Of a DNA stretch of 64,000 nucleotides, positions 1-64,000 are shown piece after piece (position 1 is the first letter of the stretch; the number at the start of each line of letters is the position of its first letter). A model generated the notes under the pieces. That model saw only the letters and a list, made by a program, of their open reading frames with translations, searched no databases and was not told the DNA's origin. This DNA comes from Desulfonauticus submarinus (lineage in GTDB: Bacteria > Desulfobacterota > Desulfovibrionia > Desulfovibrionales > Desulfonatronovibrionaceae): contig NZ_FNIN01000002.1 of NCBI RefSeq assembly GCF_900104045.1, positions 124,001 to 188,000 on the forward strand, in the 5' to 3' direction. Position numbers and translations under genes: made by a program.

Positions 1-799
1 AGGCAACAGAGCGGAGAGGAAAAGAAGGGATATACTTATCAGGAATAATTTGCCGCATATAATCCCATCCTCCAAATCCTGTAAACCCCACAACCAAACA
101 TCCACTAGCCATAGCCTCTAAAGGTGGCAATGGACATCCTTCTGGAAATCCTGTGTTTAGAAAAATATGTGCTTTAGCAAACACCTTGGCAACATCTTCC
201 TGAGACAGATTTTCAATTTTTAAAAAGTTTATTTTATGCGATATTCCTTTCTTTTGTATAATTTGGTTAAAAATTTGTATTACCTGCCTTGCCAATGCAC
301 TATTTTTACGAGGCATATAACAAATATTTATTTCTTTTTGATTTTTTTTAAAATTAAAATTAAATAAATTTAAATCAATGCCTGGTCGTAAGATCGGGGT
401 CTTTATTCCTAAAGTATGTTCGATAAACCATGCCACTGGCTGGGACACAGCCCAAAAGTCCACATCCAAATCCTGCCATTTACAATTTGAAGGTAAAGCA
501 GAAAATAAATAAGCCCAATTTTGACAATAAACTATTGTTTTAGCATTAGATTGTAATCCAGGTAATAAAGCATTAAACCAACCTTCTGGAACAATCCAAA
601 AATCTTTTTTGTGTAATTTCACTCTATCCCAAACTACAGACAAAATATCTTTTGCCCACCATGGGCGCCATCCTCTAGCACCTCTATGCACAGCATAGAC
701 TTCATATCCTGCCTGTTTAAAAAAATAAGCTAATCTGTATAAAACAATCACCCCTCCGCTTACTCGTCTTAATGAAGGAATAAAAAAATAAAACTTCAT
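1..799 (-). CDS. Glycosyltransferase family 4, partial (runs off the left edge)
   Basis: Reading the minus strand from an ATG at 799 gives an open frame to the window edge, about 266 codons. An AGAGGA Shine-Dalgarno lies just upstream. The N-terminus (MKFYFFIPSLRRVSGGVIVL) has the sugar-acceptor Rossmann look of GT-B enzymes, with the SGG loop typical of GT4. The visible C-terminal part holds FLNTGFPEGCPLPPLEAMAS, the nucleotide-sugar site with the EGCPLPPLEAM signature of GT4. The extreme C-terminus is missing. It is divergent from the gene at 833 and belongs to the glycan island. The sugar and acceptor cannot be read from sequence. Confidence 0.85.
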   Translation of the reverse strand, partial: MKFYFFIPSLRRVSGGVIVLYRLAYFFKQAGYEVYAVHRGARGWRPWWAKDILSVVWDRVKLHKKDFWIVPEGWFNALLPGLQSNAKTIVYCQNWAYLFSALPSNCKWQDLDVDFWAVSQPVAWFIEHTLGIKTPILRPGIDLNLFNFNFKKNQKEINICYMPRKNSALARQVIQIFNQIIQKKGISHKINFLKIENLSQEDVAKVFAKAHIFLNTGFPEGCPLPPLEAMASGCLVVGFTGFGGWDYMRQIIPDKYIPSFPLRSVA

Positions 800-832
800 T
801 TTATCCTCTCGTTCATTACTTAGGCATTATTT

Positions 833-1615
833 TTGCTAAAAATTTCAAAACCAAATCTTTATTTAAAAATGTTTAAACCAACTACTTTAAAAATAGCAAC
901 CGTTATTTTACATTATGGAGAGCCAAAAATAACTAAAGCTCTTCATCATCAACTTTTAAAGGACGATCCCCAAATAGTCCAAAACTTATTTGTATTAGAC
1001 AATAATGCTCCTAAGCCATACCACAAAAGTTGGAAAAGACTTCCTAAAAATTTATATTGGGCAGGAGCTTTGGAATTTTGTTTAGACTTTTTTCTCAATA
1101 AACATTATGATTATCTTTGGTTTTTAAATAATGACCTTATCTTTACCTCTAAAGGGCCTATTTTGACTAAAGTACAAACAAGAATAGCTTATTTAGAAAA
1201 AAAACTTGGAAAAGTAGGCATATATTCCCCAAGTTTTAGCTTTAATCCATATCACCCACAAATGAGCAGACAAAAAGAAAAAGGCTTTATAAAAGTTAGT
1301 TATATAGATGGCATAGCTCCTGCTATAAATTTAAAATGCTATAAAAATATAAATGGTCTAGATTGCGATAATAATCTATATGGATATGGAGTAGATATTT
1401 GGCTCTCTTTGCGAACCTACTTACAAGGATGGCCAGTTATAGTGGATCAAGAAATAGAAGCAAAACACTTTTATCACGCTACTGCTAAAACAATAGGTAA
1501 TTTTTTAAATAAAGCAAAATTACAAAAAAATACTTATTTAAGAAAAAGATTAGGACCAAATTTTACAACTATCTTAAAAAAACTTCAAACTGCTATTTAC
1601 TATGAAACAAATTAA
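833..1615 (+). CDS. Putative glycosyltransferase (GT2-like)
   Basis: A 260-residue protein opening a three-gene plus-strand run. The fold looks GT-A: a first beta strand with TVILHYGEP, an LDNNAP nucleotide-binding stretch, and FLNND near residue 100 acting as the DXD-type metal site. A later YGYGVDIWLSLR segment matches the acceptor-side motif seen in rhamnosyltransferase-like GT2 proteins. The frame opens at TTG 833, but ATG 869 (MFKPTTLKIATV) places the first strand at the usual distance; neither has a convincing ribosome-binding site. It overlaps the next gene by 14 bases. Substrate unknown. Confidence 0.7.
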   Translation: MLKISKPNLYLKMFKPTTLKIATVILHYGEPKITKALHHQLLKDDPQIVQNLFVLDNNAPKPYHKSWKRLPKNLYWAGALEFCLDFFLNKHYDYLWFLNNDLIFTSKGPILTKVQTRIAYLEKKLGKVGIYSPSFSFNPYHPQMSRQKEKGFIKVSYIDGIAPAINLKCYKNINGLDCDNNLYGYGVDIWLSLRTYLQGWPVIVDQEIEAKHFYHATAKTIGNFLNKAKLQKNTYLRKRLGPNFTTILKKLQTAIYYETN

Positions 1616-2951
1616 ATATCTCATCATAGGAGCAGGGCCAACAGGTTTAGGGGCTGGCTATAGACTCAAAGAATTAGGAGAAAACAATTTTCTCATTTTG
1701 GAAAAAAATTCTTATCCCGGTGGTCTTTCTGCGAGTTTTAGAGATAAAAAAGGATTCACCTGGGATATTGGAGGGCATGTAATTTTTTCTCACTACAAAT
1801 ATTTTGACAACTTGCTAGAAAAACTTCTGAGTAAAGATTTTCTATCTCATCAAAGAAAAGCCTTTATCCGTTTAGAAAATACTTGGATACCCTATCCATT
1901 TCAAAATAATATTCGTTATCTGCCCCCACATCTCAGATGGAAATGCATTGAAGGTATTTTGGATAAGCCCTCCATACTACCAACAAACTTTAAAGAATGG
2001 ATTCTCAGCACCTTTGGAGAAGGAATAGCTTCTTTATTTTTATTGCCATATAATTTTAAAGTATGGGCAACGCCTTTAGAAAAAATGAATTTTCAATGGA
2101 TAGGAGAACGTGTAAGTGTAATAAATTTAAAACGGATTCTAAAAAATATTATATTGGAACAAGACGATGTATCTTGGGGACCCAATAATCTATTTAAATT
2201 CCCTCTAGTAGGAGGTACTGGAGAAATCTTTAGGCGCCTTGCTAATAAAATAAACAATAATATCTTATACAATAAGAAAATTATTTCCATAGATATCAAT
2301 AGAAAAAAAATTACCTGTCTGGACGGGACAAAGTTTAAATATGAGTTTATACTAAATACCTCTCCTTTAGATCAGTTAGTGCTTGAAACTATAAAGCCTA
2401 CTAATATGCCTAATATTATGGAAGCTGCCTCAAAATTAAAGCACAATAGTGTTTTTATTACAGGTATAGGAATAAATCATCTTAAAAAAAATGATAAATG
2501 TTGGATGTATTTTCCAGAAAATAATTGCCCTTTTTATAGAGTAACTAATTTTCATAATTATTCCCCAAATAACACACCTCGACCTGGTTTACAAACCGCT
2601 TTCATGGCTGAGACCTCTTACTCAGATTATAAAAAAGAAAATTTATCTCTTATTTCAGAACAAACAATTAAAGGGCTTATACAATCTTCTCTTATGACTC
2701 CCAAACAAAAAAACAAAATTATAAGTATCTGGGAATTTAAAGCCGAATATGGTTATCCTATCCCTTGCTTAGAACGCGATCAGGCATTAAAAACTATTCA
2801 TTCTTTTCTAGAAGCTCACCAGATATTTTCTAGAGGAAGATTTGGTGGATGGAAGTATGAAGTAGGCAATATGGATCACTCTGTAATGCAAGGAGTAGAA
2901 TGGGCTGATTTTATGCTAAAAAACATAAAGGAAAAAACATATCGATGGTAA
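1602..2951 (+). CDS. FAD-dependent amine-oxidase/UDP-galactopyranose-mutase-like protein
   Basis: 449 residues with an N-terminal FAD-binding Rossmann motif (IIGAGPTGLGAGYRL) and the ribose-binding EKNSYPGGLSAS stretch, followed by DIGGHVIF. This places it in the NAD(P)-binding-8/amino-oxidase group that includes UDP-galactopyranose mutase and protoporphyrinogen-oxidase-like proteins found in polysaccharide clusters. A sugar-modifying or mutase role is inferred from neighbours. It is probably cytoplasmic, since no signal peptide is visible. It is translationally coupled with both flanking genes (14- and 7-base overlaps). It is longer than the usual UDP-galactopyranose mutase (about 370-390 residues), so I do not call it glf. 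Confidence 0.72.
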   Translation: MKQIKYLIIGAGPTGLGAGYRLKELGENNFLILEKNSYPGGLSASFRDKKGFTWDIGGHVIFSHYKYFDNLLEKLLSKDFLSHQRKAFIRLENTWIPYPFQNNIRYLPPHLRWKCIEGILDKPSILPTNFKEWILSTFGEGIASLFLLPYNFKVWATPLEKMNFQWIGERVSVINLKRILKNIILEQDDVSWGPNNLFKFPLVGGTGEIFRRLANKINNNILYNKKIISIDINRKKITCLDGTKFKYEFILNTSPLDQLVLETIKPTNMPNIMEAASKLKHNSVFITGIGINHLKKNDKCWMYFPENNCPFYRVTNFHNYSPNNTPRPGLQTAFMAETSYSDYKKENLSLISEQTIKGLIQSSLMTPKQKNKIISIWEFKAEYGYPIPCLERDQALKTIHSFLEAHQIFSRGRFGGWKYEVGNMDHSVMQGVEWADFMLKNIKEKTYRW

Positions 2952-4597
2952 AAAAATATTTTGATAGTATTTCTATATGGTCAAAATTAAATTTTGAACT
3001 TCAACAAACTTTATTAATTAATAGCTCCAGTACTATTTTCCTATATCAAAACTTACTTAATTATTTTTTAACCCAAAAAATAAATATAAACCTAGAATCA
3101 TATAACTTAATAATAGAAATTCTTAAATATATTTGGGAGAGAGAACCATATAATGGAGAAGTAGCCAGTTATTTATGGGAATTAAATAAACAAGTTCAAA
3201 TTATTCCTCAAAGTCATTTAAAATTAATAAAACAAATTTCTACTTTATATCAAGAACCCCAAAATAAAGATATATTTTTAAATATTTGGCTCAGCAAGAA
3301 TATTTCTAAAATCAAATCCTTCTTAAAAAAAAATATATCCCAGGAAGATAATCTATTCTGGCGAACCTATGCTCTAAAATTAGGCTTCTACGAGTTGGAT
3401 CAAGAAATAATAGAATATATCTTATCCTTACCCTGGCCTCATGAACTTAGTATCATCCTTGAATCAATTCGGGCACATTATTTATATTTATTTAGACAAG
3501 ATAAAACATCTGCTTCTAAGCTCTACACCAAACTTATAAAAAAAAATTTTTATAGCTATTATTTCTTATTAGCTAAATTGGAAAAATTAACAAGTTATCC
3601 AGATAATCAAGAAAAAGTGCTCTACTATCTAAAAAAAGGCCTCGTTCATTATCGCTGGCAGATATCATATTGGTTAATGTTATACGATATTCTAAAAGGT
3701 CTTGATATAGAAAAAAACTACCTCCCAGGACAAACAGGAATATTACTCTATACTTTTAACAAATCTAATGACTTAGACAACACACTTCGAAGCTTAACTA
3801 AAGCAAAATTAAAAAACTGTAAAATATTTCTTCTTTTAAATGGATGCACAGACAGCAGCAAAAGTATTGCTTTAAAATATAAGAAAATATGGAATGACAA
3901 ACTAAAAATTATTGAACTCCCTGTTAATATAGGGGCTCCTGCAGCTAGAAACTGGCTAATGCATGACAAAGATGTAAAAAAGATGGACTGGGTCATATAT
4001 TTAGACGATGATGCTTTGATCCCTTCTGATTTTCTGAAAATATTTGGAACAGCTGTAAAGCAATACCCAGAAGCTGGGGTGTGGGGATGTAAAGTAGTAG
4101 AGGGAGATAATCCATTTATGATCCAACACGCTGACTTACACCTTTTATCTCCTCAACAAATTAATACCCAACATAGAATATTAAATATCTCTTCCACTAT
4201 TTCTACAGAGCTAGAATCAAATTATGATTATATAAGACCATGCTGTACTGTCACTGGCTGTTGTCATCTATTTTCTAGAAAACAATTAGAAAAAATCGGA
4301 GATTTTGACTTGCGTTTTTCTCCATCACAATTTGATGATGTAGATCACGATTTAAGAATCTGCTTGCAGGGCAAACAAGTAATTTATACAGGCCATTTAA
4401 AAGTAAAACACATGTGTAGAAGTGGAAAAGAAAGTAATATTTATACACCCCAGATTGCCAACTCCCAAGCAAATCTTTATAAACTTGAGAACAAGTATTC
4501 AATACAAGAATTGAATCTTATTCGTAGACAAAACAAATACAATTTAGAAAAAGATTTTTTCCAAAAGTATAATTTAGTTAAATCTTTTGTTTCATAA
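2945..4597 (+). CDS. GT2 glycosyltransferase with helical N-terminal half
   Basis: 550 residues. The first 260 are alpha-helical without a recognised signature, probably TPR-like by analogy to its paralogues. Residues from about 265 form a GT-A domain: ILLYTFNK, LLLNGCTDSS, the shared motif VNIGAPAARNWL and the metal-binding YLDDDALIP. Near the end FSPSQFDDVDHD is strongly shared with the genes at 4578, 6254 and, in part, 7802. It is the last gene of the plus-strand run and its 3' end overlaps the convergent next gene by 20 bases. Likely a cytoplasmic glycan or protein glycosyltransferase; substrate not predictable. Confidence 0.75.
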   Translation: MVKKYFDSISIWSKLNFELQQTLLINSSSTIFLYQNLLNYFLTQKININLESYNLIIEILKYIWEREPYNGEVASYLWELNKQVQIIPQSHLKLIKQISTLYQEPQNKDIFLNIWLSKNISKIKSFLKKNISQEDNLFWRTYALKLGFYELDQEIIEYILSLPWPHELSIILESIRAHYLYLFRQDKTSASKLYTKLIKKNFYSYYFLLAKLEKLTSYPDNQEKVLYYLKKGLVHYRWQISYWLMLYDILKGLDIEKNYLPGQTGILLYTFNKSNDLDNTLRSLTKAKLKNCKIFLLLNGCTDSSKSIALKYKKIWNDKLKIIELPVNIGAPAARNWLMHDKDVKKMDWVIYLDDDALIPSDFLKIFGTAVKQYPEAGVWGCKVVEGDNPFMIQHADLHLLSPQQINTQHRILNISSTISTELESNYDYIRPCCTVTGCCHLFSRKQLEKIGDFDLRFSPSQFDDVDHDLRICLQGKQVIYTGHLKVKHMCRSGKESNIYTPQIANSQANLYKLENKYSIQELNLIRRQNKYNLEKDFFQKYNLVKSFVS

Positions 4598-6185
4598 GGA
4601 AAGATACGAAATCTACAGCATTAAAAGGTAAAATATCTCTAATCTCTTTAAAAATCTTTCTAAAATATTTTTTTTCTTCTTCTACTACTCTAGTATTAAT
4701 CACACTCAATTCTTTTTCATTAAACTTAGCTTCCATCTTCATATGATTTCCCCATACATGAGCCCAAGATGCCCTATCCTTAATTGCATTTTTGCCAGCA
4801 TCTTGTAGATGCATAACTTCTACCCTACCGTCATATAAAACCTCTCCTCCCTGGAGCCATATTTGCAAATCATGTTCAAGATCATCAACCTGAGAAGGTG
4901 AAAATCTAACATCAAACCAAGGAATTTGTTTTTGTTTCCATCTTCTTACATCAAACATATGACAACAGCCCATTACTGAAAGACACGGTCGTCTATAATC
5001 ATATTGTCCCCAATCTATTTGTTCTGGACTATTTGCTGTAAACCGAATTTTATATCTTCCTATTTCTTGGAAATATCTAAAAACATATTGAATAGTCCGC
5101 AAGCCATTCGGATTTACAACTTTAGGGCCTACTACAACAATATCAGGAAAATTTAAAAAATCTTGTATGTAAAATTTTAACCACTCGTGAGGCAATAAGA
5201 CATCATCATCTAAAAAAACCACAAAATCAGCCTCTTGGCTATCTGGCAAATTCCAAAGCCAATTTCTGGCTGCAGGAGCTCCTATATTAACAGGCAAATG
5301 AATCAAATTAATCTTATTAAAACCATCTAGTTGCTTTATTTTATCTTCCAATATAGAAGGAGAAAATTTTGTGGATCCGTTATTTAAAAGGGTTATTTTT
5401 GAATTACCAATATCAGAATTTAATAAAGAATTTAGGGTTCTAAAAGTAGTGTCTAGTTTATTATAAGTATAGAGAACAATATGTATATTATAATCATTTA
5501 CATTGGGTAAATTAGAAATTTGAAAGGATTCATAAATACGATAAATTAAATAAATCTGAGAAGGATCAAATTTAAGAGATAATAACCAATATTTAACAGC
5601 CTCTTCTACTTCTCCTTGTTTAAAAAAAATTTCTGCCAATAAGTTATAATCTAAATATGTTCTGTTTCTTTTTTCTAAAGTTATATCAATATCTAAATCC
5701 AATCTAAATTTAATCCAATTCCAAAGAACTCTAAAATAATCACACTCTTTAGCAAATATTTGCCCTAAATTCTTTAATAAATCTGCATCGCCTAATCTCC
5801 AGATCCTAAATAAAATATGCCATCTTATATGAGGATGATTGTTTTCAAAAAATATTCTTTTAAGAACTGCTGGGTCATTTTTCGTAGCTTCTAATAAAGA
5901 TAGAATCTTATCTGTTGTCAAACCCCAAAATTTTTTTATCTGCTCTTTATTCTCTATTAGCCAGCCTTTATATCCATGATCAATAGCTACTTTACCTAAC
6001 AAAGACTCAACCGTTTGAAAATGTGTTTTATCAAATGGATTTTTTACTAAATTCTGAGCTAATACTAAAAAAGCTAAAGAAATATTAGAATTATTTTGGT
6101 CTAAAATTTGCTTAGCAAACCAAAAAGAGTAATCTAAAGGTAAACTACCAAAAAACAACAGATGTTGTCGGGGTGTAAATAACAT
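4578..6185 (-). CDS. GT2 glycosyltransferase with helical N-terminal half
   Basis: About 535 residues. I place the start at ATG 6185, five bases after an AAGAAGG ribosome-binding site; an upstream GTG at 6191 would lie inside that site. The N-terminal half is helical, with a TPR-like stretch around residues 200-245 (LAEIFFKQGEVEEAVKYWLL). The GT-A part has VLYTYNK, VNIGAPAARNWLW, VFLDDDVLLP and FSPSQVDDLEHD. It is a paralogue of the two plus-strand neighbours. The 62 bases to 6254 must hold both divergent promoters. Confidence 0.77.
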   Translation of the reverse strand: MLFTPRQHLLFFGSLPLDYSFWFAKQILDQNNSNISLAFLVLAQNLVKNPFDKTHFQTVESLLGKVAIDHGYKGWLIENKEQIKKFWGLTTDKILSLLEATKNDPAVLKRIFFENNHPHIRWHILFRIWRLGDADLLKNLGQIFAKECDYFRVLWNWIKFRLDLDIDITLEKRNRTYLDYNLLAEIFFKQGEVEEAVKYWLLSLKFDPSQIYLIYRIYESFQISNLPNVNDYNIHIVLYTYNKLDTTFRTLNSLLNSDIGNSKITLLNNGSTKFSPSILEDKIKQLDGFNKINLIHLPVNIGAPAARNWLWNLPDSQEADFVVFLDDDVLLPHEWLKFYIQDFLNFPDIVVVGPKVVNPNGLRTIQYVFRYFQEIGRYKIRFTANSPEQIDWGQYDYRRPCLSVMGCCHMFDVRRWKQKQIPWFDVRFSPSQVDDLEHDLQIWLQGGEVLYDGRVEVMHLQDAGKNAIKDRASWAHVWGNHMKMEAKFNEKELSVINTRVVEEEKKYFRKIFKEIRDILPFNAVDFVSFLMKQKI

Positions 6186-6253
6186 AAGCACCTTCTTATT
6201 TTTGATTATAAAAATTACAAAGTTTAATAAAAAGCGTCAAGAAAAGGATTATT

Positions 6254-7810
6254 ATGCAAAATCAATATCACTATCAGTTCGTCAGTAGCGGTCTTCCAGA
6301 AGAACTACATTATATAAATTTAAAAGAAGTTATTTCCCATTTAAAAAATCATCTTAACAATTTTCTTTTGGACCCTAGTGTTACTGCATGTTATATAAAC
6401 AGAATAGTACAAGATAAAGAAATACTGCAAGATAAAGAAGCCCTGTCATTTCTTAAATATCTTTTAAACAAGTATATTCAATTAGATCCTTTTGATCTTA
6501 ATGTTCTTTCACTATTAATTCAGATAGATCCCCAAGAATGGATTAGAAAAAGAATATCTATTATAAGAAAATACGCTAAAAATAAAATTATAGATAAAAT
6601 AAATGATATTGTAAAAACAAATAACGAAAAAAGTCGCCATATTCTTCACACATTAATCAAAGATAATCCTGACAATATACTTTTAGCTCAAAAGGCTCTC
6701 TTATTAGATTATTTAAAAGGTATTGCTCCAGGACAATGGATAAATTATTTTAAATGTCCCCAAGAATTATCATTATTATGGAAAATCTACCTATTTGAAC
6801 ATTATGCTAAACTTAATATAATTGAAGAAGCATATAAACTCTGGAACAATATTTATAACGATCTCAATTTAAAAGAAAATACTTTAAATCTAGCAGCAGA
6901 AATTCTAGTTAAATGTGGAAAATTAGAGCAAGCTATTTCTTGTTATAAAAAATCTTTGAAATTAGATAAACTACAAATACCTGTAAAACTGCGTTTAAAA
7001 CAGCTAGAATCCCCCTTACCTTTAAACAAAGAACTATTGATATCTAAAAAAGTTAATATTTATTTATATACCTATAACAAAGAAAAATTTTTATTAAAAA
7101 CCCTAAAATCACTTTTAAACACAGATATAGGAAATTCACAAATTACTGTTTTATTAAATGGATGTACTGACAATTCAAAAGAAATACTAAAAAAATTTAA
7201 TACTATAAAAACAATAGAATTACCTATCAATATTGGAGCTCCAGCAGCTAGAAATTGGCTCATTGCCCAAGAAGATACATGGAAATGCGACTATATAGCT
7301 TTTTTAGATGATGACATCACTTTGTCAAAAAATTGGCTAATTAATTTTCTTAACGTAGCAGAACAAGATCAAAAAACAGCTGTTGTCGGTGGGAAAATAT
7401 TATTCCCTCAAAAACCTTCTCGTTTGCAATATCTATATCGAAACTTTTCTATTATAAGAAAAGATTTATTACGTATCTCTCTAGATGCTCCCAATAATCA
7501 ATTCGATAACAATGTATATGATTTTGTACGAGAGACTTGGAATGTTATGGGGTGTTGCCACCTTTTAAAAACATCTGCCTTAAAAAAAGTGCCTTACTTT
7601 GATATAAGATTCTCTCCTTCTCAAATGGACGATATCGCTCATGATATTGAATTAAAATTAAAAGGATATAGGATAAAATATTGCGGACTCGTCTCTATAG
7701 TTCATTATCAAAATTCAGGAATCAAAGGTAGAGAAGATTATGCTAAATTTGGAAATGTTATAGGTAATGATGTAAAATTTTTTTATAAATTTATTAGCCT
7801 ATTAACTTAA
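6254..7810 (+). CDS. GT2 glycosyltransferase with helical N-terminal half
   Basis: 518 residues starting at ATG after AAAAGGATTATT. The helical N-terminal part includes a TPR-like unit (AAEILVKCGKLEQAISCYKK). The GT-A domain from about residue 270 has YLYTYNK, VLLNGCTDNS, INIGAPAARNWL, AFLDDDITLS and FSPSQMDDIAHD. It stands alone on the plus strand between two minus-strand paralogues and overlaps the next gene tail-to-tail by 9 bases. A promoter must lie in 6186-6253. Same enzyme type as the genes at 2945 and 4578; the donor sugar is unknown. Confidence 0.77.
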   Translation: MQNQYHYQFVSSGLPEELHYINLKEVISHLKNHLNNFLLDPSVTACYINRIVQDKEILQDKEALSFLKYLLNKYIQLDPFDLNVLSLLIQIDPQEWIRKRISIIRKYAKNKIIDKINDIVKTNNEKSRHILHTLIKDNPDNILLAQKALLLDYLKGIAPGQWINYFKCPQELSLLWKIYLFEHYAKLNIIEEAYKLWNNIYNDLNLKENTLNLAAEILVKCGKLEQAISCYKKSLKLDKLQIPVKLRLKQLESPLPLNKELLISKKVNIYLYTYNKEKFLLKTLKSLLNTDIGNSQITVLLNGCTDNSKEILKKFNTIKTIELPINIGAPAARNWLIAQEDTWKCDYIAFLDDDITLSKNWLINFLNVAEQDQKTAVVGGKILFPQKPSRLQYLYRNFSIIRKDLLRISLDAPNNQFDNNVYDFVRETWNVMGCCHLLKTSALKKVPYFDIRFSPSQMDDIAHDIELKLKGYRIKYCGLVSIVHYQNSGIKGREDYAKFGNVIGNDVKFFYKFISLLT

Positions 7811-8941
7811 TAAAAAAATACTTTCCCGTTGTTTTCTATCTGTTATTATTTTTTTAAACGTATCATATCCATATTTATTAGCCAATTTAACAGAATTCCC
7901 AAGCTGATTTCCTCTAGCGACTTTGCTCACTTTTCTTTCTTCATGTGTTAATTGAGCATGAATAGTATATATATTCCCATTATATAACAAATCGTAACCA
8001 GCTAGTCTCATTCTAATACCATGATCAATATCTACATATTGAGAAGGAGAAAACATAATATCAAATAATCCAACATTATCAAATATACTTTTTTTAAAAA
8101 CAGAAAAACATCCTGTTACATAATCACAAATATTATTTATAAGATCATATTGTCCAAAATCAACTTCATCTCTATGAGTAAAAAAACCAATCTTGCTATC
8201 ATCTTCTAAAACATTTTCTAAAATAATAGGAAAGGCATCTTGTATCTTCCCTGACACAGACAATGTTTTTGATCCAACAGCTGCCACATTCTTAGAATAA
8301 GTAAAAGAATTTAAAAATAATTTAAGCCAATTTGGGGGAAAATCCAACACATCATCATCAAGAATCGCTATAAAATCTGCTTCCGAGTGATCCCAGTATG
8401 TTAACATAAAATTATGACCTGCAGGCCTACCAATATTAGTGGGTAAAGAGTGAATAAAAAAATTAAATTTCTTTTTAAATAGACCATTAGACAAAATATC
8501 AGAAAGTAAATCCTTTGTCCCATCTATACTACCATTGTCTAAAATAAAAACCTCGCAGTTGTCATATTCTGTCTGATTTAAACACTTTATTGTCTCTACC
8601 AAATAATCCTTTCTATTATTAGTAAGTATTAAAACATGGACTTTTGGTTCTTTTTCAAACAATAATTTTTCTCCTGTAACTAAGTGAAAATATTTTTCCA
8701 ATTGAAAAGCTCTTTTTTTAGCAAACCATATTTTTCCTTCAGACAAAAAATACGATTTATTCCAATATATAATAGCTTCTTCATATTTATGTAACTTGAA
8801 AAAAGCATTACCTAATAAATAATAACTAAAGGGAGACAAACTTTTTACTTTTTGCTGAAAAGTAGATACAATTTTATTGTATTTACCTTGAAGAGTCATA
8901 AGCAACATATATTGCTCTATATCATTAAAATGATCTTTCAT
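7802..8941 (-). CDS. GT2 glycosyltransferase with short TPR-like N-terminus
   Basis: About 379 residues. The start is taken at ATG 8941, preceded by GGGGAAAG; the longer frame would begin at TTG 8959. Residues 1-90 are TPR-like (LLGNAFFKLHKYEEAIIYWNK). The GT-A domain has HVLILTNNRKDYL, ILDNGSIDGT, LPTNIGRPAGHNFM in place of the NIGAPAARNWL of its paralogues, ILDDDVLDFP and FSPSQYVDIDHG. It is the last gene of the long minus-strand run that begins with pseB, 21 bases after the four-domain transferase. Confidence 0.77.
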   Translation of the reverse strand: MKDHFNDIEQYMLLMTLQGKYNKIVSTFQQKVKSLSPFSYYLLGNAFFKLHKYEEAIIYWNKSYFLSEGKIWFAKKRAFQLEKYFHLVTGEKLLFEKEPKVHVLILTNNRKDYLVETIKCLNQTEYDNCEVFILDNGSIDGTKDLLSDILSNGLFKKKFNFFIHSLPTNIGRPAGHNFMLTYWDHSEADFIAILDDDVLDFPPNWLKLFLNSFTYSKNVAAVGSKTLSVSGKIQDAFPIILENVLEDDSKIGFFTHRDEVDFGQYDLINNICDYVTGCFSVFKKSIFDNVGLFDIMFSPSQYVDIDHGIRMRLAGYDLLYNGNIYTIHAQLTHEERKVSKVARGNQLGNSVKLANKYGYDTFKKIITDRKQRESIFLLS

Positions 8942-8962
8942 TTTCTTTCCCCATGACAATAC

Positions 8963-11900
8963 TTAACTTAATAATTTATTAATATTAGTTTTTATTTTAT
9001 CTAGGTTGATTTTCTCTTCTAATTTCTCTCTAGATTTTTTTACAAAATTTTCCCAAATATCTTGTTTTGAATACAATAAGCTTGTTTTTAGCGCAAAGTC
9101 ATCCGGACTATCCGCGACAAAACAATCTACTTTATCCCTTAAATCAAACCCTTCTATGCCTATAGCAGTAGAAACTATCGGGAGCCCACTGACAATTGCC
9201 TCTCCGATTTTCCCTTTCATTCCTGCGCCATAGGTAAGAGGACACACAAACACTCTAAATTGCTGCAAAAATGACTGTAAATCCTTAACCTTCCCATGCA
9301 CAATAACATTTTCATTTTCTAGATGTTTAAATTTTTCTCTAGATTTAAAACCAACAATATGAAATTTAATATTATCATTAAGCTCTAAAATGCGAGGATA
9401 AATTTCTTTTAAAAAATATAGTACCGCATCATAATTATGATTGACATCAAAATTGCCTAAAAACACTATTCCTTTTCTTTTTGCAAAAGGAATATTTATA
9501 TTTGAAAAATAATGAATGTTAGGAATAACAGTAATAGGAGGCAAATTAATCAATTCTTGTTCTAAATCCTTTTTTTCCTGTTCAGTTACTACAATAAGTT
9601 GATCAGCAAAAGGATAGGTTTCTTGTTCTAATTTTAAAAACTGCTCTGCAACATATAAATCAGAAATATCTTTAGAAAGACGATATTTACGTAAAAATTT
9701 CTTAGCATGAAAATCCATTGTATCTATAATAATTTTTATATCCTGACCATGCTTCCTAATCTCTTTCACAATAAATCTAACTTTTTGGAAATATTCTAAA
9801 AGCCAAAGATTCGTTACCCATAATACTTTTGGGTTACTGTCTAATATATATTCCAAATATCTTTTGGAATTAAAATCTATTAATTTAAAAGTTACATTCT
9901 TATGTAGATCAGCATAGCACTGATCATTTTCATCAGGGATAAAATAAAAATAATTTAACTTATAGCCTAAAGATGTACATATTTTTAGTATATTATGCAC
10001 TCTAAGTTGAGAAGAACTACAATCAAATCTAGGCATAAAATCACTAACAAAACATATATCTGTATCTTTATAAGAATGAAAAAAACTCTTTTTCTCCATT
10101 TTAAACTTTTTCTGAAAATTATCTGTCACTAGTTTGTTCTCAGCAGAACAGAAAAAAGAGAAATGGTGGTATTTTCTTTTAATATAATTATTTGCCACCC
10201 TAAAACCTAAAAAGTCGCGATCCACAGTCCAAACACAATCCAAGTCTTCTGGCCGATCTTCATGTTTCCTTAAAGCAATGCTCCACTTTTTTAAAAATTT
10301 TTTTCTATTGATACTTAAGAAACGTCGCATTCCTTGATTTTCATCTAAACCCGCAGAAACAGAGCCATGGTGCAAAATTTTAGCATTAGGTTCATAATAA
10401 GTTTCCAACCCCAATGAACGTAAAGTAAAACTATAATCCGTATCTTCATAATAACCAGGGGAGTAAATAGGATCAAAACCTCCAACTTCTTTAAAAATTT
10501 CTTTAGGAGTCAATAAACAAGCTCCAGAACAATAGTCTACTCTGCTCACTCTATTAAAAATAGAAAGCATTGGATCTTTACCTCTACCAAAATTTAACGC
10601 AGTCCCATCTGAAAATACAACCGCTCCTGCTTCTTGAATAGTTCCATTAGGATAAATTAGCTGACAACCAACAGCCCCAACATTACACTCTCTTTCAAAA
10701 ACTTTTAACATGTGTTCTAAAAAACCTGAAAATGGCTCCGTATCATTATTTAGAAAAAGTAAAAATTCACCACTCGCCTCTTCAGCACCTTGATTACACG
10801 CCAAGGTGTATCCTAAATTTTCTTTATTTGTAATTACTTTAAAATTCCCACTTACTTGTTTGAGAAAATTAGATGTCTCATCTGATGAAGCATTGTCTAT
10901 AACGATAACTTCACAATTTAAGAATTTTTTTAATACATAAGACAGAATATATAGACAACGTCTTGTATATTCTACTTGATTATAAACTGGAATAATAATT
11001 GATATTTTTGTCTGAAATAGTTTATTCTGTTTATATAAAAAATTTCTATTTCTATACATCGAACGAATATGTTCTTTCTCATAAATGGGCAAAGAAGACT
11101 TAGCATGATTAGAAAGAGCATCCTCATCTAACCAATATAATCCAGTAAATAAAGGAATATGTTTTAATTCAAATTCTTCTCCCACTCTCAACCAAAATTC
11201 TTGATCAGCCATTGCAGTATAAAATTCATCAAAAAAACCAATCCTATCGTGAATGCAAGTTTTCCACATAGGATGAGGACCTACCAGACAACGTTGCAAA
11301 AGATCAAAATAAGAAAAATCAGGCCAAACAAAATTATTAGGGTGTGTTTTGCTAGGAGAAGCATTTTCAAAATCTTGATGGGGTTCGTCTGTAACTTTAG
11401 TATCTCCATACACCAAAGCTACATGAGGATTACTCAGCAATTCCTTTGCAAGCAATTCATAAGCATCTTTTCTTAATCTATCATTTGTACTAAACGGAGT
11501 TATCAGACTACCCTTTGCTAATAAGATACCAAGATTCCACGCTGTATAAACTCCTATACGAACTGGTGTACGTACATAACAAATATTTAAATATTTTTTT
11601 TGATATTCTCTGATAATATCGCCTTCATTTTGAGGAGAATCAGCATCAATAATAATAATTTGTATTTTATCTTTTAATGTTTGAGAAAGTAAATCATCAA
11701 GACATTCCTTAATAAATTCTTCTCCTTTATACGAAGAGACAATCGTAGAAATTAAATAATTTGACCTTTTATCAAAATGTATTTCACATTCTTTCAGCAT
11801 GCTGTAGAGTAATTGTTTTTGTTTCTCTATAATCCTCGAACGTATAACCTGAGAAGTAGCAGACCTTATTGCATCTGTTATTTCAGAACTTAATCTAGAT

Positions 11901-12679
11901 AAACACCTAAAAATAGGTTTAAAGTTACTTCTATCAACCAATTCACTGAGAGGTAAAAAGGAAATCCTTTTGTAATTTAAATTAAAATTAAACTGAGCAT
12001 ACTGTAACACAAAAGACTCTGTATCCAACCACCTTTCTAATCTACTTGTTTCTAATATAGTCTTTTTTTTACTCTTTATATACCTTCCTCCCAAAATACT
12101 TTCTATAATATATAATTTAGTCTTCTTTAAAAAAAGACTCCACAAATCATCTGCTTTCAAGTAGACATTATCCGTTAATTTCAAGTCATTAATTAAATCT
12201 CTTCGCCAAAAAGAAAATTCTACTCCAATCTTTTTATTTTTTTCAATATTAAAATAATTTGGGAAAGATTCTATTAGGTTATTAACTTGATTGTATTCAT
12301 CCCAACAAACAAAGGCTTTAGATGTAATCCATGATATATCTTGGCAGGATTTAAAAATCTCTCCTACTACAAATAAAGAGCCATCAAAGTACCTAGCCTT
12401 AGGATATAAAAAACCAATAACCTGTCCACTAGTTTTCGATAAAACTTGTCTTATTGCATTAAACCTGTCCTCCGTCGGTATATGCTCCAAAACAATATCT
12501 TTCTTATAAGCATTTACTATATCTAGACTAGAATCTATACTTCCACAATCTATTACTATATACTCTAGATTAGGATACTCTTGAGAAAGAACAGATTCTA
12601 TGCACTGAGATATAAATTTCTCATCATTTAAACATGGAGTAATAATACTTATTCTTGGAAAGTCCTGACATCCTCCCAT
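8963..12679 (-). CDS. Four-domain glycosyltransferase (GT2-GT2-GT2-GT4)
   Basis: A 1,238-residue protein starting at ATG with AGAGG six bases upstream. Domain 1 (about 8-230) is a GT2 starting RISIITPCLND. Domain 2 (about 308-530) is a second, weaker GT2 (LISTIVSSYKGEEF, PFSTNDRLR). Domain 3 (about 557-800) is a rhamnosyltransferase-like GT2 (ISIIIPVYNQ, FLLFLNNDTEPF, YSPGYYEDTDYS). Domain 4 (about 855-1235) is a GT4 (DICFVSDFMPRFDCSSSQLR, GIVFLGNFDVNHNYD, GAGMKGKIGEAIVSGLPIVS). No membrane segment is seen. Such proteins usually build several linkages of one O-antigen or flagellar glycan. Domain 2 could be inactive. Confidence 0.82.
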   Translation of the reverse strand: MGGCQDFPRISIITPCLNDEKFISQCIESVLSQEYPNLEYIVIDCGSIDSSLDIVNAYKKDIVLEHIPTEDRFNAIRQVLSKTSGQVIGFLYPKARYFDGSLFVVGEIFKSCQDISWITSKAFVCWDEYNQVNNLIESFPNYFNIEKNKKIGVEFSFWRRDLINDLKLTDNVYLKADDLWSLFLKKTKLYIIESILGGRYIKSKKKTILETSRLERWLDTESFVLQYAQFNFNLNYKRISFLPLSELVDRSNFKPIFRCLSRLSSEITDAIRSATSQVIRSRIIEKQKQLLYSMLKECEIHFDKRSNYLISTIVSSYKGEEFIKECLDDLLSQTLKDKIQIIIIDADSPQNEGDIIREYQKKYLNICYVRTPVRIGVYTAWNLGILLAKGSLITPFSTNDRLRKDAYELLAKELLSNPHVALVYGDTKVTDEPHQDFENASPSKTHPNNFVWPDFSYFDLLQRCLVGPHPMWKTCIHDRIGFFDEFYTAMADQEFWLRVGEEFELKHIPLFTGLYWLDEDALSNHAKSSLPIYEKEHIRSMYRNRNFLYKQNKLFQTKISIIIPVYNQVEYTRRCLYILSYVLKKFLNCEVIVIDNASSDETSNFLKQVSGNFKVITNKENLGYTLACNQGAEEASGEFLLFLNNDTEPFSGFLEHMLKVFERECNVGAVGCQLIYPNGTIQEAGAVVFSDGTALNFGRGKDPMLSIFNRVSRVDYCSGACLLTPKEIFKEVGGFDPIYSPGYYEDTDYSFTLRSLGLETYYEPNAKILHHGSVSAGLDENQGMRRFLSINRKKFLKKWSIALRKHEDRPEDLDCVWTVDRDFLGFRVANNYIKRKYHHFSFFCSAENKLVTDNFQKKFKMEKKSFFHSYKDTDICFVSDFMPRFDCSSSQLRVHNILKICTSLGYKLNYFYFIPDENDQCYADLHKNVTFKLIDFNSKRYLEYILDSNPKVLWVTNLWLLEYFQKVRFIVKEIRKHGQDIKIIIDTMDFHAKKFLRKYRLSKDISDLYVAEQFLKLEQETYPFADQLIVVTEQEKKDLEQELINLPPITVIPNIHYFSNINIPFAKRKGIVFLGNFDVNHNYDAVLYFLKEIYPRILELNDNIKFHIVGFKSREKFKHLENENVIVHGKVKDLQSFLQQFRVFVCPLTYGAGMKGKIGEAIVSGLPIVSTAIGIEGFDLRDKVDCFVADSPDDFALKTSLLYSKQDIWENFVKKSREKLEEKINLDKIKTNINKLLS

Positions 12680-12694
12680 TATAAACCTCTATCT

Positions 12695-13282
12695 TTATCT
12701 CGATTTTACAAATAATTTATTCGAAACTACTTCTTTATACCTCCTAGATCTTTTCACTAAAAGATCAACAACTAATTTGATCTGGGGAATTGATATCTGC
12801 TCTGCAGTATAATATTCTAAAATATTAGGATAAACTGCTGGATTGCAGGTAGGAGAATTAGAAAAAGTCCAATAATAATCATCAAAATCAATGAATCCCC
12901 CAACTTTAAGGAGCATATCACACAAAAAAAAAGCAAAACCATCTATTTCCCATGTATGCGCTCCATCTAAATAAATATAATCAAATTTTAAATTAATATT
13001 ATCTCTGATTATCTTCATAAAGTCCCAATTATAAGAATCTTTTAATTTATTAGAACAACCATGAATAAATATATTTTTATACCCAAGATGAGATAATCTC
13101 TGATAAACATCTTCTACTATATGCTGGCGATCAAACAAATGAATCTCTCCATTGTTATCTAGTATCTTAGCAAATTTTAATGATGTATTACCTTTGGCAA
13201 CTCCAACTTCAGCAATATATGGATATTTTATGTCTTTAACTATTGCAGCAAACAGATCAACAGTATTTTTATTTTGTATCAT
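12695..13282 (-). CDS. Class I SAM-dependent methyltransferase (Methyltransf_24 type)
   Basis: 195 residues, start ATG with AGGAAAAG upstream. The SAM-binding site is visible as IAEVGVAKGNTSLKFA, the acidic end of strand 2 as IHLFDRQ, and a later YIYLDGAHTWEIDG...DFDDYYW stretch typical of the macrocin-O-methyltransferase/Methyltransf_24 group. Position between galE and a large glycosyltransferase suggests O-methylation of a sugar. It lies 8 bases after galE and 15 before the next gene, so it is co-transcribed. Confidence 0.75.
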   Translation of the reverse strand: MIQNKNTVDLFAAIVKDIKYPYIAEVGVAKGNTSLKFAKILDNNGEIHLFDRQHIVEDVYQRLSHLGYKNIFIHGCSNKLKDSYNWDFMKIIRDNINLKFDYIYLDGAHTWEIDGFAFFLCDMLLKVGGFIDFDDYYWTFSNSPTCNPAVYPNILEYYTAEQISIPQIKLVVDLLVKRSRRYKEVVSNKLFVKSR

Positions 13283-13290
13283 ATCTTTTC

Positions 13291-14271
13291 CTATTTAAGA
13301 AATTTAACATCTTTCTTCTGCCATCTCCATGCACTTTCAACAATATCTTCTAATTTTGTAAACTTAGGAGACCAATTTAAAATAGCTTTAGCCTTTTCAT
13401 AATTTGCAATTAATTTAGGTGGATCTCCATCACGTCGACTACCAATTTTACTTTTAATTTTTACTCCTGTTACTCTGCAAGCTACATCTATAACTTGCTT
13501 TACAGAATATCCTTGTCCGTTCCCAAGGTTAAACACATTAGAGGTATTATTTTTCTTTAAAAACTCTAATGCTAAAAAATGAGCTCTTGCTATATCTAAA
13601 ACATGAATATAGTCTCTAATGCATGTACCATCAAATGTATCGTAGTCATCTCCGTAGATTTCAATATATTCCTTTTTACCTAATGCCACATCTAATACCA
13701 AAGGGATTAAATGCGTCTCAGGACAATGTCTTTCTCCAATTTCTCCATCTAAATCAGCACCAGCAGCATTAAAATAACGTAGAGAAATATACTTCAATCC
13801 ATACGCTTTAGAATAATCTTCTAAAATTTCTTCTACCATTAGTTTACTTCTACCATAAGGATTAACGGGAATAAGAGGATGTTTTTCAGAAAGAGGGATA
13901 AAGCTAGGACTGCCATACACTGCACAAGACGAAGAAAATACAAATTTATCTACACCAAACTTTTTCATAGTATTTAATAAATTTATAGTATTATACACAT
14001 TATTCAAATAATATTTTTCAGGGTCTACAACAGACTCTCCCACATAAGCAAATGCAGCAAAATGCATGACTGCATCTATTTCATACTTTGCAAACAACAA
14101 TTCTAGCTGTTTTAAACTATTTAAGTCTCCTAATACAAACTCTCCCCACTTAACAAATTCTTTATGGCCATAAATTAAATTATCAAAGATTACTGTAGAA
14201 TATCCTTGTTCATAAAGAAACTTATTAACATGGCTTCCAATATAACCAGCTCCACCAACTAATAAAATCAT
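13291..14271 (-). CDS. galE: UDP-glucose 4-epimerase
   Basis: 326 residues, the usual GalE length. Extended SDR: NAD-binding VGGAGYIGSH at the N-terminus, catalytic FSSSCAVYG and YGRSKLMVE (Tyr-x3-Lys), then RYFNAAGAD and IRDYIHVLDIA, all characteristic of GalE. It interconverts UDP-glucose and UDP-galactose (possibly the N-acetyl forms) in the cytoplasm, supplying UDP-galactose to neighbouring transferases. The start ATG has AGAGG upstream. Confidence 0.92.
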   Translation of the reverse strand: MILLVGGAGYIGSHVNKFLYEQGYSTVIFDNLIYGHKEFVKWGEFVLGDLNSLKQLELLFAKYEIDAVMHFAAFAYVGESVVDPEKYYLNNVYNTINLLNTMKKFGVDKFVFSSSCAVYGSPSFIPLSEKHPLIPVNPYGRSKLMVEEILEDYSKAYGLKYISLRYFNAAGADLDGEIGERHCPETHLIPLVLDVALGKKEYIEIYGDDYDTFDGTCIRDYIHVLDIARAHFLALEFLKKNNTSNVFNLGNGQGYSVKQVIDVACRVTGVKIKSKIGSRRDGDPPKLIANYEKAKAILNWSPKFTKLEDIVESAWRWQKKDVKFLK

Positions 14272-14281
14272 TAAATTACCT

Positions 14282-16372
14282 CTATTTTTTTAAAATATCA
14301 TCATATAATTTTTTATATCTATTTGCCTGTAAATCTAAAGAAAAATTTTTCTTACAAAACTCTCTACAATTGTTAATAATATTTTGATTATATTTCTTTT
14401 GTGCTATAGCCCACAAAATACCTTCTAATAACCCCTCGCTACTTTTAGGAGGCGCTAAAAATCCATTATATTTATGCTTTATCATATCAGGGATACCACC
14501 AACCTCAAAGCCTACTACAGGAGTTCCACACGCTAATGATTCTAACACAATATTAGGTAAGTTGTCTTCCAGAGATGGAACTATAGTAACATCTGCTAAA
14601 CTATAAATTTGAGCTAATTGGCTTTCATCTTCTACATAACCAAAAGATATAACGGGAAAGCCAAGTTGAGAAACGACTTCTGTATTTCTACCAAAAACAG
14701 CTAAGACGATACTTTCTTTTTTTTGAAGTGCTTTAAGGTGTACCAGTGTATCTAAAAGAAATTTAATTCCTTTACGTTTATTACTAATGGAATCAGCACC
14801 AAATAACACTACAAAATCATTTCTTTTTATATTAACAAGATTACGTAATTTATTTTTATCATAGGGCTTAAAAGTATCCAATGGCAATCCATACGGGATA
14901 ATATGCACAGGATAATTTTTAAATAAGGAACTATTTTTAGCACATTCAGCTAACCATTTACTAGGAGCAACAACAGTTATATCCAGTTGCTTATATATTT
15001 CTCGCTTTTGTTCCCAAATCTTTCTGGAAATATCCTGCTCTCTATCAGAACCCAATAACGGACACTTTCCACACATCTCTTTATATTTTTCACATCCATT
15101 TGAGTAATGGCAACCACCAGTAAAAGGGTTCATATCATGCAAAGTCCAAACTATTTTTTTGGTTTTTAAAAAATCAACCTCTTTAGCTAAGTTAACTGTA
15201 CCTGCAATCCAATGAAAATGGAGAATATCTGCTTCCTTTACTTCTAAAATGTTTGATATTTGATTAGTTGAGCATAAATCTGTAAATATCTCCAAATAAT
15301 CGGAACGTCTTTTATAGGGTTCTATTATTTTTTTAATATGGTTGGAAAAAAATTGCCACCCAGGAGAAATAAAATGAGTACGTTGTTTAACTGGCTTATC
15401 ATATAAAGGGAAAGAACACTCCTTCCACTTTTTCAGATTATTTAAAAATAACTTACTATCCTCACCTATAGACAATAATCCCTCATGAAGTCTCAAGGCT
15501 GCAGTACCAGCTCCTCCATAATCTTGCATACAAAATTGAACTATCTTCTTAACTGGCTCTGTATTATAGGATTTATTGTTCCACGCAAAAATTGTAAAAA
15601 TATATTTATCTGTATTTACGAATTTAAAAGGTGTTTTATTATGTCTGACCCAAGTTGCTAAATGGCAGTCAGAAAGGACATATCTAAAGTCACCTCTTTC
15701 AAAAACCTTAAAAATATCTGATAACAACGTTTTCTTTTCATTCAATTTATGCACTTCTACTATAGCAGTAGAAATTTTGTCTATACTATCATCTATATCT
15801 TTTAAAACTTCAAACTCTGCTCCTTCTATATCTAACTTCAATAAATCTATCTTATCAAAATTGTCCAAAAATTCTTTTAATTTTAATGAAGGAACCAAAG
15901 CATGACTGCTTTTATTAGATATATATCCAGAATCATTACCTTTTTGACAAAAATAAACTCCTCTATTATGTATCCATACAGCTTTATTATAAATTTTTAT
16001 GTTTTTTATTTTATTATAAGAAATATTATATTCTAAAACTTTAAATATATCTTGATCAGCCTCAAAAGAGTAAATCCTAGCAGATGGATATAATCTGGCA
16101 AAATAAATGGAAGTTAGTCCAATATGGGCACCGCAATCTATAATAACAGGTTTTTTTGAATTAGAATAAAACTTATAAATCTCTTTTTTAAAAATCTGCT
16201 CTAATTCAAAAAATAAACTGTGCAAATCAACAAAAATAAGTGGTATTCCTTCTACAATTATTTTCCCATATCTACAGCGAGGATATGTATCCTTTAAAGA
16301 TAGTAAAATATTTAGTACTTCCTCTAAGGATCCCTGTGCGATTAAAGGATATTTATTAGCTTCTATATTCAT
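14282..16372 (-). CDS. FkbM-type methyltransferase fused to GT4 glycosyltransferase
   Basis: About 696 residues from ATG 16372 (a TTG at 16387 is possible; neither has a good ribosome-binding site). The N-terminal part has the FkbM methyltransferase pattern: IIDCGAHIGLTSIYFA, IYSFEAD, and LLKLDIEGAEFEVL near residue 185. The C-terminal part from about residue 275 is a GT4: VQFCMQDYGGAGTAALRLHE, WTLHDMNPFTGGCHYS, then LADVTIVPSLEDNLPNIVLE with the conserved E(x7)E. One protein therefore carries a sugar methylase and a glycosyltransferase, which suggests that it adds and methylates the same residue. Confidence 0.82.
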   Translation of the reverse strand: MNIEANKYPLIAQGSLEEVLNILLSLKDTYPRCRYGKIIVEGIPLIFVDLHSLFFELEQIFKKEIYKFYSNSKKPVIIDCGAHIGLTSIYFARLYPSARIYSFEADQDIFKVLEYNISYNKIKNIKIYNKAVWIHNRGVYFCQKGNDSGYISNKSSHALVPSLKLKEFLDNFDKIDLLKLDIEGAEFEVLKDIDDSIDKISTAIVEVHKLNEKKTLLSDIFKVFERGDFRYVLSDCHLATWVRHNKTPFKFVNTDKYIFTIFAWNNKSYNTEPVKKIVQFCMQDYGGAGTAALRLHEGLLSIGEDSKLFLNNLKKWKECSFPLYDKPVKQRTHFISPGWQFFSNHIKKIIEPYKRRSDYLEIFTDLCSTNQISNILEVKEADILHFHWIAGTVNLAKEVDFLKTKKIVWTLHDMNPFTGGCHYSNGCEKYKEMCGKCPLLGSDREQDISRKIWEQKREIYKQLDITVVAPSKWLAECAKNSSLFKNYPVHIIPYGLPLDTFKPYDKNKLRNLVNIKRNDFVVLFGADSISNKRKGIKFLLDTLVHLKALQKKESIVLAVFGRNTEVVSQLGFPVISFGYVEDESQLAQIYSLADVTIVPSLEDNLPNIVLESLACGTPVVGFEVGGIPDMIKHKYNGFLAPPKSSEGLLEGILWAIAQKKYNQNIINNCREFCKKNFSLDLQANRYKKLYDDILKK

Positions 16373-16389
16373 AATAAATACAACCAAGA

Positions 16390-17319
16390 TTAAAAATTAA
16401 CATATTCAAACCCAATCCATTCAAAAATAGCTTTTAATTCTTCTGGTGTTTTTATTTGATCATATCCACCCCATTCATTCATAAATTTCAATTGAATATC
16501 CGAAAGTTTATCACTAAACTTAGAAAATAATGACATAGCTTTTTTTACCATATGATTCTGATAAAAAGAAACATCTGGATCAGAGACATCATACCTATTT
16601 TTAACAAAAGAAACATCCTGTTTAATATAGAAAAAAGGTTTTTTTAAATAACAACAATAAGAAAAATGTGTACCTAAACTATTTGAAACAACGCAATCAG
16701 CAATATAAATAATACTTTTTAATCTTTCCAAAAAGTGTCTATCGTACATATGGCCGGCACTAACACATAAAATATTCTCTTTGTAAAAAATATTATGTAA
16801 ACCTTTAAGCACATCCTTCCAATAAATACACGCTACAATATGATCAAAGTTTCTCCCTATAGCTTTTACCTTGTTTATAAACTCAATTATATCATAGTAA
16901 CTATCTATCCAATGTGTAGAGTGGTATGGAAAAACTAACAACACTTTACCTAAAGCGTTTTTTAAACTCATTAAATCTTTTTTCTTATAATAATAATCAG
17001 CATAATGAATATATGGACCTATAGCAAAAGATAAGCATTTAAATCTATCAGATAGCCAAATTTTTCTTATTTTTTTTTGGACAATTGCAATTTTATATTT
17101 ACTTATTAACAAATCCTCAGGATTAGCATTATATCTAGGATTACCATGCTCTATACAACATTTTAAAGATACATTTTCAGGAATTGAAGAATACTTTTTT
17201 AATATATAAGCATGACCATAAAAATCGTTTCTAGTATTAATCTCTGGTGTAATTAATGGTTTATCTATACTCCCTGCGTATCTTTTTATGTCATAAAATA
17301 GAGGATGATCAGGTATCAT
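16390..17319 (-). CDS. Uncharacterised protein of the glycan cluster
   Basis: About 309 residues. The start is set at ATG 17319, seven bases after AAAGGA and just after the pseI stop; the open frame extends upstream to TTG 17349 inside pseI. No catalytic motif is one I can name. Visible are a Rossmann-like centre (GKVLLVFPYHSTHW, NFDHIVACIYWKDV) and IADCVVSNSLGTHFSYC, which resembles the second half of single-pass GT-B enzymes where a donor site ends in an S-x-x-G-T loop. It is rich in Tyr and Cys, with no signal peptide or membrane segment. A nonulosonate-transferase or capsule-type GT-B role is possible but unproven. Confidence 0.6.
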   Translation of the reverse strand: MIPDHPLFYDIKRYAGSIDKPLITPEINTRNDFYGHAYILKKYSSIPENVSLKCCIEHGNPRYNANPEDLLISKYKIAIVQKKIRKIWLSDRFKCLSFAIGPYIHYADYYYKKKDLMSLKNALGKVLLVFPYHSTHWIDSYYDIIEFINKVKAIGRNFDHIVACIYWKDVLKGLHNIFYKENILCVSAGHMYDRHFLERLKSIIYIADCVVSNSLGTHFSYCCYLKKPFFYIKQDVSFVKNRYDVSDPDVSFYQNHMVKKAMSLFSKFSDKLSDIQLKFMNEWGGYDQIKTPEELKAIFEWIGFEYVNF

Positions 17320-17330
17320 ATAAAATCCTT

Positions 17331-18365
17331 TTATAATATTAAACTCCAATTAAGAGGAGTTCCTTTTTTTATGTCAACCTTGGCCTTTTTACCTAAAATA
17401 TGGCTTATATATCTAGTATGCAATCCATAACCTGGTCTTATTGATTTTACTTTTTCCTCTGTAAATTCCTCTCCTGCTTTCATATCCTTTACCACAAAAA
17501 GAGAACGTCTAAAAACTCTACTTTCTTTTTGTTTGTCTGTAAGCTCATAGCTCACGCTACCCAGAGCCTTTTCTACTGCTCTCACTGACTCTACCATTGT
17601 TTTAAACTCATCTGGCTCCAAAGAAAATGACGCATCAGGAGAGGGAATATCTCGTGATAAAATAAAATGCTTTTCAACTATTTTTGCACCCAATGCAACA
17701 GAAGCCACAGGAACAGCAATACCTAAACTATGGTCAGAAACACCTACAGGCAAATTAAAAGTTTCTGCCAAATGAGGAATCGTTCTTAAATTCATTTCCT
17801 CATAAGGTGCAGGATAGGCACTAGTACATTTAAGCAAGGCTATCTCTCCAGCTCCATCATTTCTTAATGTCCTTACGGCTTCATCTATTTCAGCAAGTGT
17901 GGCCATTCCAGTGGACATAATTACAGGCTTACCAGTTTTAGCTATTTTGCGAAGTAAGGGGATATCCACTATCTCGAAAGAAGCTACTTTATACAAAGGA
18001 ACTCCAAGATCTTCTAAAAAATCAACTGCTGAGGGATCAAAAGGTGTGGAAAAAAATATAAGTCCAAGATCTTCAGCAATTTTTTTTAGACTGGAGTGCC
18101 ACTCCCAGGGAGTATATGCTTCTTCATAAAGTTGATATAAAGTTTTCCCTTGCCAAATTGTATCCTTAATTCGAAAATATTCATTATCACAATTTATAGT
18201 CATTATATCAGGGGTATAGGTTTGAAGCTTTATAGCGTCAGCTCCCGCCTCTTTAGCAGCCTTAATTGTTTGGACAGCAATATCAAAGTCTTGATTATGA
18301 TTAGCTGATAACTCGGCGATTATAAAAACAGAAGAGAAAGTATTAACTATTGTATTAGTTATCAC
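17331..18365 (-). CDS. pseI: Pseudaminic acid synthase
   Basis: 344 residues from a GTG start with GAGGT seven bases upstream. NeuB-type TIM barrel: FIIAELSANHNQ, AGADAIKLQTY, KVASFEIVDIPLL, IMSTGMATLAE, LLKCTSAYPAP, GVSDHSLG and the EKHFIL active-site strand. An antifreeze-like SAF domain follows (about 285-344; RRSLFVVKDMKAGEEF). It condenses the 2,4-diamino hexose released by PseG with phosphoenolpyruvate to form the nonulosonic acid. The ELSANHNQ form of the first motif favours PseI over NeuB or LegI. A second family member lies at 20008. Confidence 0.88.
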   Translation of the reverse strand: MITNTIVNTFSSVFIIAELSANHNQDFDIAVQTIKAAKEAGADAIKLQTYTPDIMTINCDNEYFRIKDTIWQGKTLYQLYEEAYTPWEWHSSLKKIAEDLGLIFFSTPFDPSAVDFLEDLGVPLYKVASFEIVDIPLLRKIAKTGKPVIMSTGMATLAEIDEAVRTLRNDGAGEIALLKCTSAYPAPYEEMNLRTIPHLAETFNLPVGVSDHSLGIAVPVASVALGAKIVEKHFILSRDIPSPDASFSLEPDEFKTMVESVRAVEKALGSVSYELTDKQKESRVFRRSLFVVKDMKAGEEFTEEKVKSIRPGYGLHTRYISHILGKKAKVDIKKGTPLNWSLIL

Positions 18366-18377
18366 GAATATACCTCA

Positions 18378-18965
18378 TCAAGTATTATTTTTAAGGGCTT
18401 TCCCTTTTAAATCCTTAACTAAAGTATTCCAACCCTTTTCTCTCAAAAGATACTCATATTTTTTTTTATCTAATAGTTTATGAAACGAACCTCCCGGAGG
18501 CTGTTTTTTACGCTCAACTTTACCTTCCAGGATAAAAGGCCAATTTTCCTTAAACAAACTAATTATCTCATAATTAAGCTTATTGTATGTTGTTGCAAGA
18601 GTCTCTTGCTCTTCATTGAAAAAAATTTCCTTTTGCGCTATAATATCACCTGTATCTATACCTTCATCAATGTAATGAATAGTTACACCCTTTGGCGTGT
18701 CTTCCAAAAAACTCCACAAATTTGGATCGGCTCCTCTATTCCATGGTAATAAAGATATATGTAAATTAATTGCATTGCCTTTTAAAAATTCTAAAACAGA
18801 GGGTTTAATAATATGTCTATAGCGGTAACTGACAATAAAATTAACCTTGTTTTCTATTAAAAAGGATATATCTATTTTGTCTGAGTACTCAATAACCTTA
18901 CATCCAGAATTTAATATGGTAGAAGTAATTTGTAAGTTATTTGGTCCCAATAGGAGAACATTCAT
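18378..18965 (-). CDS. Formyltransferase-family protein (10-formyl-THF dependent), nonulosonate pathway
   Basis: 195 residues. It overlaps the pseG stop by four bases (ATGA), so translation is coupled. The sequence has the Formyl_trans_N catalytic triad pattern: Asn and His in INLHISLLPWNRGADPN, and Asp in IHYIDEGIDTGDI, as in methionyl-tRNA and sugar formyltransferases. It lacks the C-terminal tRNA-binding domain of Fmt. It occupies the place where pseH, the GNAT N-acetyltransferase, is normally expected; no GNAT is visible in this window. I infer that it N-formylates the amino sugar before PseG/PseI act, or the finished acid. Confidence 0.78.
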   Translation of the reverse strand: MNVLLLGPNNLQITSTILNSGCKVIEYSDKIDISFLIENKVNFIVSYRYRHIIKPSVLEFLKGNAINLHISLLPWNRGADPNLWSFLEDTPKGVTIHYIDEGIDTGDIIAQKEIFFNEEQETLATTYNKLNYEIISLFKENWPFILEGKVERKKQPPGGSFHKLLDKKKYEYLLREKGWNTLVKDLKGKALKNNT

Positions 18966-20005
18966 AATTGAGTAACCTCGTAAAGAATTCTTTCTAAACC
19001 TAATCCATCAATAAGTTTTTTGCTTTTTAAATACATCTTCTCTCTTATACCATCATAGAGTATTTTTCTAATTTCTTCTTTTAATGTATTAACCTTAATT
19101 CTTAAAAACCACCCTAAATTACGAGCAGCCCCAAATTTTTCCAATCCTGTACCTATTCCTTCTTGATTCTCAGCAACAGTAATTATTAAACTCGGCACCC
19201 CCATAAACACCAGTTCCCAACAAGTACTTCCCCCGGCCGTTATTGCTAGATCCGCCCATTTCATAAATTCTGGCATTTCTTCAGGTAATGGAGAATATAT
19301 AAGCGAGGCAGGTAGATCTTTATCTTCTATATAAAACTTAATCTCTTCCAAATGTGGATTAGAAGGACCAACAATCACTTTAACTTCTATATCCAAATCA
19401 TTAAGAAGATATATCGCTTTGAGAACCTTAAGAGTTATATTCTCTATATCTGCTCCTCCCATTGTTACTAGAATATTACGAGCTTTTGTAGGAATTGTCC
19501 GTTTGAAGTTTCTATTTCGCAAAAACTCCTGTCTTAACATAACATATTTACATCCCAGCAATTGGACCGTATTTTCACTACACGAATAGTTCAACTCAGG
19601 AGCATTAATGTTCTGATTAAGCAAAATATCAGCGTAATAGAGAGGAAGATGATTATAATCATCAATCACCATTAACTTGTATCCATTTTCTTTAATCGCT
19701 TTCTGATAATCAGCGTCAAAGTGGTATCCATCTGCCACCACTATTGGCTCTTTCTGGCCGCTGGTTTTTAGATTACGCAAAAAAGCCAATGTGAATTCAA
19801 GATCAAAAGAATCTGGATGAGGGGTCTTTAAAGAAACCAGGTTAAAACCTTCATCTTGAATACGCTGACGCAAAAGTTTACTTCCACAATGAGAAAGAAA
19901 AACGACTTCACCACCTCTATCCTGCCATGCCTGCGCCAAAGCTATACACCGCATGATATGACCTGTTCCTATTTCAGGAGTTGAATCCGTACGAATTATT
20001 AACAT
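18962..20005 (-). CDS. pseG: UDP-sugar hydrolase of pseudaminic acid synthesis
   Basis: 347 residues. It is a GT-B-fold hydrolase related to MurG. The N-terminal TDSTPEIGTGHIMRCIALAQ carries the Gly-His that activates water, and MVIDDYNHLPLYYADILLNQ and ILVTMGGAD follow the PseG pattern. The C-terminal AITAGGSTCWELVFMGVPSL is the nucleotide-binding loop. It removes UDP from the modified altrosamine so that PseI can act. It is followed by a four-base overlap with the formyltransferase gene and preceded by the second NeuB-family gene. Confidence 0.9.
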   Translation of the reverse strand: MLIIRTDSTPEIGTGHIMRCIALAQAWQDRGGEVVFLSHCGSKLLRQRIQDEGFNLVSLKTPHPDSFDLEFTLAFLRNLKTSGQKEPIVVADGYHFDADYQKAIKENGYKLMVIDDYNHLPLYYADILLNQNINAPELNYSCSENTVQLLGCKYVMLRQEFLRNRNFKRTIPTKARNILVTMGGADIENITLKVLKAIYLLNDLDIEVKVIVGPSNPHLEEIKFYIEDKDLPASLIYSPLPEEMPEFMKWADLAITAGGSTCWELVFMGVPSLIITVAENQEGIGTGLEKFGAARNLGWFLRIKVNTLKEEIRKILYDGIREKMYLKSKKLIDGLGLERILYEVTQL

Positions 20006-20007
20006 AA

Positions 20008-21078
20008 CTACTCAAAATCATTAAAATATAATTTTTCACCTTGTAAAACATCTCTTTTTAATCTTTTCCCTAAAACTAAAAAATCTAAGTGAGCCTCAAT
20101 TCCATCTCCTGGCCTTCTATACTCTATCATATTTTGTTTTAAAAACTCCCCTTTCTTTAAATTTACTCTAGCAAATAAGCTTCTCCTCACTTTCTTTCTA
20201 TTATCTAATTCTTCTTTAGTTAGACTTTTCCTTCTACTACCCATCATCATCTCAATATTTCTAATAGCTTTTACAAACTCATACGCCTCATCAGGTTCCA
20301 AAGACATAATATGTTCAGGGCTACGAATAGTTTTGTCTAAAGTAATAGTTTTTTCTATAATATTAGCTCCTAACGCAACAGCCGCAATATCTGCATCTCT
20401 ACCAGGAAAATGATCGGAAAATGCTACTGGATAGGGAAACATTGCTTGAAGAGTAATAAGAATTCTCAAATTAACTCCTTGTAACGGAGAAGGATATCCT
20501 GAAGGACAATGATTAATAATGATCTTATCACAACCATTTCTTTCTAAAATATCTATTGCTTCCTCCACTTCTCCTAAAGTAGCTAATCCTGTGTCAATTT
20601 GTACAATCCAATCATATTTCGCTGCCTCTGCCAGCAAATAGTGATAATTAATATCTCCTGAACAAATTTTTATCATTCTAACACCATGTGAGTATAAAAA
20701 CTCTAACTCTTCTACTGTTGTGACTGTAGAAAAAAATAATATTTCTCTTTGTTTACAATAATTGATTAAATCTACCCACTCTTCTCTAGTAAGTTCTCTT
20801 CGTTTCAAAATATCTAATAAAGGTTCGCTAATTTCTATAATTTTCTTGGTATTCTTATCTACTAAAACTTTATATTTAAATAGTACTTCTTTAGAAGAAA
20901 CAAGATCTGATGCTCTCAACATTTGAAACTTTATAGCATCTGCTCCTGCCTTTACTGCGACATCTACTAACTTTTTAGCTGTATCCAACCCATTATGAGT
21001 TGCTCCTGCCTCCATTACAATAAAAATAGGTTGTCCTTTCCCTATCTTCTTGTCTCCATATTCAACTATCTTGCTCAT
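20008..21078 (-). CDS. Second NeuB-family nonulosonate synthase paralogue
   Basis: About 356 residues from ATG 21078, which overlaps the end of pseF; an upstream frame to 21111 is less likely. It carries a TIM barrel with FIVMEAGATHNG, AGADAIKFQML, MIKICSGDINYH, VQIDTGLATLGE, IINHCPSGYPSP, FSDHFPGRD and an EKTITL strand, followed by a SAF domain (RRSLFARVNLKKGEFL). It is clearly homologous to pseI at 17331 but differs at the first catalytic motif (EAGATHNG instead of ELSANHNQ). It probably makes or modifies another nonulosonate, or works on a formylated precursor. Placed between pseF and pseG. Confidence 0.8.
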   Translation of the reverse strand: MSKIVEYGDKKIGKGQPIFIVMEAGATHNGLDTAKKLVDVAVKAGADAIKFQMLRASDLVSSKEVLFKYKVLVDKNTKKIIEISEPLLDILKRRELTREEWVDLINYCKQREILFFSTVTTVEELEFLYSHGVRMIKICSGDINYHYLLAEAAKYDWIVQIDTGLATLGEVEEAIDILERNGCDKIIINHCPSGYPSPLQGVNLRILITLQAMFPYPVAFSDHFPGRDADIAAVALGANIIEKTITLDKTIRSPEHIMSLEPDEAYEFVKAIRNIEMMMGSRRKSLTKEELDNRKKVRRSLFARVNLKKGEFLKQNMIEYRRPGDGIEAHLDFLVLGKRLKRDVLQGEKLYFNDFE

Positions 21079-21778
21079 CGAAAATACCCCTTTCGAGTAA
21101 AAACTCAGCAAACAAAAAGTCCTCTAGTGTATCAATATCAACACTTCTATTCCATGGCATGGTATAAGTAAATAAAGGCCTACCATAGTAAGTTCTATTC
21201 TCTAGAAAAGAAGGTATATCAACAATTGTAATTGCTCCATTAGCTCTATAAGTATTTGGCAATTCATGCCTCTTTAAATTAATAAAGTCAGGAAAACACG
21301 GCTCCATTATTAAACTCTTTTGTTTTAATCTTTTTAAAGCCCAAAAAGGGTTATGACCAAACTCTGACACACTCATTAAAAACTTAGCTTTATTTTTTTT
21401 AAATATATCCAAAGCATTTCTAATATCATTAGGAGTCCTAAAAGGCGTAGTTGGAAGTAATATAATCAATATGTCAAAAAATTTCCCTATTCTTTCATAT
21501 TGCCTTAATACGTCCAGACATACATCTGCCACTCCAGCTGGATCTCTTGCCAGATCTTTAGAACGCATAAAAGGAACTTTAGCTCCTGCTTGCTTGGCAA
21601 TATCAGCAATTTCTTCACTTTCAGTGGACACCATAATTTCTCCACAGCATCCTGACTCTGTCGCACTTTTAATTGTATACTCTATTAGAGGACGCCCTCT
21701 CAAGGGCAAAATATTTTTTCTCGGTAGTCGAGTAGAACCGAGCTTTGCAGGAATAATTGTTAAAACTTTTTTATCCAT
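21062..21778 (-). CDS. pseF: CMP-pseudaminic-acid-type cytidylyltransferase
   Basis: About 238 residues; ATG 21778 has AAGGGACA upstream, and ATG 21790 is an alternative. It is a CMP-sialate-synthetase fold: TIIPAKLGSTRLPRKNILPL at the N-terminus is the CTP-binding loop, MVSTESEEIADIA and ILLPTTPFRTPNDI follow in order, and RSVDIDTLEDFLFAEFLL is the C-terminal metal and sugar region. It activates the nonulosonic acid with CTP before transfer. It overlaps the methylase gene before it and the synthase gene after it, so it sits in a coupled run. Confidence 0.87.
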   Translation of the reverse strand: MDKKVLTIIPAKLGSTRLPRKNILPLRGRPLIEYTIKSATESGCCGEIMVSTESEEIADIAKQAGAKVPFMRSKDLARDPAGVADVCLDVLRQYERIGKFFDILIILLPTTPFRTPNDIRNALDIFKKNKAKFLMSVSEFGHNPFWALKRLKQKSLIMEPCFPDFINLKRHELPNTYRANGAITIVDIPSFLENRTYYGRPLFTYTMPWNRSVDIDTLEDFLFAEFLLERGIFDEQDS

Positions 21779-22424
21779 TGTCCCTTCCATCTTTCTTCTC
21801 TAATAAAAACCAATTCATATCATCTTGCGGAAAATACTCATCTCTATGATAAACAAAACCATAATCAATTAAAAACAAATCATTATATAAATCTAACATT
21901 TCTCCTGCAAAATCTCTTTTAAAGAGTTTGTTTCTATGGCCTCTATAAACAACTTCAACTGGAGTTGGATTATAATATTCACATATAAGAATATATCTTC
22001 TTGAACTATGATATAAAAGATTATAAACTATTTTTAATTTGTTAGGATTTATATGAATTAATACCCCTTTAGTAAAAGTTAAATCCCATTTTTTGTCAAA
22101 AGCAATATCTAATATAGAACTAACATAAATTTCTGCACTAGGTATATTATTTTTTAATTCTAAAGCAGCTTTTTCATTTATCTCTACTGCCCCCATCTCT
22201 AGTTCAGGGATTAAATATCTAAGGGCCATTAAATTAAGACCGATATTTGCTCCTAACTCTAAAACGCTTTTAACATTTATGGTATGTCGTAATATCCTAC
22301 TAAAAAGAGAGATATTCGAAGCAATACGTAAATAATCTCTATTACGCAGTGAATAATCATCTCCAAACTTACCTTTCCAAAATAATTCCTGCTCTGTAAA
22401 TTTTCTATCCATTGTCTGATTCAT
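21771..22424 (-). CDS. Pseudaminic acid biosynthesis-associated methylase
   Basis: 217 residues. Rossmann SAM site VLELGANIGLNLMALR, then MGAVEINEKAA, and a motif-IV-like LTFTKGVLIHINPNKL. The RDYLRIASN start and YFPQDDMNWFLLEKK end agree with the small methylase family that accompanies pseB-pseC-pseF clusters (TIGR03587 type). The exact methyl acceptor in this family is unsettled. It lies 3 bases after pseC and overlaps pseF. Confidence 0.8.
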   Translation of the reverse strand: MNQTMDRKFTEQELFWKGKFGDDYSLRNRDYLRIASNISLFSRILRHTINVKSVLELGANIGLNLMALRYLIPELEMGAVEINEKAALELKNNIPSAEIYVSSILDIAFDKKWDLTFTKGVLIHINPNKLKIVYNLLYHSSRRYILICEYYNPTPVEVVYRGHRNKLFKRDFAGEMLDLYNDLFLIDYGFVYHRDEYFPQDDMNWFLLEKKDGRDNG

Positions 22425-22427
22425 CCA

Positions 22428-24570
<2,143 letters not shown>

Positions 24571-24607
24571 TTAATTTACTATAACCAAAAGCAAATATTG
24601 TGCCATA

Positions 24608-24641
24608 TTCAAAAACTAAATGAGACATTTCAAAAACTAAA
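24608..24641. repeat. 13-bp direct repeat in the pseB/fcl divergent region
   Basis: TTCAAAAACTAAA occurs at 24608-24620 and again at 24629-24641, 21 bases apart start to start, which is two DNA turns. The whole interval 24553-24789 (237 bases) between the divergent pseB and fcl genes is very AT-rich and must contain both promoters, but no clean promoter hexamer pair stands out. The repeat could bind a regulator, or be chance in AT-rich DNA. Confidence 0.4.
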
Positions 24642-24789
24642 AAATTGAAAACCTTCTTAATTTTTTATAAATTCTAATCTAACATGAAAAATATTTTTAT
24701 AGACAGGATAAATAAGAAAAGGGTATTCAATACCTAACTGAATAATCTAAAAATATAAAATAGAGAATTTATCTAAGGAGCAAAGATAT

Positions 24790-25734
24790 ATGCATAAAAA
24801 CTCTAAAATATACATAGCCGGCCATAAGGGAATGGTGGGGAGTGCTATCTGGCGTGCTCTTAAAGATAAAGGATACTCTAATCTAATTGGGTTTCCATCT
24901 AGCAAACTAGATCTTACGAATCAAAAGCAAGTAGAGGACTTTTTTCTTACATATAAACCAGAGTATGTATTTTTAGCAGCAGCCAAAGTTGGAGGAATAT
25001 TAGCCAATGCGACCTATCCTGCTCAATTTATTTATACAAATATTGCCATTGCGACAAATGTAATTCATGCTGCTCATAAGACAAAAGTCAAAAAACTCTT
25101 ATTTTTAGGTTCTTCTTGTATTTATCCAAGGGAATGTCCTCAGCCGATTAAAGAAGAGTATTTACTCACTTCTAGTTTAGAACCCACTAACGAAGCATAT
25201 GCAATAGCTAAAATTGCTGGTCTTAAAATGTGCGAATTTTATTTTAAAGAATATAAAGATAATTTCTTTGCTGTTATGCCAACTAATTTATATGGACCAA
25301 ATGACAATTTCCATTTAGAAACCAGTCATGTTTTACCTGCCATGTTACGCAAATTTCATGAGGCAAAAATAAATAATAAGCAGCACGTCACCCTTTGGGG
25401 AACAGGACGTCCTAAAAGGGAATTCCTCCATGTGGACGATTTAGCAGAAGCCTGTATCTTTTTAATGAATCTAAAACAAGATTTTCCCCGCCTATTAAAT
25501 ATAGGATGCGGCCAAGATTTAAGCATAAAAGAACTTGCTTATAAAATTAAAACAATCATTGGATATAATGGAGAAATTATATGGGACACATCTAAACCAG
25601 ATGGAACTCCTCGCAAACTTTTAGATATAAGCAAAATAAAAAAATTAGGCTGGCAACCTAAAATAAAATTAGACAAAGGCATATCCTCTACCTATAAATG
25701 GTTTGTTGCCAACTATAACAACATAAAGGAATAG
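24790..25734 (+). CDS. fcl: GDP-L-fucose synthase
   Basis: 314 residues with AAGGAGCAAAGATAT before the ATG. SDR epimerase/reductase: [52 protein letters not shown] (Tyr-x3-Lys) and [10 protein letters not shown], all diagnostic of WcaG/Fcl. It converts GDP-4-keto-6-deoxymannose, made by the adjacent gmd product, into GDP-L-fucose with NADPH. Only two bases separate it from gmd, so the pair is an operon divergent from pseB. Confidence 0.94.
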
Positions 25735-25736
25735 TT

Positions 25737-26897
25737 ATGGAAAAAATAGCTTTAATTACAGGTATTACAGGACAAGATGGTGCATATTTAGCAGACTTTC
25801 TTTTAAAAAAAGGATATATTGTCCATGGAATTAAAAGACGTACTTCTCTTTTTAATACGGATCGCATTGAACACTTATACCAAGATCCACATGACCCAAA
25901 TAGGCGATTTATTTTACACTACGGAGATCTCACTGATTCTACTAACCTAATTAGATTAATTCAACGAATCCAACCAGATGAAATATATAATCTAGCTGCT
26001 CAAAGCCATGTTCAAGTATCTTTTGACAATCCAGAATATACTGCCAATGTAGATGCCCTAGGCACTCTTAGAATATTAGAGGCAATAAGAATTCTAAATC
26101 TAGTTAAAAAAACAAAATTTTATCAAGCATCTACCTCTGAATTATTTGGCAAGGTTCAACAAATACCTCAAAATGAAAACACTCCTTTTTATCCCCGCTC
26201 TCCTTATGCAGTAGCTAAATTATATGCTTACTGGATTACTGTAAATTACCGTGAGGCCTATGGTATATATGCCTGTAATGGTATTTTATTTAACCATGAA
26301 TCTCCTATTAGAGGAGAAACTTTTGTAACCAGAAAAATTACCCGCGCTTTAACTCGAATTGTATTAGGATTACAAGACAGACTATACCTTGGGAATCTGG
26401 ATGCCAAAAGAGATTGGGGACATGCTAAAGACTATGTAAAAATGATGTGGCTTATGCTTCAACAAAAAAAACCTGAGGACTATGTCATCGCTACAGGCGA
26501 ACAACACAGTGTTAGAGAATTTGTAGAACAAAGTGCCAATCTTTTGGGTTTAGAAATAGAATGGAAGGGCAAAGGAGTAGATACAAAAGGGTTCGTAAAT
26601 AAATTCAATAAGGACAAATTCTTCCATTTACTTGATATTCTAGGCTTAAAACCTAAAATAAATAGTTTCGACTTAGAAGAACGATGTATTATAGAAATAG
26701 ATCCTCGCTATTTTAGGCCAACAGAAGTAGAAACTCTTCTTGGGGATGCTACCAAAGCCAAGGAAAAGTTAGGTTGGGAGCCTAAAATAACCTTCTCAGA
26801 CATGATTAAAGAAATGGTTGAACAAGATTTAATACTAGCCTGTAGGGATTTTTTATGTGAAAACAATGGCTTTTGTATACAAACTAGAGAATGGTAA
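25737..26897 (+). CDS. gmd: GDP-mannose 4,6-dehydratase
   Basis: 386 residues, start ATG after [28 protein letters not shown] is the NADP site, [15 protein letters not shown] and [12 protein letters not shown] are Gmd-specific, STSELFGKV and [11 protein letters not shown] hold the catalytic residues, and [20 protein letters not shown] follows. The tail is somewhat longer than in many Gmd proteins: a stretch around residues 285-320 before [14 protein letters not shown] looks like an insertion. It supplies the substrate of Fcl. Confidence 0.94.
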
Positions 26898-26918
26898 TAA
26901 AAATTAAGATCTGCTCAT

Positions 26919-27737
26919 TCACTTCTTAGATAAAAGAGAAAACCAATATTTATGACTATTTATAAAATCTACAGAAATATCAAAATCCTCTTTAGTGTGT
27001 GGCTCTAAAGTATATGTTGGACTAATCTCTAAAAACTCAAGTCCAGCAAAAAGCTCTACAAAAGGAATATTTCCTGCTCCCAAACCAAGGTGTTTATCAT
27101 CAAAACCATCATTATCATGTAAATGAAGATGTTTTAAAAATGGTCCCAACAACTGAAGCCATTGTGCTAAATTACCAAGCTCACTTCCTTTTCCAAAACA
27201 AAACCAGTGACCTATATCTAGACAAAATCCTAAATACCTAATACTCCCTAGATGAGATAATAAATCTTTTATTGGTTCAGGCTCAAGTTCATAGACATTT
27301 TCCAAAAAAAGAGGAAAACGTTCATTTATCCTATCCAAAACCATTTCCCAAGTAGTCAAAGAATTGACCAACCAGTCAGAAAAAAAATCATCATATTCTT
27401 GAGGAAAATATCCAATATGAGCTATACTATGCACAGGGCTATATACTGCAGCTATGTCAACAGCCTCTAACAAGCGCTTCCTTGTAGCTTCTAAAATAAA
27501 CGGATCAAGCGCTCCAGGCCTTAATTCTAAAAAAGGCAAATGAATAGAAACCTTAAGACCTTGTTTTGCAAAAATATCTGCAACTTCTAAATGCCAGCTC
27601 TTAGGGAACTCCTCCACACTAAGCCAATCTAACCCCAGTTCAGGCTGAATACGATGTTTAAGAAAATAATCCAAATATTCTTTGCCATCATAAATATATC
27701 TTAAAGGCAAGTTAACAAAAAAATTATGGAGAGACAT
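26919..27737 (-). CDS. Sugar phosphate isomerase/epimerase-fold TIM barrel (CbiR-like candidate)
   Basis: 272 residues, ATG after AAAGAGGATATTT. AP-endonuclease-2 fold: metal ligands are visible as Glu in FLENVYEL, Asp/His in FCLDIGHWFCFG, His in LKHLHLHDNDGFDDKHL and Glu near the end in YTLEPHTKEDF. No secretion signal. The fold covers xylose isomerases, hydrolases and the cobamide-remodelling phosphodiesterase CbiR. CbiR is possible because the window also encodes corrin synthesis genes, but it is an inference. It is the last gene of the purB operon and overlaps the peptidase gene by 14 bases. Confidence 0.65.
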   Translation of the reverse strand: MSLHNFFVNLPLRYIYDGKEYLDYFLKHRIQPELGLDWLSVEEFPKSWHLEVADIFAKQGLKVSIHLPFLELRPGALDPFILEATRKRLLEAVDIAAVYSPVHSIAHIGYFPQEYDDFFSDWLVNSLTTWEMVLDRINERFPLFLENVYELEPEPIKDLLSHLGSIRYLGFCLDIGHWFCFGKGSELGNLAQWLQLLGPFLKHLHLHDNDGFDDKHLGLGAGNIPFVELFAGLEFLEISPTYTLEPHTKEDFDISVDFINSHKYWFSLLSKK

Positions 27738-29358
27738 AAATATCCTCTTTCTTTACTAAATCAAAGTTAAGAGCATTTCTGATTGTAATCCTATGCAACC
27801 CTTCTTCTAGTTTAAGAATATCTCCACTATAGTAAGGAAGAGGATATTTATCAAGAAATAAACAAAAATATTTTTCAGGATATATCTTTATTTTATAGTC
27901 ACCTTGTTTTATCTTACTCTTTAGCAAAGTATACTGACTATTTTTTTTATCAATTAAAACAATATACTCTAATTTTGCTTTAGAGACTAAAACTCTCCAC
28001 TTATAGGGATAAGAGTTTTTTGTTTCCCGTATAATATCAAACTGCCAAGTATTATCATTTAACACTTTAATATATTTTGACATAAACACATTTTTTGTTA
28101 AGTAAATAGGTGAATCTATATCCTGACCTGTATTAGTTAAGGAGTTAAATTTAATATAACCTTTTACATTTATCACCTCTCTCTTATTAGGCCATAATCC
28201 ATATACAATTAGTGTTTGTCCTTCAAATGCCTTAATTGTTTCTCCTGGAAAAGCACATTTGACCTTACCGTCTAAAGAATAAATTAATAACGGATACCCA
28301 ATACAAGACGAATAATACTTACTTTGTCCTATTTTTTTCTGTAAAACATTTTTTCCATCTAAAATAAAAGCAATATTTGTCCTTTGTCCTGGAAAAAGGA
28401 CGAACTCTTTATTTTTTAAATCAATATCTATATCTCCAACTTTTACACCTACTTCCACACTTTTTGGATAAGAAAGATGCACTTTAAATACAAAGTTATT
28501 TACACGATAAATTTGAAAGTCTATCCTCTGTTTAAACCAATTTTTTATATCTTTTTCTATTTCTTTATTCCATGGAAGTTCAAATTCAACTCCCATCTCA
28601 GCACAAAGCCTTTTAATTAACATAAGCATATGTTTTGCTTTCCAAGACAAGTCCTTTATATTTTTACTAACTTCTATAGCAAAAGCAGGTTTGATATAAT
28701 TTTTTAGTACATTATAAGTTAAAGATTTTTTTTGCTCTGGATATAAAGTTGTTGGAGAGAAGGTGTTCATGTTAAATAAAGAAAAAGAATACTTAGAAGG
28801 CGTAACTTGAGGGTTTACATCGCTTAAAACAGTTTTAGCCACACTTGCCAAATAAATATGTTCATAAACTGGTTCATCTATAATAATAGACTGACCATAA
28901 CGTTTAGGATTTCTCAAGACATCAATATAATATTTAGAATAAAAACCACTTCCTTCATGAAGATGAATAAGGCCATCGCTCAATCCTACTAAATAAAAAA
29001 TTGCTTGTGCTAAAGAATCTTCATAATATTCACGATAATTTTTATCAAACCTTCTATTCAAATCCACATGAACTTGTCTTTTAAATAAAAACAAAGAAGG
29101 CCAATTAGCTCGCGGAACTATTATCAAGCTTCCCTTTTTTACTTTCGCCTTACTTAAAATCTGAGCACAAATTACTCCTGTAAGCTCATCACCCTGAATG
29201 CCACCTTGAAGCATTATAGTTGGCCCAGGATGTTCGCCTTTTAAAAAATAAACTTTTAAAGGGAAAAAAGTTTCTTTGAAATAAACGCCAGAAGAAGCAA
29301 AAACACTATTGCTAAGAGCTACACTACAAAAGAATATTATCCAAAGGATATGTCTCAC
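27724..29358 (-). CDS. Secreted M14/M99-type carboxypeptidase, Csd4/Pgp1-like
   Basis: 544 residues with a signal peptide (about 1-22, ending VFASS). The zinc site reads GGIQGDE (Gln55, Glu58) with His134 in IHLHEGSG, and VDLNRRFD near 98-105 matches the substrate Asn-Arg. A Gln in place of the usual first His ligand is the hallmark of Helicobacter Csd4, a D,L-carboxypeptidase that trims peptidoglycan tripeptides to set helical shape. The C-terminal 270 residues look like beta-sandwich modules. It overlaps the membrane protein gene before it by 35 bases. Acts in the periplasm. Confidence 0.78.
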   Translation of the reverse strand: MRHILWIIFFCSVALSNSVFASSGVYFKETFFPLKVYFLKGEHPGPTIMLQGGIQGDELTGVICAQILSKAKVKKGSLIIVPRANWPSLFLFKRQVHVDLNRRFDKNYREYYEDSLAQAIFYLVGLSDGLIHLHEGSGFYSKYYIDVLRNPKRYGQSIIIDEPVYEHIYLASVAKTVLSDVNPQVTPSKYSFSLFNMNTFSPTTLYPEQKKSLTYNVLKNYIKPAFAIEVSKNIKDLSWKAKHMLMLIKRLCAEMGVEFELPWNKEIEKDIKNWFKQRIDFQIYRVNNFVFKVHLSYPKSVEVGVKVGDIDIDLKNKEFVLFPGQRTNIAFILDGKNVLQKKIGQSKYYSSCIGYPLLIYSLDGKVKCAFPGETIKAFEGQTLIVYGLWPNKREVINVKGYIKFNSLTNTGQDIDSPIYLTKNVFMSKYIKVLNDNTWQFDIIRETKNSYPYKWRVLVSKAKLEYIVLIDKKNSQYTLLKSKIKQGDYKIKIYPEKYFCLFLDKYPLPYYSGDILKLEEGLHRITIRNALNFDLVKKEDIYVSP

Positions 29359-30022
29359 GAAAAATTACTTTTCCTTGATTGTTTTTAACTGTTAACTTAA
29401 ATGCAAAAATATTATTCATGCTTATATAATCTGGAACTTTAAATCTAATCTGAACAGCCTTGAATCTTGAAATGGTAAATTTCAAATCTTCATTAGTTAA
29501 ATTTAAGTCATAACTTTTTCCATCTCTAGTAATAACAGTAATAAAAACTCTTCCTCTACTTTCTTTATTTGCTTCCAAATTATTTAAGTCAAAACGCATA
29601 AGAAAATATTTATTATCTCTTATACACTGAACATTACTTATCTTAACTAAATTCAAATTCTTTTTACCAAAAAGTTCCTCTAAATCTAATCCTGGCTTAT
29701 TCTTATTTTGAGCAATCCCTGAGACTAAATCTTTAATATATGTCTCATCATACTTTTCTAATAACTGTTTAACATTGTTCAAACGACTTAACTCAAATTT
29801 TATTTCCTTTAACTCATTCTCTTTTTCTTCTAATAGCGCATAATTTTTTTTATTTTCTTTATTTAATTTAAACAAAAAGAACGTACTAATACCACAGTAT
29901 AATAGAATAAACACTAATAAAATGGGCAAAAATTTAACTACCCATCTCTTTATTCTAAAAGTTTTAAGAGAAGTATCATCTCGTAAAACAATTATATTAT
30001 AATATATCTGCTTATTTTTCAT
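29324..30022 (-). CDS. Single-pass membrane protein with coiled coil
   Basis: 232 residues. A short cytoplasmic N-terminus precedes one membrane segment (about 32-52, LPILLVFILLYCGISTFFLF), then a strongly charged coiled coil (about 53-95, KENKKNYALLEEKENELKEI), then a periplasmic domain with beta-strand character. I do not recognise the family. The gene overlaps both the L,D-transpeptidase-like gene upstream (11 bases) and the M99 peptidase downstream (35 bases), so the three are made together; an anchoring or scaffolding role for the two secreted enzymes is a reasonable guess. Confidence 0.65.
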   Translation of the reverse strand: MKNKQIYYNIIVLRDDTSLKTFRIKRWVVKFLPILLVFILLYCGISTFFLFKLNKENKKNYALLEEKENELKEIKFELSRLNNVKQLLEKYDETYIKDLVSGIAQNKNKPGLDLEELFGKKNLNLVKISNVQCIRDNKYFLMRFDLNNLEANKESRGRVFITVITRDGKSYDLNLTNEDLKFTISRFKAVQIRFKVPDYISMNNIFAFKLTVKNNQGKVIFRETYPLDNILL

Positions 30023-31307
30023 CTATTCTAGTCCATTTTTCCTTCAAAATTCTCCATTTATCTTTATAAGGTTCTACTATTATTTCTTTTTTACCAAGAT
30101 CAAAATATCCTGACATATCTTCATATCTCTGCACAAAATTTATTTTAAATCCAACCTTACTAAGTTTTATTTGCAAGTTATAAATCTCTATCTTTTTAGG
30201 TTTACGTTTAGCCCAAATATTTTTCTTAAAGTTTATAATATTTTTTAACCCTTTAACCTTTCCTTGTACAGCATTATCTGCATAAAACAAAGAATATGCT
30301 TTTATATCTGCCTTTTCCCAAGCTGTTTTCCACCCATCCAGCCATGTCTTCAAGTCTTTTGTTCTAGCTTTTAAATATTTTTTCAATACATCTGTTCTTT
30401 TTTGTTTTCTCCACTCTACCCCAACAATCTTCCAATCCCATTTATTTTGCATCCAATATAATCTCTTTATGCCAACAGATAAAAGAGCAGGTGAACGAAA
30501 AAGTTGGTCAAAATAACAAACTATATAATCTGGCCCATAAATTATTTTAGGCTTAGATATAAATACATCTATCCATTTATATTTTTTAAAAAGAGCCTTT
30601 TTTTTTGCAATAAAATGGGCATAATCTTTTTTCTTTTCTACAACTAAGTTCGAATCATAAAAATCAAAAAAATCAGGCGACTTTTTACGCCAAGCCCAAG
30701 ACCACTCTTGAACTTTTTCTAAAATAAAACCAAAGAGTTGTGTCGCTTCTTTTTCCTTTAACCAATAAAAATCTTTTGTAATTATAACAGGAGTTTTTTT
30801 AAAAGAAATATTTTCCTCAATCAATGGAATATGATCTAAATTTACTGCCACGCAACCTTGAGTGTTAAACGCTTTAATAGGAGTACCTCTTCCATGAATC
30901 CATATCCCATGCCCACTTTTATTATGAAGAATATCCACAGGATTAGGATAATTTAAAGTAAAAGCTACCCCCCCATACAAAGAAAAATCTAAACCATGAG
31001 TTAATTTTTTTTCAATAAAGTACACTCCCTCTGGAGTTTTCTTGTCTCCTTCTTTTTGTTTGTCTCCTCTTACTTGTCCAGTAGTACACGGCAAGACAAA
31101 AATTTGTTTTAATGGACTATGATTTGAAAAAAAATAAAGTTTTTGTTGCTCTTTGCTAACAACAAAAAAATAACTTGGTAAAAATTGATTATTCTCTACC
31201 CTAAGTATCCATTCTGCCCTAGCCTCCCAGGACATGAGTAAACTTAACCAAGTTAAAAGAAAAGCAATTTTACCAAGTAAAGACAACCTGACCCTCTGGA
31301 CCTGCAA
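30012..31307 (-). CDS. Exported YkuD-fold L,D-transpeptidase/carboxypeptidase with C-terminal NTF2-like domain (Csd6/Pgp2-like)
   Basis: 431 residues. A signal peptide (about 10-30, LLGKIAFLLTWLSLL...EARA) is followed by a YkuD domain (about 45-170) with catalytic HGR (His138) and TQGCVAVN (Cys152). The C-terminal part (about 310-431) looks like an NTF2-like fold. This is the domain order of Helicobacter Csd6 and Campylobacter Pgp2, which trim peptidoglycan tetrapeptides. The frame opens at TTG 31307; a second TTG at 31286 is better spaced from AGAGGG, so the start is uncertain. It overlaps the lipoprotein gene. Confidence 0.78.
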   Translation of the reverse strand: MQVQRVRLSLLGKIAFLLTWLSLLMSWEARAEWILRVENNQFLPSYFFVVSKEQQKLYFFSNHSPLKQIFVLPCTTGQVRGDKQKEGDKKTPEGVYFIEKKLTHGLDFSLYGGVAFTLNYPNPVDILHNKSGHGIWIHGRGTPIKAFNTQGCVAVNLDHIPLIEENISFKKTPVIITKDFYWLKEKEATQLFGFILEKVQEWSWAWRKKSPDFFDFYDSNLVVEKKKDYAHFIAKKKALFKKYKWIDVFISKPKIIYGPDYIVCYFDQLFRSPALLSVGIKRLYWMQNKWDWKIVGVEWRKQKRTDVLKKYLKARTKDLKTWLDGWKTAWEKADIKAYSLFYADNAVQGKVKGLKNIINFKKNIWAKRKPKKIEIYNLQIKLSKVGFKINFVQRYEDMSGYFDLGKKEIIVEPYKDKWRILKEKWTRIDEK

Positions 31308-31842
31308 ACATCAATTCTTTAAAATTTGCAATATAAGGGAATCTAATAATATAAAAACTCTGCCATGGATTTGTAAATGGGAAAAATTCCTTTATCTTAG
31401 GGTAAGGCCATTCAAGCTCTCTAACTTCTAAAGGATAAATTTTTTTATTATTCTGGACAAGAAAAATTGACCATAATGGAGAAAGAATTTTAATTTTAGA
31501 TAACTCATCAGTTGTAGAAGAAATAGCTACAAAAAATTCTATACTCTCTTTCCCTTCTTCTAAAACCTTTTGGGAAAACGCATCTTTTTCCTCTTTACTT
31601 AAACTATACACTTTTGCCCACTTTCTAACAAATGCTTTACGCCAGTCCATACTCTTATACACGCAAGAGACATCTATAACTTCATCTAATCCAACATATA
31701 TCTTTTGATTATTAGTCCATTTTTTACTAATAGAATAATAATCTGTGGATTCAGATGGCCACAGTATTTTTTCCATCTCCTTAGAAGAACACCCACAATT
31801 TAATATCAAAGCCACTACAAATATAAATTTCAAATATCTCAT
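31270..31842 (-). CDS. Putative lipoprotein of unknown function
   Basis: 190 residues. The N-terminus (MRYLKFIFVVALILNCGCSS) is a lipoprotein-like signal with Cys at 16 and 18; the lipobox is imperfect (Asn-Cys-Gly-Cys). The rest is soluble, Trp- and Lys-rich, with no motif I recognise. It lies 7 bases after pyrE and overlaps the L,D-transpeptidase-like gene by 38 bases, so it probably belongs to the same envelope module. Confidence 0.6.
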   Translation of the reverse strand: MRYLKFIFVVALILNCGCSSKEMEKILWPSESTDYYSISKKWTNNQKIYVGLDEVIDVSCVYKSMDWRKAFVRKWAKVYSLSKEEKDAFSQKVLEEGKESIEFFVAISSTTDELSKIKILSPLWSIFLVQNNKKIYPLEVRELEWPYPKIKEFFPFTNPWQSFYIIRFPYIANFKELMFAGPEGQVVFTW

Positions 31843-31849
31843 CTCTTGT

Positions 31850-32416
31850 CTATCCTTTTACCAATGCAACCAATTCCCCTCTAGTAAAAATAGAGTATAG
31901 ATTGTAACCTTCTTTTTCAAGAGATGCCCTTCCTCCTTCTTCCCTATCTAAAACACAAATTATATCTTCTACCACAAGTCCACTATCCTTTACCCGCTCA
32001 CATGCTTTTAAAACAGAGCCTCCTGTTGTGATAACATCCTCTAAAATACACACCCTATCCCCTGAAGAAAAATTTGCCAAACCCTCTAAAAATTGATTTG
32101 TCCCATGTCCTTTTGCTTTTTTGCGGACAATAAATCCAAATAAGGGCATTTTTTCTAAATAAGATGTCAAAACTACTGAACTGACTAAAGGATCTGCTCC
32201 TAAAGTCATTCCTCCAACACCTACAATAGGATAGGGCAAATTTCGAATAATCTGCATAAATATCCTGCCTAAAAGATAACTTCCTTCTGGATGTAGGGCT
32301 GTCTGTTTACAGTCGAAATAATAATCGGATTTTTTACCAGATGTCAAAACAAAGTTACCTTCTTTATAAGATTTTTCATAAAGTAAACTAGCTAATCTTT
32401 TTTTTAAATCTTCCAC
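31850..32416 (-). CDS. pyrE: Orotate phosphoribosyltransferase
   Basis: 188 residues. Type I PRTase: the PRPP-binding motif is VCILEDVITTGGSVLKA, the N-terminal SGKKSDYYFDCKQTAL holds the orotate/PRPP lysines, and FGFIVRKKAKGHGTNQFLEG is the flexible catalytic loop. It joins orotate to PRPP to give OMP in pyrimidine synthesis. It starts two bases after the purB stop, so the two nucleotide genes head this operon. Confidence 0.93.
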   Translation of the reverse strand: MEDLKKRLASLLYEKSYKEGNFVLTSGKKSDYYFDCKQTALHPEGSYLLGRIFMQIIRNLPYPIVGVGGMTLGADPLVSSVVLTSYLEKMPLFGFIVRKKAKGHGTNQFLEGLANFSSGDRVCILEDVITTGGSVLKACERVKDSGLVVEDIICVLDREEGGRASLEKEGYNLYSIFTRGELVALVKG

Positions 32417-32418
32417 AA

Positions 32419-33714
32419 CTACTCTCCAAACACCCGGTTATAAATTAAATCTACATATCTTATATAATAGTTTAAATCAAATATGCTGTCTAATTCTTCC
32501 TTAGACAAATAATTGGTAATGTCTTGATTCTCTCTAATTTTCTTTTCAAAAGAAACCTTTTCCTCCCAACAAGAAAGAGCTGTCTTTTGAACTAACTCAT
32601 ATGCTTGTTGTCTTTTTAAGCCTTTATCAATCAAGGCTAAAAGAACTCTCTGAGAATAAAAAAGACCAAAAGAAGACATTAAATTTCTTGCCATATTGTC
32701 TTTATTTATCTTTAAATTACTTAAAATAGAATTCAATCGATGCAGCATATAATGCACCAAAATAGTAGAATCTGGCATAATTACGCGCTCTACAGAAGAA
32801 TGACTGATATCCCTCTCATGCCATAAAGCCATATTTTCCATGGAAGCTAAAGAGTTTGTTCTTACCAATCTTGCCAATCCACTCAGGTTTTCGGCAGAAA
32901 TAGGATTTTTCTTATGAGGCATTGCTGAGGATCCTTTCTGTCCTTTGCTAAAGCCCTCTTCTACTTCTAAAACCTCTGTTCGCTGAAGGTGTCTTAATTC
33001 TACACAAAGGCGCTCAACTCCTCCTGCAATAAGCGCCAGCGAAGTAAAATAATGGGCATATCTATCTCTTTGCACTATTTGGGTAGAAATAGGATCAACT
33101 CTTAATCCTAGAATTTCACAGGCAATTTTTTCCACTTCTGGAGATAAATGGGCATAGGTTCCTACAGCGCCAGAAATTTTACCAATACGAATATTTTCTA
33201 CAGCATTTTTCCATCTTTTTTTATGGCGCATAAACTCAGCATAAAATCCTGCCATTTTTAAGCCAAAACTAGTAGGTTCAGCATGCACTCCATGAGTTCT
33301 ACCAATCACAATAAGCTCTTTATGCTCATAAGAAAGTTTTTTTAAGGTGTCTAAGACTAAGTCTAAAGCGTCTTGAATAAGCTTTCCTGCACGTACTAAC
33401 AAAATACTATTCGCAGTATCTACAATATCTGAAGAAGTACAGCCTAAGTGAATAAACCTAGAAGCAGCTCCCACCTTTTCTTCTACTGCAGTTAAAAAAG
33501 CTATTACATCATGTTTTGTCTGCTCTTCTATTTCTAAAATCCTATTTAGATCAAAATCAGCCTTTTCGCGAATTTCTTGCATTTCCTTAACCGGAATTAC
33601 TCCTAACTTATGCCATGCCTCACAAACAGCCAATTCCACTTCTAGCCATACCCTAAACTTATTTTCTAAAGTCCAGATAGATCCCATTTCAGGGCGAGTA
33701 TAACGTTCTATCAT
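32419..33714 (-). CDS. purB: Adenylosuccinate lyase
   Basis: 431 residues, the short bacterial form. Fumarase/aspartase superfamily: signature GSSAMPHKKNPISAENL with the catalytic Ser loop, GRTHGVHAEPTSFG and HLGCTSSDIVDTA for substrate binding. It catalyses two fumarate-releasing steps in purine synthesis. First gene of the seven-gene run ending at 26919; a terminator (33742-33773) separates it from the zinc-ribbon gene upstream. Confidence 0.95.
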   Translation of the reverse strand: MIERYTRPEMGSIWTLENKFRVWLEVELAVCEAWHKLGVIPVKEMQEIREKADFDLNRILEIEEQTKHDVIAFLTAVEEKVGAASRFIHLGCTSSDIVDTANSILLVRAGKLIQDALDLVLDTLKKLSYEHKELIVIGRTHGVHAEPTSFGLKMAGFYAEFMRHKKRWKNAVENIRIGKISGAVGTYAHLSPEVEKIACEILGLRVDPISTQIVQRDRYAHYFTSLALIAGGVERLCVELRHLQRTEVLEVEEGFSKGQKGSSAMPHKKNPISAENLSGLARLVRTNSLASMENMALWHERDISHSSVERVIMPDSTILVHYMLHRLNSILSNLKINKDNMARNLMSSFGLFYSQRVLLALIDKGLKRQQAYELVQKTALSCWEEKVSFEKKIRENQDITNYLSKEELDSIFDLNYYIRYVDLIYNRVFGE

Positions 33715-33741
33715 TGCTCTCCCCTTGATATATGTTTCAAG

Positions 33742-33773
33742 AAAAAATAAAAAAGGCAGCTACCTGCTGCCTT
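33742..33773 (-). terminator. Intrinsic terminator after the zinc-ribbon gene
   Basis: On the minus strand AAGGCAGC-AGGTA-GCTGCCTT is followed by TTTTATTTTTT. It lies 14 bases past the stop of the gene at 33787 and upstream of purB. Confidence 0.85.
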
Positions 33774-33786
33774 GCGAAATCTAACC

Positions 33787-34071
33787 TCAAGACTTGGCGC
33801 TTCCACCAGACGAAATGCTGCAACTTTTTCCAGAGGAATTGTTTTTGGAAGAAGTGTTAGAAGTTTTTCCTCCTCCATTATTAGCAGAAGACCTACTACA
33901 GTAATCTGTCACATACCATCCAGAACCTTTTAACACAAAAGAAGTGTTAGAGATAAGACGATGGGTACTCCCCCCACATACGGGGCAAGGAATATCTTGT
34001 TCATCAAAATTCTTTTGCCATTCTTCAAAAACATGACCACATTCCTTACATTGATACTCATAAATAGGCAT
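33787..34071 (-). CDS. FmdB-family zinc-ribbon protein
   Basis: 94 residues from ATG 34071, which follows GGAGGTGGAAAG; a longer frame to 34101 has no site. The N-terminus [16 protein letters not shown] and the second pair CPVCGG form a CxxC-CxxC zinc ribbon of the FmdB/regulatory type, followed by a Ser/Gly/Asn-rich low-complexity tail ([20 protein letters not shown]). Function of the family is not settled; a nucleic-acid or regulatory role is usually suggested. Confidence 0.85.
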
Positions 34072-34134
34072 CTTTCCACCTCCAGCAAAAAAGTGCAGCA
34101 CCAGATAAGTATTTTACCAAAAGAGTCAAGAATA

Positions 34135-34260
34135 TTATTTACCTTTAGATTTTTTAGCAGCTTCTATTGCTTCTTTTATGCGTTGTTTTAATCTTTTTTC
34201 TCTTCTCTTCCGTCTCCTGTCTAGCTCTTTACGGCGTTCAATTTTCTTATGTCTAGCCAT
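34135..34260 (-). CDS. Small basic protein, 41 residues
   Basis: Reading the minus strand from ATG 34260, an AAAGGAGGGTAAG ribosome-binding site precedes a 41-codon frame ending TAA at 34135. The product begins MARHKKIERRKELDRRRKRR and ends AAKKSKGK. It is almost entirely Arg, Lys, Glu and Ala and is predicted to be one long charged helix. The near-perfect Shine-Dalgarno and lack of other coding sense support a real gene. It is 63 bases upstream of the zinc-ribbon gene. It may bind nucleic acid or the ribosome; I do not recognise it. Confidence 0.7.
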   Translation of the reverse strand: MARHKKIERRKELDRRRKRREKRLKQRIKEAIEAAKKSKGK

Positions 34261-34353
34261 CTTACCCTCCTTTAAATTTCCAAAGCTCAAACTATCTTAA
34301 TTAACTAAATTTTTTTTACTTGTCCAGAAATATAGGGTAAGATATACCTCCCA

Positions 34354-34396
34354 AAAATAAAAAAGGCAGCCCAACCATTTTGAGCTGCCTTTTTTT
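34354..34396 (-). terminator. Intrinsic terminator after glnA
   Basis: Minus strand: AAGGCAGC, a 13-base loop, then GCTGCCTT followed by TTTTATTTTT. It lies 20 bases past the glnA stop. The stem is also flanked by A/T runs on the other side, so it could act in both directions. Confidence 0.87.
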
Positions 34397-34415
34397 ACCA
34401 AATATTCTTCTTTAA

Positions 34416-35762
34416 TTATAAAAGAGGCAAATACTTTTTAATTTCATATTCTGTTACTTGGGTTCTATAAGCATCCCATTCCATTTTCTTATTTTCAATA
34501 AATTTATTAAAAATATGCTCACCCAAAGCCTCTTTTACTACTTCACTTTTTTCCATAGCTTCAATCGCTTCATTCAAGCTGCCAGGCAAACTTTCTATAC
34601 CGTATTTTGCTCTTTCAGCTTCGTTCATTTCAAAAATATCTTCTTCTACTGGAGCTGGTAACTCATATTTCTCTTCTATTCCCTTAAGACCAGCTGCCAA
34701 CATAACAGCAAATGCCAAATAAGGATTACAAGCTGGATCTGGAGAACGAAGTTCTATTCTCGTGGCAGCTTCTTTCCCTGGTTTGTACATAGGCACTCTA
34801 ATAAGAGAAGACCTATTTCTTCTCGCCCAAGCAACATATACTGGAGCCTCATACCCAGGAACCAAACGTTTATAAGAGTTTACCCATTGATTACAAATAG
34901 CAGTAATTTCTGGAGCATGCTTTAATAGACCAGCAATATAATGGCGGCACTCTTCACTTAAATTATACTCACCTTTAGGGTCAAAAAACACATTTTTACC
35001 ATTTTTAAACAATGACTGATGCACATGCATTCCGCTTCCATTTTGTCCAAATAATGGCTTGGGCATAAAAGTAGCATAGCAACCATGCTTTCTTGCAGTT
35101 TCTTTTACAATAACTCGATAAGTTACTGCAGTATCAGCCATCTTAACTGCTTCTTGATAACGCAAATCAATCTCATGCTGACTTGGAGCTACTTCATGAT
35201 GGCTATATTCCACAACAATTCCCATCTTATTTAAAGCAAAAATAATATCTCTTCGCACATCATTACCAAGGTCTAAAGGAGGAGCATCAAAATATCCACC
35301 TCTATCTAAAAGAGTAGTTTCCCTTTCATTAGGAAATAAAAAGAATTCCAATTCTGGACCTACATAAAAAGCATAGCCCTTTTCTGCAGCCTTCTCAGTC
35401 ATACGCTTTAAAGCATAACGACTATCACCCTCATAAGGAGTTCCATCTGGATTTTTTATGTCACAAAACATTCTAGCAACGGGCTTTTCAGTTGGTCTCC
35501 AAGCCACCAACTGAAAGGTAGTAGGATCTGGGAAAGCTACCATGTCACTTTCTTGAATTCTACAAAACCCTTCTATTGAGGAACCATCAAATCCCATTCC
35601 CTCTTCAAATGCTCCCTCCAACTCACTAGGGGTAACCTGAAAACTCTTTAATACGCCTAAAACATCTACAAACCAAAATTGAATAAAACTTACATCATAC
35701 TCTTTAACTGCCTTTAAAACATCATCTGCATTTTTACAATTAAACTTTGGAAAATCAGACAT
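34416..35762 (-). CDS. glnA: Glutamine synthetase, type I (alpha-like)
   Basis: 448 residues, ATG after GGAGGAGTT. Landmarks: GFDGSSIEGF (beta-grasp), EFFLFP, HHEVAPSQHEIDLRYQEA, NGSGMHVHQSLF, RLVPGYEAPVYVAWARRNRS and RIELRSPDPACNPYLAFA. The length (about 440, not 470) and the C-terminal EKYELPAPVEEDIFEM lacking the adenylylation-site Tyr context suggest the GSI-alpha form, which is controlled by feedback and effector proteins rather than GlnE. It is transcribed alone between a terminator and a sigma54-like promoter. Confidence 0.94.
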   Translation of the reverse strand: MSDFPKFNCKNADDVLKAVKEYDVSFIQFWFVDVLGVLKSFQVTPSELEGAFEEGMGFDGSSIEGFCRIQESDMVAFPDPTTFQLVAWRPTEKPVARMFCDIKNPDGTPYEGDSRYALKRMTEKAAEKGYAFYVGPELEFFLFPNERETTLLDRGGYFDAPPLDLGNDVRRDIIFALNKMGIVVEYSHHEVAPSQHEIDLRYQEAVKMADTAVTYRVIVKETARKHGCYATFMPKPLFGQNGSGMHVHQSLFKNGKNVFFDPKGEYNLSEECRHYIAGLLKHAPEITAICNQWVNSYKRLVPGYEAPVYVAWARRNRSSLIRVPMYKPGKEAATRIELRSPDPACNPYLAFAVMLAAGLKGIEEKYELPAPVEEDIFEMNEAERAKYGIESLPGSLNEAIEAMEKSEVVKEALGEHIFNKFIENKKMEWDAYRTQVTEYEIKKYLPLL

Positions 35763-35801
35763 AACTCCTCCATTAATTAAAGTTTTTAATGCTTAATCCC
35801 T

Positions 35802-35817
35802 AACAAATTATATGCCA
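35802..35817 (-). promoter_or_regulatory. Candidate sigma54 promoter of glnA
   Basis: Minus strand TGGCAT, 5 bases, TTGTT, against the sigma54 consensus TGGCAC-N5-TTGCA. It lies about 40 bases upstream of the glnA ATG. The spacer also contains a perfect TATAAT, so a sigma70 -10 cannot be excluded; no good -35 lies 16-18 bases before it. The match is partial. Confidence 0.45.
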
Positions 35818-35886
35818 ACACAAAAACAACATTAATTACAACATATTAGAAGAAAACCATTATCTTCGCCATTTTTTTCTCCATTT

Positions 35887-36054
35887 TTTTTACAAAATTG
35901 GCAAAATAAATCTTTTTCTCTTTAAGCTAATTTTCCATTTTTGTAAAAATAACTTATAATTTTATTATAAAAAATTTTTTCTTATCTAAGTATCTAAAAA
36001 AATTATTTTTTAGAGAAAACTTATTTTTATCTAAATTTTCCATTTTTGTAAAAA
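35887..36054. repeat. Three copies of a 20/21-bp sequence around the trpA 3' end
   Basis: AATTTTCCATTTTTGTAAAA is found at 35929-35948 and 36034-36053, both followed by another A. The second copy is the last codons of trpA (FLQKWKI). A diverged copy in the opposite orientation lies at 35887-35907 and could pair with the 35929 copy as a long imperfect hairpin. The rest of the 268-base gap between trpA and glnA is AT-rich, with a TTATAAT-TTT-ATTATAA palindrome at 35954-35970. Confidence 0.6.
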
Positions 36055-36786
36055 CTCTCTACTTTTACCTCCATTGTTTAAAAATCTAAGTAGAGAAGTT
36101 CCAAAAACAACTCCATCGATGAAAGAAATTATGGGTTTAATTTGAGTAGGATTTGAGAGTCCAAATCCTAAAACCACAGGACAAGAAAAAATCTTTTTTA
36201 TTTTCTCAAGAAGAGAAAGTAAACTATCTTCTATAAAAAGTTCATTGCCTGTAATTCCTAAAACAGAAACGATATAAACAAAAGGGGGATCTAACTCAGC
36301 ATACGCCTTCATACGTTTTATAGAAGTATTTAAGCCGATTAAAGGGATATACCTAACTTTACTCTGTTTTGGAAAGTATCTTTGATACTCTTCCAAAGGC
36401 AAATCTGGAATAATAAGTCCTTTTACCCCAACCTTGGAACAATCTTCAATTAACTTCTTAAGCCCATATTTATAAAATGGATTAAAATAACCCATTAACA
36501 CTAAAGGTGAATTAAACTTTCTTTGCGCTAATCCATCTAAAATATATTTTATATCTACACCTTCTTGAATAGCCTTCAAAGAAGCAGCTTCAATAACTGG
36601 GCCATCTGCCACAGGATCTGAAAATGGGACACCTATTTCAATAATATCAGCCCCATTTTCATCTAACTCTTTTAATTCCTCCCAAAAATTTTTTTTGTCT
36701 GGAAACCCAGCAGTGATAAATGGAATTAAAGCTACTCTTGAATTCTTTTTAACCTCATTAAATTTATAAACAAAACTATCAGACAT
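36031..36786 (-). CDS. trpA: Tryptophan synthase alpha subunit
   Basis: 251 residues. TIM barrel with IEIGVPFSDPVADGP (catalytic Glu and Asp of the PFSDP signature), LVLMGYFNPFYKYG, GLIIPDLPLEE, and GFGLSNPTQ for phosphate binding. It cleaves indole-3-glycerol phosphate to indole. Last gene of the trp operon, 15 bases after trpB. Its final codons lie within a sequence duplicated downstream. Confidence 0.95.
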   Translation of the reverse strand: MSDSFVYKFNEVKKNSRVALIPFITAGFPDKKNFWEELKELDENGADIIEIGVPFSDPVADGPVIEAASLKAIQEGVDIKYILDGLAQRKFNSPLVLMGYFNPFYKYGLKKLIEDCSKVGVKGLIIPDLPLEEYQRYFPKQSKVRYIPLIGLNTSIKRMKAYAELDPPFVYIVSVLGITGNELFIEDSLLSLLEKIKKIFSCPVVLGFGLSNPTQIKPIISFIDGVVFGTSLLRFLNNGGKSREFLQKWKI

Positions 36787-36801
36787 CTTTATTAACTCCT
36801 T

Positions 36802-37965
36802 CTAGTAGTTTTTAAAAACAATATCTAAATCTTTATCCCCTCTGCCAGACAAGTTTACTACCACATTAGTCTCCTTAGATAATTGATTTTTTAGCTTAAA
36901 TGCATAGGCTAGAGCGTGAGAACTTTCTAATGCAGGAATAATCCCCTCAGAGGAGCTAAGTTTATAAAAAGCAGCCAAAGCTTCTTGGTCATAAACGACT
37001 TCATAACGCGCCCTGCCAATACTTTGAAAGTAGGCATGTTCTGGCCCAACCCCAGGATAATCAAGACCTGGGGCAATAGAGTGAGAAGGTAATATTTGTC
37101 CTTCTTTAGTCTGCAAAAGTGCAGTCATGGTGCCATGAAGAACACCTGGGGTCCCTTTAGTTAAGGTAGCTGAATGAAAATCCTCCTCTTTACCACTTCC
37201 CCCTGCTTCTACACCAATTAATTCTACATCTTTATCCTCAAAAAAAGGATAGAAAATGCCCATGGCATTTGAACCTCCACCAACACAAGCAATAATTTTG
37301 TCTGGCAAACACCCCATCTGCTCATAACACTGTTTTTTAGCCTCTCTTCCAATAACAGCCTGCAGCTCTCTTACTAACAAAGGAAAGGGATGGGGTCCTA
37401 CCACAGATCCTATACAATAATGAGTGTCTTTTTGATGAGAAATCCAGTACCGCAAAGCCTCATTAATTGCATCTTTCAAGGTTTTTGTACCACTATCCAC
37501 AGACTTAACCTCTGCCCCAAGGAGTTCCATTCTTTTTACATTTAAGGCTTGCCTTTTTACATCTAAAGCTCCCATAAAGACTATACATTTTAATCCTAGC
37601 ATAGCAGCAGCTGTTGCTGTTGCTACTCCATGTTGCCCTGCGCCTGTCTCTGCGATCAATTGTGTTTTCCCCATAAATTTAGCTAGTAATGCCTGTCCTA
37701 GGGTATTATTTATCTTGTGAGCTCCAGTATGGGTTAAATCTTCTCGTTTAAGCCACAACCTAAAGCCCAATTCCTCTGATAAATTAGGACAAAAATATAG
37801 AGGGGTAGGACGACCAGCATAATGTATTAAAATACTCTCCAATCTTTCCTTAAATTCTCTAGAACCTAAAAAAGTATTCATTGCTTCTTCTAATTCCTGC
37901 AAAGGTGGCATAAGCAACTCAGGCACAAACTGACCACCAAACTTGCCAAAATAAGTATTAGTCAT
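36802..37965 (-). CDS. trpB: Tryptophan synthase beta subunit
   Basis: 387 residues. Standard TrpB1: GGQFVPE start, [15 protein letters not shown] with the PLP lysine, [21 protein letters not shown] phosphate loop, [13 protein letters not shown] (COMM region). It joins indole and serine, forming the alpha2-beta2 complex with TrpA. It overlaps trpF by 8 bases. Confidence 0.96.
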
Positions 37966-38575
37966 TTTTTTCTCCTTTAAAGTTAATTTGCTTTAAAATA
38001 GAGCTAACTTTTTCTTTACTTTTAATCCCTGGTCTACTCTCTACTCCAGAGTTTAAATCTATTCCTAAAGGACCAATCTCTAGTATCTTTCCTAAATTGT
38101 GGGGATTTATACCTCCAGCTAAAAAAATAGGATAATCCTTAAGAAGTTTTATCCATTCTCCAAACTCAATAATCCTCCCATGCCCTCCTAAAGATTTACC
38201 TGCATCAAATAAAAAATATTTCACAAAAGGCAAAAATATATCCAATTCCTTTTTCAACAAACTAACATTATCATATCTTTCTGGCCAAACCACTTTAATC
38301 ACTTTTTCTGCCTCAAGTTCCTTACATAATTCAAAGTCATAATCTCCATGCAATTGAACAAAATCAAATTTATTCATTATATTTTGTATTTCATGTACTC
38401 CCTTATCTACAACAACACCAACCTTTTTAAGTTTAGTACAAAGATTATCAACAAATTCTAATTCTACTTTCCTAGGACTTTTTGAATACAAAATAAACCC
38501 TATTAAATCTATTTCCATCTTTTCTAGCCATTTTATATCAGATAAACGTGTAATACCACATACTTTGACAATCAA
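37958..38575 (-). CDS. trpF: Phosphoribosylanthranilate isomerase
   Basis: 205 residues. TIM barrel beginning [11 protein letters not shown] (catalytic Cys), with [28 protein letters not shown] (catalytic Asp) and [10 protein letters not shown] for phosphate. Converts phosphoribosylanthranilate to CdRP. The gene overlaps trpC by 4 bases and trpB by 8, so the three are translationally coupled. Confidence 0.94.
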
Positions 38576-39351
38576 TTATTACCTCCATAAACAAGATTTC
38601 TTAAAGTTAAGCATATTTTTTCTTGCTTCATTAAATATGTGCCTATTAAAAAAGCATCATATCCAATATTTTTTAAATCAACCAACACGCTTCTTTTACT
38701 TAATCCACTTGCTGAAATCCATATTTCATTATCTTCCTTATATTTTATTAAATTATAAGAAGTTTCTAAATTCACCTTTAAAGAATTTAAATCCCTATTA
38801 TTTACTTGAATAATCTTAGCCCCTACGCGTTTTGCTATTTCCAAATCCTTTTCAGAAAACACTTCTACAACTGGTTCTAGCTTCTTTTCCAAAGAATAAA
38901 AATATAATCGTTCAAAATCACTCATATCTTCAAACAATCTAACAATTAAAAGAACAGCAGAAGCTGGTGTAGTTGCTGTAATTTCTACTTGTAGGGGGTG
39001 AAAAATAAAATCTTTTCGTAAAATAGGAAGCCCAAACAGCGCAGCACGATATAAAAAGTCTATCTTGCCAGCAAAATAATTCTCTTCTGTTAAAATGGAA
39101 AACGCTATAGCACCTCCTTCTTTATAAAAAACAAGCACATTTTCCAAATCTGCCTTAGAATTAATATTTCCTAAAGAAGGAGAAGCCTTTTTAAATTCTG
39201 CTATAATGTTTATCTTATCTAAGGAGTTACTAATAGCCTTGGAAAACGATTCTTTATTTTTCCCCCACTCAGGAGGAAATTTATTATGAAATTTCAAATC
39301 AACTAGTATTTTTATTTCTTTTAACTTAGATTTTTTAAACTTATTTAGCAT
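38572..39351 (-). CDS. trpC: Indole-3-glycerol phosphate synthase
   Basis: 259 residues. EFKKASPSLGNIN carries the catalytic Lys, ILTEENYFAGKIDFL and ILRKDFIFHPLQVE follow, then QVNNRDLNSLKV and SASGLSKRS for phosphate. Length is standard for a monofunctional TrpC. It overlaps trpD by 7 bases and trpF by 4. Confidence 0.95.
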   Translation of the reverse strand: MLNKFKKSKLKEIKILVDLKFHNKFPPEWGKNKESFSKAISNSLDKINIIAEFKKASPSLGNINSKADLENVLVFYKEGGAIAFSILTEENYFAGKIDFLYRAALFGLPILRKDFIFHPLQVEITATTPASAVLLIVRLFEDMSDFERLYFYSLEKKLEPVVEVFSEKDLEIAKRVGAKIIQVNNRDLNSLKVNLETSYNLIKYKEDNEIWISASGLSKRSVLVDLKNIGYDAFLIGTYLMKQEKICLTLRNLVYGGNN

Positions 39352-40352
39352 AATTGCTCCTTAGAAAACAAACTATTAACTCCTGTATTGACCTTTTCTC
39401 TAGCTTCTTGAAAACACAAACCTAAATCCTTTCCTTTTAACAAATACAAGACGCACCCTAGATTTAACGCTACCATAGCTTTTAATTCTTTTGGCCCCCT
39501 GCCTAATAGAACTTGTTTTTGAAGCAAGATAGCCTCCTCTTTAGTAGAACACATTAACTTTTCCTCTTCTACTATAGGGAATCCATAGTCAGCTGGATTT
39601 AATTCAAATGAAAAAATAGAGCCATTTTCAACAAAATATATTTTATTGATTCCACAAGGTGTTAATTCATCAAATCCTTTTGCTCCATATACTACGCATC
39701 CTTTTTTGATATTCTCTTTCTTAGCTAACACCCTTGCCACTAAAGGTAGAAATTCTTGATTAGGAACTCCTATAATTTGATGTGTGGGAAATGCAGGATT
39801 TAAAAGAGGGCCTATAAGATTAAATAGGGTCCTTACTCCAAGTTCTTTTCTAATAGGCGCTACATTAGCAAAGCAAGGATGAAAATAAGGAGCAAATAAA
39901 AAAACAAAATTTCTTTTTTTCAATTCTTGTTGGACTAAACTTTCTTCCTGAACAATAGGCAAATCTAAGGCCTCTACAACATCGGCACTCCCACAGGTGC
40001 TAGAAATAGCCCTATTACCATGTTTTACTACTTGTATCCCCATATCTGCTAAAAAAAACGCCACCGCAGTAGAACAATTAAAGCTTTTTTTACCATCTCC
40101 ACCTGTACCACAAGTATCCACTAAAATTTGTCCAAGTCCCTTTACTTTCCTCGCTTTATCTAAAGCCACATCCACAGCACCTAAAATCTCATCTTCTGTT
40201 TCTCTTTTAGCACTAAGTCCCATTAAAAGGGCTGCTGTTTGTACAGGAGAAACTTTGTTTTCAAAAATTCTTTCAAAGGCCTGCCTACTTAACTGATAGT
40301 CCAGATCTCTTCCTTTACTAAGCCGATCAAGACAGACATTTATAACTTCCAT
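39345..40352 (-). CDS. trpD: Anthranilate phosphoribosyltransferase
   Basis: 335 residues; AAGGAGG lies before the ATG. PRPP motif VDTCGTGGDGKKSFNCSTA and KHGNRAISSTCGSADVVEAL are typical, as are FLFAPYFHP and RTLFNLIGPLLNP. It transfers phosphoribose to anthranilate. It is separate from trpG (15 bases apart) rather than fused as in enterobacteria. Confidence 0.95.
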   Translation of the reverse strand: MEVINVCLDRLSKGRDLDYQLSRQAFERIFENKVSPVQTAALLMGLSAKRETEDEILGAVDVALDKARKVKGLGQILVDTCGTGGDGKKSFNCSTAVAFFLADMGIQVVKHGNRAISSTCGSADVVEALDLPIVQEESLVQQELKKRNFVFLFAPYFHPCFANVAPIRKELGVRTLFNLIGPLLNPAFPTHQIIGVPNQEFLPLVARVLAKKENIKKGCVVYGAKGFDELTPCGINKIYFVENGSIFSFELNPADYGFPIVEEEKLMCSTKEEAILLQKQVLLGRGPKELKAMVALNLGCVLYLLKGKDLGLCFQEAREKVNTGVNSLFSKEQLC

Positions 40353-40367
40353 TTTTACCTCCTTTTG

Positions 40368-40929
40368 TTATAAATTTAAAAAATTTTCTAAAATCTTAGG
40401 TCCGTTCTCACTTAAAACAGACTCGGGATGAAACTGTACACCATACCAAGGTCTATCTATATATTTTAATCCCATTACCTCCTTTTCTTTTGTCCAAGCT
40501 ATGACTTCTAGCACTTGAACTTTTTGAGGATAAACTAACAAAGAATGATATCTTGTCATTGTAGTTGGACTTGGAATCCCGTTAAAAATTTTCTCTTCTT
40601 TTTTAAAATAAATAGGAGATGTTTTTCCATGCAAAATATTACGAGCTGGTTTTACTTTTGCACCTGCAAAATACCCTAAAATCTGATGGCCCAAACACAC
40701 CCCTAAAATAGGAATTTTCTTCTTTACAAAACGCAATAAATCTAAACAATAACCCGCATTCTCTGGTTTACTTGGTCCAGGAGATATTAGTATTTTTTTT
40801 AGCCTTTTTAATTAATTCAAAAAGACTCTTATCATCATTACGTAATACTACAGGATCTTCTCCTAAAACTTGTAAGACCTGAACCAGGTTGAAAGTAAAG
40901 GAGTCATAATTGTCTATTAACAAAATCAT
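40368..40929 (-). pseudogene. trpG: Anthranilate synthase glutamine amidotransferase subunit, frameshifted at an A8 run
   Basis: ATG 40929 has GGAGG six bases upstream and overlaps the trpE end by 26 bases. It encodes MILLIDNYDSFTFNLVQVLQ as expected for TrpG, but the frame breaks at an eight-base A run (40793-40800) and stops shortly after. Shifting by one base restores ILISPGPSKPENAGYCLDL and runs on through GVCLGHQILGYFAG (catalytic Cys) to GVQFHPESV, the His-Glu of the triad. With seven A's the gene would be intact and of normal length. It may be a real mutation, a sequencing error or a slippage-corrected gene. An intact trpG would supply ammonia to TrpE. Confidence 0.85.
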
Positions 40930-42313
40930 CAGTTCCTCCCTGAATTTTTAAAGACTTTAATATTGCCTTGGCTTTATTTTGACATTCCTGCCACTCTTTT
41001 TCAGGATTAGAGTCAAACACAATCCCTGCCCCAGCCTGCCCATAGACCTTTCCTTTTCTAAACCACAATGTTCTAATGGTGATGCCAGTATCTAAACTTA
41101 CCCATTCTTTGTCTAAACCGAGCCAACCAATTGCTCCTGCATAAGGACCTCTAGAATGTGGTTCTAGTTCAGCTATAATTTCCATAGCCCTTATTTTTGG
41201 AGCACCAGAAACAGTCCCTGCTGGAAAAGTCGCTTTAAGCACATCAATGGCTTTTAATCCTGATTTTAATGTAGATCTTAAATAAGAGGTAAGATGCATT
41301 ACATGAGAAAATTTCTCCACCTGCATAAATTTTTCTACTCTTACACTACCTTTAGCAGATATTTTCCCCAAGTCATTTCTTCCTAAATCAACCAACATCA
41401 CATGCTCAGCTCTTTCTTTTGGATCTGATAAGAGTTCTTTTGATAGTTCTATATCTTCTTGTTCAGTTTTTCCTCTAGGGCGAGTGCCAGCAATTGGTCT
41501 TAATTCTAAGAGATTCTTTTCACACTTAACCATTAATTCAGGCGAACATCCCAACAATGTCTCTGTCTCAAAACGCATAAAAAAACTATAAGGTGATGGA
41601 TTAATTGACCTTAAACGACGATAGACTGTGAATTCATCTCCCTTAAAAGACGCCTCAAAACGAGTAGATAATACTACTTGGATGGCCTCTCCCTGTTGAA
41701 TAAGTTTCTTTGTTTTTATTACAGCTTCTTGAAATTTCTGTTTAGAAAAAAGAAATTTTAATTTTCCTACTTTAATATCTGGGTGTTCTCTTCTTCTTTT
41801 AGGCCGTGGTAAATCTCCATGTCCACTTAAAGAAATAAAAATACAACGATGGTACAAATGCTCAAACAACAATAATTTTGAGGGAAGCACTAAACAGGCT
41901 TCTGCTTCCTCTACAGGTAAAAATGGGGTTAATTTTGGCTCAAAATGAGAGGCTAACCCATATCCAAGATAGCCAATTAAGGATCTCGTTAAAAAAGGAC
42001 AGAAAATGTTTTTCGGGGATATAATTTTTAAATTATCTAGCAAATTTTGCAATCCATCTAAAAAACTCTCCCCTTGAAAGTCCAAAAAAGACTTTAAAGA
42101 GCTATCTCCTATTTTTAATTTTAATTTACCAGCCACACATCTTGCTTCTAAAATGAAGTCCCAGGCCAATAGACTATACTTGCCAAGTCTTCCATCAATT
42201 TCTGCACTTTCTAATAATATACCTGGTTTCTTACCAATTAAATCTAAAAAAAGAGATACAGGGGTTTGAGTATCTGCTGATAAGATTTTTGCTTCTTGCT
42301 CTAAAACAATCAT
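40904..42313 (-). CDS. trpE: Anthranilate synthase component I
   Basis: 469 residues, ATG after AAGGAGGAAAG. Chorismate-binding fold: LLESAEIDGRLGKYSLLA (Trp feedback site region, LLES plus later SPYSFFMRF), ELRPIAGTRPRGKTEQED, AEHVMLVDLGRNDLGK, HLTSYLRSTL and TFPAGTVSGAPKIRAMEII. It forms anthranilate from chorismate with TrpG. First gene of the trp half of the cluster; immediately preceded by an intrinsic terminator. No fusion. Confidence 0.94.
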   Translation of the reverse strand: MIVLEQEAKILSADTQTPVSLFLDLIGKKPGILLESAEIDGRLGKYSLLAWDFILEARCVAGKLKLKIGDSSLKSFLDFQGESFLDGLQNLLDNLKIISPKNIFCPFLTRSLIGYLGYGLASHFEPKLTPFLPVEEAEACLVLPSKLLLFEHLYHRCIFISLSGHGDLPRPKRRREHPDIKVGKLKFLFSKQKFQEAVIKTKKLIQQGEAIQVVLSTRFEASFKGDEFTVYRRLRSINPSPYSFFMRFETETLLGCSPELMVKCEKNLLELRPIAGTRPRGKTEQEDIELSKELLSDPKERAEHVMLVDLGRNDLGKISAKGSVRVEKFMQVEKFSHVMHLTSYLRSTLKSGLKAIDVLKATFPAGTVSGAPKIRAMEIIAELEPHSRGPYAGAIGWLGLDKEWVSLDTGITIRTLWFRKGKVYGQAGAGIVFDSNPEKEWQECQNKAKAILKSLKIQGGTDDFVNRQL

Positions 42314-42330
42314 TTAGCTTTCCTCCTTAA

Positions 42331-42371
42331 AAATAAAAAAAGCCGTATCCTCAGGGAGGACACGGCTTTTT
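42331..42371 (-). terminator. Terminator/attenuator in front of trpE
   Basis: Minus strand AGCCGTGTCCT-CCCTG-AGGATACGGCT (one G-U pair) followed by TTTTTT and ATTTTT. It lies between the tyrA stop (42398) and the trpE ribosome-binding site. The T run ends only a few bases before AAGGAGG, leaving no space for a promoter, so trpE can only be expressed by read-through. The TCCTCC in the hairpin could also pair with the trpE AGGAGG. Confidence 0.82.
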
Positions 42372-42397
42372 AAAATCCATTGAAATTTTTAATAATA

Positions 42398-43171
42398 TTA
42401 TGGTCCTCCCTTTATTTTTATGTTTCTCCACCACCACCAAGCTTTCTCTGCCAACACTTCTAAATCTCCAGCCGCTGCTAAATTTAAATAAGATTTAAAT
42501 TGACGCACACTTTCTCCAGAATATGGATTTTTTTCAAACAAATCTGCAAACAACCTAAAATCTTTTACCAACATTTTATAGGCAGAATCCATTCTCCTCT
42601 GAAAAGAAGGGGTAATAAATTGTTCAATCTCCTTTTGGCCAGCTTTATAAGCAAAATAGGTCAAGTTTGTTATAAAATTTAATCCTTGGATATAAGCCAT
42701 TGCTTTATCATGCTCAACAGCAGAAACAATAAATGGATCAAATCCTAAATCTTGCCAAAAAGTATAAACCAACTCCATCTCAGATTCAGATATCTTGCCA
42801 GGACATAAAGCTATTTTTCTAAAATCATCCTTAAGATCAGGGCCAAACAAGGGATGAGAACCTACAACAGGTCCTGAAAAACTTTCTTCCATCATTTGCA
42901 AAGGTAAAACTTTTACTGAACAAATATCCATCAAAATTTGAGAACTATGAAGATAAAAAGAAATTTCTTTTAAAACATTTGTTAACGACTTAATAGGAAC
43001 GCAAAGCAATATTAAATCACTCCTTGAAAGGGCATCTTCTATATCTTGTAGGTTTAAGGGCAAATCAAATCCATATACCAAGTAACCTGAATTTTTAGCT
43101 TTTTTAAAAAATAACCTTCCCATCTGTCCTCTTGAACCAAAAATAGTAATTTGCTTTATTGACTTAAGCAT
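42398..43171 (-). CDS. tyrA: Prephenate dehydrogenase
   Basis: 257 residues. NAD-binding ITIFGSRGQMGRLFF, VGSHPLFGPD with the catalytic His, and a helical dimerisation C-terminus (FITPSFQRRMDSAYKML). No fused chorismate mutase and no ACT domain. It oxidatively decarboxylates prephenate to hydroxyphenylpyruvate. It overlaps the aroA stop by 8 bases. Arogenate specificity cannot be excluded. Confidence 0.88.
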   Translation of the reverse strand: MLKSIKQITIFGSRGQMGRLFFKKAKNSGYLVYGFDLPLNLQDIEDALSRSDLILLCVPIKSLTNVLKEISFYLHSSQILMDICSVKVLPLQMMEESFSGPVVGSHPLFGPDLKDDFRKIALCPGKISESEMELVYTFWQDLGFDPFIVSAVEHDKAMAYIQGLNFITNLTYFAYKAGQKEIEQFITPSFQRRMDSAYKMLVKDFRLFADLFEKNPYSGESVRQFKSYLNLAAAGDLEVLAEKAWWWWRNIKIKGGP

Positions 43172-44492
43172 AGGCTAATATCTCGTTTATTATAGAGAAA
43201 AAATTAGGAAAAGATTTAGCCACACAATCTGGATTATCCAAAATCACTTCTATTCCTTTAAAACGATATAAACTTAAGCTCATAGCCACTCTATGATCAT
43301 TGTAAGAATGAAAATAACACTTTTTTCTTAAATGTTCTTGAGGCACAATCTCTAATTTATCCGCCTCTATGTATGTTTTTGTCCCTGTTTTACTTATTTC
43401 TTTTGCCATAGCTTCTAATCTATCGCTTTCTTTAATCCTCAAATGAGCAACATTTTTAATAACTGTTTTTCCTTTTGCCAAAGAAGCCAACACAGCTACT
43501 GTTGGAACAAGGTCAGGACACAATCCCATATCCACCTCTATTCCCGTTAAAAAAGAAGGATATGCCACTACCCCTTCTTTTTTAATCTCTAATTTAGCTC
43601 CCATATTCTTTAAAATATCTAAAATAGCCCTATCCCCTTGAAGAGACTTTAAATTAAGTCCTTGGACATAAATAGGCTTTCTACCTAAAACTCCTGCACC
43701 TAAAAGATAAGAAGCATTGCTAAAATCTCCTTCTACCTTAAAACAAGTCGATTTCAACGTCTTTGGGAAAACAATAAATCTTATTTTACCGGGTATAACA
43801 GCTTTAATTTCTCTAAAATCTTTATTTAGCCATTTATTATTTTCAAAAACCTGAACCTTAAATTTACCGCCAAAATTTTCTAACACCTCTAAAGTCAAAC
43901 CAACATAAGGCCAAGACACAGCCTTTTTACCTATCACCTCAATAGTAATCTCTCTCTTTGCTAAAACAGCACCTAAAATTAACCCAGATAAATATTGACT
44001 AGATTGTTCTAAAGAGACTTGTAAGCATCCACCATTTAACCCCACCGAATCTAATATAAAAGGAGGGCACTTGGCCTTCTTTAAATAAGTAAAAGTTGTC
44101 CCAGTATTTTTTACTGCCTTTTCTAAACCATCTATAGGTCGTTCTCCCATTCTTCCTGCTGGGACAAATTCAAACTTTCCTCTAGCACCACAAAGCAAAC
44201 CTGTAATCAACCGAAAGGTCGTTCCTGACTCTCCACCATAAAGACATATCTTATTTGAAAAATTAAACTTTTTCCCTCTACCCTTTACCAACAATAAAGA
44301 ACCTTTTGTTTCTATTTTAACCCCTAACGATAATAAACACTCTCTTGTCCTTAAAATATCTTCACTTTGCAACACATTATCTAAACAAGATTCTCCATCT
44401 GCTAAAGCTGCACAAAGAAGCGCTCTATGCGAAATAGATTTAGAAGGAGGAGCTTCTATAGTTAATATTTTATCTGAATTATACTCTTGCAT
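43164..44492 (-). CDS. aroA: 3-phosphoshikimate 1-carboxyvinyltransferase (EPSP synthase)
   Basis: 442 residues from ATG 44492 (GGAG nine bases before); GTG 44507 is the longer option. APPSKSISHRALL near the N-terminus is the PEP/S3P loop, GGESGTTFRLITG replaces the GNAGT form of enterobacteria, and GRMGERPIDGL, QSSQYLSGLILGA, HLRIKESDRLEAMA and YNDHRVAMSL follow. It joins shikimate-3-phosphate and PEP. It overlaps pheA by 14 bases. Confidence 0.93.
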   Translation of the reverse strand: MQEYNSDKILTIEAPPSKSISHRALLCAALADGESCLDNVLQSEDILRTRECLLSLGVKIETKGSLLLVKGRGKKFNFSNKICLYGGESGTTFRLITGLLCGARGKFEFVPAGRMGERPIDGLEKAVKNTGTTFTYLKKAKCPPFILDSVGLNGGCLQVSLEQSSQYLSGLILGAVLAKREITIEVIGKKAVSWPYVGLTLEVLENFGGKFKVQVFENNKWLNKDFREIKAVIPGKIRFIVFPKTLKSTCFKVEGDFSNASYLLGAGVLGRKPIYVQGLNLKSLQGDRAILDILKNMGAKLEIKKEGVVAYPSFLTGIEVDMGLCPDLVPTVAVLASLAKGKTVIKNVAHLRIKESDRLEAMAKEISKTGTKTYIEADKLEIVPQEHLRKKCYFHSYNDHRVAMSLSLYRFKGIEVILDNPDCVAKSFPNFFSIINEILAYA

Positions 44493-45564
44493 CCAAATAT
44501 TCTCCACTAGGATAACTACCCAATACTTTTAAAGTATGGCACATTATACCTAAATCATATATTAAATTTTTATATTCATTGCTGGTTAAATCACACTCTA
44601 CATCTGCGAAAAAAACATATTTCCACTTTTCACCTCTTAAAGGCCTAGACTCTAATTTTTTTAAATTAATGCGTTCTCTAGCAAAAATTTGTAATACCTC
44701 AAAAAGAGCACCTGGCTTATCTGGCAAAGTAAAAACAATAGAAGTCTTTTCTTTTCCCTCTTTTTCTGAAGGAGAGGACGCTATAATCAAAAATCTTGTC
44801 CAATTATCTGGAAGATCTTCTATTCGAGCAGCTAAGATATTAAGATCAAACAAATTAGCTAATTTCCTATTACCAATAGCAGCCAAATTCTCGTTTTGAC
44901 ATACCTTTTGAGCAGCCTGAGCAGTACTAGGCATAGGCACTAACTCAGCATCTGGGAGATTAAGCTTTAGCCACGTACTACACTGTTCAAGAGCTTGAGG
45001 ATGAGAAAGCACCTTTGTAATAGTTTCCATCTTTTTTGCTTTAGAAAGCAAACTATGACTGACCCGATAATAAAATTCTGCATGAATAAAAACATCATAA
45101 CGCATAAAAAAATCTAAACTTTGTCCAACACTTCCTTGTAAAGAATTTTCTAACGGAACAATTCCCAATTCTGCTTCTCCATCCACAACACCCTTAAAAA
45201 TTTCTTCAATATTCCTTTTAGGTAAATAATCTAAACTCTGTCCCAAATATTCTAAACCAGCTAGATGAGAAAATGTTCCTTCTGGGCCAAGAAACAAAAC
45301 AACCTGAGGACGTTGTAAACGTCTAGAAGAAGACAAAATCTCTCTATAAATAGCTAAAAGGTGTTCTTTAGGAAGGGGACCTATATTTTGCTTAAGAAGA
45401 TTTTTTAAAATTTCTCGTTCTCTAAATGGTTTAAAAACAATATCATCAGAATTAGCTTTTATTTTACCCACCTTTAAACTAAGTTCTGCCCTCTGATTAA
45501 GTAATTCCACTAACTTAGTGTCTATAATATTTAATTTTTGGCGAATTTCTTCTAAAGTTTCCAT
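44479..45564 (-). CDS. pheA: Bifunctional chorismate mutase/prephenate dehydratase
   Basis: About 361 residues from ATG 45564 (TTG 45579 is an alternative). AroQ chorismate mutase helix bundle at about 1-85 (EEIRQKLNIIDTKLVELLNQ), prephenate dehydratase at about 95-275 (VLFLGPEGTFSHLA, GIVPLENSLQGSV, NWTRFLII) and an ACT domain at about 280-361 (TSIVFTLPDKPGALFEVL, LKKLESRP). It channels chorismate to phenylpyruvate; the ACT domain normally gives Phe feedback inhibition. Confidence 0.95.
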   Translation of the reverse strand: METLEEIRQKLNIIDTKLVELLNQRAELSLKVGKIKANSDDIVFKPFREREILKNLLKQNIGPLPKEHLLAIYREILSSSRRLQRPQVVLFLGPEGTFSHLAGLEYLGQSLDYLPKRNIEEIFKGVVDGEAELGIVPLENSLQGSVGQSLDFFMRYDVFIHAEFYYRVSHSLLSKAKKMETITKVLSHPQALEQCSTWLKLNLPDAELVPMPSTAQAAQKVCQNENLAAIGNRKLANLFDLNILAARIEDLPDNWTRFLIIASSPSEKEGKEKTSIVFTLPDKPGALFEVLQIFARERINLKKLESRPLRGEKWKYVFFADVECDLTSNEYKNLIYDLGIMCHTLKVLGSYPSGEYLDARV

Positions 45565-45568
45565 GACT

Positions 45569-46540
45569 CTATTTTTCAATAATTTCTTCTTTTATTTTCA
45601 TTCCAAAATGCCTACCTGCAGAGTCTAAATAAGCCTTTACCTTATCCCCTACCTGTAAATTAACCACACTAATAGGACCTTCTGGACCAACTAAACGAAT
45701 AGTCTCAGCATTTTGTAAAATCACACAACCAGAAAGCCCGTCCACCTCTGCTTCAATCAAAAGCATTGGACGTATTTCTGTCTTTATTCGACCAACAACA
45801 GCTATTTCCTGCTCTCCATTTTCATTTACAATCAAAACTTCATTTCCTGGTCTTAGTTCCTCTAAATAAGCAGTTTTATCTGCAGGCAAAAAAGTATAAG
45901 AATGCACTCCTCCTGCATTTATCCTAAATGGACGAGGAGAAACATATGGATTAGATTCTGTCTCTGCATGAACCAAAAAAGTAAATTTTGAAGAGTTTCC
46001 TACTAACATTCCCTGGCCAGTCTTTAACAAGGAAACAGTATCCACACACACTCTATGACCAAGACCAATAGGCTCTATTTTTTTTATCGTTGCCAATTGC
46101 AAGTTTATTTTGCCCTGATTTAGTTTTGCCAAACGAACAATCTCCTTTAAATCCCTACTAGCTGTAGGTAAAACCATTAAAAACTCTACCCCTCTTTCCA
46201 AAATACCAAGAGAAGTTTGAGCCTGAGACAAAGAACTCACTTCTTTACCTATATTTTTTACTTGAGCCAAAATATTCTCTATAGGAATAATTTCTGTATG
46301 CTCCAAAAGAACAACTTGTTTACCTTCTTTTGCTAACTTCACTGCTTGTTTTTCATCTTTTTTATCTTGAATATCAACAAACACAAAATCTTCTGGCTCT
46401 AAAACTTCTATCCTTCCAAGACTTCTTACATCTTCAACATGTTTTTTTTCCACAACAACAGCATCAACACCTGACTCTAAAGCCAAAGTAACCAATTTTT
46501 TTTCAAAAGGTATTGCCTTAAAAAAAATTTTTTTAGACAT
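45569..46540 (-). CDS. 3-dehydroquinate synthase II (archaeal-type)
   Basis: 323 residues, unrelated in sequence to AroB. It matches the DHQS-II family: a barrel-like N-terminal half (LALESGVDAVVVEKKHV, VFVDIQDKKDEKQAV) and a C-terminal half with IEPIGLGHRVCVDTVSLL, GMLVGNSSKFTFLVHAE, SPRPFRINAGGVHSYTF and LIEAEVDGLSGCVILQNAET. It oxidatively deaminates and cyclises the ADTH product of the next gene (46544) to 3-dehydroquinate, using NAD. Only three bases separate the two genes. Confidence 0.9.
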   Translation of the reverse strand: MSKKIFFKAIPFEKKLVTLALESGVDAVVVEKKHVEDVRSLGRIEVLEPEDFVFVDIQDKKDEKQAVKLAKEGKQVVLLEHTEIIPIENILAQVKNIGKEVSSLSQAQTSLGILERGVEFLMVLPTASRDLKEIVRLAKLNQGKINLQLATIKKIEPIGLGHRVCVDTVSLLKTGQGMLVGNSSKFTFLVHAETESNPYVSPRPFRINAGGVHSYTFLPADKTAYLEELRPGNEVLIVNENGEQEIAVVGRIKTEIRPMLLIEAEVDGLSGCVILQNAETIRLVGPEGPISVVNLQVGDKVKAYLDSAGRHFGMKIKEEIIEK

Positions 46541-46543
46541 AAA

Positions 46544-47353
46544 TTATTCCCCGTCTTTTGTTTCTAAAATAGCTAAAGCATCTTCAATACTTCCCTCCTC
46601 ATGTACAATACATGAAAGAGCTTTAACAAGTTTAGTGGGATTATCATGTTGAAACACGTTACGCCCCACTGAAAGCCCAGCACCTCCAGCTGCAATAGAA
46701 TTGTAAACCATTTTAAGAATATCATAATCGCTATTCATCTTTTCACCACCTGCAATTACCACAGGAATACAGCAGGCCTCTACCACTCTTTCAAAACTCT
46801 CAGCACTTCCAGTATAAGGAACTTTTACTACATCTGCCCCCAGTTCCTCTCCCAATCTAGCGCAATGTTTAACTACCTCTACATCATACTCATTTTCTAT
46901 TTTTGGCCCCCTTGCATACACCATAGCCAAAACAGGCATACCCCATTCATTAGCTCTAGAAGTAACATCTCCCAACGCTCTAAGCATATCGCGTTCTGTT
47001 TCATCTCCTATATTTACATGAACTGACACACCGTCAGCCCCTAAACGTATAGCATCTTCTACTGTACCCACCAAAGTTTTGGCATTAGGAAAAGGCGACA
47101 AACAAGTGCTAGCAGAAAGATGAATAATTAGGCCTACATCTCTTCCATGCCCTCTATGAGAGCAACGAGGGAGTCCCTTATGCATAAGTACTGCGTTTGC
47201 TCCACCTTCTGCCACCTTATTTACAGTATCTCTCAAATCAATTAAACCATAAATAGGTCCAACGGTAACTCCATGATCTAAAGGGACTATAATAGTCCGC
47301 CCTGTGTTCCTATTAAAAATTCTCTCCAGCCTTACGACTTTTCCAAGCTGCAT
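46544..47353 (-). CDS. 2-amino-3,7-dideoxy-D-threo-hept-6-ulosonate synthase
   Basis: 269 residues from ATG 47353, after AAGGAGGCGAAA. DeoC/FbaB class I aldolase: [70 protein letters not shown] with the Schiff-base Lys, and [12 protein letters not shown]. It condenses aspartate semialdehyde with a 6-deoxy-5-ketofructose phosphate, replacing DAHP synthase. First structural gene of the aromatic cluster, downstream of the leader-peptide attenuator. A plain fructose-bisphosphate aldolase is unlikely given the neighbouring DHQS-II. Confidence 0.9.
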
Positions 47354-47404
47354 TTTCGCCTCCTTGTCTTTGAGGCCGCTTTTAAAAGCCAGGGCCAAAT
47401 ATAT

Positions 47405-47440
47405 AAAAAAAGGGCCGCTGGCTTTTGCCTGCGGCCCTTT
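47405..47440 (-). terminator. Attenuator terminator of the aromatic cluster
   Basis: Minus strand AAAGGGCCGC, inner AGGC-AAAA-GCCA, then GCGGCCCTTT and a T run ending the hairpin. It follows the leader-peptide stop by 29 bases and precedes the first structural gene by about 50. Its 5' arm (47427-47434) can instead pair with GCCTGTGG at 47489-47496, inside the leader coding region, as an antiterminator of 8 to 11 pairs with wobbles. Confidence 0.9.
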
Positions 47441-47469
47441 GGGATCTTTTTATTTGTTTATTAAAAAGC

Positions 47470-47565
47470 CTACAACTCACCCTCCAGACCACAGGCCCTC
47501 ATAAAATAATAATACCAAAAAAACCAAAAATAACTGAGGTTGTGGTTGGAGAGTTGTACATTCAT
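47470..47565 (-). CDS. Aromatic leader peptide (31 residues, ten aromatic in a row)
   Basis: ATG 47565 to TAG 47470. The peptide is MNVQLSNHNLS followed by YFWFFWYYYF and MRACGLEGEL. Codons 12-21 are all Tyr, Phe or Trp: four Phe, four Tyr and two Trp. It sits between a promoter-like pair and the terminator at 47405-47440, directly upstream of the aromatic operon, so it is a control peptide of the PheL/TrpL kind. A 5' segment (47547-47557, ACAACTC-TCCA) can pair with 47472-47486 near the leader end, giving the classical 1:2, 2:3, 3:4 options. There is no strong ribosome-binding site. Confidence 0.9.
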   Translation of the reverse strand: MNVQLSNHNLSYFWFFWYYYFMRACGLEGEL

Positions 47566-47574
47566 AATGATTTA

Positions 47575-47603
47575 CTTTTAGGCAAAAGTAAAATTCCTGT
47601 CAA
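47575..47603 (-). promoter_or_regulatory. Promoter of the aromatic cluster with overlapping palindrome
   Basis: TTGACA at 47603-47598 (perfect -35), 17-base spacer, then TAAAAG at 47580-47575 (partial -10). Transcription would begin about 47568, only a few bases before the leader ATG. A palindrome TTTACTTTT-GCCT-AAAAGTAAA (47593 to 47572) covers the -10, a possible repressor site. The -35 lies just past the stop of the upstream binding-protein gene. Confidence 0.65.
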
Positions 47604-47609
47604 GTCTTT

Positions 47610-48788
47610 TTATTTAGGACAAATAGAATCTTTAAATACAAACTGCCCCTTATTATTAATCTGAACAACTACCGCACATTTTACAGGATCTCCTTGATAG
47701 GTAAAATGCATCTTACCTGTCACTCCTTCAAAATTTCTAATCTTGGATAAAGCAAAACGCAAAATAGACTTATTTTTTTCCAAATCATTTCCTAACAAAT
47801 CCTCTGCATTTTTTAATGCAGTTAAAAGCAAATTTAAAGAATCCCAAGTAAGTGCTGCTGGATCATCTGGCAAATATCCGTATGTTCTCTTAAATAAATC
47901 TACAAATTGCTTATTTTTACCTTTAGCGCCTAGTGCAGCATAATGGGTTGAGAAATAATATCCCACACATGCAGATCCACATAATGGGAACAAATCTGCC
48001 GACCCCCAAGAATCAGAACCAAAAATAGGTTTATTCCAACCCAACTTCTTTAAATCTTTTACTAATTTAGCTACTTGATAATAATGACAAGGCAAGAAAA
48101 TCATATCTGGATTTGCAGAAACCAATCTTCTCGCTAAATTTAAAAATTTATCTTCTCCTGTCACAAAACTGTCAAAAACTATCACACTCCCCTCTCCGTA
48201 TACATCTTCCCAGTCCAATTTAAATAAAGCCGCTAGATCTTTGGAATAATCATCATCACTTACATAAATAATACCAACCGTTTTTTTAGATTTAGACTCA
48301 GGCAATATTTTGTTAGAAAAATAAAGGGCAACTTCACTCTGAAAAGGATCTAAAAAAGCTGCTCTAAAAACCCACGGCCTATTAATCGTAGTTTTAGGAT
48401 TTGTAGACCAAGGAGAAATCATTAATGTCTTTTTTTGATTACATACTCCCCCTGTGGGTACTGCTTGTCTACTAGCCATCGGCCCAACAATTGCCCATAC
48501 TTTATCTTTATCTATTAATTTTAACGCAACTTTTTTAGCAACTTCAGGATCAAATTTATTATCTTCGTAAATAAATTCTAACATATATCGCTTCCCGCCT
48601 AAAACCAATCCTCCCTGAGCATTTATTCTATTCTTTATTAATTCAGCAGCATCTTTAGCTGATTTACCAGTTTGCTGGTTTTCACCACTAAGCGGAAGGT
48701 CAAAACCTATCTTTATTGTTTCTGCAAAACTCACACTAGAAAAAACTATAACCAAATAACACAATAAAAGTGATACTACTCTTTTCAT
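47610..48788 (-). CDS. Branched-chain amino-acid-type ABC transporter substrate-binding protein
   Basis: About 392 residues from ATG 48788 (GAAGGAGGAATTAT before it). A signal peptide (1-22, ending VSFA) is followed by TIKIGFDLPLSGENQQTGKS, the usual LivK start, with AIVGPMASRQAVPTGGVCNQ, VGIIYVSDDDY, DMIFLPCHYYQVAK and AALTWDSLNLLLTAL. Periplasmic. No permease or ATPase gene is next to it, so the ligand is unknown; the position before the aromatic cluster hints at an amino acid. Confidence 0.85.
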   Translation of the reverse strand: MKRVVSLLLCYLVIVFSSVSFAETIKIGFDLPLSGENQQTGKSAKDAAELIKNRINAQGGLVLGGKRYMLEFIYEDNKFDPEVAKKVALKLIDKDKVWAIVGPMASRQAVPTGGVCNQKKTLMISPWSTNPKTTINRPWVFRAAFLDPFQSEVALYFSNKILPESKSKKTVGIIYVSDDDYSKDLAALFKLDWEDVYGEGSVIVFDSFVTGEDKFLNLARRLVSANPDMIFLPCHYYQVAKLVKDLKKLGWNKPIFGSDSWGSADLFPLCGSACVGYYFSTHYAALGAKGKNKQFVDLFKRTYGYLPDDPAALTWDSLNLLLTALKNAEDLLGNDLEKNKSILRFALSKIRNFEGVTGKMHFTYQGDPVKCAVVVQINNKGQFVFKDSICPK

Positions 48789-49129
48789 ATAATTCCTCCT
48801 TCGCTTTCCATCCAAACGCCTTTAGAATAATGGGCGCATTATTAATAAAAAATGAAAAGTAAGTCTACTTTTTACATGAAAATACTAATTTTTTTTACAA
48901 AAAAACATTTGTTGCTTATTTTATTAAATAATTTCAAAATGTTATGTTAATGTTTTTTATTTAATTCACAAAGAGTACAACAGTATAAACAATAAACAAT
49001 AAGCAAAAACTAAACAGGCCTTCTAAATATAAAGAATCTTAAAGTCTAGTCTTATTTTTTTCTTGAAAACGCAATGTTTCTTAATTAAATAAGTTTAGAA
49101 AAGGAAATTAATGCTAATTGGAGGACAAG
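48789..49129. other. Divergent AT-rich intergenic region with two inverted repeats
   Basis: This 341-base gap separates the binding-protein gene (minus) from the coiled-coil membrane protein gene (plus). I see AATAATG-GGCG-CATTATT at 48831-48848 and AAAAGTA-AGTC-TACTTTT at 48855-48872. The second has the same half-site as the palindrome over the aromatic-cluster promoter. A TTGAAA with a TAAATA 17 bases downstream near 49060-49090 may be the plus-strand promoter. No gene-sized frame. Confidence 0.4.
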
Positions 49130-49579
49130 ATGGGTGCTAAAAAAATCTCTCAATTCCCTTTAAAAAACCAAGAAAACAATCAACAATTTGCTCAAGAAAT
49201 TATAGCTAACACTCAAAAAGATATGGGCAAAGTTGCTCTTATTATTTCTATCTTAGCAGTTCTTTTAGTAGCAATACTATTTTTTGGTTTAAATCAAAAT
49301 GTAAAAGGCTTAAGTACTCAAATTCATCAACTAGAAAACCTACCCAAACAACTTACTACTTTAGGTTCAAAGGTAAACCTCTTGGAAGATAAAGTTTATG
49401 CTCTAGAAAATCTTCCTCAACGAACTAAAAATTTAATTATAGCTAATACTCTTCAAGAAATGGCCTCTAAAACTAAGTATCTTAGCACTCAAGTACAAAA
49501 CGAAAATCAAGCTGTTAAACTTATTCAAATCCAACAGCTTTTAAAACAATTACAAGCAGAAATCGGTTCTGCTAAATAA
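49130..49579 (+). CDS. Small membrane-anchored coiled-coil protein
   Basis: 149 residues from ATG 49130, right after GGAGGACAAG; a TTG at 49118 would overlap that site. The first 35 residues are polar (Gln/Asn-rich), then a membrane segment (about 34-56, VALIISILAVLLVAILFF), then about 90 residues of leucine-heptad coiled coil (IHQLENLPKQLTTLGSKVNL). No family recognised. It is followed by a clear terminator, so it is transcribed alone. An envelope or chemotaxis-like accessory role is possible but not shown. Confidence 0.65.
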   Translation: MGAKKISQFPLKNQENNQQFAQEIIANTQKDMGKVALIISILAVLLVAILFFGLNQNVKGLSTQIHQLENLPKQLTTLGSKVNLLEDKVYALENLPQRTKNLIIANTLQEMASKTKYLSTQVQNENQAVKLIQIQQLLKQLQAEIGSAK

Positions 49580-49599
49580 TTGTCTTAAAACATTTTATG

Positions 49600-49636
49600 G
49601 GGAGTGCGTTTAATTTAAAAACGTACTCCTTTTTAA
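49600..49636 (+). terminator. Intrinsic terminator after the coiled-coil protein gene
   Basis: Plus strand GGAGTGCGTTT-AATTTA-AAACGTACTCC with one G-U pair, then TTTTT. It lies about 20 bases past the stop at 49579 and runs into the 5' region of the small gene at 49657. Confidence 0.8.
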
Positions 49637-49656
49637 ACAATAAAAAATTAAAAAGA

Positions 49657-49845
49657 ATGTCTAATAAACCTTCCTTTAAATCTAATAAATCTAAAGAAAT
49701 AATTTGTTATTGTTTCTCTTATACTAAAGAAGATATTGAAAAAGATTTAAAATTAAATGGCAAGTCTACAATTTTAGAATATATAAAAAAAAGCAAATTA
49801 TTAGGAAAATGTAATTGTATCTCTAAAAGTCCATTAAAAAAATGA
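49657..49845 (+). CDS. Small BFD-like [2Fe-2S] domain protein
   Basis: 62 residues from ATG 49657; the open frame starts earlier at 49597 but lies inside the terminator hairpin. Two CxC pairs (IICYCFSYTKEDIEKD and LGKCNCISKSP) separated by about 32 residues match the BFD-like/CopZ-type small iron-sulfur or zinc domain, with GKSTILEYI between them. No other domain. Upstream AAAAAGA is a weak ribosome-binding site. It probably carries an iron-sulfur cluster as an electron carrier or metallochaperone. Confidence 0.65.
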   Translation: MSNKPSFKSNKSKEIICYCFSYTKEDIEKDLKLNGKSTILEYIKKSKLLGKCNCISKSPLKK

Positions 49846-49906
49846 TGTTTAGCTAATGTCTACCAGGTGGTAGAAGAAATAAAAAATAAGTTGAAACTTT
49901 AAAAAA

Positions 49907-50209
49907 TTAATCTTTCAAAATAAAAAGCATCTCTTGCAGCTCTTTTTTTACTTCCATAAACACTTCTAGCCAACGAGCTTCTTCTTTCAGACGTAGTTTA
50001 GCTCCTTGAATAGTTAGCTTTTCTTCATAAAGAAGGAATTTTATACGTTCTAAAAGCCTGAGATGCTCTTGAGTGTAAAGACGTTGGCCGGAACTACTAC
50101 GAACAGGTTTTAAAAGGTCAAACTCTTTTTCCCAAAAACGCAAAATATAAGGCTCTAACCCCAAACGTTTGGCTGCTTCACCTATTTTATAATATCTAGT
50201 TTTCTTCAT
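49907..50209 (-). CDS. MerR-family transcriptional regulator, short
   Basis: 100 residues. Winged helix-turn-helix YKIGEAAKRLGLEPYILRFW, wing SSGQRLYTQEHLRLLERIK, and a short dimerisation helix (KLRLKEEARWLEVF). No effector domain. It is the last gene of the thrS-pheT cluster, as in related Desulfovibrionales. A strong terminator hairpin ends only four bases before its ATG, so it has no ribosome-binding site of its own. Confidence 0.82.
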   Translation of the reverse strand: MKKTRYYKIGEAAKRLGLEPYILRFWEKEFDLLKPVRSSSGQRLYTQEHLRLLERIKFLLYEEKLTIQGAKLRLKEEARWLEVFMEVKKELQEMLFILKD

Positions 50210-50212
50210 TAC

Positions 50213-50247
50213 AAAAAAAGGACGAATCTCATTATGATTCGTCCTTA
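50213..50247 (-). terminator. Intrinsic terminator between pheT and the merR gene
   Basis: Minus strand AGGACGAATC-ATAATGA-GATTCGTCCT followed by a run of seven T. It starts 29 bases after the pheT stop and ends directly before the merR ATG. Confidence 0.88.
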
Positions 50248-50275
50248 TTACTTTAGTTTTTTTAACTTGGCAAAT

Positions 50276-52675
50276 TTAAGGAAAGCTAACATTTAATTTT
50301 TTAACAATAGTGTTTGCGATATTAGAATTTACCTTATCTACTTCTTTCACCTTCAAAGTTTTATCTTTTGCTCTATAAGTAAGAGTAAGGGTCACATTTT
50401 TTACTGCTTTATCTTTAGGGAAATAAATATCTTTAACACTCACATCTTCTAATATTTTGCATTGAACTCCCTTTATAACTTCCAGAATAGATCCTATCTG
50501 TAAATCAAGAGGGCAAACCACAGTAATATCTCGTTTTGATGCTGGGAACTTGGGCAGTTCTTTAAATCTTAATGTCCATTTAAGATAATATCCAAATATT
50601 TTATCTAAATCTAAATCAGCATACCATAAATTACCATCTTTAACATCATATTGTTTTGCTATATCTTCTTTTATCAACCCCATAAACCCTAAAATATCAT
50701 CACCCACTATTATCTCCACCGCAGGTTTAAGAAAAGGATGCTCCCTTCTAGTAATAAACTCCATTTCTGGCAGGCCAAAACTTAAAGCAAACCCCTCTAT
50801 TAATCCTTTAATGTCACTATAATTAAAAAATTCCCCTTTAGGAAAAGGCCAATTCTCAGGGTAACGACTTCCAGATAAAACAAATCCAAACCTATTATTT
50901 TCCTGACATAAAGTCTCCACATTATCATCTTTTGTAAATGTCTTTGCTATTTCAAATAATTTTATTCTCTTATTATTTTGAGTAAAATTTGTTTTTACAG
51001 CATATAAAAGCCCTGCCAAAAGAGTTGTACGCAAAACATTTTGTTCCTCGCTTAAAGGATTTAAGACATAAACTCGTTTTTCTTTATCTTCTAGTCCTAA
51101 TAAATCTAAATCCTTTTCTCCTACAAAGCTATAGTTTATAGATTCTTGTAAACCAATCCCTTTTGCCCAATGTTTTATTTTTCGCAAAAACAAGACCTTT
51201 GGATCTTGTTCATCTTTTAAAGTTCGACTAACTTTAGGTAACCGAGCCTCAATTTTATCTAAACCATAAATCCTTCCCACCTCTTCAACCAAATCTATTT
51301 CTCGCTGCAAATCATGTCTAAAAGATGGAGCTTCTACTTCCCAAGAAGATTCTTCTTTTCTTATTTTACAACCTAATTTCTGTAAGGTTTTAAAACTAAA
51401 ATCTTTTTCTATCTCTACGCCTAAAATATCTGAAGGCTTATTTGGTCTAAATTTAATAACAGCCTTAACAAAAGGCTTGGGTTCTTTTTTAGCAATCCCT
51501 TTCAATACTTTTCCACTTGCTAGTGTCTGAATTAAATAAGCTGCTCTTTCTAAAGCAAAAGGAGATAAAAGTTGATCAATACCTCTTTCAAAACGATAGG
51601 AAGACTCACTTGTTAAAGATAGCCTCCTAGCTGTTTTTCTGATAGTAACTGGATTAAATACTGCACACTCTAAGAGGACTTCAGAACTATCTTGTTTTAT
51701 CTCAGAATTCTCTCCTCCCATTATACCAGCTAAAGCTACTGGTTTTTCACTATCCAAAATTAATAAATCTGTAGCCAAAAGTTCTCGTTCTTTACCATCT
51801 AAAGTAACAAACTTTTCTTTATCTTTGGCTAAAGCTACTCTAATTTTATTTCCTGACAAAAGCCTTCTATCAAAAGCATGTAAAGGTTGACCTAATTCCA
51901 TTAAAACATAATTAGTAATATCCACAACATTATTAATAGGATTTATACCCGAAGCAATAAGTCTAAAACGCATCCACGCAGGACTTGGCTTTATTTTACA
52001 ATCTGTAATTAATCTGGCTTGATAGAGGAAGCAGTGTTCTGGAGACTGAATTTCTATGTCATAATCTAAAGGAGTATCAATTTCTTGAACATTTGCAGAA
52101 GGTAAAGATAAGGGCAATGAATAAAGTGCAGCAACTTCTCGTGCAATACCAAGGACACTCAAACAGTCTGCTCTATTTGGGGTAATCCCTATATCAAAAA
52201 CATACTCATCTAAACCAAGGGCTGAGATTAAATTTTCTCCTACTGTTAAATTAGAAAACTCCTCACTTAAAACCCAAATACCTGAGCTATCTTCCCCAAG
52301 TTCAAGCTCCTTTTGGGAACAAATCATTCCACAAGAAAGTTCGCCTCTAAGTTTTGCTTTCTTAATTTTAAATCCTGAAGGCATTTTAGTGCCAATCAAG
52401 GCCACTGGCACTAATTGAGATTCTCCTACATTAGGGGCTCCACAAACAATGGGTAAAACTTCTGAGCCTATATCTACTTTGCATAAAGAAAGATGATCAC
52501 TATTAGGATGGGGCGCACATTCTACAACTTTTCCAACTACTACACTTTTAAGGTATTCAAAAGGAGAATTTATTTCTTCTACTTCTAGACCAACCATGGT
52601 CAATCGATGAGCAAGTTCTTCTATATCCCCATCAAAAGGAACAAAACTCTTGAGCCAATTTAGACTGAGTAACAT
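50276..52675 (-). CDS. pheT: Phenylalanyl-tRNA synthetase beta subunit
   Basis: 799 residues from ATG 52675 (GAGG upstream); the frame extends to 52690. MLLSLNWLKSFVPFDGDIEE is the normal N-terminus. Domains in order: EMAP/tRNA-binding OB fold (about 40-150, VVGKVVECAPHPNSDHLSLC), B3/4, B5 (ADILGVEIEKDF-like region), the class-II-like B6/7 core and a C-terminal FDX-ACB domain (RFKELPKFPASKRDITVVCP). It forms the alpha2-beta2 enzyme with PheS, 27 bases upstream. Confidence 0.95.
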   Translation of the reverse strand: MLLSLNWLKSFVPFDGDIEELAHRLTMVGLEVEEINSPFEYLKSVVVGKVVECAPHPNSDHLSLCKVDIGSEVLPIVCGAPNVGESQLVPVALIGTKMPSGFKIKKAKLRGELSCGMICSQKELELGEDSSGIWVLSEEFSNLTVGENLISALGLDEYVFDIGITPNRADCLSVLGIAREVAALYSLPLSLPSANVQEIDTPLDYDIEIQSPEHCFLYQARLITDCKIKPSPAWMRFRLIASGINPINNVVDITNYVLMELGQPLHAFDRRLLSGNKIRVALAKDKEKFVTLDGKERELLATDLLILDSEKPVALAGIMGGENSEIKQDSSEVLLECAVFNPVTIRKTARRLSLTSESSYRFERGIDQLLSPFALERAAYLIQTLASGKVLKGIAKKEPKPFVKAVIKFRPNKPSDILGVEIEKDFSFKTLQKLGCKIRKEESSWEVEAPSFRHDLQREIDLVEEVGRIYGLDKIEARLPKVSRTLKDEQDPKVLFLRKIKHWAKGIGLQESINYSFVGEKDLDLLGLEDKEKRVYVLNPLSEEQNVLRTTLLAGLLYAVKTNFTQNNKRIKLFEIAKTFTKDDNVETLCQENNRFGFVLSGSRYPENWPFPKGEFFNYSDIKGLIEGFALSFGLPEMEFITRREHPFLKPAVEIIVGDDILGFMGLIKEDIAKQYDVKDGNLWYADLDLDKIFGYYLKWTLRFKELPKFPASKRDITVVCPLDLQIGSILEVIKGVQCKILEDVSVKDIYFPKDKAVKNVTLTLTYRAKDKTLKVKEVDKVNSNIANTIVKKLNVSFP

Positions 52676-52702
52676 GGATAATAACCTCAAATAGAAATTA
52701 AA

Positions 52703-53752
52703 TTATTTAAACTGCTGCAAAAAACGTATATCGTTTTCAAAAAATATTCTAAGATCTCCAATCCCATACTTCAGCATAGCAACCCTTTCTACTCCTAAGC
52801 CAAAGGCAAAACCAGAAAACTTCTCGCTATCATACCCAACCATTTTAAACACAGCAGGATCAATCATACCACAACCCAAAATTTCTACCCAACCAGTTTC
52901 TTTACATACTCGGCAGGTCTCTCCATTTACTTTTCCAGAACCTTTACACATAACACAACTAATATCCACTTCAGCACTAGGTTCTGTAAAAGGGAAAAAA
53001 CTTGGTCTAAACCGCACTCTTGTCTCAGGGCCAAACACTCTATGCAAAAATAAAGTTAAAATACCTCTTAGATCTGCCATAGTCACATGCTTATCCACTA
53101 AAAAACCTTCTATTTGGTGAAACATAGGACTATGAGTAAGATCAGAATCCCGGCGATAAACTTTTCCTGGCGCAATAGCTGCTATAGGAGGTTTTCTAGA
53201 AAGCATGGTTCTTATCTGAAGGGGAGAAGTATGAGTCCTCAGTAAAGTTTTTTCTGTAATATAAAGACTATCCTGCATATCTCTAGCAGGATGCTCAGGT
53301 GGGATATTTAAGGCTTCAAAATTATAAAAATCGGTTTCTACCTCAGGTCCTTGAACAACTTCAAACCCCAAGGAAGTAAAAATATCAGAAATTTCTTCTA
53401 TTACTACAGTAATTGGATGAAGAGTGCCTATATCTGGCTTTCTACCAGGAATAGTTGGATCAAAATTCCTTAAAGCAGCTTCTTTTTCCTGCTTTTCCAG
53501 AAAATGTTTTTTTTCTTCAACTAAGCTAAGTAGTTCCTGTTTAACCTCATTTGCCTTTCGACCAGCAATTGGTAAATCACTAGGGGCTAATTCTTTTAGC
53601 CCTTTCATTACTTCTGATAAATATCCTTTTTTACGGCTAAAAAATTTGACTCTAATTTCCTCTAATTCAGAAAGACAATTGGCCTTGCCCAGGCTCTCTT
53701 TAAGCTCCTGAACAAGGCCATCTAGCTTTTCCAAAAAAACTTTTACTTCCAT
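52703..53752 (-). CDS. pheS: Phenylalanyl-tRNA synthetase alpha subunit
   Basis: 349 residues. N-terminal coiled coil (about 1-85), then the class II catalytic core: [61 protein letters not shown] (motif 2) and [14 protein letters not shown] (motif 3). An insert CVMCKGSG...CRVCKETGW with two CxxC pairs is a zinc-ribbon-like segment seen in many bacterial PheS. Four bases after rplT. Confidence 0.96.
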
Positions 53753-53756
53753 TTTC

Positions 53757-54107
53757 CTAATTATTAGATTTTGCGAGTTCTACTAAACGAGCAAATGCAG
53801 CCTTTTCCCTAACTGCCATATCAGCTAAACACTTCCTATTAATTGCTACTCCAGCTTTATTTAAACCATCAATAAAACGACTATAAGATAAACCATACTC
53901 TCTAGCAGCAGCATTAATTCTCATAATCCACAATTTTCGGAATTCTCTCTTACGCTGTTTTCTGTCCCTATAAGCATAACAAAGCGAACGCTCAACCTGC
54001 TCTCTAGCAATACGATAAAGTTTGCCTCGAGAGCCAGTATACCCTTTGGCCATTTTCAAATATTTTTTATGCCTTTTATGGCGAGTTTTTCCAGATTTTA
54101 CACGCAT
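53757..54107 (-). CDS. rplT: 50S ribosomal protein L20
   Basis: 116 residues beginning [20 protein letters not shown], with [20 protein letters not shown], the conserved L20 core. The basic N-terminal tail binds 23S rRNA during early 50S assembly. In the usual infC-rpmI-rplT order. L20 often represses this operon, but I cannot identify a leader structure here. Confidence 0.97.
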
Positions 54108-54152
54108 AACCTCTATCCTCCTTAAAAATTTCTAAAATCTTAATTTAATAAT

Positions 54153-54350
54153 TTAAGCATATGGCAATAACTTTTTAACCTGCTTTATATTGGCAGAATC
54201 AACTAACGTAGCTTGCCCCAATCTTCTTTTTCGCTTAGCATTTTTTTTTGTCAAAATATGCCTCAAGTTCTGCCTTCTTCTTTTAAATTTTCCACCACCT
54301 GTTTTAGAAAATCTCTTTGCTGCTGCCCTGTTTGTCTTCATTTTAGGCAT
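54153..54350 (-). CDS. rpmI: 50S ribosomal protein L35
   Basis: 65 residues, [20 protein letters not shown] followed by [15 protein letters not shown], the complete L35 signature. Between infC and rplT as expected. Confidence 0.97.
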
Positions 54351-54380
54351 TACTTTTTCCTCCTTATTTTCAAAACGAAT

Positions 54381-54905
54381 TTATTTCTTTTTAGCAAGAG
54401 GAGAGAGTAACATAAACATTGTCCTCCCCTCAAATTTAGGAGCTTGCTCTATTTTTGCTAACTCCTCCAAATCTTTTGCTATTCTTTCTAAAATTTCTAA
54501 TCCTTTCTCTTTATGGGCCAATTCTCGTCCTCTAAAAAACACTGTCACTTTGCATCTATCTCCGCCAGACAAAAAGCGCTTTATATGCCTAATTTTTGTC
54601 TGCAAATCATTTTCATCTGTCTTGGGACGGACTTTTATCTCTTTAACTTGTATTCGAACTTGTTTCTTTTTAGCTTCTTGCTGTTTCTTTTGTTGCTCAT
54701 ACAAATACTTTCCATAATCCATCACCTTGCAGACAGGTGGTTTAGCATTAGGAGCAACTTCTACCAAATCAAGTCCAACATCTCTGGCATAGGTAAGTGC
54801 CTCTTTTAAAGACACAATTCCTGCCTGTTTTCCATCCTCCTTAATTAACCGCACTTCCTTAGCCCGAATCTGTTCATTCTTTCGGGCACTAGTAGAGGTA
54901 CCTAT
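54381..54905 (-). CDS. infC: Translation initiation factor IF-3, apparently starting at AUA
   Basis: The conserved IF-3 sequence runs [19 protein letters not shown], so translation must start before the GTG at 54854. The only start-like codon between that and the upstream in-frame TGA is ATA at 54905, eight bases after GGAGG. This gives 174 residues, the normal IF-3 length, and overlaps the thrS stop by 17 bases. IF-3 then continues with the linker ([20 protein letters not shown]) and C-terminal domain. Rare start codons in infC are known to allow IF-3 to repress its own translation. Confidence 0.85.
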
Positions 54906-56832
54906 AGCTCATTCCTCCCTGTTTAAATGGTTCATCCATATCGTGATAAATTAACTCTATCACTTCTTCCAAAGTCTTAAACCCTATATTTTTACCGCCT
55001 CTTAGGCGAACATTTACTCCTTTTGCCTCTATCTCTTTTTCTCCAACTACTAATACATAAGGAACTTTTTCCAACTGAGCCTCTCTAACTTTATAACCTA
55101 ATTTTTCATTTCGCAAATCCATTTCTATACGCAACCCTGAGTTCCTTAAAATATCATAACATTTTCTCGCGTATTCATTATGAGCTTCTGTAACAGTAAG
55201 AATCTTTGCTTGAACAGGTGCAAGCCAAGTAGGGAAAGCTCCTGCATAGTGTTCTATTAAAACACCCATAAATCTCTCTATAGCGCCCAAAATCACTCTA
55301 TGCAACATTACTGGACGATGCTTTTCTCCATCTTCCCCCACATAAAATAAATCAAATCTTTCTGGCAAAGTAAAATCGCATTGAATAGTAGAACACTGCC
55401 ATTTTCTTCCCAAAGCATCTTTTAACTTAACATCTATCTTAGGTCCATAAAAAGCACCTTCTCCTGGACAAATATCATATTCTAAGCCTAAAAACTCTAA
55501 CGCATTGGTTAATGCTGAGGTGGCTCTATCCCAATCCTCATCAGAACCAATGGATTTCTCAGGCCTTGTGCTTATTTCTAACTCATACTCAAAACCAAAA
55601 ATTGACATCACATCATGCACAAACTTTAAAACGCCAACAATCTCTTCTTGCAACTGATCTGGTCTACAAATAATATGGGCATCATCTTGAGTAAATTGAC
55701 GAACCCTAAGAAGTCCATGTAATACTCCGGACTTTTCATGTCTATTTACTGTTCCAAGCTCAAAATAACGAATAGGCAAATCTCTATAGCTCCGCAACTT
55801 CGATTTATAAATAAGCATATGCGACAAACAGTTCATTGGCTTTAAACCATATACCTGCCCATCTATTTCTGTAAAATACATATTTTCTCTATAATTATCA
55901 TAATGTCCAGATCTCTTCCATAATTCTTGACGCAATAAACGAGGACCTCTTACAATCTCATAGCCTCTTTTCAGATGTTCCCTAACTTCAAAATCTTCTA
56001 AAATAGTTCTTACCAATGCGCCCTTAGGGTGAAAAATAGGCATTCCAGGCCCTGCCTCTTCAGAAAAACTAAATAAATCCAGTTGCTGGCCTAACTTACG
56101 ATGATCTCTTTTTTTGGCCTCTTCTAATCTAGATAAATACTTTTTTAAATCTTTTTCTGAAGCAAAAGCTGTCCCATAAATACGCTGTAGCATAGGCTTG
56201 GTTTCATCTCCTCGCCAATACGCCCCTGCCACAGAAGTCAATTTAAATGCCTTTACATACCCTGTACTTGGAAGATGTGGGCCTCTACAAAGATCAACAA
56301 AATCTCCATGTTTATAAAGAGAAACCCTCTCTTCTCCTAAATCATCTATAATTTCCAACTTATAAGTTTCATTTAACTTTAAAAATAATTTTTTAGCTTC
56401 TTCTGCTGAAACTTCCTCTCGAATAAATGGATGATTAGCCGCAATACTTTTGGCCATTTCTTTCTCTATCTTTTCCAAATCATCAGGAGTAAAAGGACGT
56501 TCATAATCAAAATCATAATAAAAACCATCTTCAATAGCAGGGCCAATAGTAACTTTTGCTGTAGGAAAAATTTTCTTCACAGCCTCTGCCATAATATGGG
56601 CTGCGCTATGTCTTAAAATTTCAAGTCCTTCACTTGTATCTAAAAAAATGGCCTCAACTTCTTTACAGTCTTCTGGAATCTTACGGGATAAATCATAAAT
56701 TCCACTCTCGCATCTAAAGGCAATAATTTTTTTAGCCTTCTTTCCTGAAAAAAATTCCAAAAGCTCTTTAAAAAGGCAACTTTCTTTTAAATCTACTTCT
56801 TTCCCTAAATCCTTCAAATTTATTTTGGCCAT
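54889..56832 (-). CDS. thrS: Threonyl-tRNA synthetase
   Basis: 647 residues, full length. TGS domain (about 1-60), editing domain with [11 protein letters not shown] (HxxxH) and [10 protein letters not shown], catalytic class II core ([59 protein letters not shown]) and C-terminal anticodon domain ([20 protein letters not shown]). First gene of the thrS-infC-rpmI-rplT-pheS-pheT run. No T-box leader is visible before it. Confidence 0.96.
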
Positions 56833-56896
56833 CTCAATATCTTCCCATTACCTAAGTTTACTACTGGCTTTTTAAAATTTATATCTATAAAAGTTT

Positions 56897-56924
56897 AGGG
56901 AGGCATTAAAGCCTCCCTTTTTTT
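56897..56924. terminator. Hairpin between tRNA-Val and thrS
   Basis: GGGAGGC-ATTAAA-GCCTCCC. The T run (seven T) follows on the plus strand; on the minus strand, the direction of the tRNA and thrS, only TAAACTTTT follows. It may be a leaky end for the tRNA transcript. Confidence 0.55.
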
Positions 56925-56931
56925 CTCTATC

Positions 56932-57006
56932 TGGTAGGCACGAGGAGATTTGAACTCCTGACCCCTTGCGCGTCAAGCAAGTGCTCTCCCCCTGAGCTAC
57001 GTGCCT
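56932..57006 (-). tRNA. tRNA-Val (anticodon GAC)
   Basis: 75 bases on the minus strand including the encoded CCA. Acceptor AGGCACG pairs with CGTGCCT, D arm GCTC...GAGC, anticodon stem CTTGC/GCAAG with loop TTGACGC (anticodon GAC), T arm AGGAG-TTCAAAT-CTCCT. All parts are consistent. It is single, with no neighbouring tRNA. Confidence 0.95.
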
Positions 57007-57154
57007 AAAAGTAGGGAGTCTCTAACAAAGCTTGTCAAACCTTGTCAAGTAACCTATATTTTATGAAAAAGCAAAATTTTTTTGTTAGCATATAATAAAT
57101 TTCCTTCAAGGACTTCCAGCATTACTTTTTATAATTTGAAAATAAGGAGATCTT

Positions 57155-57901
57155 TTGTTCATGTTAACCCAAGAGGACATTATAAATAAATTGGTACAAG
57201 AAGGTTTAACTATTTGTGGCAATTTAACAATAGAAGAGATTATAATAGGTGAAAGTCTTATTTTAGTGAAAAATAGCCAATCTACTGCTGGATTATCTGC
57301 TGCTTTTCTTTCTCAAAAAGATATTAAGCCTGCAACCATTTCTTTAAAAGGTAAGAAAATAAGAGATATATTGCCTTGGTTATTTAAAACTTCTACTTTA
57401 AAATGTAGTATTGCTCTAGCTACTTTTAATAGCCTTTTCCAAAATCAAAATTTTCAAGAAAAAAGAGTTCAAGAGCTATTAATTGAAATAGGAACAAACA
57501 AAAAGCTCGCCCTTATTGGACACTTTCCATTTGTACATAAAATTAAATCTCACTTTAAAAAATGTTGGATCCTGGAGTTAAATCCAAGACCAGGAGATTT
57601 TCCTGCCTCTAAAGCTAAAGAGATATTACCTAAGGTAGACATAGTGGCCATTACAGGAACAACCATTCTAAATGGGACATTGGCAGAAATTTTAACCTTT
57701 ACCAGTTCAAAAGCTTTAAAAATAATGCTTGGACCCAGCACACCTATTGGTAATAGTCTATTTTCATTAGGATTCACTTATCTTGGAGGAGCAATGATTG
57801 ATAATTTCCAAAAAGCAAAATCTGGCATCGAAAAAAATATGTGTTTTAAAAACTTAAAAGGAACTAAAAGTGTTTTAAAAACAAAACCATCTCACATTTA
57901 A
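57155..57901 (+). CDS. DUF364-type Rossmann-like protein
   Basis: 248 residues. The frame opens at TTG 57155 (six bases after AAGGAG); ATG 57161 is two codons later. The Rossmann-like C-terminal half has KLALIGHFPFV, ILELNPRPGDFP, DIVAITGTTILNGTL and ALKIMLGPSTPIGNSLFSLG, the pattern of the DUF364 putative heavy-metal chelation family, with an N-terminal DUF4213-like part (about 1-100). Function is not established; metal or cofactor related roles are suggested. It stands alone upstream of the YeeE pair. Confidence 0.75.
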   Translation: MFMLTQEDIINKLVQEGLTICGNLTIEEIIIGESLILVKNSQSTAGLSAAFLSQKDIKPATISLKGKKIRDILPWLFKTSTLKCSIALATFNSLFQNQNFQEKRVQELLIEIGTNKKLALIGHFPFVHKIKSHFKKCWILELNPRPGDFPASKAKEILPKVDIVAITGTTILNGTLAEILTFTSSKALKIMLGPSTPIGNSLFSLGFTYLGGAMIDNFQKAKSGIEKNMCFKNLKGTKSVLKTKPSHI

Positions 57902-58013
57902 AAACATCTTACTCCATTCTAATTCTATCTCTACTTAAAATAAATTTTAGCTTTAGATAATTACGTTTAGCTTTATATCTGCCTTTTATTTTATTAAAAA
58001 ACTTTTCCCCACA

Positions 58014-58030
58014 AAGTTATACAATAACTT
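58014..58030. promoter_or_regulatory. Perfect inverted repeat upstream of the YeeE pair
   Basis: AAGTTAT-ACA-ATAACTT, seven-base perfect arms, 80 bases before the ATG at 58110. It could be an operator. The rest of the 208-base gap is AT-rich, with a repeated TTTAGCTTTA near 57945-57975. Confidence 0.4.
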
Positions 58031-58109
58031 CTAGCTAAAAAATTAAAAAAAGTTGTTTTATTTTTTATTTTATTTTATAAATTTATAAAAATAAAAAAGG
58101 AGGGGGAAA

Positions 58110-58622
58110 ATGTATCGCAAAAAAAATTATTGGTCTCCTTATATTGCAGGAGCTTTATCAGGAGTACTTTTAGTTGTTTCAGTTTGGCTAGTTGGTAAAT
58201 TTTTTGGAGCATCTACTTCTTTTGTCCGAATCGCAGGACTAATAGAGAAATCTTTTGCTCCTAGTCATGTTGCCTCCCTGGCCTATTTTCAAGCCAAAAC
58301 ACCAAAAATTGAATGGCAAGTAATGTTTGTCTTTGGAATTTTTCTGGGTTCCTTAATAGCCAGCTTGAGCTCTAAAACTTTTAAAATATCTTTTGTACCT
58401 ACTATGTGGGAAAATAAATTTGGATTTAACCCCTTAAAAAGAGGGATTGTAGCATTTTTAGGAGGGATTATTGCTATGATAGGCGTCCGGATGGCAGGAG
58501 GATGCCCTTCTGGACACGGCCTAAGTGGAGTTGCTCAACTCTCAGCAGGAAGTATATTGGCGTTATGTTGCTTTTTTATTGGTGGACTTATTTCTGCAAA
58601 TTTAATCTATAAAAGGAGATAA
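58110..58622 (+). CDS. YeeE/YedE (DUF395) sulfur-compound transporter, first half
   Basis: 170 residues, ATG after AAGGAGGGGGAAA. Four or five hydrophobic segments; GGCPSGHGLSGVAQLSAG near residue 130 contains the conserved Cys-Pro of YeeE/YedE proteins, which pass thiosulfate or related sulfur species through a line of cysteines. Single-gene YeeE proteins are about twice this size; here the two halves are separate genes. Inner-membrane protein. Confidence 0.85.
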   Translation: MYRKKNYWSPYIAGALSGVLLVVSVWLVGKFFGASTSFVRIAGLIEKSFAPSHVASLAYFQAKTPKIEWQVMFVFGIFLGSLIASLSSKTFKISFVPTMWENKFGFNPLKRGIVAFLGGIIAMIGVRMAGGCPSGHGLSGVAQLSAGSILALCCFFIGGLISANLIYKRR

Positions 58623-58625
58623 GTC

Positions 58626-59150
58626 ATGAATTTAGTATATGGTTTAATTACAGGATTATTATTTGGAGTATTTTTACAACGTGCTCAGGTAGTAAGATAT
58701 TCTAAACAAATAGGAGCATTAAGATTATTAGATATGACTATTGTAAAATTTATGCTTTCTAACATCTTTGTAGCCATGGTTGGCCTTTATGCCTTAAAAG
58801 ATTTTGGGTTAATCCACTTTCACTTAAAAACTACTGCTCTTGGGGCTATTATTATAGGTGGGACTCTATTTGGAATAGGTTGGGGTATTTTAGGTTATTG
58901 TCCTGGAACAGCTTTGGGAGCTATTGGAGAGGGCAGAATAGATGCTTTATGGGGCATTTTAGGGATGTTAGTAGGGGCAGGGATATATGCTGAAATTTAT
59001 CCCTGGATCAAAACATATATAATACCTCTTGGGAATTATGGTAAAATCACTCTTCCACAACTACTTGGAATAAATCACTGGATTGTAATTATTATTTTCG
59101 GGATATGTTGTTTAGGATTATTTTACTGGTTTGAAAAAAATGACCTCTAA
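58626..59150 (+). CDS. YeeE/YedE (DUF395) sulfur-compound transporter, second half
   Basis: 174 residues, three bases after the first half. It starts MNLVYGLITGLLFGVFLQRA with the RAQVVRY motif and has GYCPGTALGAIGEGRIDALW, the conserved Cys-Pro-Gly of the family. Five hydrophobic segments. Together the two proteins would form one pseudosymmetric transporter. Followed by a bidirectional terminator. Confidence 0.85.
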   Translation: MNLVYGLITGLLFGVFLQRAQVVRYSKQIGALRLLDMTIVKFMLSNIFVAMVGLYALKDFGLIHFHLKTTALGAIIIGGTLFGIGWGILGYCPGTALGAIGEGRIDALWGILGMLVGAGIYAEIYPWIKTYIIPLGNYGKITLPQLLGINHWIVIIIFGICCLGLFYWFEKNDL

Positions 59151-59156
59151 TTTTAA

Positions 59157-59192
59157 AGACGCTGTTCCCTAAATGAGAACAGCGTCTATTTT
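59157..59192 (+). terminator. Terminator between the YeeE pair and the RNA methyltransferase
   Basis: AGACGCTGTTC-CCTAAATGA-GAACAGCGTCT then ATTTTT on the plus strand. The converging minus-strand gene ends within the hairpin (59186), so it may serve both directions. Confidence 0.85.
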
Positions 59193-60319
59193 TCTAAAAC
59201 AAAAATCACTTCCATATGCCAAGTTTGGGGAAACATATCTAGAAAATATAGCTTTGTTAACCTAAAACCAACATCTATAAATGGTTTTAAGTCTCTTAAA
59301 CTGTTCACCACATCACATGAAATCCAAACTATTTTTCTTAAATTTTTTAAATGAGAAACACACTTTTTTAGCGCAGGAGCTCCCATTCGTGGAGGATCAA
59401 CAACAATTGCTTCTGGGTCAAATTGTTCTACACAAGAAAAATTTCTATTTAGGTCAACTTGTTTAAAATTAACCCCTAAATTATTTATCTTAGCAGTCTT
59501 CTCACCTAATAAAACACCATTTTTATTTAATTCTAGGGCTAATACTTTCTTCCCATAAAACGCTAACGGTAAAGAAAAATTCCCAGCCCCTGCATAAAGA
59601 TCTGCTATTTTTTCTTCTTGAGCAAGAATAGAACAAACTAAATCTATTAATGTTTGATTTAACTTCCAATTTGCCTGAAAAAAATGTTCAGCAGAAAACA
59701 AAAAAACAAGTGGTATTTTTGGAAGAAAAAATTTTAATTCCTTATTATCTCCTTCAATAGCCAGATCTTCTCCATTACTAATAACAGAATAACGACCATC
59801 TGATTTTTTTCGAGCTAATTTTACTAAATTCTTCCCCAAATTTGCAGTAAAAAGAAGGCAGTCCTTTATAGGTACAAATTCATGAGAACCTAATTTTTTA
59901 AACCCAGGCAAGTGTCTATGGATAAAAACCTGTCCTCTATGCCTATATCTCCAACCTTTAGGTGATGGGAGTGTGCTAATAGGAACATCCTTATAGTTAA
60001 GGAAGTCAAAACGTTTAAATGCATCCTTTAAAATAGCTAATTTCAATTTCGTACCCAATTTTACAGAAATAGAACCAAACTTACATCCTCCACACTCTGA
60101 AGCATAAACACAAGGGTGTATTCTTCTCTTTTTAGAAGAATTTAAAATCTCAACAGGTATAGCCAAAAGATGATCTTTTTTAGCTTTATAAACTTTTACC
60201 CTTACTGTTTCTGAAGGCAATACCAATGGATCAACAATAACCACCTGTCCATTAGCTTTTCGTCCTAATCCTCTCCCTCGCCAAATAAGTTTTTCTATTT
60301 TTACTTCTAAAAAATCCAT
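59186..60319 (-). CDS. RumA/TrmA-family RNA (uracil-5-)-methyltransferase
   Basis: 377 residues. TRAM domain at about 1-60 (VKIEKLIWRGRGLGRKANGQ), an iron-sulfur segment CVYASECGGCKFGS, then a SAM domain: IADLYAGAGNFSLPLA, VDPPRMGAPALKKCV and WISCDVVNSLRDL with the catalytic Cys. It methylates C5 of uridine in rRNA or tRNA; the exact site (RlmD, RlmC or TrmA-like) cannot be chosen from the sequence. Confidence 0.85.
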   Translation of the reverse strand: MDFLEVKIEKLIWRGRGLGRKANGQVVIVDPLVLPSETVRVKVYKAKKDHLLAIPVEILNSSKKRRIHPCVYASECGGCKFGSISVKLGTKLKLAILKDAFKRFDFLNYKDVPISTLPSPKGWRYRHRGQVFIHRHLPGFKKLGSHEFVPIKDCLLFTANLGKNLVKLARKKSDGRYSVISNGEDLAIEGDNKELKFFLPKIPLVFLFSAEHFFQANWKLNQTLIDLVCSILAQEEKIADLYAGAGNFSLPLAFYGKKVLALELNKNGVLLGEKTAKINNLGVNFKQVDLNRNFSCVEQFDPEAIVVDPPRMGAPALKKCVSHLKNLRKIVWISCDVVNSLRDLKPFIDVGFRLTKLYFLDMFPQTWHMEVIFVLEK

Positions 60320-60341
60320 AAATATAAATTAAAAAATTAAA

Positions 60342-60998
60342 TTAAAATTTTTCAGGATACAGATATCGCTCCCAAATAATTTTTCCTCTGCTCTTTTTAT
60401 ATTTTCTTAAAAGCACATAAATTGCTCCAGCACCTCCGTGCCTAGGTAAGGCAGAGCAAAAGGCAAGAACAATTCTCTTTAACGGCTCTCTGGTAAGCCA
60501 ATTTTGGACTTCTCTTTTTAATATTCCAATCCCCAACGGAGAGTTTATTCCTCTACCTGTAACTACCAATAAACAACGCTTATTCTGAAGATAATTATCT
60601 CGAATAAATTTAAGTAGTGTAAAATTAGCATCATCAACTGTAAAACCATGCAAATCTAAATATGCCTCTACACTAAAACCACCATTTCTCAACTTATTTA
60701 AAATTCTTTCATTTACCCCCTTAACTACTCCTTGCAAATATTCATCTGTATATTCAACTTTAAATTCAAAATTCCCATTTAAAAACTTTTCTAAAGCAGA
60801 ATCTTTATCCTTTTTAAAACTTGATTTTGGTTTTTTCTCAACAACCTCAGGACCTTTTTTATTTAAAGGTTTAACATCAGATACAGCTTGCCAAAAAAGA
60901 TCCATATCTTCTTCTTTTAAAGAAGATTCCTTTATTTTAGGTTTCTCTCTTTTTTCTGGAAATTGATCTTTGGGTAATTTTTTAAATGGATTATGCAT
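60342..60998 (-). CDS. Smr-domain protein
   Basis: 218 residues. The N-terminal 95 residues are charged and Lys/Glu-rich, probably flexible. The Smr domain at about 115-205 has YLDLHGFTVDDANFTLLKFI, LLVVTGRGINSPLGIGILKR and a final GGAGAIYVLLRK. Smr domains are RNA- or DNA-nicking endonucleases; free-standing ones act in RNA and ribosome quality control. It lies between the RNA methyltransferase and the LOG gene, all on the minus strand. Confidence 0.88.
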   Translation of the reverse strand: MHNPFKKLPKDQFPEKREKPKIKESSLKEEDMDLFWQAVSDVKPLNKKGPEVVEKKPKSSFKKDKDSALEKFLNGNFEFKVEYTDEYLQGVVKGVNERILNKLRNGGFSVEAYLDLHGFTVDDANFTLLKFIRDNYLQNKRCLLVVTGRGINSPLGIGILKREVQNWLTREPLKRIVLAFCSALPRHGGAGAIYVLLRKYKKSRGKIIWERYLYPEKF

Positions 60999-61015
60999 TG
61001 TAACTCTTTACAAAA

Positions 61016-61675
61016 TTACAATATTACTAATCTCTTAATAATGGAAACTACTTCATCTGGTTCATCAACCAAAAAAAATAAATCAAAATCCTGCTCTTTA
61101 ATATAACTCTTCTTTAACAATTTTTCTTTAAACCAGTCCACCAAAGGGCTCCAAAATTCTTTATCCACTAAAATAATTGGAAAAGGCTTAATTCTCTTTG
61201 TCTGTGTAAGAACCAAGGCTTCACTTAATTCATCTAAGGTACCCCATCCACCAGGCATGACCACATATCCCATAGCATATTTAATAAACATCACTTTTCG
61301 AACAAAAAAATATTTAAATTCACATTTGATAGTAGCATAATCATTTGGCTTTTGTTCAAAAGGTAACTGAATATTTAAGCCAACAGAGACTCCTCCTCCT
61401 TCTGTAGCACCTTTGTTCCCTGCTTCCATAATACCAGGGCCTCCACCAGTAATTACTGCATAACCAGCTTCAGCAAGTTTTTTAGCTGTTTCATAGGCCA
61501 ATTTATACTCTCTATCTTCAGGAGAAACTCTGGCTGAACCAAAAATAGAAATTGCAGGTCCAAGATCGTTCAAATTTTCAAATCCATCTACAAATTCAGC
61601 CATAATTCTAAATAAACGCCAAGCATCCTTATGGGATAAATCGTCAATCAAATATTGTTTAGAAAATGCTGCCAT
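61016..61675 (-). CDS. LOG-family Rossmann protein (TIGR00730)
   Basis: 219 residues. ISIFGSARVSPED, AVITGGGPGIMEAGNKGA and YVVMPGGWGTLDELSEAL (PGGxGT) are the LOG/lysine-decarboxylase-like signature. Family members are nucleotide 5'-monophosphate phosphoribohydrolases, releasing a base from a nucleotide (cytokinin-type or general). ATG with TCCTCC complement upstream (GGAGGA). Start and length are normal. Confidence 0.88.
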   Translation of the reverse strand: MAAFSKQYLIDDLSHKDAWRLFRIMAEFVDGFENLNDLGPAISIFGSARVSPEDREYKLAYETAKKLAEAGYAVITGGGPGIMEAGNKGATEGGGVSVGLNIQLPFEQKPNDYATIKCEFKYFFVRKVMFIKYAMGYVVMPGGWGTLDELSEALVLTQTKRIKPFPIILVDKEFWSPLVDWFKEKLLKKSYIKEQDFDLFFLVDEPDEVVSIIKRLVIL

Positions 61676-61688
61676 CTAATCCTCCTTG

Positions 61689-62504
61689 TTATTCCTTTTT
61701 AAAAATATCCATTTCTGAATTTCTTTGAAACAAGTTTTCTCCCCACTTTGCAGAATATCCACGCAAAGTCATTAAAAAATTTCCTATTTTCTGGGTTTGA
61801 TAGTTGCCAATAATTAAAGTTGTGCGCATATCTATCGAATCTAATTTTAAATCTTTAAGCAACACAATATAATATTTTTCAGTAGTTAAGCTTAAATTTT
61901 TCCCCACTGCAACCCAAATTTCTTGTCCTCGTACTGAACTAAAAATATTTAAGGCCTCTTTCAATTGCCATGTTCTTTTTTTACTTTTAGGATTATATAT
62001 AACTGTAACTAAATCACTTTTGGCCAAAGCTTTAAGACGTTTTTCTATTGTCTCCCAGGGCACAAGCAAATCACTTAAACTAATACAAGCAAAATCTAGC
62101 ATCAAAGGTGCTCCCACCCTGGCGGCTAAAAATTGACCTGCACTTACTCCAGGTACAATTTCCAAATCAAATTTTAAATTATCTCTATCCATAACTTCTA
62201 AAACAAGTCCAGCCATACCATAAATACCCGCATCTCCAGATGAGATTAAGGCAACAACCTTACCTTCTAAAACTCTCTTACATGCTTGCTCTACTCTCCA
62301 TATTTCCTTCTTCATTCCTGAAGAAATAACCTCTTTGTCTTTAACATGATCTTTTATCAACTCAATATACTTTTCATATCCCACTAAAACATCAACTCGA
62401 TTTAAAATTTTCTCTGCTCTCAAAGTACGATATTCTCTACTCCCAGGACCTATTCCAAGCACATACAACTTTCCTTTGCCAACGCAACGCTCACACCTTT
62501 CCAT
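61689..62504 (-). CDS. cobJ: Precorrin-3B/cobalt-factor C17-methyltransferase
   Basis: About 271 residues from ATG 62504, preceded by GGAGAAGACAA; the frame extends to 62534. KLYVLGIGPGSREYRTLRAE, VLVGYEKYIELI, VALISSGDAGIYGMAGLVLE and IVPGVSAGQFLAARVGAPLM are the CobJ/CbiH pattern. It adds a methyl at C17 and triggers ring contraction. With the anaerobic cbiG beside it, the CbiH role is most likely. It overlaps cbiG by 55 bases. Confidence 0.9.
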   Translation of the reverse strand: MERCERCVGKGKLYVLGIGPGSREYRTLRAEKILNRVDVLVGYEKYIELIKDHVKDKEVISSGMKKEIWRVEQACKRVLEGKVVALISSGDAGIYGMAGLVLEVMDRDNLKFDLEIVPGVSAGQFLAARVGAPLMLDFACISLSDLLVPWETIEKRLKALAKSDLVTVIYNPKSKKRTWQLKEALNIFSSVRGQEIWVAVGKNLSLTTEKYYIVLLKDLKLDSIDMRTTLIIGNYQTQKIGNFLMTLRGYSAKWGENLFQRNSEMDIFKKE

Positions 62505-63226
62505 GTTGTCTTCTCCAAAATAAGTTTGGGACAATGTCCACTCATTAAACAGGCGGGCTCTGCTACTCCAAAAACTCCTATTTTTTCTTTTACAAAAGTA
62601 GATGGAGTGTAATCAAACTTGCATTGTTGAAAAAAAAACTTAGGCAAAAATAAGATAGGGATATTAAATTCTTTTCCCAAAGCTAGCAAGCCTGGCTCTG
62701 TTTTTTTCAATTCTATACTAGCAATATGTCGTACCTTAGCCAAAGGCTCTCCTACTTGTTCTAAAGCCAAAAATAGTGCTTCTTTTAAAATTTCTAGTTT
62801 AATGCCCTTTCTGCAACCCATACCAACTAAAATATTTTTTCTAGCCTCAGAGCTAGTAGTGATAATAGGCACACAACCTAATATATTTGCCACGTCATAT
62901 GCTAATTTATTAGCCCCCCCTTCATGTCCAGAAAGCAAACTAATTACCCACCTTGTACCAATGTCTATTACTACTACAGCAGGGTCACTGTACTTACTCT
63001 TTAGTAAAGAAGAAATACTTCGAATAACAAGCCCTGAAGGTGCAATAAAAATAAGTTGAGAAAACTCTTCCCAGATAAAAGGTAAAATATCCCTTATTTT
63101 TGAAAACACATTAGAAGTACTAACTTCAACTTTTTTATGAACAAATATATCTGCTTTTTGTTGTTTAGACAAAATTTTAGCTACACAATAACCTTGTTTT
63201 GAAAAGGTAATAATTGCCGTTTTCAT
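62450..63226 (-). CDS. cbiG: Cobalt-precorrin-5A hydrolase
   Basis: 258 residues. N-terminal CbiG domain (AIITFSKQGYCVA, FIAPSGLVIRSISSLL, DIGTRWVISLLSGHEGGAN) and C-terminal CbiG_C domain (ILVGMGCRKGIKLEIL, GVFGVAEPACLMSG). The central linker domain of longer CbiG proteins is absent. It opens the delta-lactone releasing acetaldehyde in the anaerobic corrin pathway. Overlaps cbiE by four bases and cobJ by 55. Confidence 0.9.
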   Translation of the reverse strand: MKTAIITFSKQGYCVAKILSKQQKADIFVHKKVEVSTSNVFSKIRDILPFIWEEFSQLIFIAPSGLVIRSISSLLKSKYSDPAVVVIDIGTRWVISLLSGHEGGANKLAYDVANILGCVPIITTSSEARKNILVGMGCRKGIKLEILKEALFLALEQVGEPLAKVRHIASIELKKTEPGLLALGKEFNIPILFLPKFFFQQCKFDYTPSTFVKEKIGVFGVAEPACLMSGHCPKLILEKTTWKGVSVALAKESCMCLE

Positions 63227-63843
63227 AAAGGTTCTCTTATGCCAATAAGCAAGGAAGGATTTAATATTTGAGGCAGTTTATCTTCTTTTATTTTCAATAT
63301 TCTTTCTGAGGGCAAGGTTAAATTTTCTAAAAAAAACCAAGTAAAATTAGAAACGCTAAATACATTTACCTCTTCCAACCAATCCCAGTCCTTACCTAAA
63401 AAAATAACTACAACTTCCCAGTTGTTTAAGCTATCAAAGCCAAAATCTGGCCTTCGACCATGTACACTAAAATAATGTACTCTTTTCCCAACCAAGCCTA
63501 ATTTGGCTAGTCCAATATCTGCAGCACTGATTCCAGGAATAATCTCACAGGCCTCTTGACCAAATTTATTTACAATTAAACTAGCCAAACTAAAATATAA
63601 AGGGCTCCCACTAATTAATACTCCACAAAGTCTATGCATTCTTGCTTTATCTAAAAAATAAAGTGTTTCTTTTATAGATACACTTTCGTATTTCTCGCCT
63701 TTAAATTCAGGAAATAAATTAAGCAAGCGTTTACTTCCTACTATCACCTCTAATGAAAACAACTTTTGTCTTACCACAGGCAAGACATATTCAGGGCTAC
63801 CTGGCCCACATCCCAAAATAACTATTTTATTCTCTAATTTCAT
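63223..63843 (-). CDS. cbiE: Cobalt-precorrin-7 C5-methyltransferase
   Basis: 206 residues. KIVILGCGPGSPEYVLPVVR, VIVGSKRLLNLF, GVLISGSPLYFSLASLI, EIIPGISAADIGLAKLG and HYFSVHGRRPDF are the CbiE features. No CbiT (C15 methylase/decarboxylase) fusion follows; CbiT must be elsewhere. First gene of the corrin operon in the window; the 157 bases to the window end are AT-rich and I see no gene in them. Confidence 0.9.
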   Translation of the reverse strand: MKLENKIVILGCGPGSPEYVLPVVRQKLFSLEVIVGSKRLLNLFPEFKGEKYESVSIKETLYFLDKARMHRLCGVLISGSPLYFSLASLIVNKFGQEACEIIPGISAADIGLAKLGLVGKRVHYFSVHGRRPDFGFDSLNNWEVVVIFLGKDWDWLEEVNVFSVSNFTWFFLENLTLPSERILKIKEDKLPQILNPSLLIGIREPL

Positions 63844-64000
63844 ATATAAAATAATCTCAAAATATAATCCAAATTTTTGGAAATATCAAAACTATCTGAT
63901 TTGCAAAACCAAGATACGGCATATAATTAAAGTGTTTTACTTTTTATTCAATCAACTTTTTAGAAAAAATTGTTGCATGGTTATAAACATTGGATATTTT

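Follow-up and report, generated by a model that had tools for sequence, protein, structure and literature searches.

The bitopic M23 endopeptidase LmdC is described as binding a bactofilin through a cytoplasmic β-hairpin that precedes its membrane helix and coiled coil; it is recruited by the bactofilin BacA, with a reported KD near 15 µM for the tail peptide (PMC10945521). In Helicobacter pylori, the transmembrane protein Csd5 is reported to join the bactofilin CcmA and the cell wall, using an N-terminal cytoplasmic part that binds bactofilin and a periplasmic domain (PMC9507126). For the carboxypeptidase Bd1075 of Bdellovibrio, the authors state that they know of no mechanistic basis by which a protein could be directed to just one of the lateral side walls (PMC8938487).

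Here, we describe an operon that combines two enzymes of known families with a new element, a single-pass membrane protein of an undescribed family, referred to as CC. No title or abstract describing the operon or CC was retrieved in a literature search whose coverage left out most subscription journals.

Results

Organization of the operon

The window, that is, the whole stretch of 64,000 nucleotides of Desulfonauticus submarinus DNA that was analyzed, stems from a genome of 2.1 Mb in 23 contigs. It contains a run of seven overlapping or near-abutting genes on the minus strand (positions 26919-33714), which comprises purB, pyrE, LIPO, LDT, CC, M99 and a TIM-barrel gene (Table 1). The finding proper concerns LIPO, LDT, CC and M99, the middle four genes of this run. 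With the starts as listed, the overlaps amount to 35 bases for M99 and CC, 11 bases for CC and LDT, 38 bases for LDT and LIPO and 14 bases for the TIM-barrel gene and M99, while a gap of 7 bases separates LIPO from pyrE. Judged against the sequence of a relative (locus L031), LDT probably starts at a TTG codon near position 31286, which would shrink its overlap with LIPO to about 17 bases. An earlier note on this DNA had placed both enzymes, a coiled-coil protein and a lipoprotein in a single overlapping operon, and the genes are indeed arranged in this manner. The arrangement is not a matter of chance, because the same gene order recurs in relatives (see below).

Table 1. Genes of the seven-gene run and predicted segments of CC, in coordinates of the window.
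Feature	Coordinates	Strand	Remarks
TIM-barrel protein (PF01261)	26919..27737	-	frequently last in the run
M99, predicted D,L-carboxypeptidase of the Csd4/Pgp1 type	27724..29358	-	
CC, single-pass membrane protein of an undescribed family	29324..30022	-	
CC residues 126-226, predicted periplasmic immunoglobulin-like eight-strand β-sandwich	29345..29647	-	AlphaFold model
CC residues 26-90, predicted membrane helix continuing into a coiled coil	29753..29947	-	AlphaFold model
CC residues 7-25, predicted cytoplasmic β-hairpin (strands 7-12 and 20-25)	29948..30004	-	AlphaFold model
LDT, secreted, YkuD and two NTF2-like domains; predicted L,D-carboxypeptidase of the Csd6/Pgp2/Bd1075 type	30012..31307	-	
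LIPO, lipoprotein	31270..31842	-	lineage-restricted accessory
pyrE	31850..32416	-	upstream neighbor, context
purB	32419..33714	-	upstream neighbor, context

Two predicted carboxypeptidases of known families

LDT matches the Pfam models for YkuD (PF03734, 1e-14) and Cds6_C (PF24125, 1e-21) and contains two NTF2-like stretches in all. Its closest solved relative in a sequence search of the PDB is 7o21 (3e-41), the structure of Bd1075 (PMC8938487), followed by Csd6 (3e-23) and Pgp2 (2e-18), and the alignment with 7o21 spans both the YkuD and the NTF2-like domain. In Csd6, residues E110, Y133, H155, W158, H160, G161 and C176 are reported to be part of the triad or to cause a loss of activity when changed (PMC4599014), and all seven have a match in the window LDT. 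Among 12 aligned proteins, the key Y, W, H, G and C are present in every case; the E and the first H vary. These sequence features lead us to predict that LDT is an L,D-carboxypeptidase of the Csd6/Pgp2/Bd1075 type.

M99 was recognized by the Pfam M99 model (3e-26, 92.9 bits at a cut-off of 27) and by Csd4 in the PDB sequence search (1e-20). The QxxE...H metal motif of Csd4 and its residues Arg86, Asn93, Arg94 and Glu222 (PMC4220969) correspond to Q55, E58 and H134 and to R94, N101, R102 and E229 of M99, respectively, the latter according to the PDB-search alignments and the motif. In a set of 26 aligned M99 proteins, R94, N101, R102 and E229 are invariant, E58 and H134 are kept throughout, and Q55 is found in 24, with His in the other two. 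The AlphaFold model of M99 has a mean pLDDT of 78.5, mostly exceeding 90 in the catalytic part, and its five best Foldseek matches in the PDB are all structures of Csd4 (E values of 1e-21 to 1e-19), at a global TM-score of only 0.4-0.5. M99 is predicted from its sequence and model to be a D,L-carboxypeptidase of the Csd4/Pgp1 type. The assignments in the earlier note, of LDT to Csd6 and Pgp2 as a YkuD plus NTF2-like protein and of M99 to Csd4 and Pgp1 by its Gln-Glu-His zinc site, thus hold, and the comparison of folds that it had proposed for M99 leads to Csd4.

CC, a single-pass protein with a conserved, predicted cytoplasmic hairpin

The earlier note had also pointed out a single-pass coiled-coil protein of no known family, a description that fits CC in all its parts: it has one membrane helix and a coiled coil, no Pfam or NCBIfam model describes its family, and a profile built from 34 members found no relative in the PDB. 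For these 34 members, the searches of Pfam, NCBIfam and the PDB returned nothing beyond single weak matches. One member from Latescibacterota matches DUF6776 (0.0089), for which no function is given in the literature found to name it.

The AlphaFold model of CC (mean pLDDT 90.9) predicts a short hairpin, a membrane helix that continues into the coiled coil and, beyond some shorter helices, a C-terminal β-sandwich. In a fold search, this sandwich matched a wide range of immunoglobulin-like domains, with no single one standing out. The hairpin is the most conserved region, with a mean pairwise identity of 50%, as compared to 26% for the membrane helix and 34% each for the coiled coil and the sandwich (first 24 members, alignment A5), which suggests a cytoplasmic partner.

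The front half of CC resembles M23 peptidases of the LmdC type

A CC profile was compared with the 6306 reading frames from all loci examined, a sample that is not neutral in that its M23 genes had been gathered as relatives of a whole M23 protein. The best matches other than CC were mostly the N-termini of LmdC-type M23 peptidases, with the register kept from the tail onward. Exceptions near the top of the list comprised a receptor-like frame, one fusion involving LDT and, with a match that starts inside the hairpin, the M23 gene from locus L269. The genome of the window itself encodes an M23 protein whose N-terminus is of the LmdC type and matches the CC profile at 5.9e-4. The score of 15.0 obtained for CC tails against M23 tails was reached by none of 500 column shuffles and none of 572 real windows. 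For CC tails from other phyla, the likeness is weak, with a score of 10.3 that 41 of the 500 shuffles and 4 of the 572 windows also attained, and a search of the whole window genome with the CC-tail profile returned CC itself and no second match at E values of up to 10; both results count against a role of CC as a bactofilin adaptor. CC gave no match to an M23 domain and has the β-sandwich in its place in the model. CC is hence like LmdC in its front half but no member of the LmdC-type M23 peptidases.

Conservation of the gene neighborhood

Among 61 genomes (the window genome and 60 near relatives), M99 matches were obtained in 22, and 20 stretches were examined. The order purB-pyrE-LIPO-LDT-CC-M99 recurs in L031, L032 and L039 and, with an M99 gene that is either broken or wrongly assembled, in L050. 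Other stretches contain LDT-CC-M99 without LIPO (L034, L040, L041) or LDT-M99 without CC (L035-L038), and in the remainder the copies are partial, in fragments or not linked. When named genomes were scanned with an LDT profile, this yielded 80 loci, all LDT-bearing by selection, which we divided into 31 loci assigned to Desulfovibrionales by label or match, except for L134 (L105-L135), and 49 loci from many phyla (L136-L184). CC is the next gene after LDT in 26 of the 28 loci of the first group, and in 26 of the 48 loci of the second, that extend for at least 700 bases beyond LDT. M99 lies within 1.7 kb of LDT in 28 of the 45 loci of the second group with at least 2 kb after LDT, 18 times with and 10 times without CC.

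LDT stands beside M99, with or without CC, in loci labeled Neomarinimicrobiota, Nitrospirota, Deferribacterales, Latescibacterota, KSB1 and Aminicenantes. Because the pair recurs in many phyla both with and without CC, we regard LDT-M99 as an old pair, with CC often placed between its members. The neighborhood is thus conserved in relatives, and its absence there, which the earlier note had named as grounds for giving up its proposal, did not come to light. By contrast, its suggestion of a module special to curved sulfate reducers has to be abandoned, since the LDT-M99 pair spans several other phyla.

LIPO was found in 28 of 297 genomes, on which grounds we reject it as a core part of the module. 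Its Cys18 is invariant in five aligned proteins, in a lipobox that is clear in the relatives and less regular in the window. In family f4, locus L262 contains purB-pyrE-LIPO-CC and lacks LDT and M99, which shows LIPO to go with CC and, at the same time, counts against CC as an adaptor for the two enzymes.

Co-occurrence of CC and bactofilin

Across this set of 297 genomes from the order, CC was detected in 220, LDT in 260, bactofilin in 236 and M99 in 210, the last count including a second, more Csd4-like class that is not located beside LDT where inspected. In counts that, like the Fisher values derived from them, take no account of shared ancestry, CC and bactofilin occur together in 217 genomes, CC alone in 3, bactofilin alone in 19 and neither in 58, as compared to 220, 40, 16 and 21 for LDT and bactofilin and 201, 9, 35 and 52 for M99 and bactofilin (both, enzyme only, bactofilin only, neither). 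CC tracks bactofilin more tightly than LDT does. The three genomes with CC and no bactofilin have completeness values of 77, 82 and 96%. Among the 260 LDT-bearing genomes, 213 contain both CC and bactofilin, 3 only CC, 7 only bactofilin and 37 neither. Inspection of individual loci located CC behind LDT in six of six CC-bearing genomes. In all 11 genomes inspected that have neither CC nor bactofilin, LDT was in place with no CC behind it.

CC is hence almost never found without bactofilin, while bactofilin can occur without CC, a pattern expected of a client. Within genus g29, the LDT-bearing genomes include 3 with both CC and bactofilin and 11 with neither, and both states also occur in genera g12 and g26, so that several separate changes are likely.

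Bactofilin gene linkage and fusions of CC to LDT

A bactofilin gene is located in the flank of none of the 31 loci of the Desulfovibrionales group and of 15 of the 49 loci from many phyla, and 10 of 10 flank proteins checked, out of these 15, passed the Pfam cut-off for bactofilin. In 13 of the 15, it forms one contiguous run with the other genes and shares their strand, no gap being larger than about 400 bases. The order is LDT-CC-M99-bactofilin in L160, L163, L168, L174, L177, L180 and L183, LDT-CC-bactofilin in L141, L161, L167, L176 and L181 (the last two labeled Bacteriovoracaceae), and bactofilin, an LDT-CC fusion and M99 in L158. In the other two loci, bactofilin lies about 900 bases beyond M99 (L150) or on the opposite strand (L145). 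CC or its fused domain is present in 14 of the 15 bactofilin-flanked loci; over all 49 loci, CC and bactofilin are associated, with both in 14, only CC in 14, only bactofilin in 1 and neither in 20.

In two loci, the LDT protein ends in the CC sandwich (L158, 3.6e-15; L154, 8e-5). Both lack a separate CC gene, and M99 follows the fusion, which argues that the sandwich works with LDT.

Discussion

We consider it probable that CC is a bactofilin-linked adaptor for LDT and M99, and we infer its physical binding to these partners, the activities of the two enzymes, the order of trimming, the localization of the complex and its effect on cell curvature. With less assurance, we lean toward a broader reading in which CC belongs to a widespread family whose members span the membrane and couple bactofilin to Csd6/Csd4-type carboxypeptidases by means of an M23-like hairpin tail. 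On the first of these readings, the products of the operon would constitute a peptidoglycan-trimming machine attached to the cytoskeleton. CC would reside in the inner membrane, with its short cytoplasmic β-hairpin bound to the bactofilin filament and its coiled coil and β-sandwich extending into the periplasm, where they would hold LDT and, through LDT or beside it, M99. LDT would take the terminal D-Ala off tetrapeptides, and M99 would next remove the third residue from the tripeptides left by LDT. Stem shortening would be confined to the region where the filament lies, and the cell would bend as a result of being trimmed on one side. In genomes that have it, LIPO may connect the complex to the outer membrane. 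The earlier note had thought of the coiled-coil protein and the lipoprotein as a possible missing anchor; of the two, CC is the likely anchor.

Several observations count against an adaptor function of CC. For Csd6 of H. pylori, an apparent lack of interaction with the bactofilin CcmA, and likewise with Csd5 and Csd7, is reported (PMC9507126). The only bactofilin of the window genome is encoded outside the window and the operon, downstream of genes that read as mreB, mreC, mreD, mrdA and rodA. Moreover, the 19 genomes of the order that contain bactofilin and no CC, as well as the LDT-M99 pairs devoid of CC in family f2 and in 10 loci from other lineages, plus their fusions, speak against it.

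YkuD domains include transpeptidases and protein-detaching amidases, and LDT is weakly matched by the DpaA model, at 27.7 bits with a cut-off of 365, so that the operon could conceivably serve cross-linking or lipoprotein attachment rather than stem trimming. However, LDT has all seven key residues of Csd6, its closest solved relatives are three characterized L,D-carboxypeptidases, and the family of its partner M99 uses the tripeptide made by an L,D-carboxypeptidase, which makes a transpeptidase or amidase highly improbable. Even with both activities as predicted, the operon could act in the general trimming or recycling of stem peptides and leave cell shape unaffected, in keeping with its location in a run with nucleotide-synthesis genes. 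We regard such a role as quite unlikely, given that the module is tied to a shape cytoskeleton by co-occurrence and operon linkage with bactofilin and that deletion of characterized relatives of both enzymes is reported to change cell shape (PMC8938487, PMC10151779, PMC3844677).

CC may, alternatively, be a membrane scaffold for both carboxypeptidases that makes no contact with bactofilin, with LDT relying on its NTF2 domains for placement in the manner proposed for Bd1075, which is described to reach the convex face via its NTF2 domain (PMC8938487). The two NTF2-like domains of the window LDT and the persistence of LDT and LDT-M99 without CC are compatible with this arrangement. It is nevertheless unlikely, as bactofilin is tracked by CC more than by LDT, 13 loci from other lineages have their bactofilin gene within the run, and conservation in CC is highest in the predicted cytoplasmic hairpin.

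If CC indeed links the two enzymes to bactofilin, it would supply a mechanism by which curved bacteria restrict such enzymes to a single side wall. A single filament would then serve two kinds of clients, one cutting cross-links (M23) and the other trimming stem peptides. Our analysis proposes a function for the unannotated CC family, found in several phyla, and the gene linkage ties trimming of the Csd4/Csd6 type to the cytoskeleton.

Compared with described systems, M99 has the catalytic domain, the Gln-Glu-His site, the substrate-binding Arg/Asn/Arg residues and the catalytic Glu of Csd4 of H. pylori and Pgp1 of C. jejuni; unlike these proteins, it has a longer C-terminal part, modeled with low confidence at residues 276-353, and shares an operon with LDT and CC. 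LDT has the same combination of YkuD and NTF2 domains and the same catalytic residues as Bd1075, Csd6 and Pgp2, but it contains a second NTF2-like domain and is paired with CC, whereas bd1075 is described as monocistronic (PMC8938487). Like Csd5, CC is a transmembrane protein with an N-terminal cytoplasmic part and a periplasmic domain; by description rather than by sequence, the two differ in that Csd5 ends in an SH3 domain, whereas CC ends in the immunoglobulin-like sandwich of eight strands, with no SH3 protein among the 50 fold matches listed. LmdC and CC, finally, have in common a short cytoplasmic tail with a β-hairpin, a membrane helix, a coiled coil and a linkage to bactofilin genes. 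However, unlike LmdC, CC continues into a β-sandwich rather than an M23 domain and stands by two separate carboxypeptidases.

Genes flanking the operon

The operon encoding the YkuD-type enzyme (LDT), the coiled-coil membrane protein (CC) and the M99 peptidase is accompanied by two further features. The TIM-barrel gene comes after the LDT or M99 gene in many relatives and persists at loci where both CC and M99 have been lost (L254, L255, L266 and L139). The sugar-nucleotide genes comprise a PF02719 dehydratase and two genes whose products look like a GDP-fucose synthase and a GDP-mannose dehydratase.

Window coordinates of the accompanying features
Feature	Position	Remarks
TIM-barrel gene	26919-27737	PF01261; weak likeness to CbiR
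Sugar-nucleotide genes	23572-26897	adjoin the LDT-CC-M99 operon

Bactofilin loci

The sole bactofilin of the window genome (L052:6242-6658; G000:C2:84298-84585) lies directly downstream of genes read as mreB, mreC, mreD, mrdA and rodA and is followed by ATP synthase genes. In family f6 (L269:2663-4348), an LmdC-type M23 gene is located immediately 5' of the bactofilin gene, and the same genome lacks CC while retaining the lipoprotein LIPO.

CC-like and M99 variants in relatives

The CC-like protein of one Latescibacterota locus (L164:1549-2289) gives a weak match to DUF6776 (0.0089) across its beta domain and may be connected with this further uncharacterised family. The Gln metal ligand is replaced by His in the M99 proteins of L164:2286-4148 and L170:4261-6138. 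In a member of the same genus as the window genome (L050:1-1108), M99 is broken by a frame change and the contig end, reflecting either decay or an assembly error. Some Desulfovibrionales (L044-L049) possess a second M99 protein, which is encoded away from LDT and is more similar to Csd4.

Follow-up and report, generated by a model that had tools for sequence, protein, structure and literature searches.

A predicted ribosome-mediated attenuator with phenylalanine, tyrosine and tryptophan control codons, and a putative second, tryptophan-only attenuator at tyrA/trpE, in the aromatic gene cluster of Desulfonauticus submarinus and other Desulfovibrionales

The stretch of the Desulfonauticus submarinus genome that we analyzed (64,000 nucleotides, hereafter the window) carries on its minus strand a shikimate-Phe-Tyr-Trp gene cluster in the order ADTH synthase, 3-dehydroquinate synthase II, pheA, aroA, tyrA, trpE, trpG, trpD, trpC, trpF, trpB, and trpA (Table 1). 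The trpG gene is frameshifted (about 40368-40900, minus strand), with its N-terminal part (LIDNYDSFTFNLVQVLQ...) and the remainder (SKPENAGYCLDLL...) in different frames, and this may be either a sequencing error or a real lesion. Upstream of the ADTH synthase gene is a compact element comprising a promoter, a short open reading frame and an intrinsic terminator, the gene itself beginning approximately 50 bases past the T run of the terminator. The promoter is closely preceded by the end of a gene for a Peripla_BP_6 (Liv-like) binding protein (47610-48815, minus strand). A link of this gene to aromatic uptake is possible, because a gene of the same family in another genome (L288 in G407) has a Phe-run leader, SSSFFFFFG, upstream.

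Table 1. Positions of the attenuator elements and the genes of the aromatic cluster in the window.
Feature	Position	Strand	Details and evidence
Sigma70-like promoter, TTGACA-17-TAAAAG	47575..47603	-	TTGACA 47603-47598, 17-nt spacer, TAAAAG 47580-47575
Predicted leader peptide ORF, 31 codons, MNVQLSNHNLSYFWFFWYYYFMRACGLEGEL	47470..47565	-	Orthologous leaders in 63 genomes
Control codons YFWFFWYYYF, ten aromatic in a row	47503..47532	-	Located in the 1:2 loop
Region 1, 5' arm of protector (anti-antiterminator) helix	47541..47556	-	Folding and shuffle test
Region 2, partner of region 1 or region 3	47473..47496	-	Antiterminator arm GCCUGUGGUCU at 47496-47486
Region 3, GGGCCGCAGGC, antiterminator 3' arm and terminator 5' arm	47427..47437	-	Pairing over 47 sequences
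Intrinsic terminator hairpin (3:4), GC-rich, with T run	47405..47440	-	Folding and covariation
ADTH synthase gene, first structural gene	46544..47353	-	TIGR01949, 402.8 bits; AAGGAGG upstream
3-dehydroquinate synthase II, chorismate mutase/prephenate dehydratase (pheA), EPSP synthase (aroA), prephenate dehydrogenase (tyrA)	42398..46540	-	Upper half of the regulated cluster
Four Trp codons (WWWW), 3' end of tyrA	42428..42439	-	Proposed control codons
Internal region 2, AGGGAGGAC, last tyrA codons	42402..42411	-	Complementary to 42361-42353
Internal intrinsic terminator between tyrA and trpE	42337..42371	-	-24.2 kcal/mol
trpE, trpG (frameshifted), trpD, trpC, trpF, trpB, trpA	36031..42313	-	Lower half, past both attenuators

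The promoter, the 31-codon frame and the GC-rich terminator with its T run, all of which had been described in a first-pass annotation of this sequence, were recovered on the minus strand. The run of ten aromatic codons is not readily ascribed to chance T-rich codons, an explanation we rejected: the next aromatic run by length in any reading frame of the window, all six considered, has seven residues, a pattern search found the exact ten-residue run only once in the genome, and the same arrangement recurs in 63 genomes. Folding gave the terminator a free energy of -24.8 kcal/mol (z -6.0). The alternative pairing that had been proposed between 47489-47496 and 47427-47434 is real and is longer than claimed, since GCCUGUGGUCU (47496-47486) pairs with GGGCCGCAGGC (47437-47427) over 11 bp (z -3.3). 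Folding also identified a protector helix between 47556-47541 and 47493-47473, absent from the first-pass annotation, which completes the classical set of four regions. The element thus has the properties of trpL/pheL-type attenuators: a leader, its translation predicted from the sequence, with an unbroken series of codons for the amino acids whose synthesis is regulated; an intrinsic terminator separating that leader from the first gene; an antiterminator that shares an arm with the terminator, so that the two are mutually exclusive; and a protector helix, for which per-sequence duplex tests showed stronger pairing of regions 1 and 2 than in dinucleotide shuffles for 40 of 67 leaders (p ≤ 0.05; z -3.2 in the window).

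The leader and its hairpins are not confined to this species. As the first-pass annotation had suggested checking, they are found elsewhere in the Desulfovibrionales, with the leader kept ahead of the ADTH synthase gene in 63 of the genomes tested, representing six families, and a search for close relatives that had lost the aromatic run but kept its flanks turned up none. Across these genomes the aromatic run is often FYFWYFYF or near it, followed by RACGLEG; several genomes have second ADTH synthase copies that lack a leader (L049-L053, L055-L057). In an alignment of 47 sequences, 95.6% of cells in the terminator were paired, with 11 double-change cells, and 94.4% of those in the antiterminator, with five double-change cells that include a change from UA to CG; the latter are few because the antiterminator core is nearly invariant. 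Pairing is also retained in L127, in which the stem has been replaced wholesale, and in L128, in which it is altered. Column-wise covariation of the 1:2 helix in a MAFFT alignment showed no excess over shuffles, probably as a consequence of an arm that aligns poorly.

Two patterns of variation bear on what the leader encodes. Region 2 is kept as nucleotides even though it is read in another frame in four leaders (L054, L047, L128, and L146), so that conservation of the ACG residues is attributable to RNA pairing. Phe, Tyr and Trp residues, by comparison, vary in order and number between lineages (e.g., YFWFFWYYYF, FYFWYFYF, QYWYYWF, and SWYYFAYF). This combination of conserved region 2 RNA and drifting aromatic order points to codon-specific stalling of the ribosome.

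The position of the promoter is also informative. The leader ATG is 9 nt downstream of the -10 sequence TAAAAG in the window, and in 52 of 79 loci a TTGAC motif precedes the leader ATG by 35-42 nt, with a mode of 37. With this spacing, transcription would begin no more than a few nucleotides from the ATG, which makes a leaderless mRNA probable. The mode of initiation seems to have changed in one large family, because there TTGAC is often 51-60 nt upstream and a GGAG-like motif precedes the ATG in several cases.

Leader codons were compared with gene content in the 63 genomes. Among 223 well-sequenced genomes of the order, 13 have no trpA; trpD is retained in two of these, and 8 of the 11 lacking both genes yielded a usable leader. 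Of 55 genomes with trp genes, 52 have Phe, Tyr and Trp together in the densest 12-residue stretch of the leader. The Trp codon is missing from the leader in seven of the eight genomes without trpA and trpD vs. 3 of the 55 trp-positive genomes (Fisher p = 1.7e-6, uncorrected for phylogeny). The seven Trp-less leaders belong to G048 and G058 (one genus), G236-G238 (another), and G164 and G127 (two more), and perhaps represent four losses. The exception, G032, has Trp codons and no trpA or trpD; the assembly is fragmented into 490 pieces, with a break in the contig that carries the cluster. G072, G163, and G166, the three trp-positive genomes whose ADTH synthase leader has no Trp, have the trp operon at a separate location. 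This separate operon is preceded by a WW or WWW leader in G072 and G166 and in G163 by a candidate leader with a single Trp, which was read by eye on the strand opposite to the printed one. Other separated trp operons also bear their own Trp leaders (e.g., MNVFSNTISNSFKGWWWRIQLRGGDVRA). Extra ADTH synthase genes can have narrower leaders, which are Phe-only at L058, L123, and L124 (solitary status verified for L058 only) and Tyr runs at the solitary genes of L061 and L063. The lineages without trp genes retain dense runs of Phe and Tyr codons together with the hairpins.

On the basis of this conservation and covariation, and of leader codons that follow gene content, we regard ribosome-mediated attenuation sensing Phe, Tyr, and Trp as strongly supported. 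The first-pass annotation had proposed that starvation for any of the three would turn on the whole cluster. The sensing of three amino acids is well supported; the extension to the whole cluster has to be qualified, as the tyrA/trpE junction has a further terminator, accompanied by an antiterminator and by four Trp codons.

The TyrA protein ends in ...KAWWWWRNIKIKGGP, and the last tyrA codons include AGGGAGGAC, which is complementary over 9 bp to the 5' arm and loop of the internal terminator. The geometry is that expected of an attenuator: a ribosome stalled at the first or the last of the tyrA Trp codons leaves this internal region 2 free, and one at the tyrA stop codon covers it. Where trp genes adjoin tyrA, the control codons, antiterminator and terminator are conserved together; the terminator is present in 21 of 23 such relatives, and in 15 of those 21 the region 2 pairing exceeds shuffles (p ≤ 0.05), with matched changes on the two sides (GGAAGG/CCTTCC, GAGGAGTGC/GCGCTCCTC, and GGAGGATG/CATCCTCC) and with region 2 read in different frames among the relatives. 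Where the trp genes are elsewhere or lost, the internal terminator is absent as a rule, and by our own tally the Trp run of TyrA has a mean of 2.1 residues, compared with 3.1 where trp is adjacent. The element therefore appears to give the trp half of the cluster its own Trp-only control, a conclusion less certain than that for the first attenuator. The alternative is that it is a plain partial terminator and that WWW is merely a feature of the TyrA protein. Indeed, WWW persists in several lineages with trp elsewhere, making a protein role likely for part of the run, and the internal antiterminator forms even when no ribosome is present. Against this alternative stand the conserved terminator, the pairing with its matched changes, the reading of region 2 in different frames and the longer Trp runs where trp adjoins, and we consider it unlikely, if still deserving of some weight. 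When folding is done without a ribosome, the internal antiterminator is in place ahead of synthesis of the final terminator arm, and transcription at tyrA/trpE may therefore read through by default. Given the second terminator and the four Trp codons at this junction, starvation for only Phe or Tyr should chiefly increase expression of the aro-pheA-tyrA half. We know of no description of control codons embedded in tyrA. Their location suggests that control codons can sit within the end of an enzyme gene, where searches for small leader ORFs would miss them.

A Trp-only attenuator serving the trp half also bears on whether the first leader senses only one amino acid in practice (e.g., Trp, as in trpL), with the other aromatic codons being passengers. 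The presence of Trp does track the trp genes more clearly than anything else in the leader. Against this, lineages that have lost trp keep their dense Phe/Tyr runs and hairpins, extra ADTH synthase genes have the Phe-only and Tyr-run leaders noted above, and the trp half already has its separate, putative Trp attenuator; we judge single-amino-acid sensing improbable. We think it more improbable still that the nascent peptide itself arrests the ribosome as TnaC does, the aromatic peptide jamming the exit tunnel and perhaps answering a free aromatic amino acid rather than tRNA starvation. In favor of arrest are the marked aromatic character of the peptide and the apparent conservation of RACG in its C-terminal part, yet we found no conserved peptide at fixed positions: the order and number of Phe, Tyr and Trp drift freely, the conserved part is RNA that is kept across frames, and the residues follow gene content, which arrest does not predict. 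In a search with Rfam 15 at the gathering threshold, tRNA was the single family matched in the whole window, with no T-box or other cis-regulatory RNA, and at E ≤ 10 no family fitted the leader element. Control of the terminator by a riboswitch, T-box or RNA-binding protein with an incidental ORF is barely credible: a terminator and antiterminator alone would fit such control, but the element matches no Rfam family above the cut-off, the ~160 nt from promoter to terminator are filled by the ORF and leave little room for a binding domain, and the codons match gene content.

We therefore favor an OR-gate for Phe, Tyr and Trp operated by ribosome-mediated attenuation, together with the second, Trp-only attenuator at tyrA/trpE, and hold this combination to be highly probable. 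What was observed are the sequence elements, the extent to which they are conserved and covary, and the agreement of leader codons with gene content; from these we infer stalling, read-through and the following order of events. RNA polymerase would start a few bases before the leader ATG with the ribosome trailing behind it. A shortage of tRNA charged with Phe, Tyr or Trp would stall the ribosome within the ten aromatic codons. As all ten are placed in the 1:2 loop, a ribosome halted anywhere in the run should prevent region 1 from pairing with region 2. The latter, so freed, would pair with region 3, block the terminator and allow the cluster to be transcribed. When all three amino acids are plentiful, the ribosome would reach the stop codon and cover region 2, which would then re-pair with region 1, leaving the 3:4 hairpin to form and transcription to end. 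The last tyrA Trp codons would subsequently decide whether the transcript continues into the trp genes. Constrained folding made the antiterminator the best fold for a stall at the first or third aromatic codon and the terminator the best fold with the ribosome at the leader stop codon. With a simple footprint, a stall at or after the sixth aromatic codon gave a 1:2-type helix as the best fold; that late-codon stalls would block 1:2 as well rests on a steric argument, namely that a ribosome occupying a 44-nt loop would keep the helix from forming.

More broadly, and with less assurance, we think it likely that two attenuators are stacked in one operon, a leaderless Phe, Tyr and Trp mini-ORF gating the whole cluster and the C-terminal Trp codons of tyrA gating trp only, and that across the order leader codons have been gained, lost and split as genes moved, so that codon content would predict the purpose of the downstream gene, transporters included. 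The value of such a multi-input attenuator is that the amino acids named by its codons can be compared with the genes present in dozens of genomes, some of which have lost Trp synthesis naturally. Experiments are practical because Nitratidesulfovibrio, the genus of a well-studied sulfate reducer, has the same leader (L246, L247).

Leader peptides that sense several amino acids are known from ilvGMEDA and thrABC, but those have branched-chain or Thr/Ile codons and unrelated genes. The pheL leader of enterobacteria (Phe_leader, RF01859) resembles the element in its Phe-rich ORF, its 1:2, 2:3, and 3:4 helices and its location upstream of aromatic biosynthesis, and it is the best sub-threshold Rfam match here by bit score (27.7 bits, below its cut-off of 55). 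It differs in that the leader described here would sense three amino acids, precedes an ADTH-type shikimate-Phe-Tyr-Trp cluster and probably has a leaderless mRNA. With trpL of the E. coli type the element shares the four-region logic, Trp codons before region 2 and an intrinsic terminator; unlike in trpL, Trp is one of three residues, and the pure Trp version is found at tyrA/trpE and at separated trp operons. A putative attenuator before the aroA'-aroB'-pheA-aroF-tyrA-trp cluster of D. vulgaris, which is the same cluster and position in a relative, is listed from Merino's database of predictions in Table 7 of Song et al. (2005; PMC1173090), the main text of which does not use the term leader peptide and, in the passages concerned, names neither sensed amino acids nor an internal attenuator. 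An attenuator before this cluster is not mentioned by Rodionov (2004). The uORFC-13-1 motif (PMC8632094), a predicted uORF attenuator ahead of a DAHP synthase gene, is different in being limited to Acholeplasma and in having at least one Phe codon, with Tyr and Trp not described. No Phe-Tyr-Trp leader was found described in the open-access literature searched.

A covariance model built from the leaders found two more elements in this genome outside the window. One (C2:260826-260966, L280) has the Phe/Tyr leader MNNQVVSSFYFYGYYFFGRYRTAAK ahead of genes for a 52-residue protein and an SSF sodium:solute symporter, and the same symporter gene has a Phe-run leader in G002. The other (C2:56486-56642, L289) has the Trp-rich leader MFTRYFQTANFKWQNCWWLWVDFCGLEGAL ahead of a TRAP-transporter-like gene pair that, recognized by eye from its sequence, looks like a TRAP transporter including its binding protein; Trp-rich leaders precede the same gene in at least seven relatives. 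Testable functions follow for both, the TRAP transporter behind a Trp leader and the SSF symporter behind a Phe/Tyr leader. Outside the order, leaders with Phe/Tyr or Phe/Tyr/Trp codons were found upstream of ADTH synthase or DAHP synthase genes. In G388, from another family of the phylum, the leader SVYYFWFYFYG and terminators (L287/L290) precede a DAHP synthase cluster with pheA and aroA matches, possibly an independent use of a three-aromatic leader. In G329, the Phe/Tyr leader NFYYFYYNEG and a terminator (L285/L291) are upstream of a gene for an ADP-forming acyl-CoA synthetase, which is no obvious aromatic biosynthesis gene.
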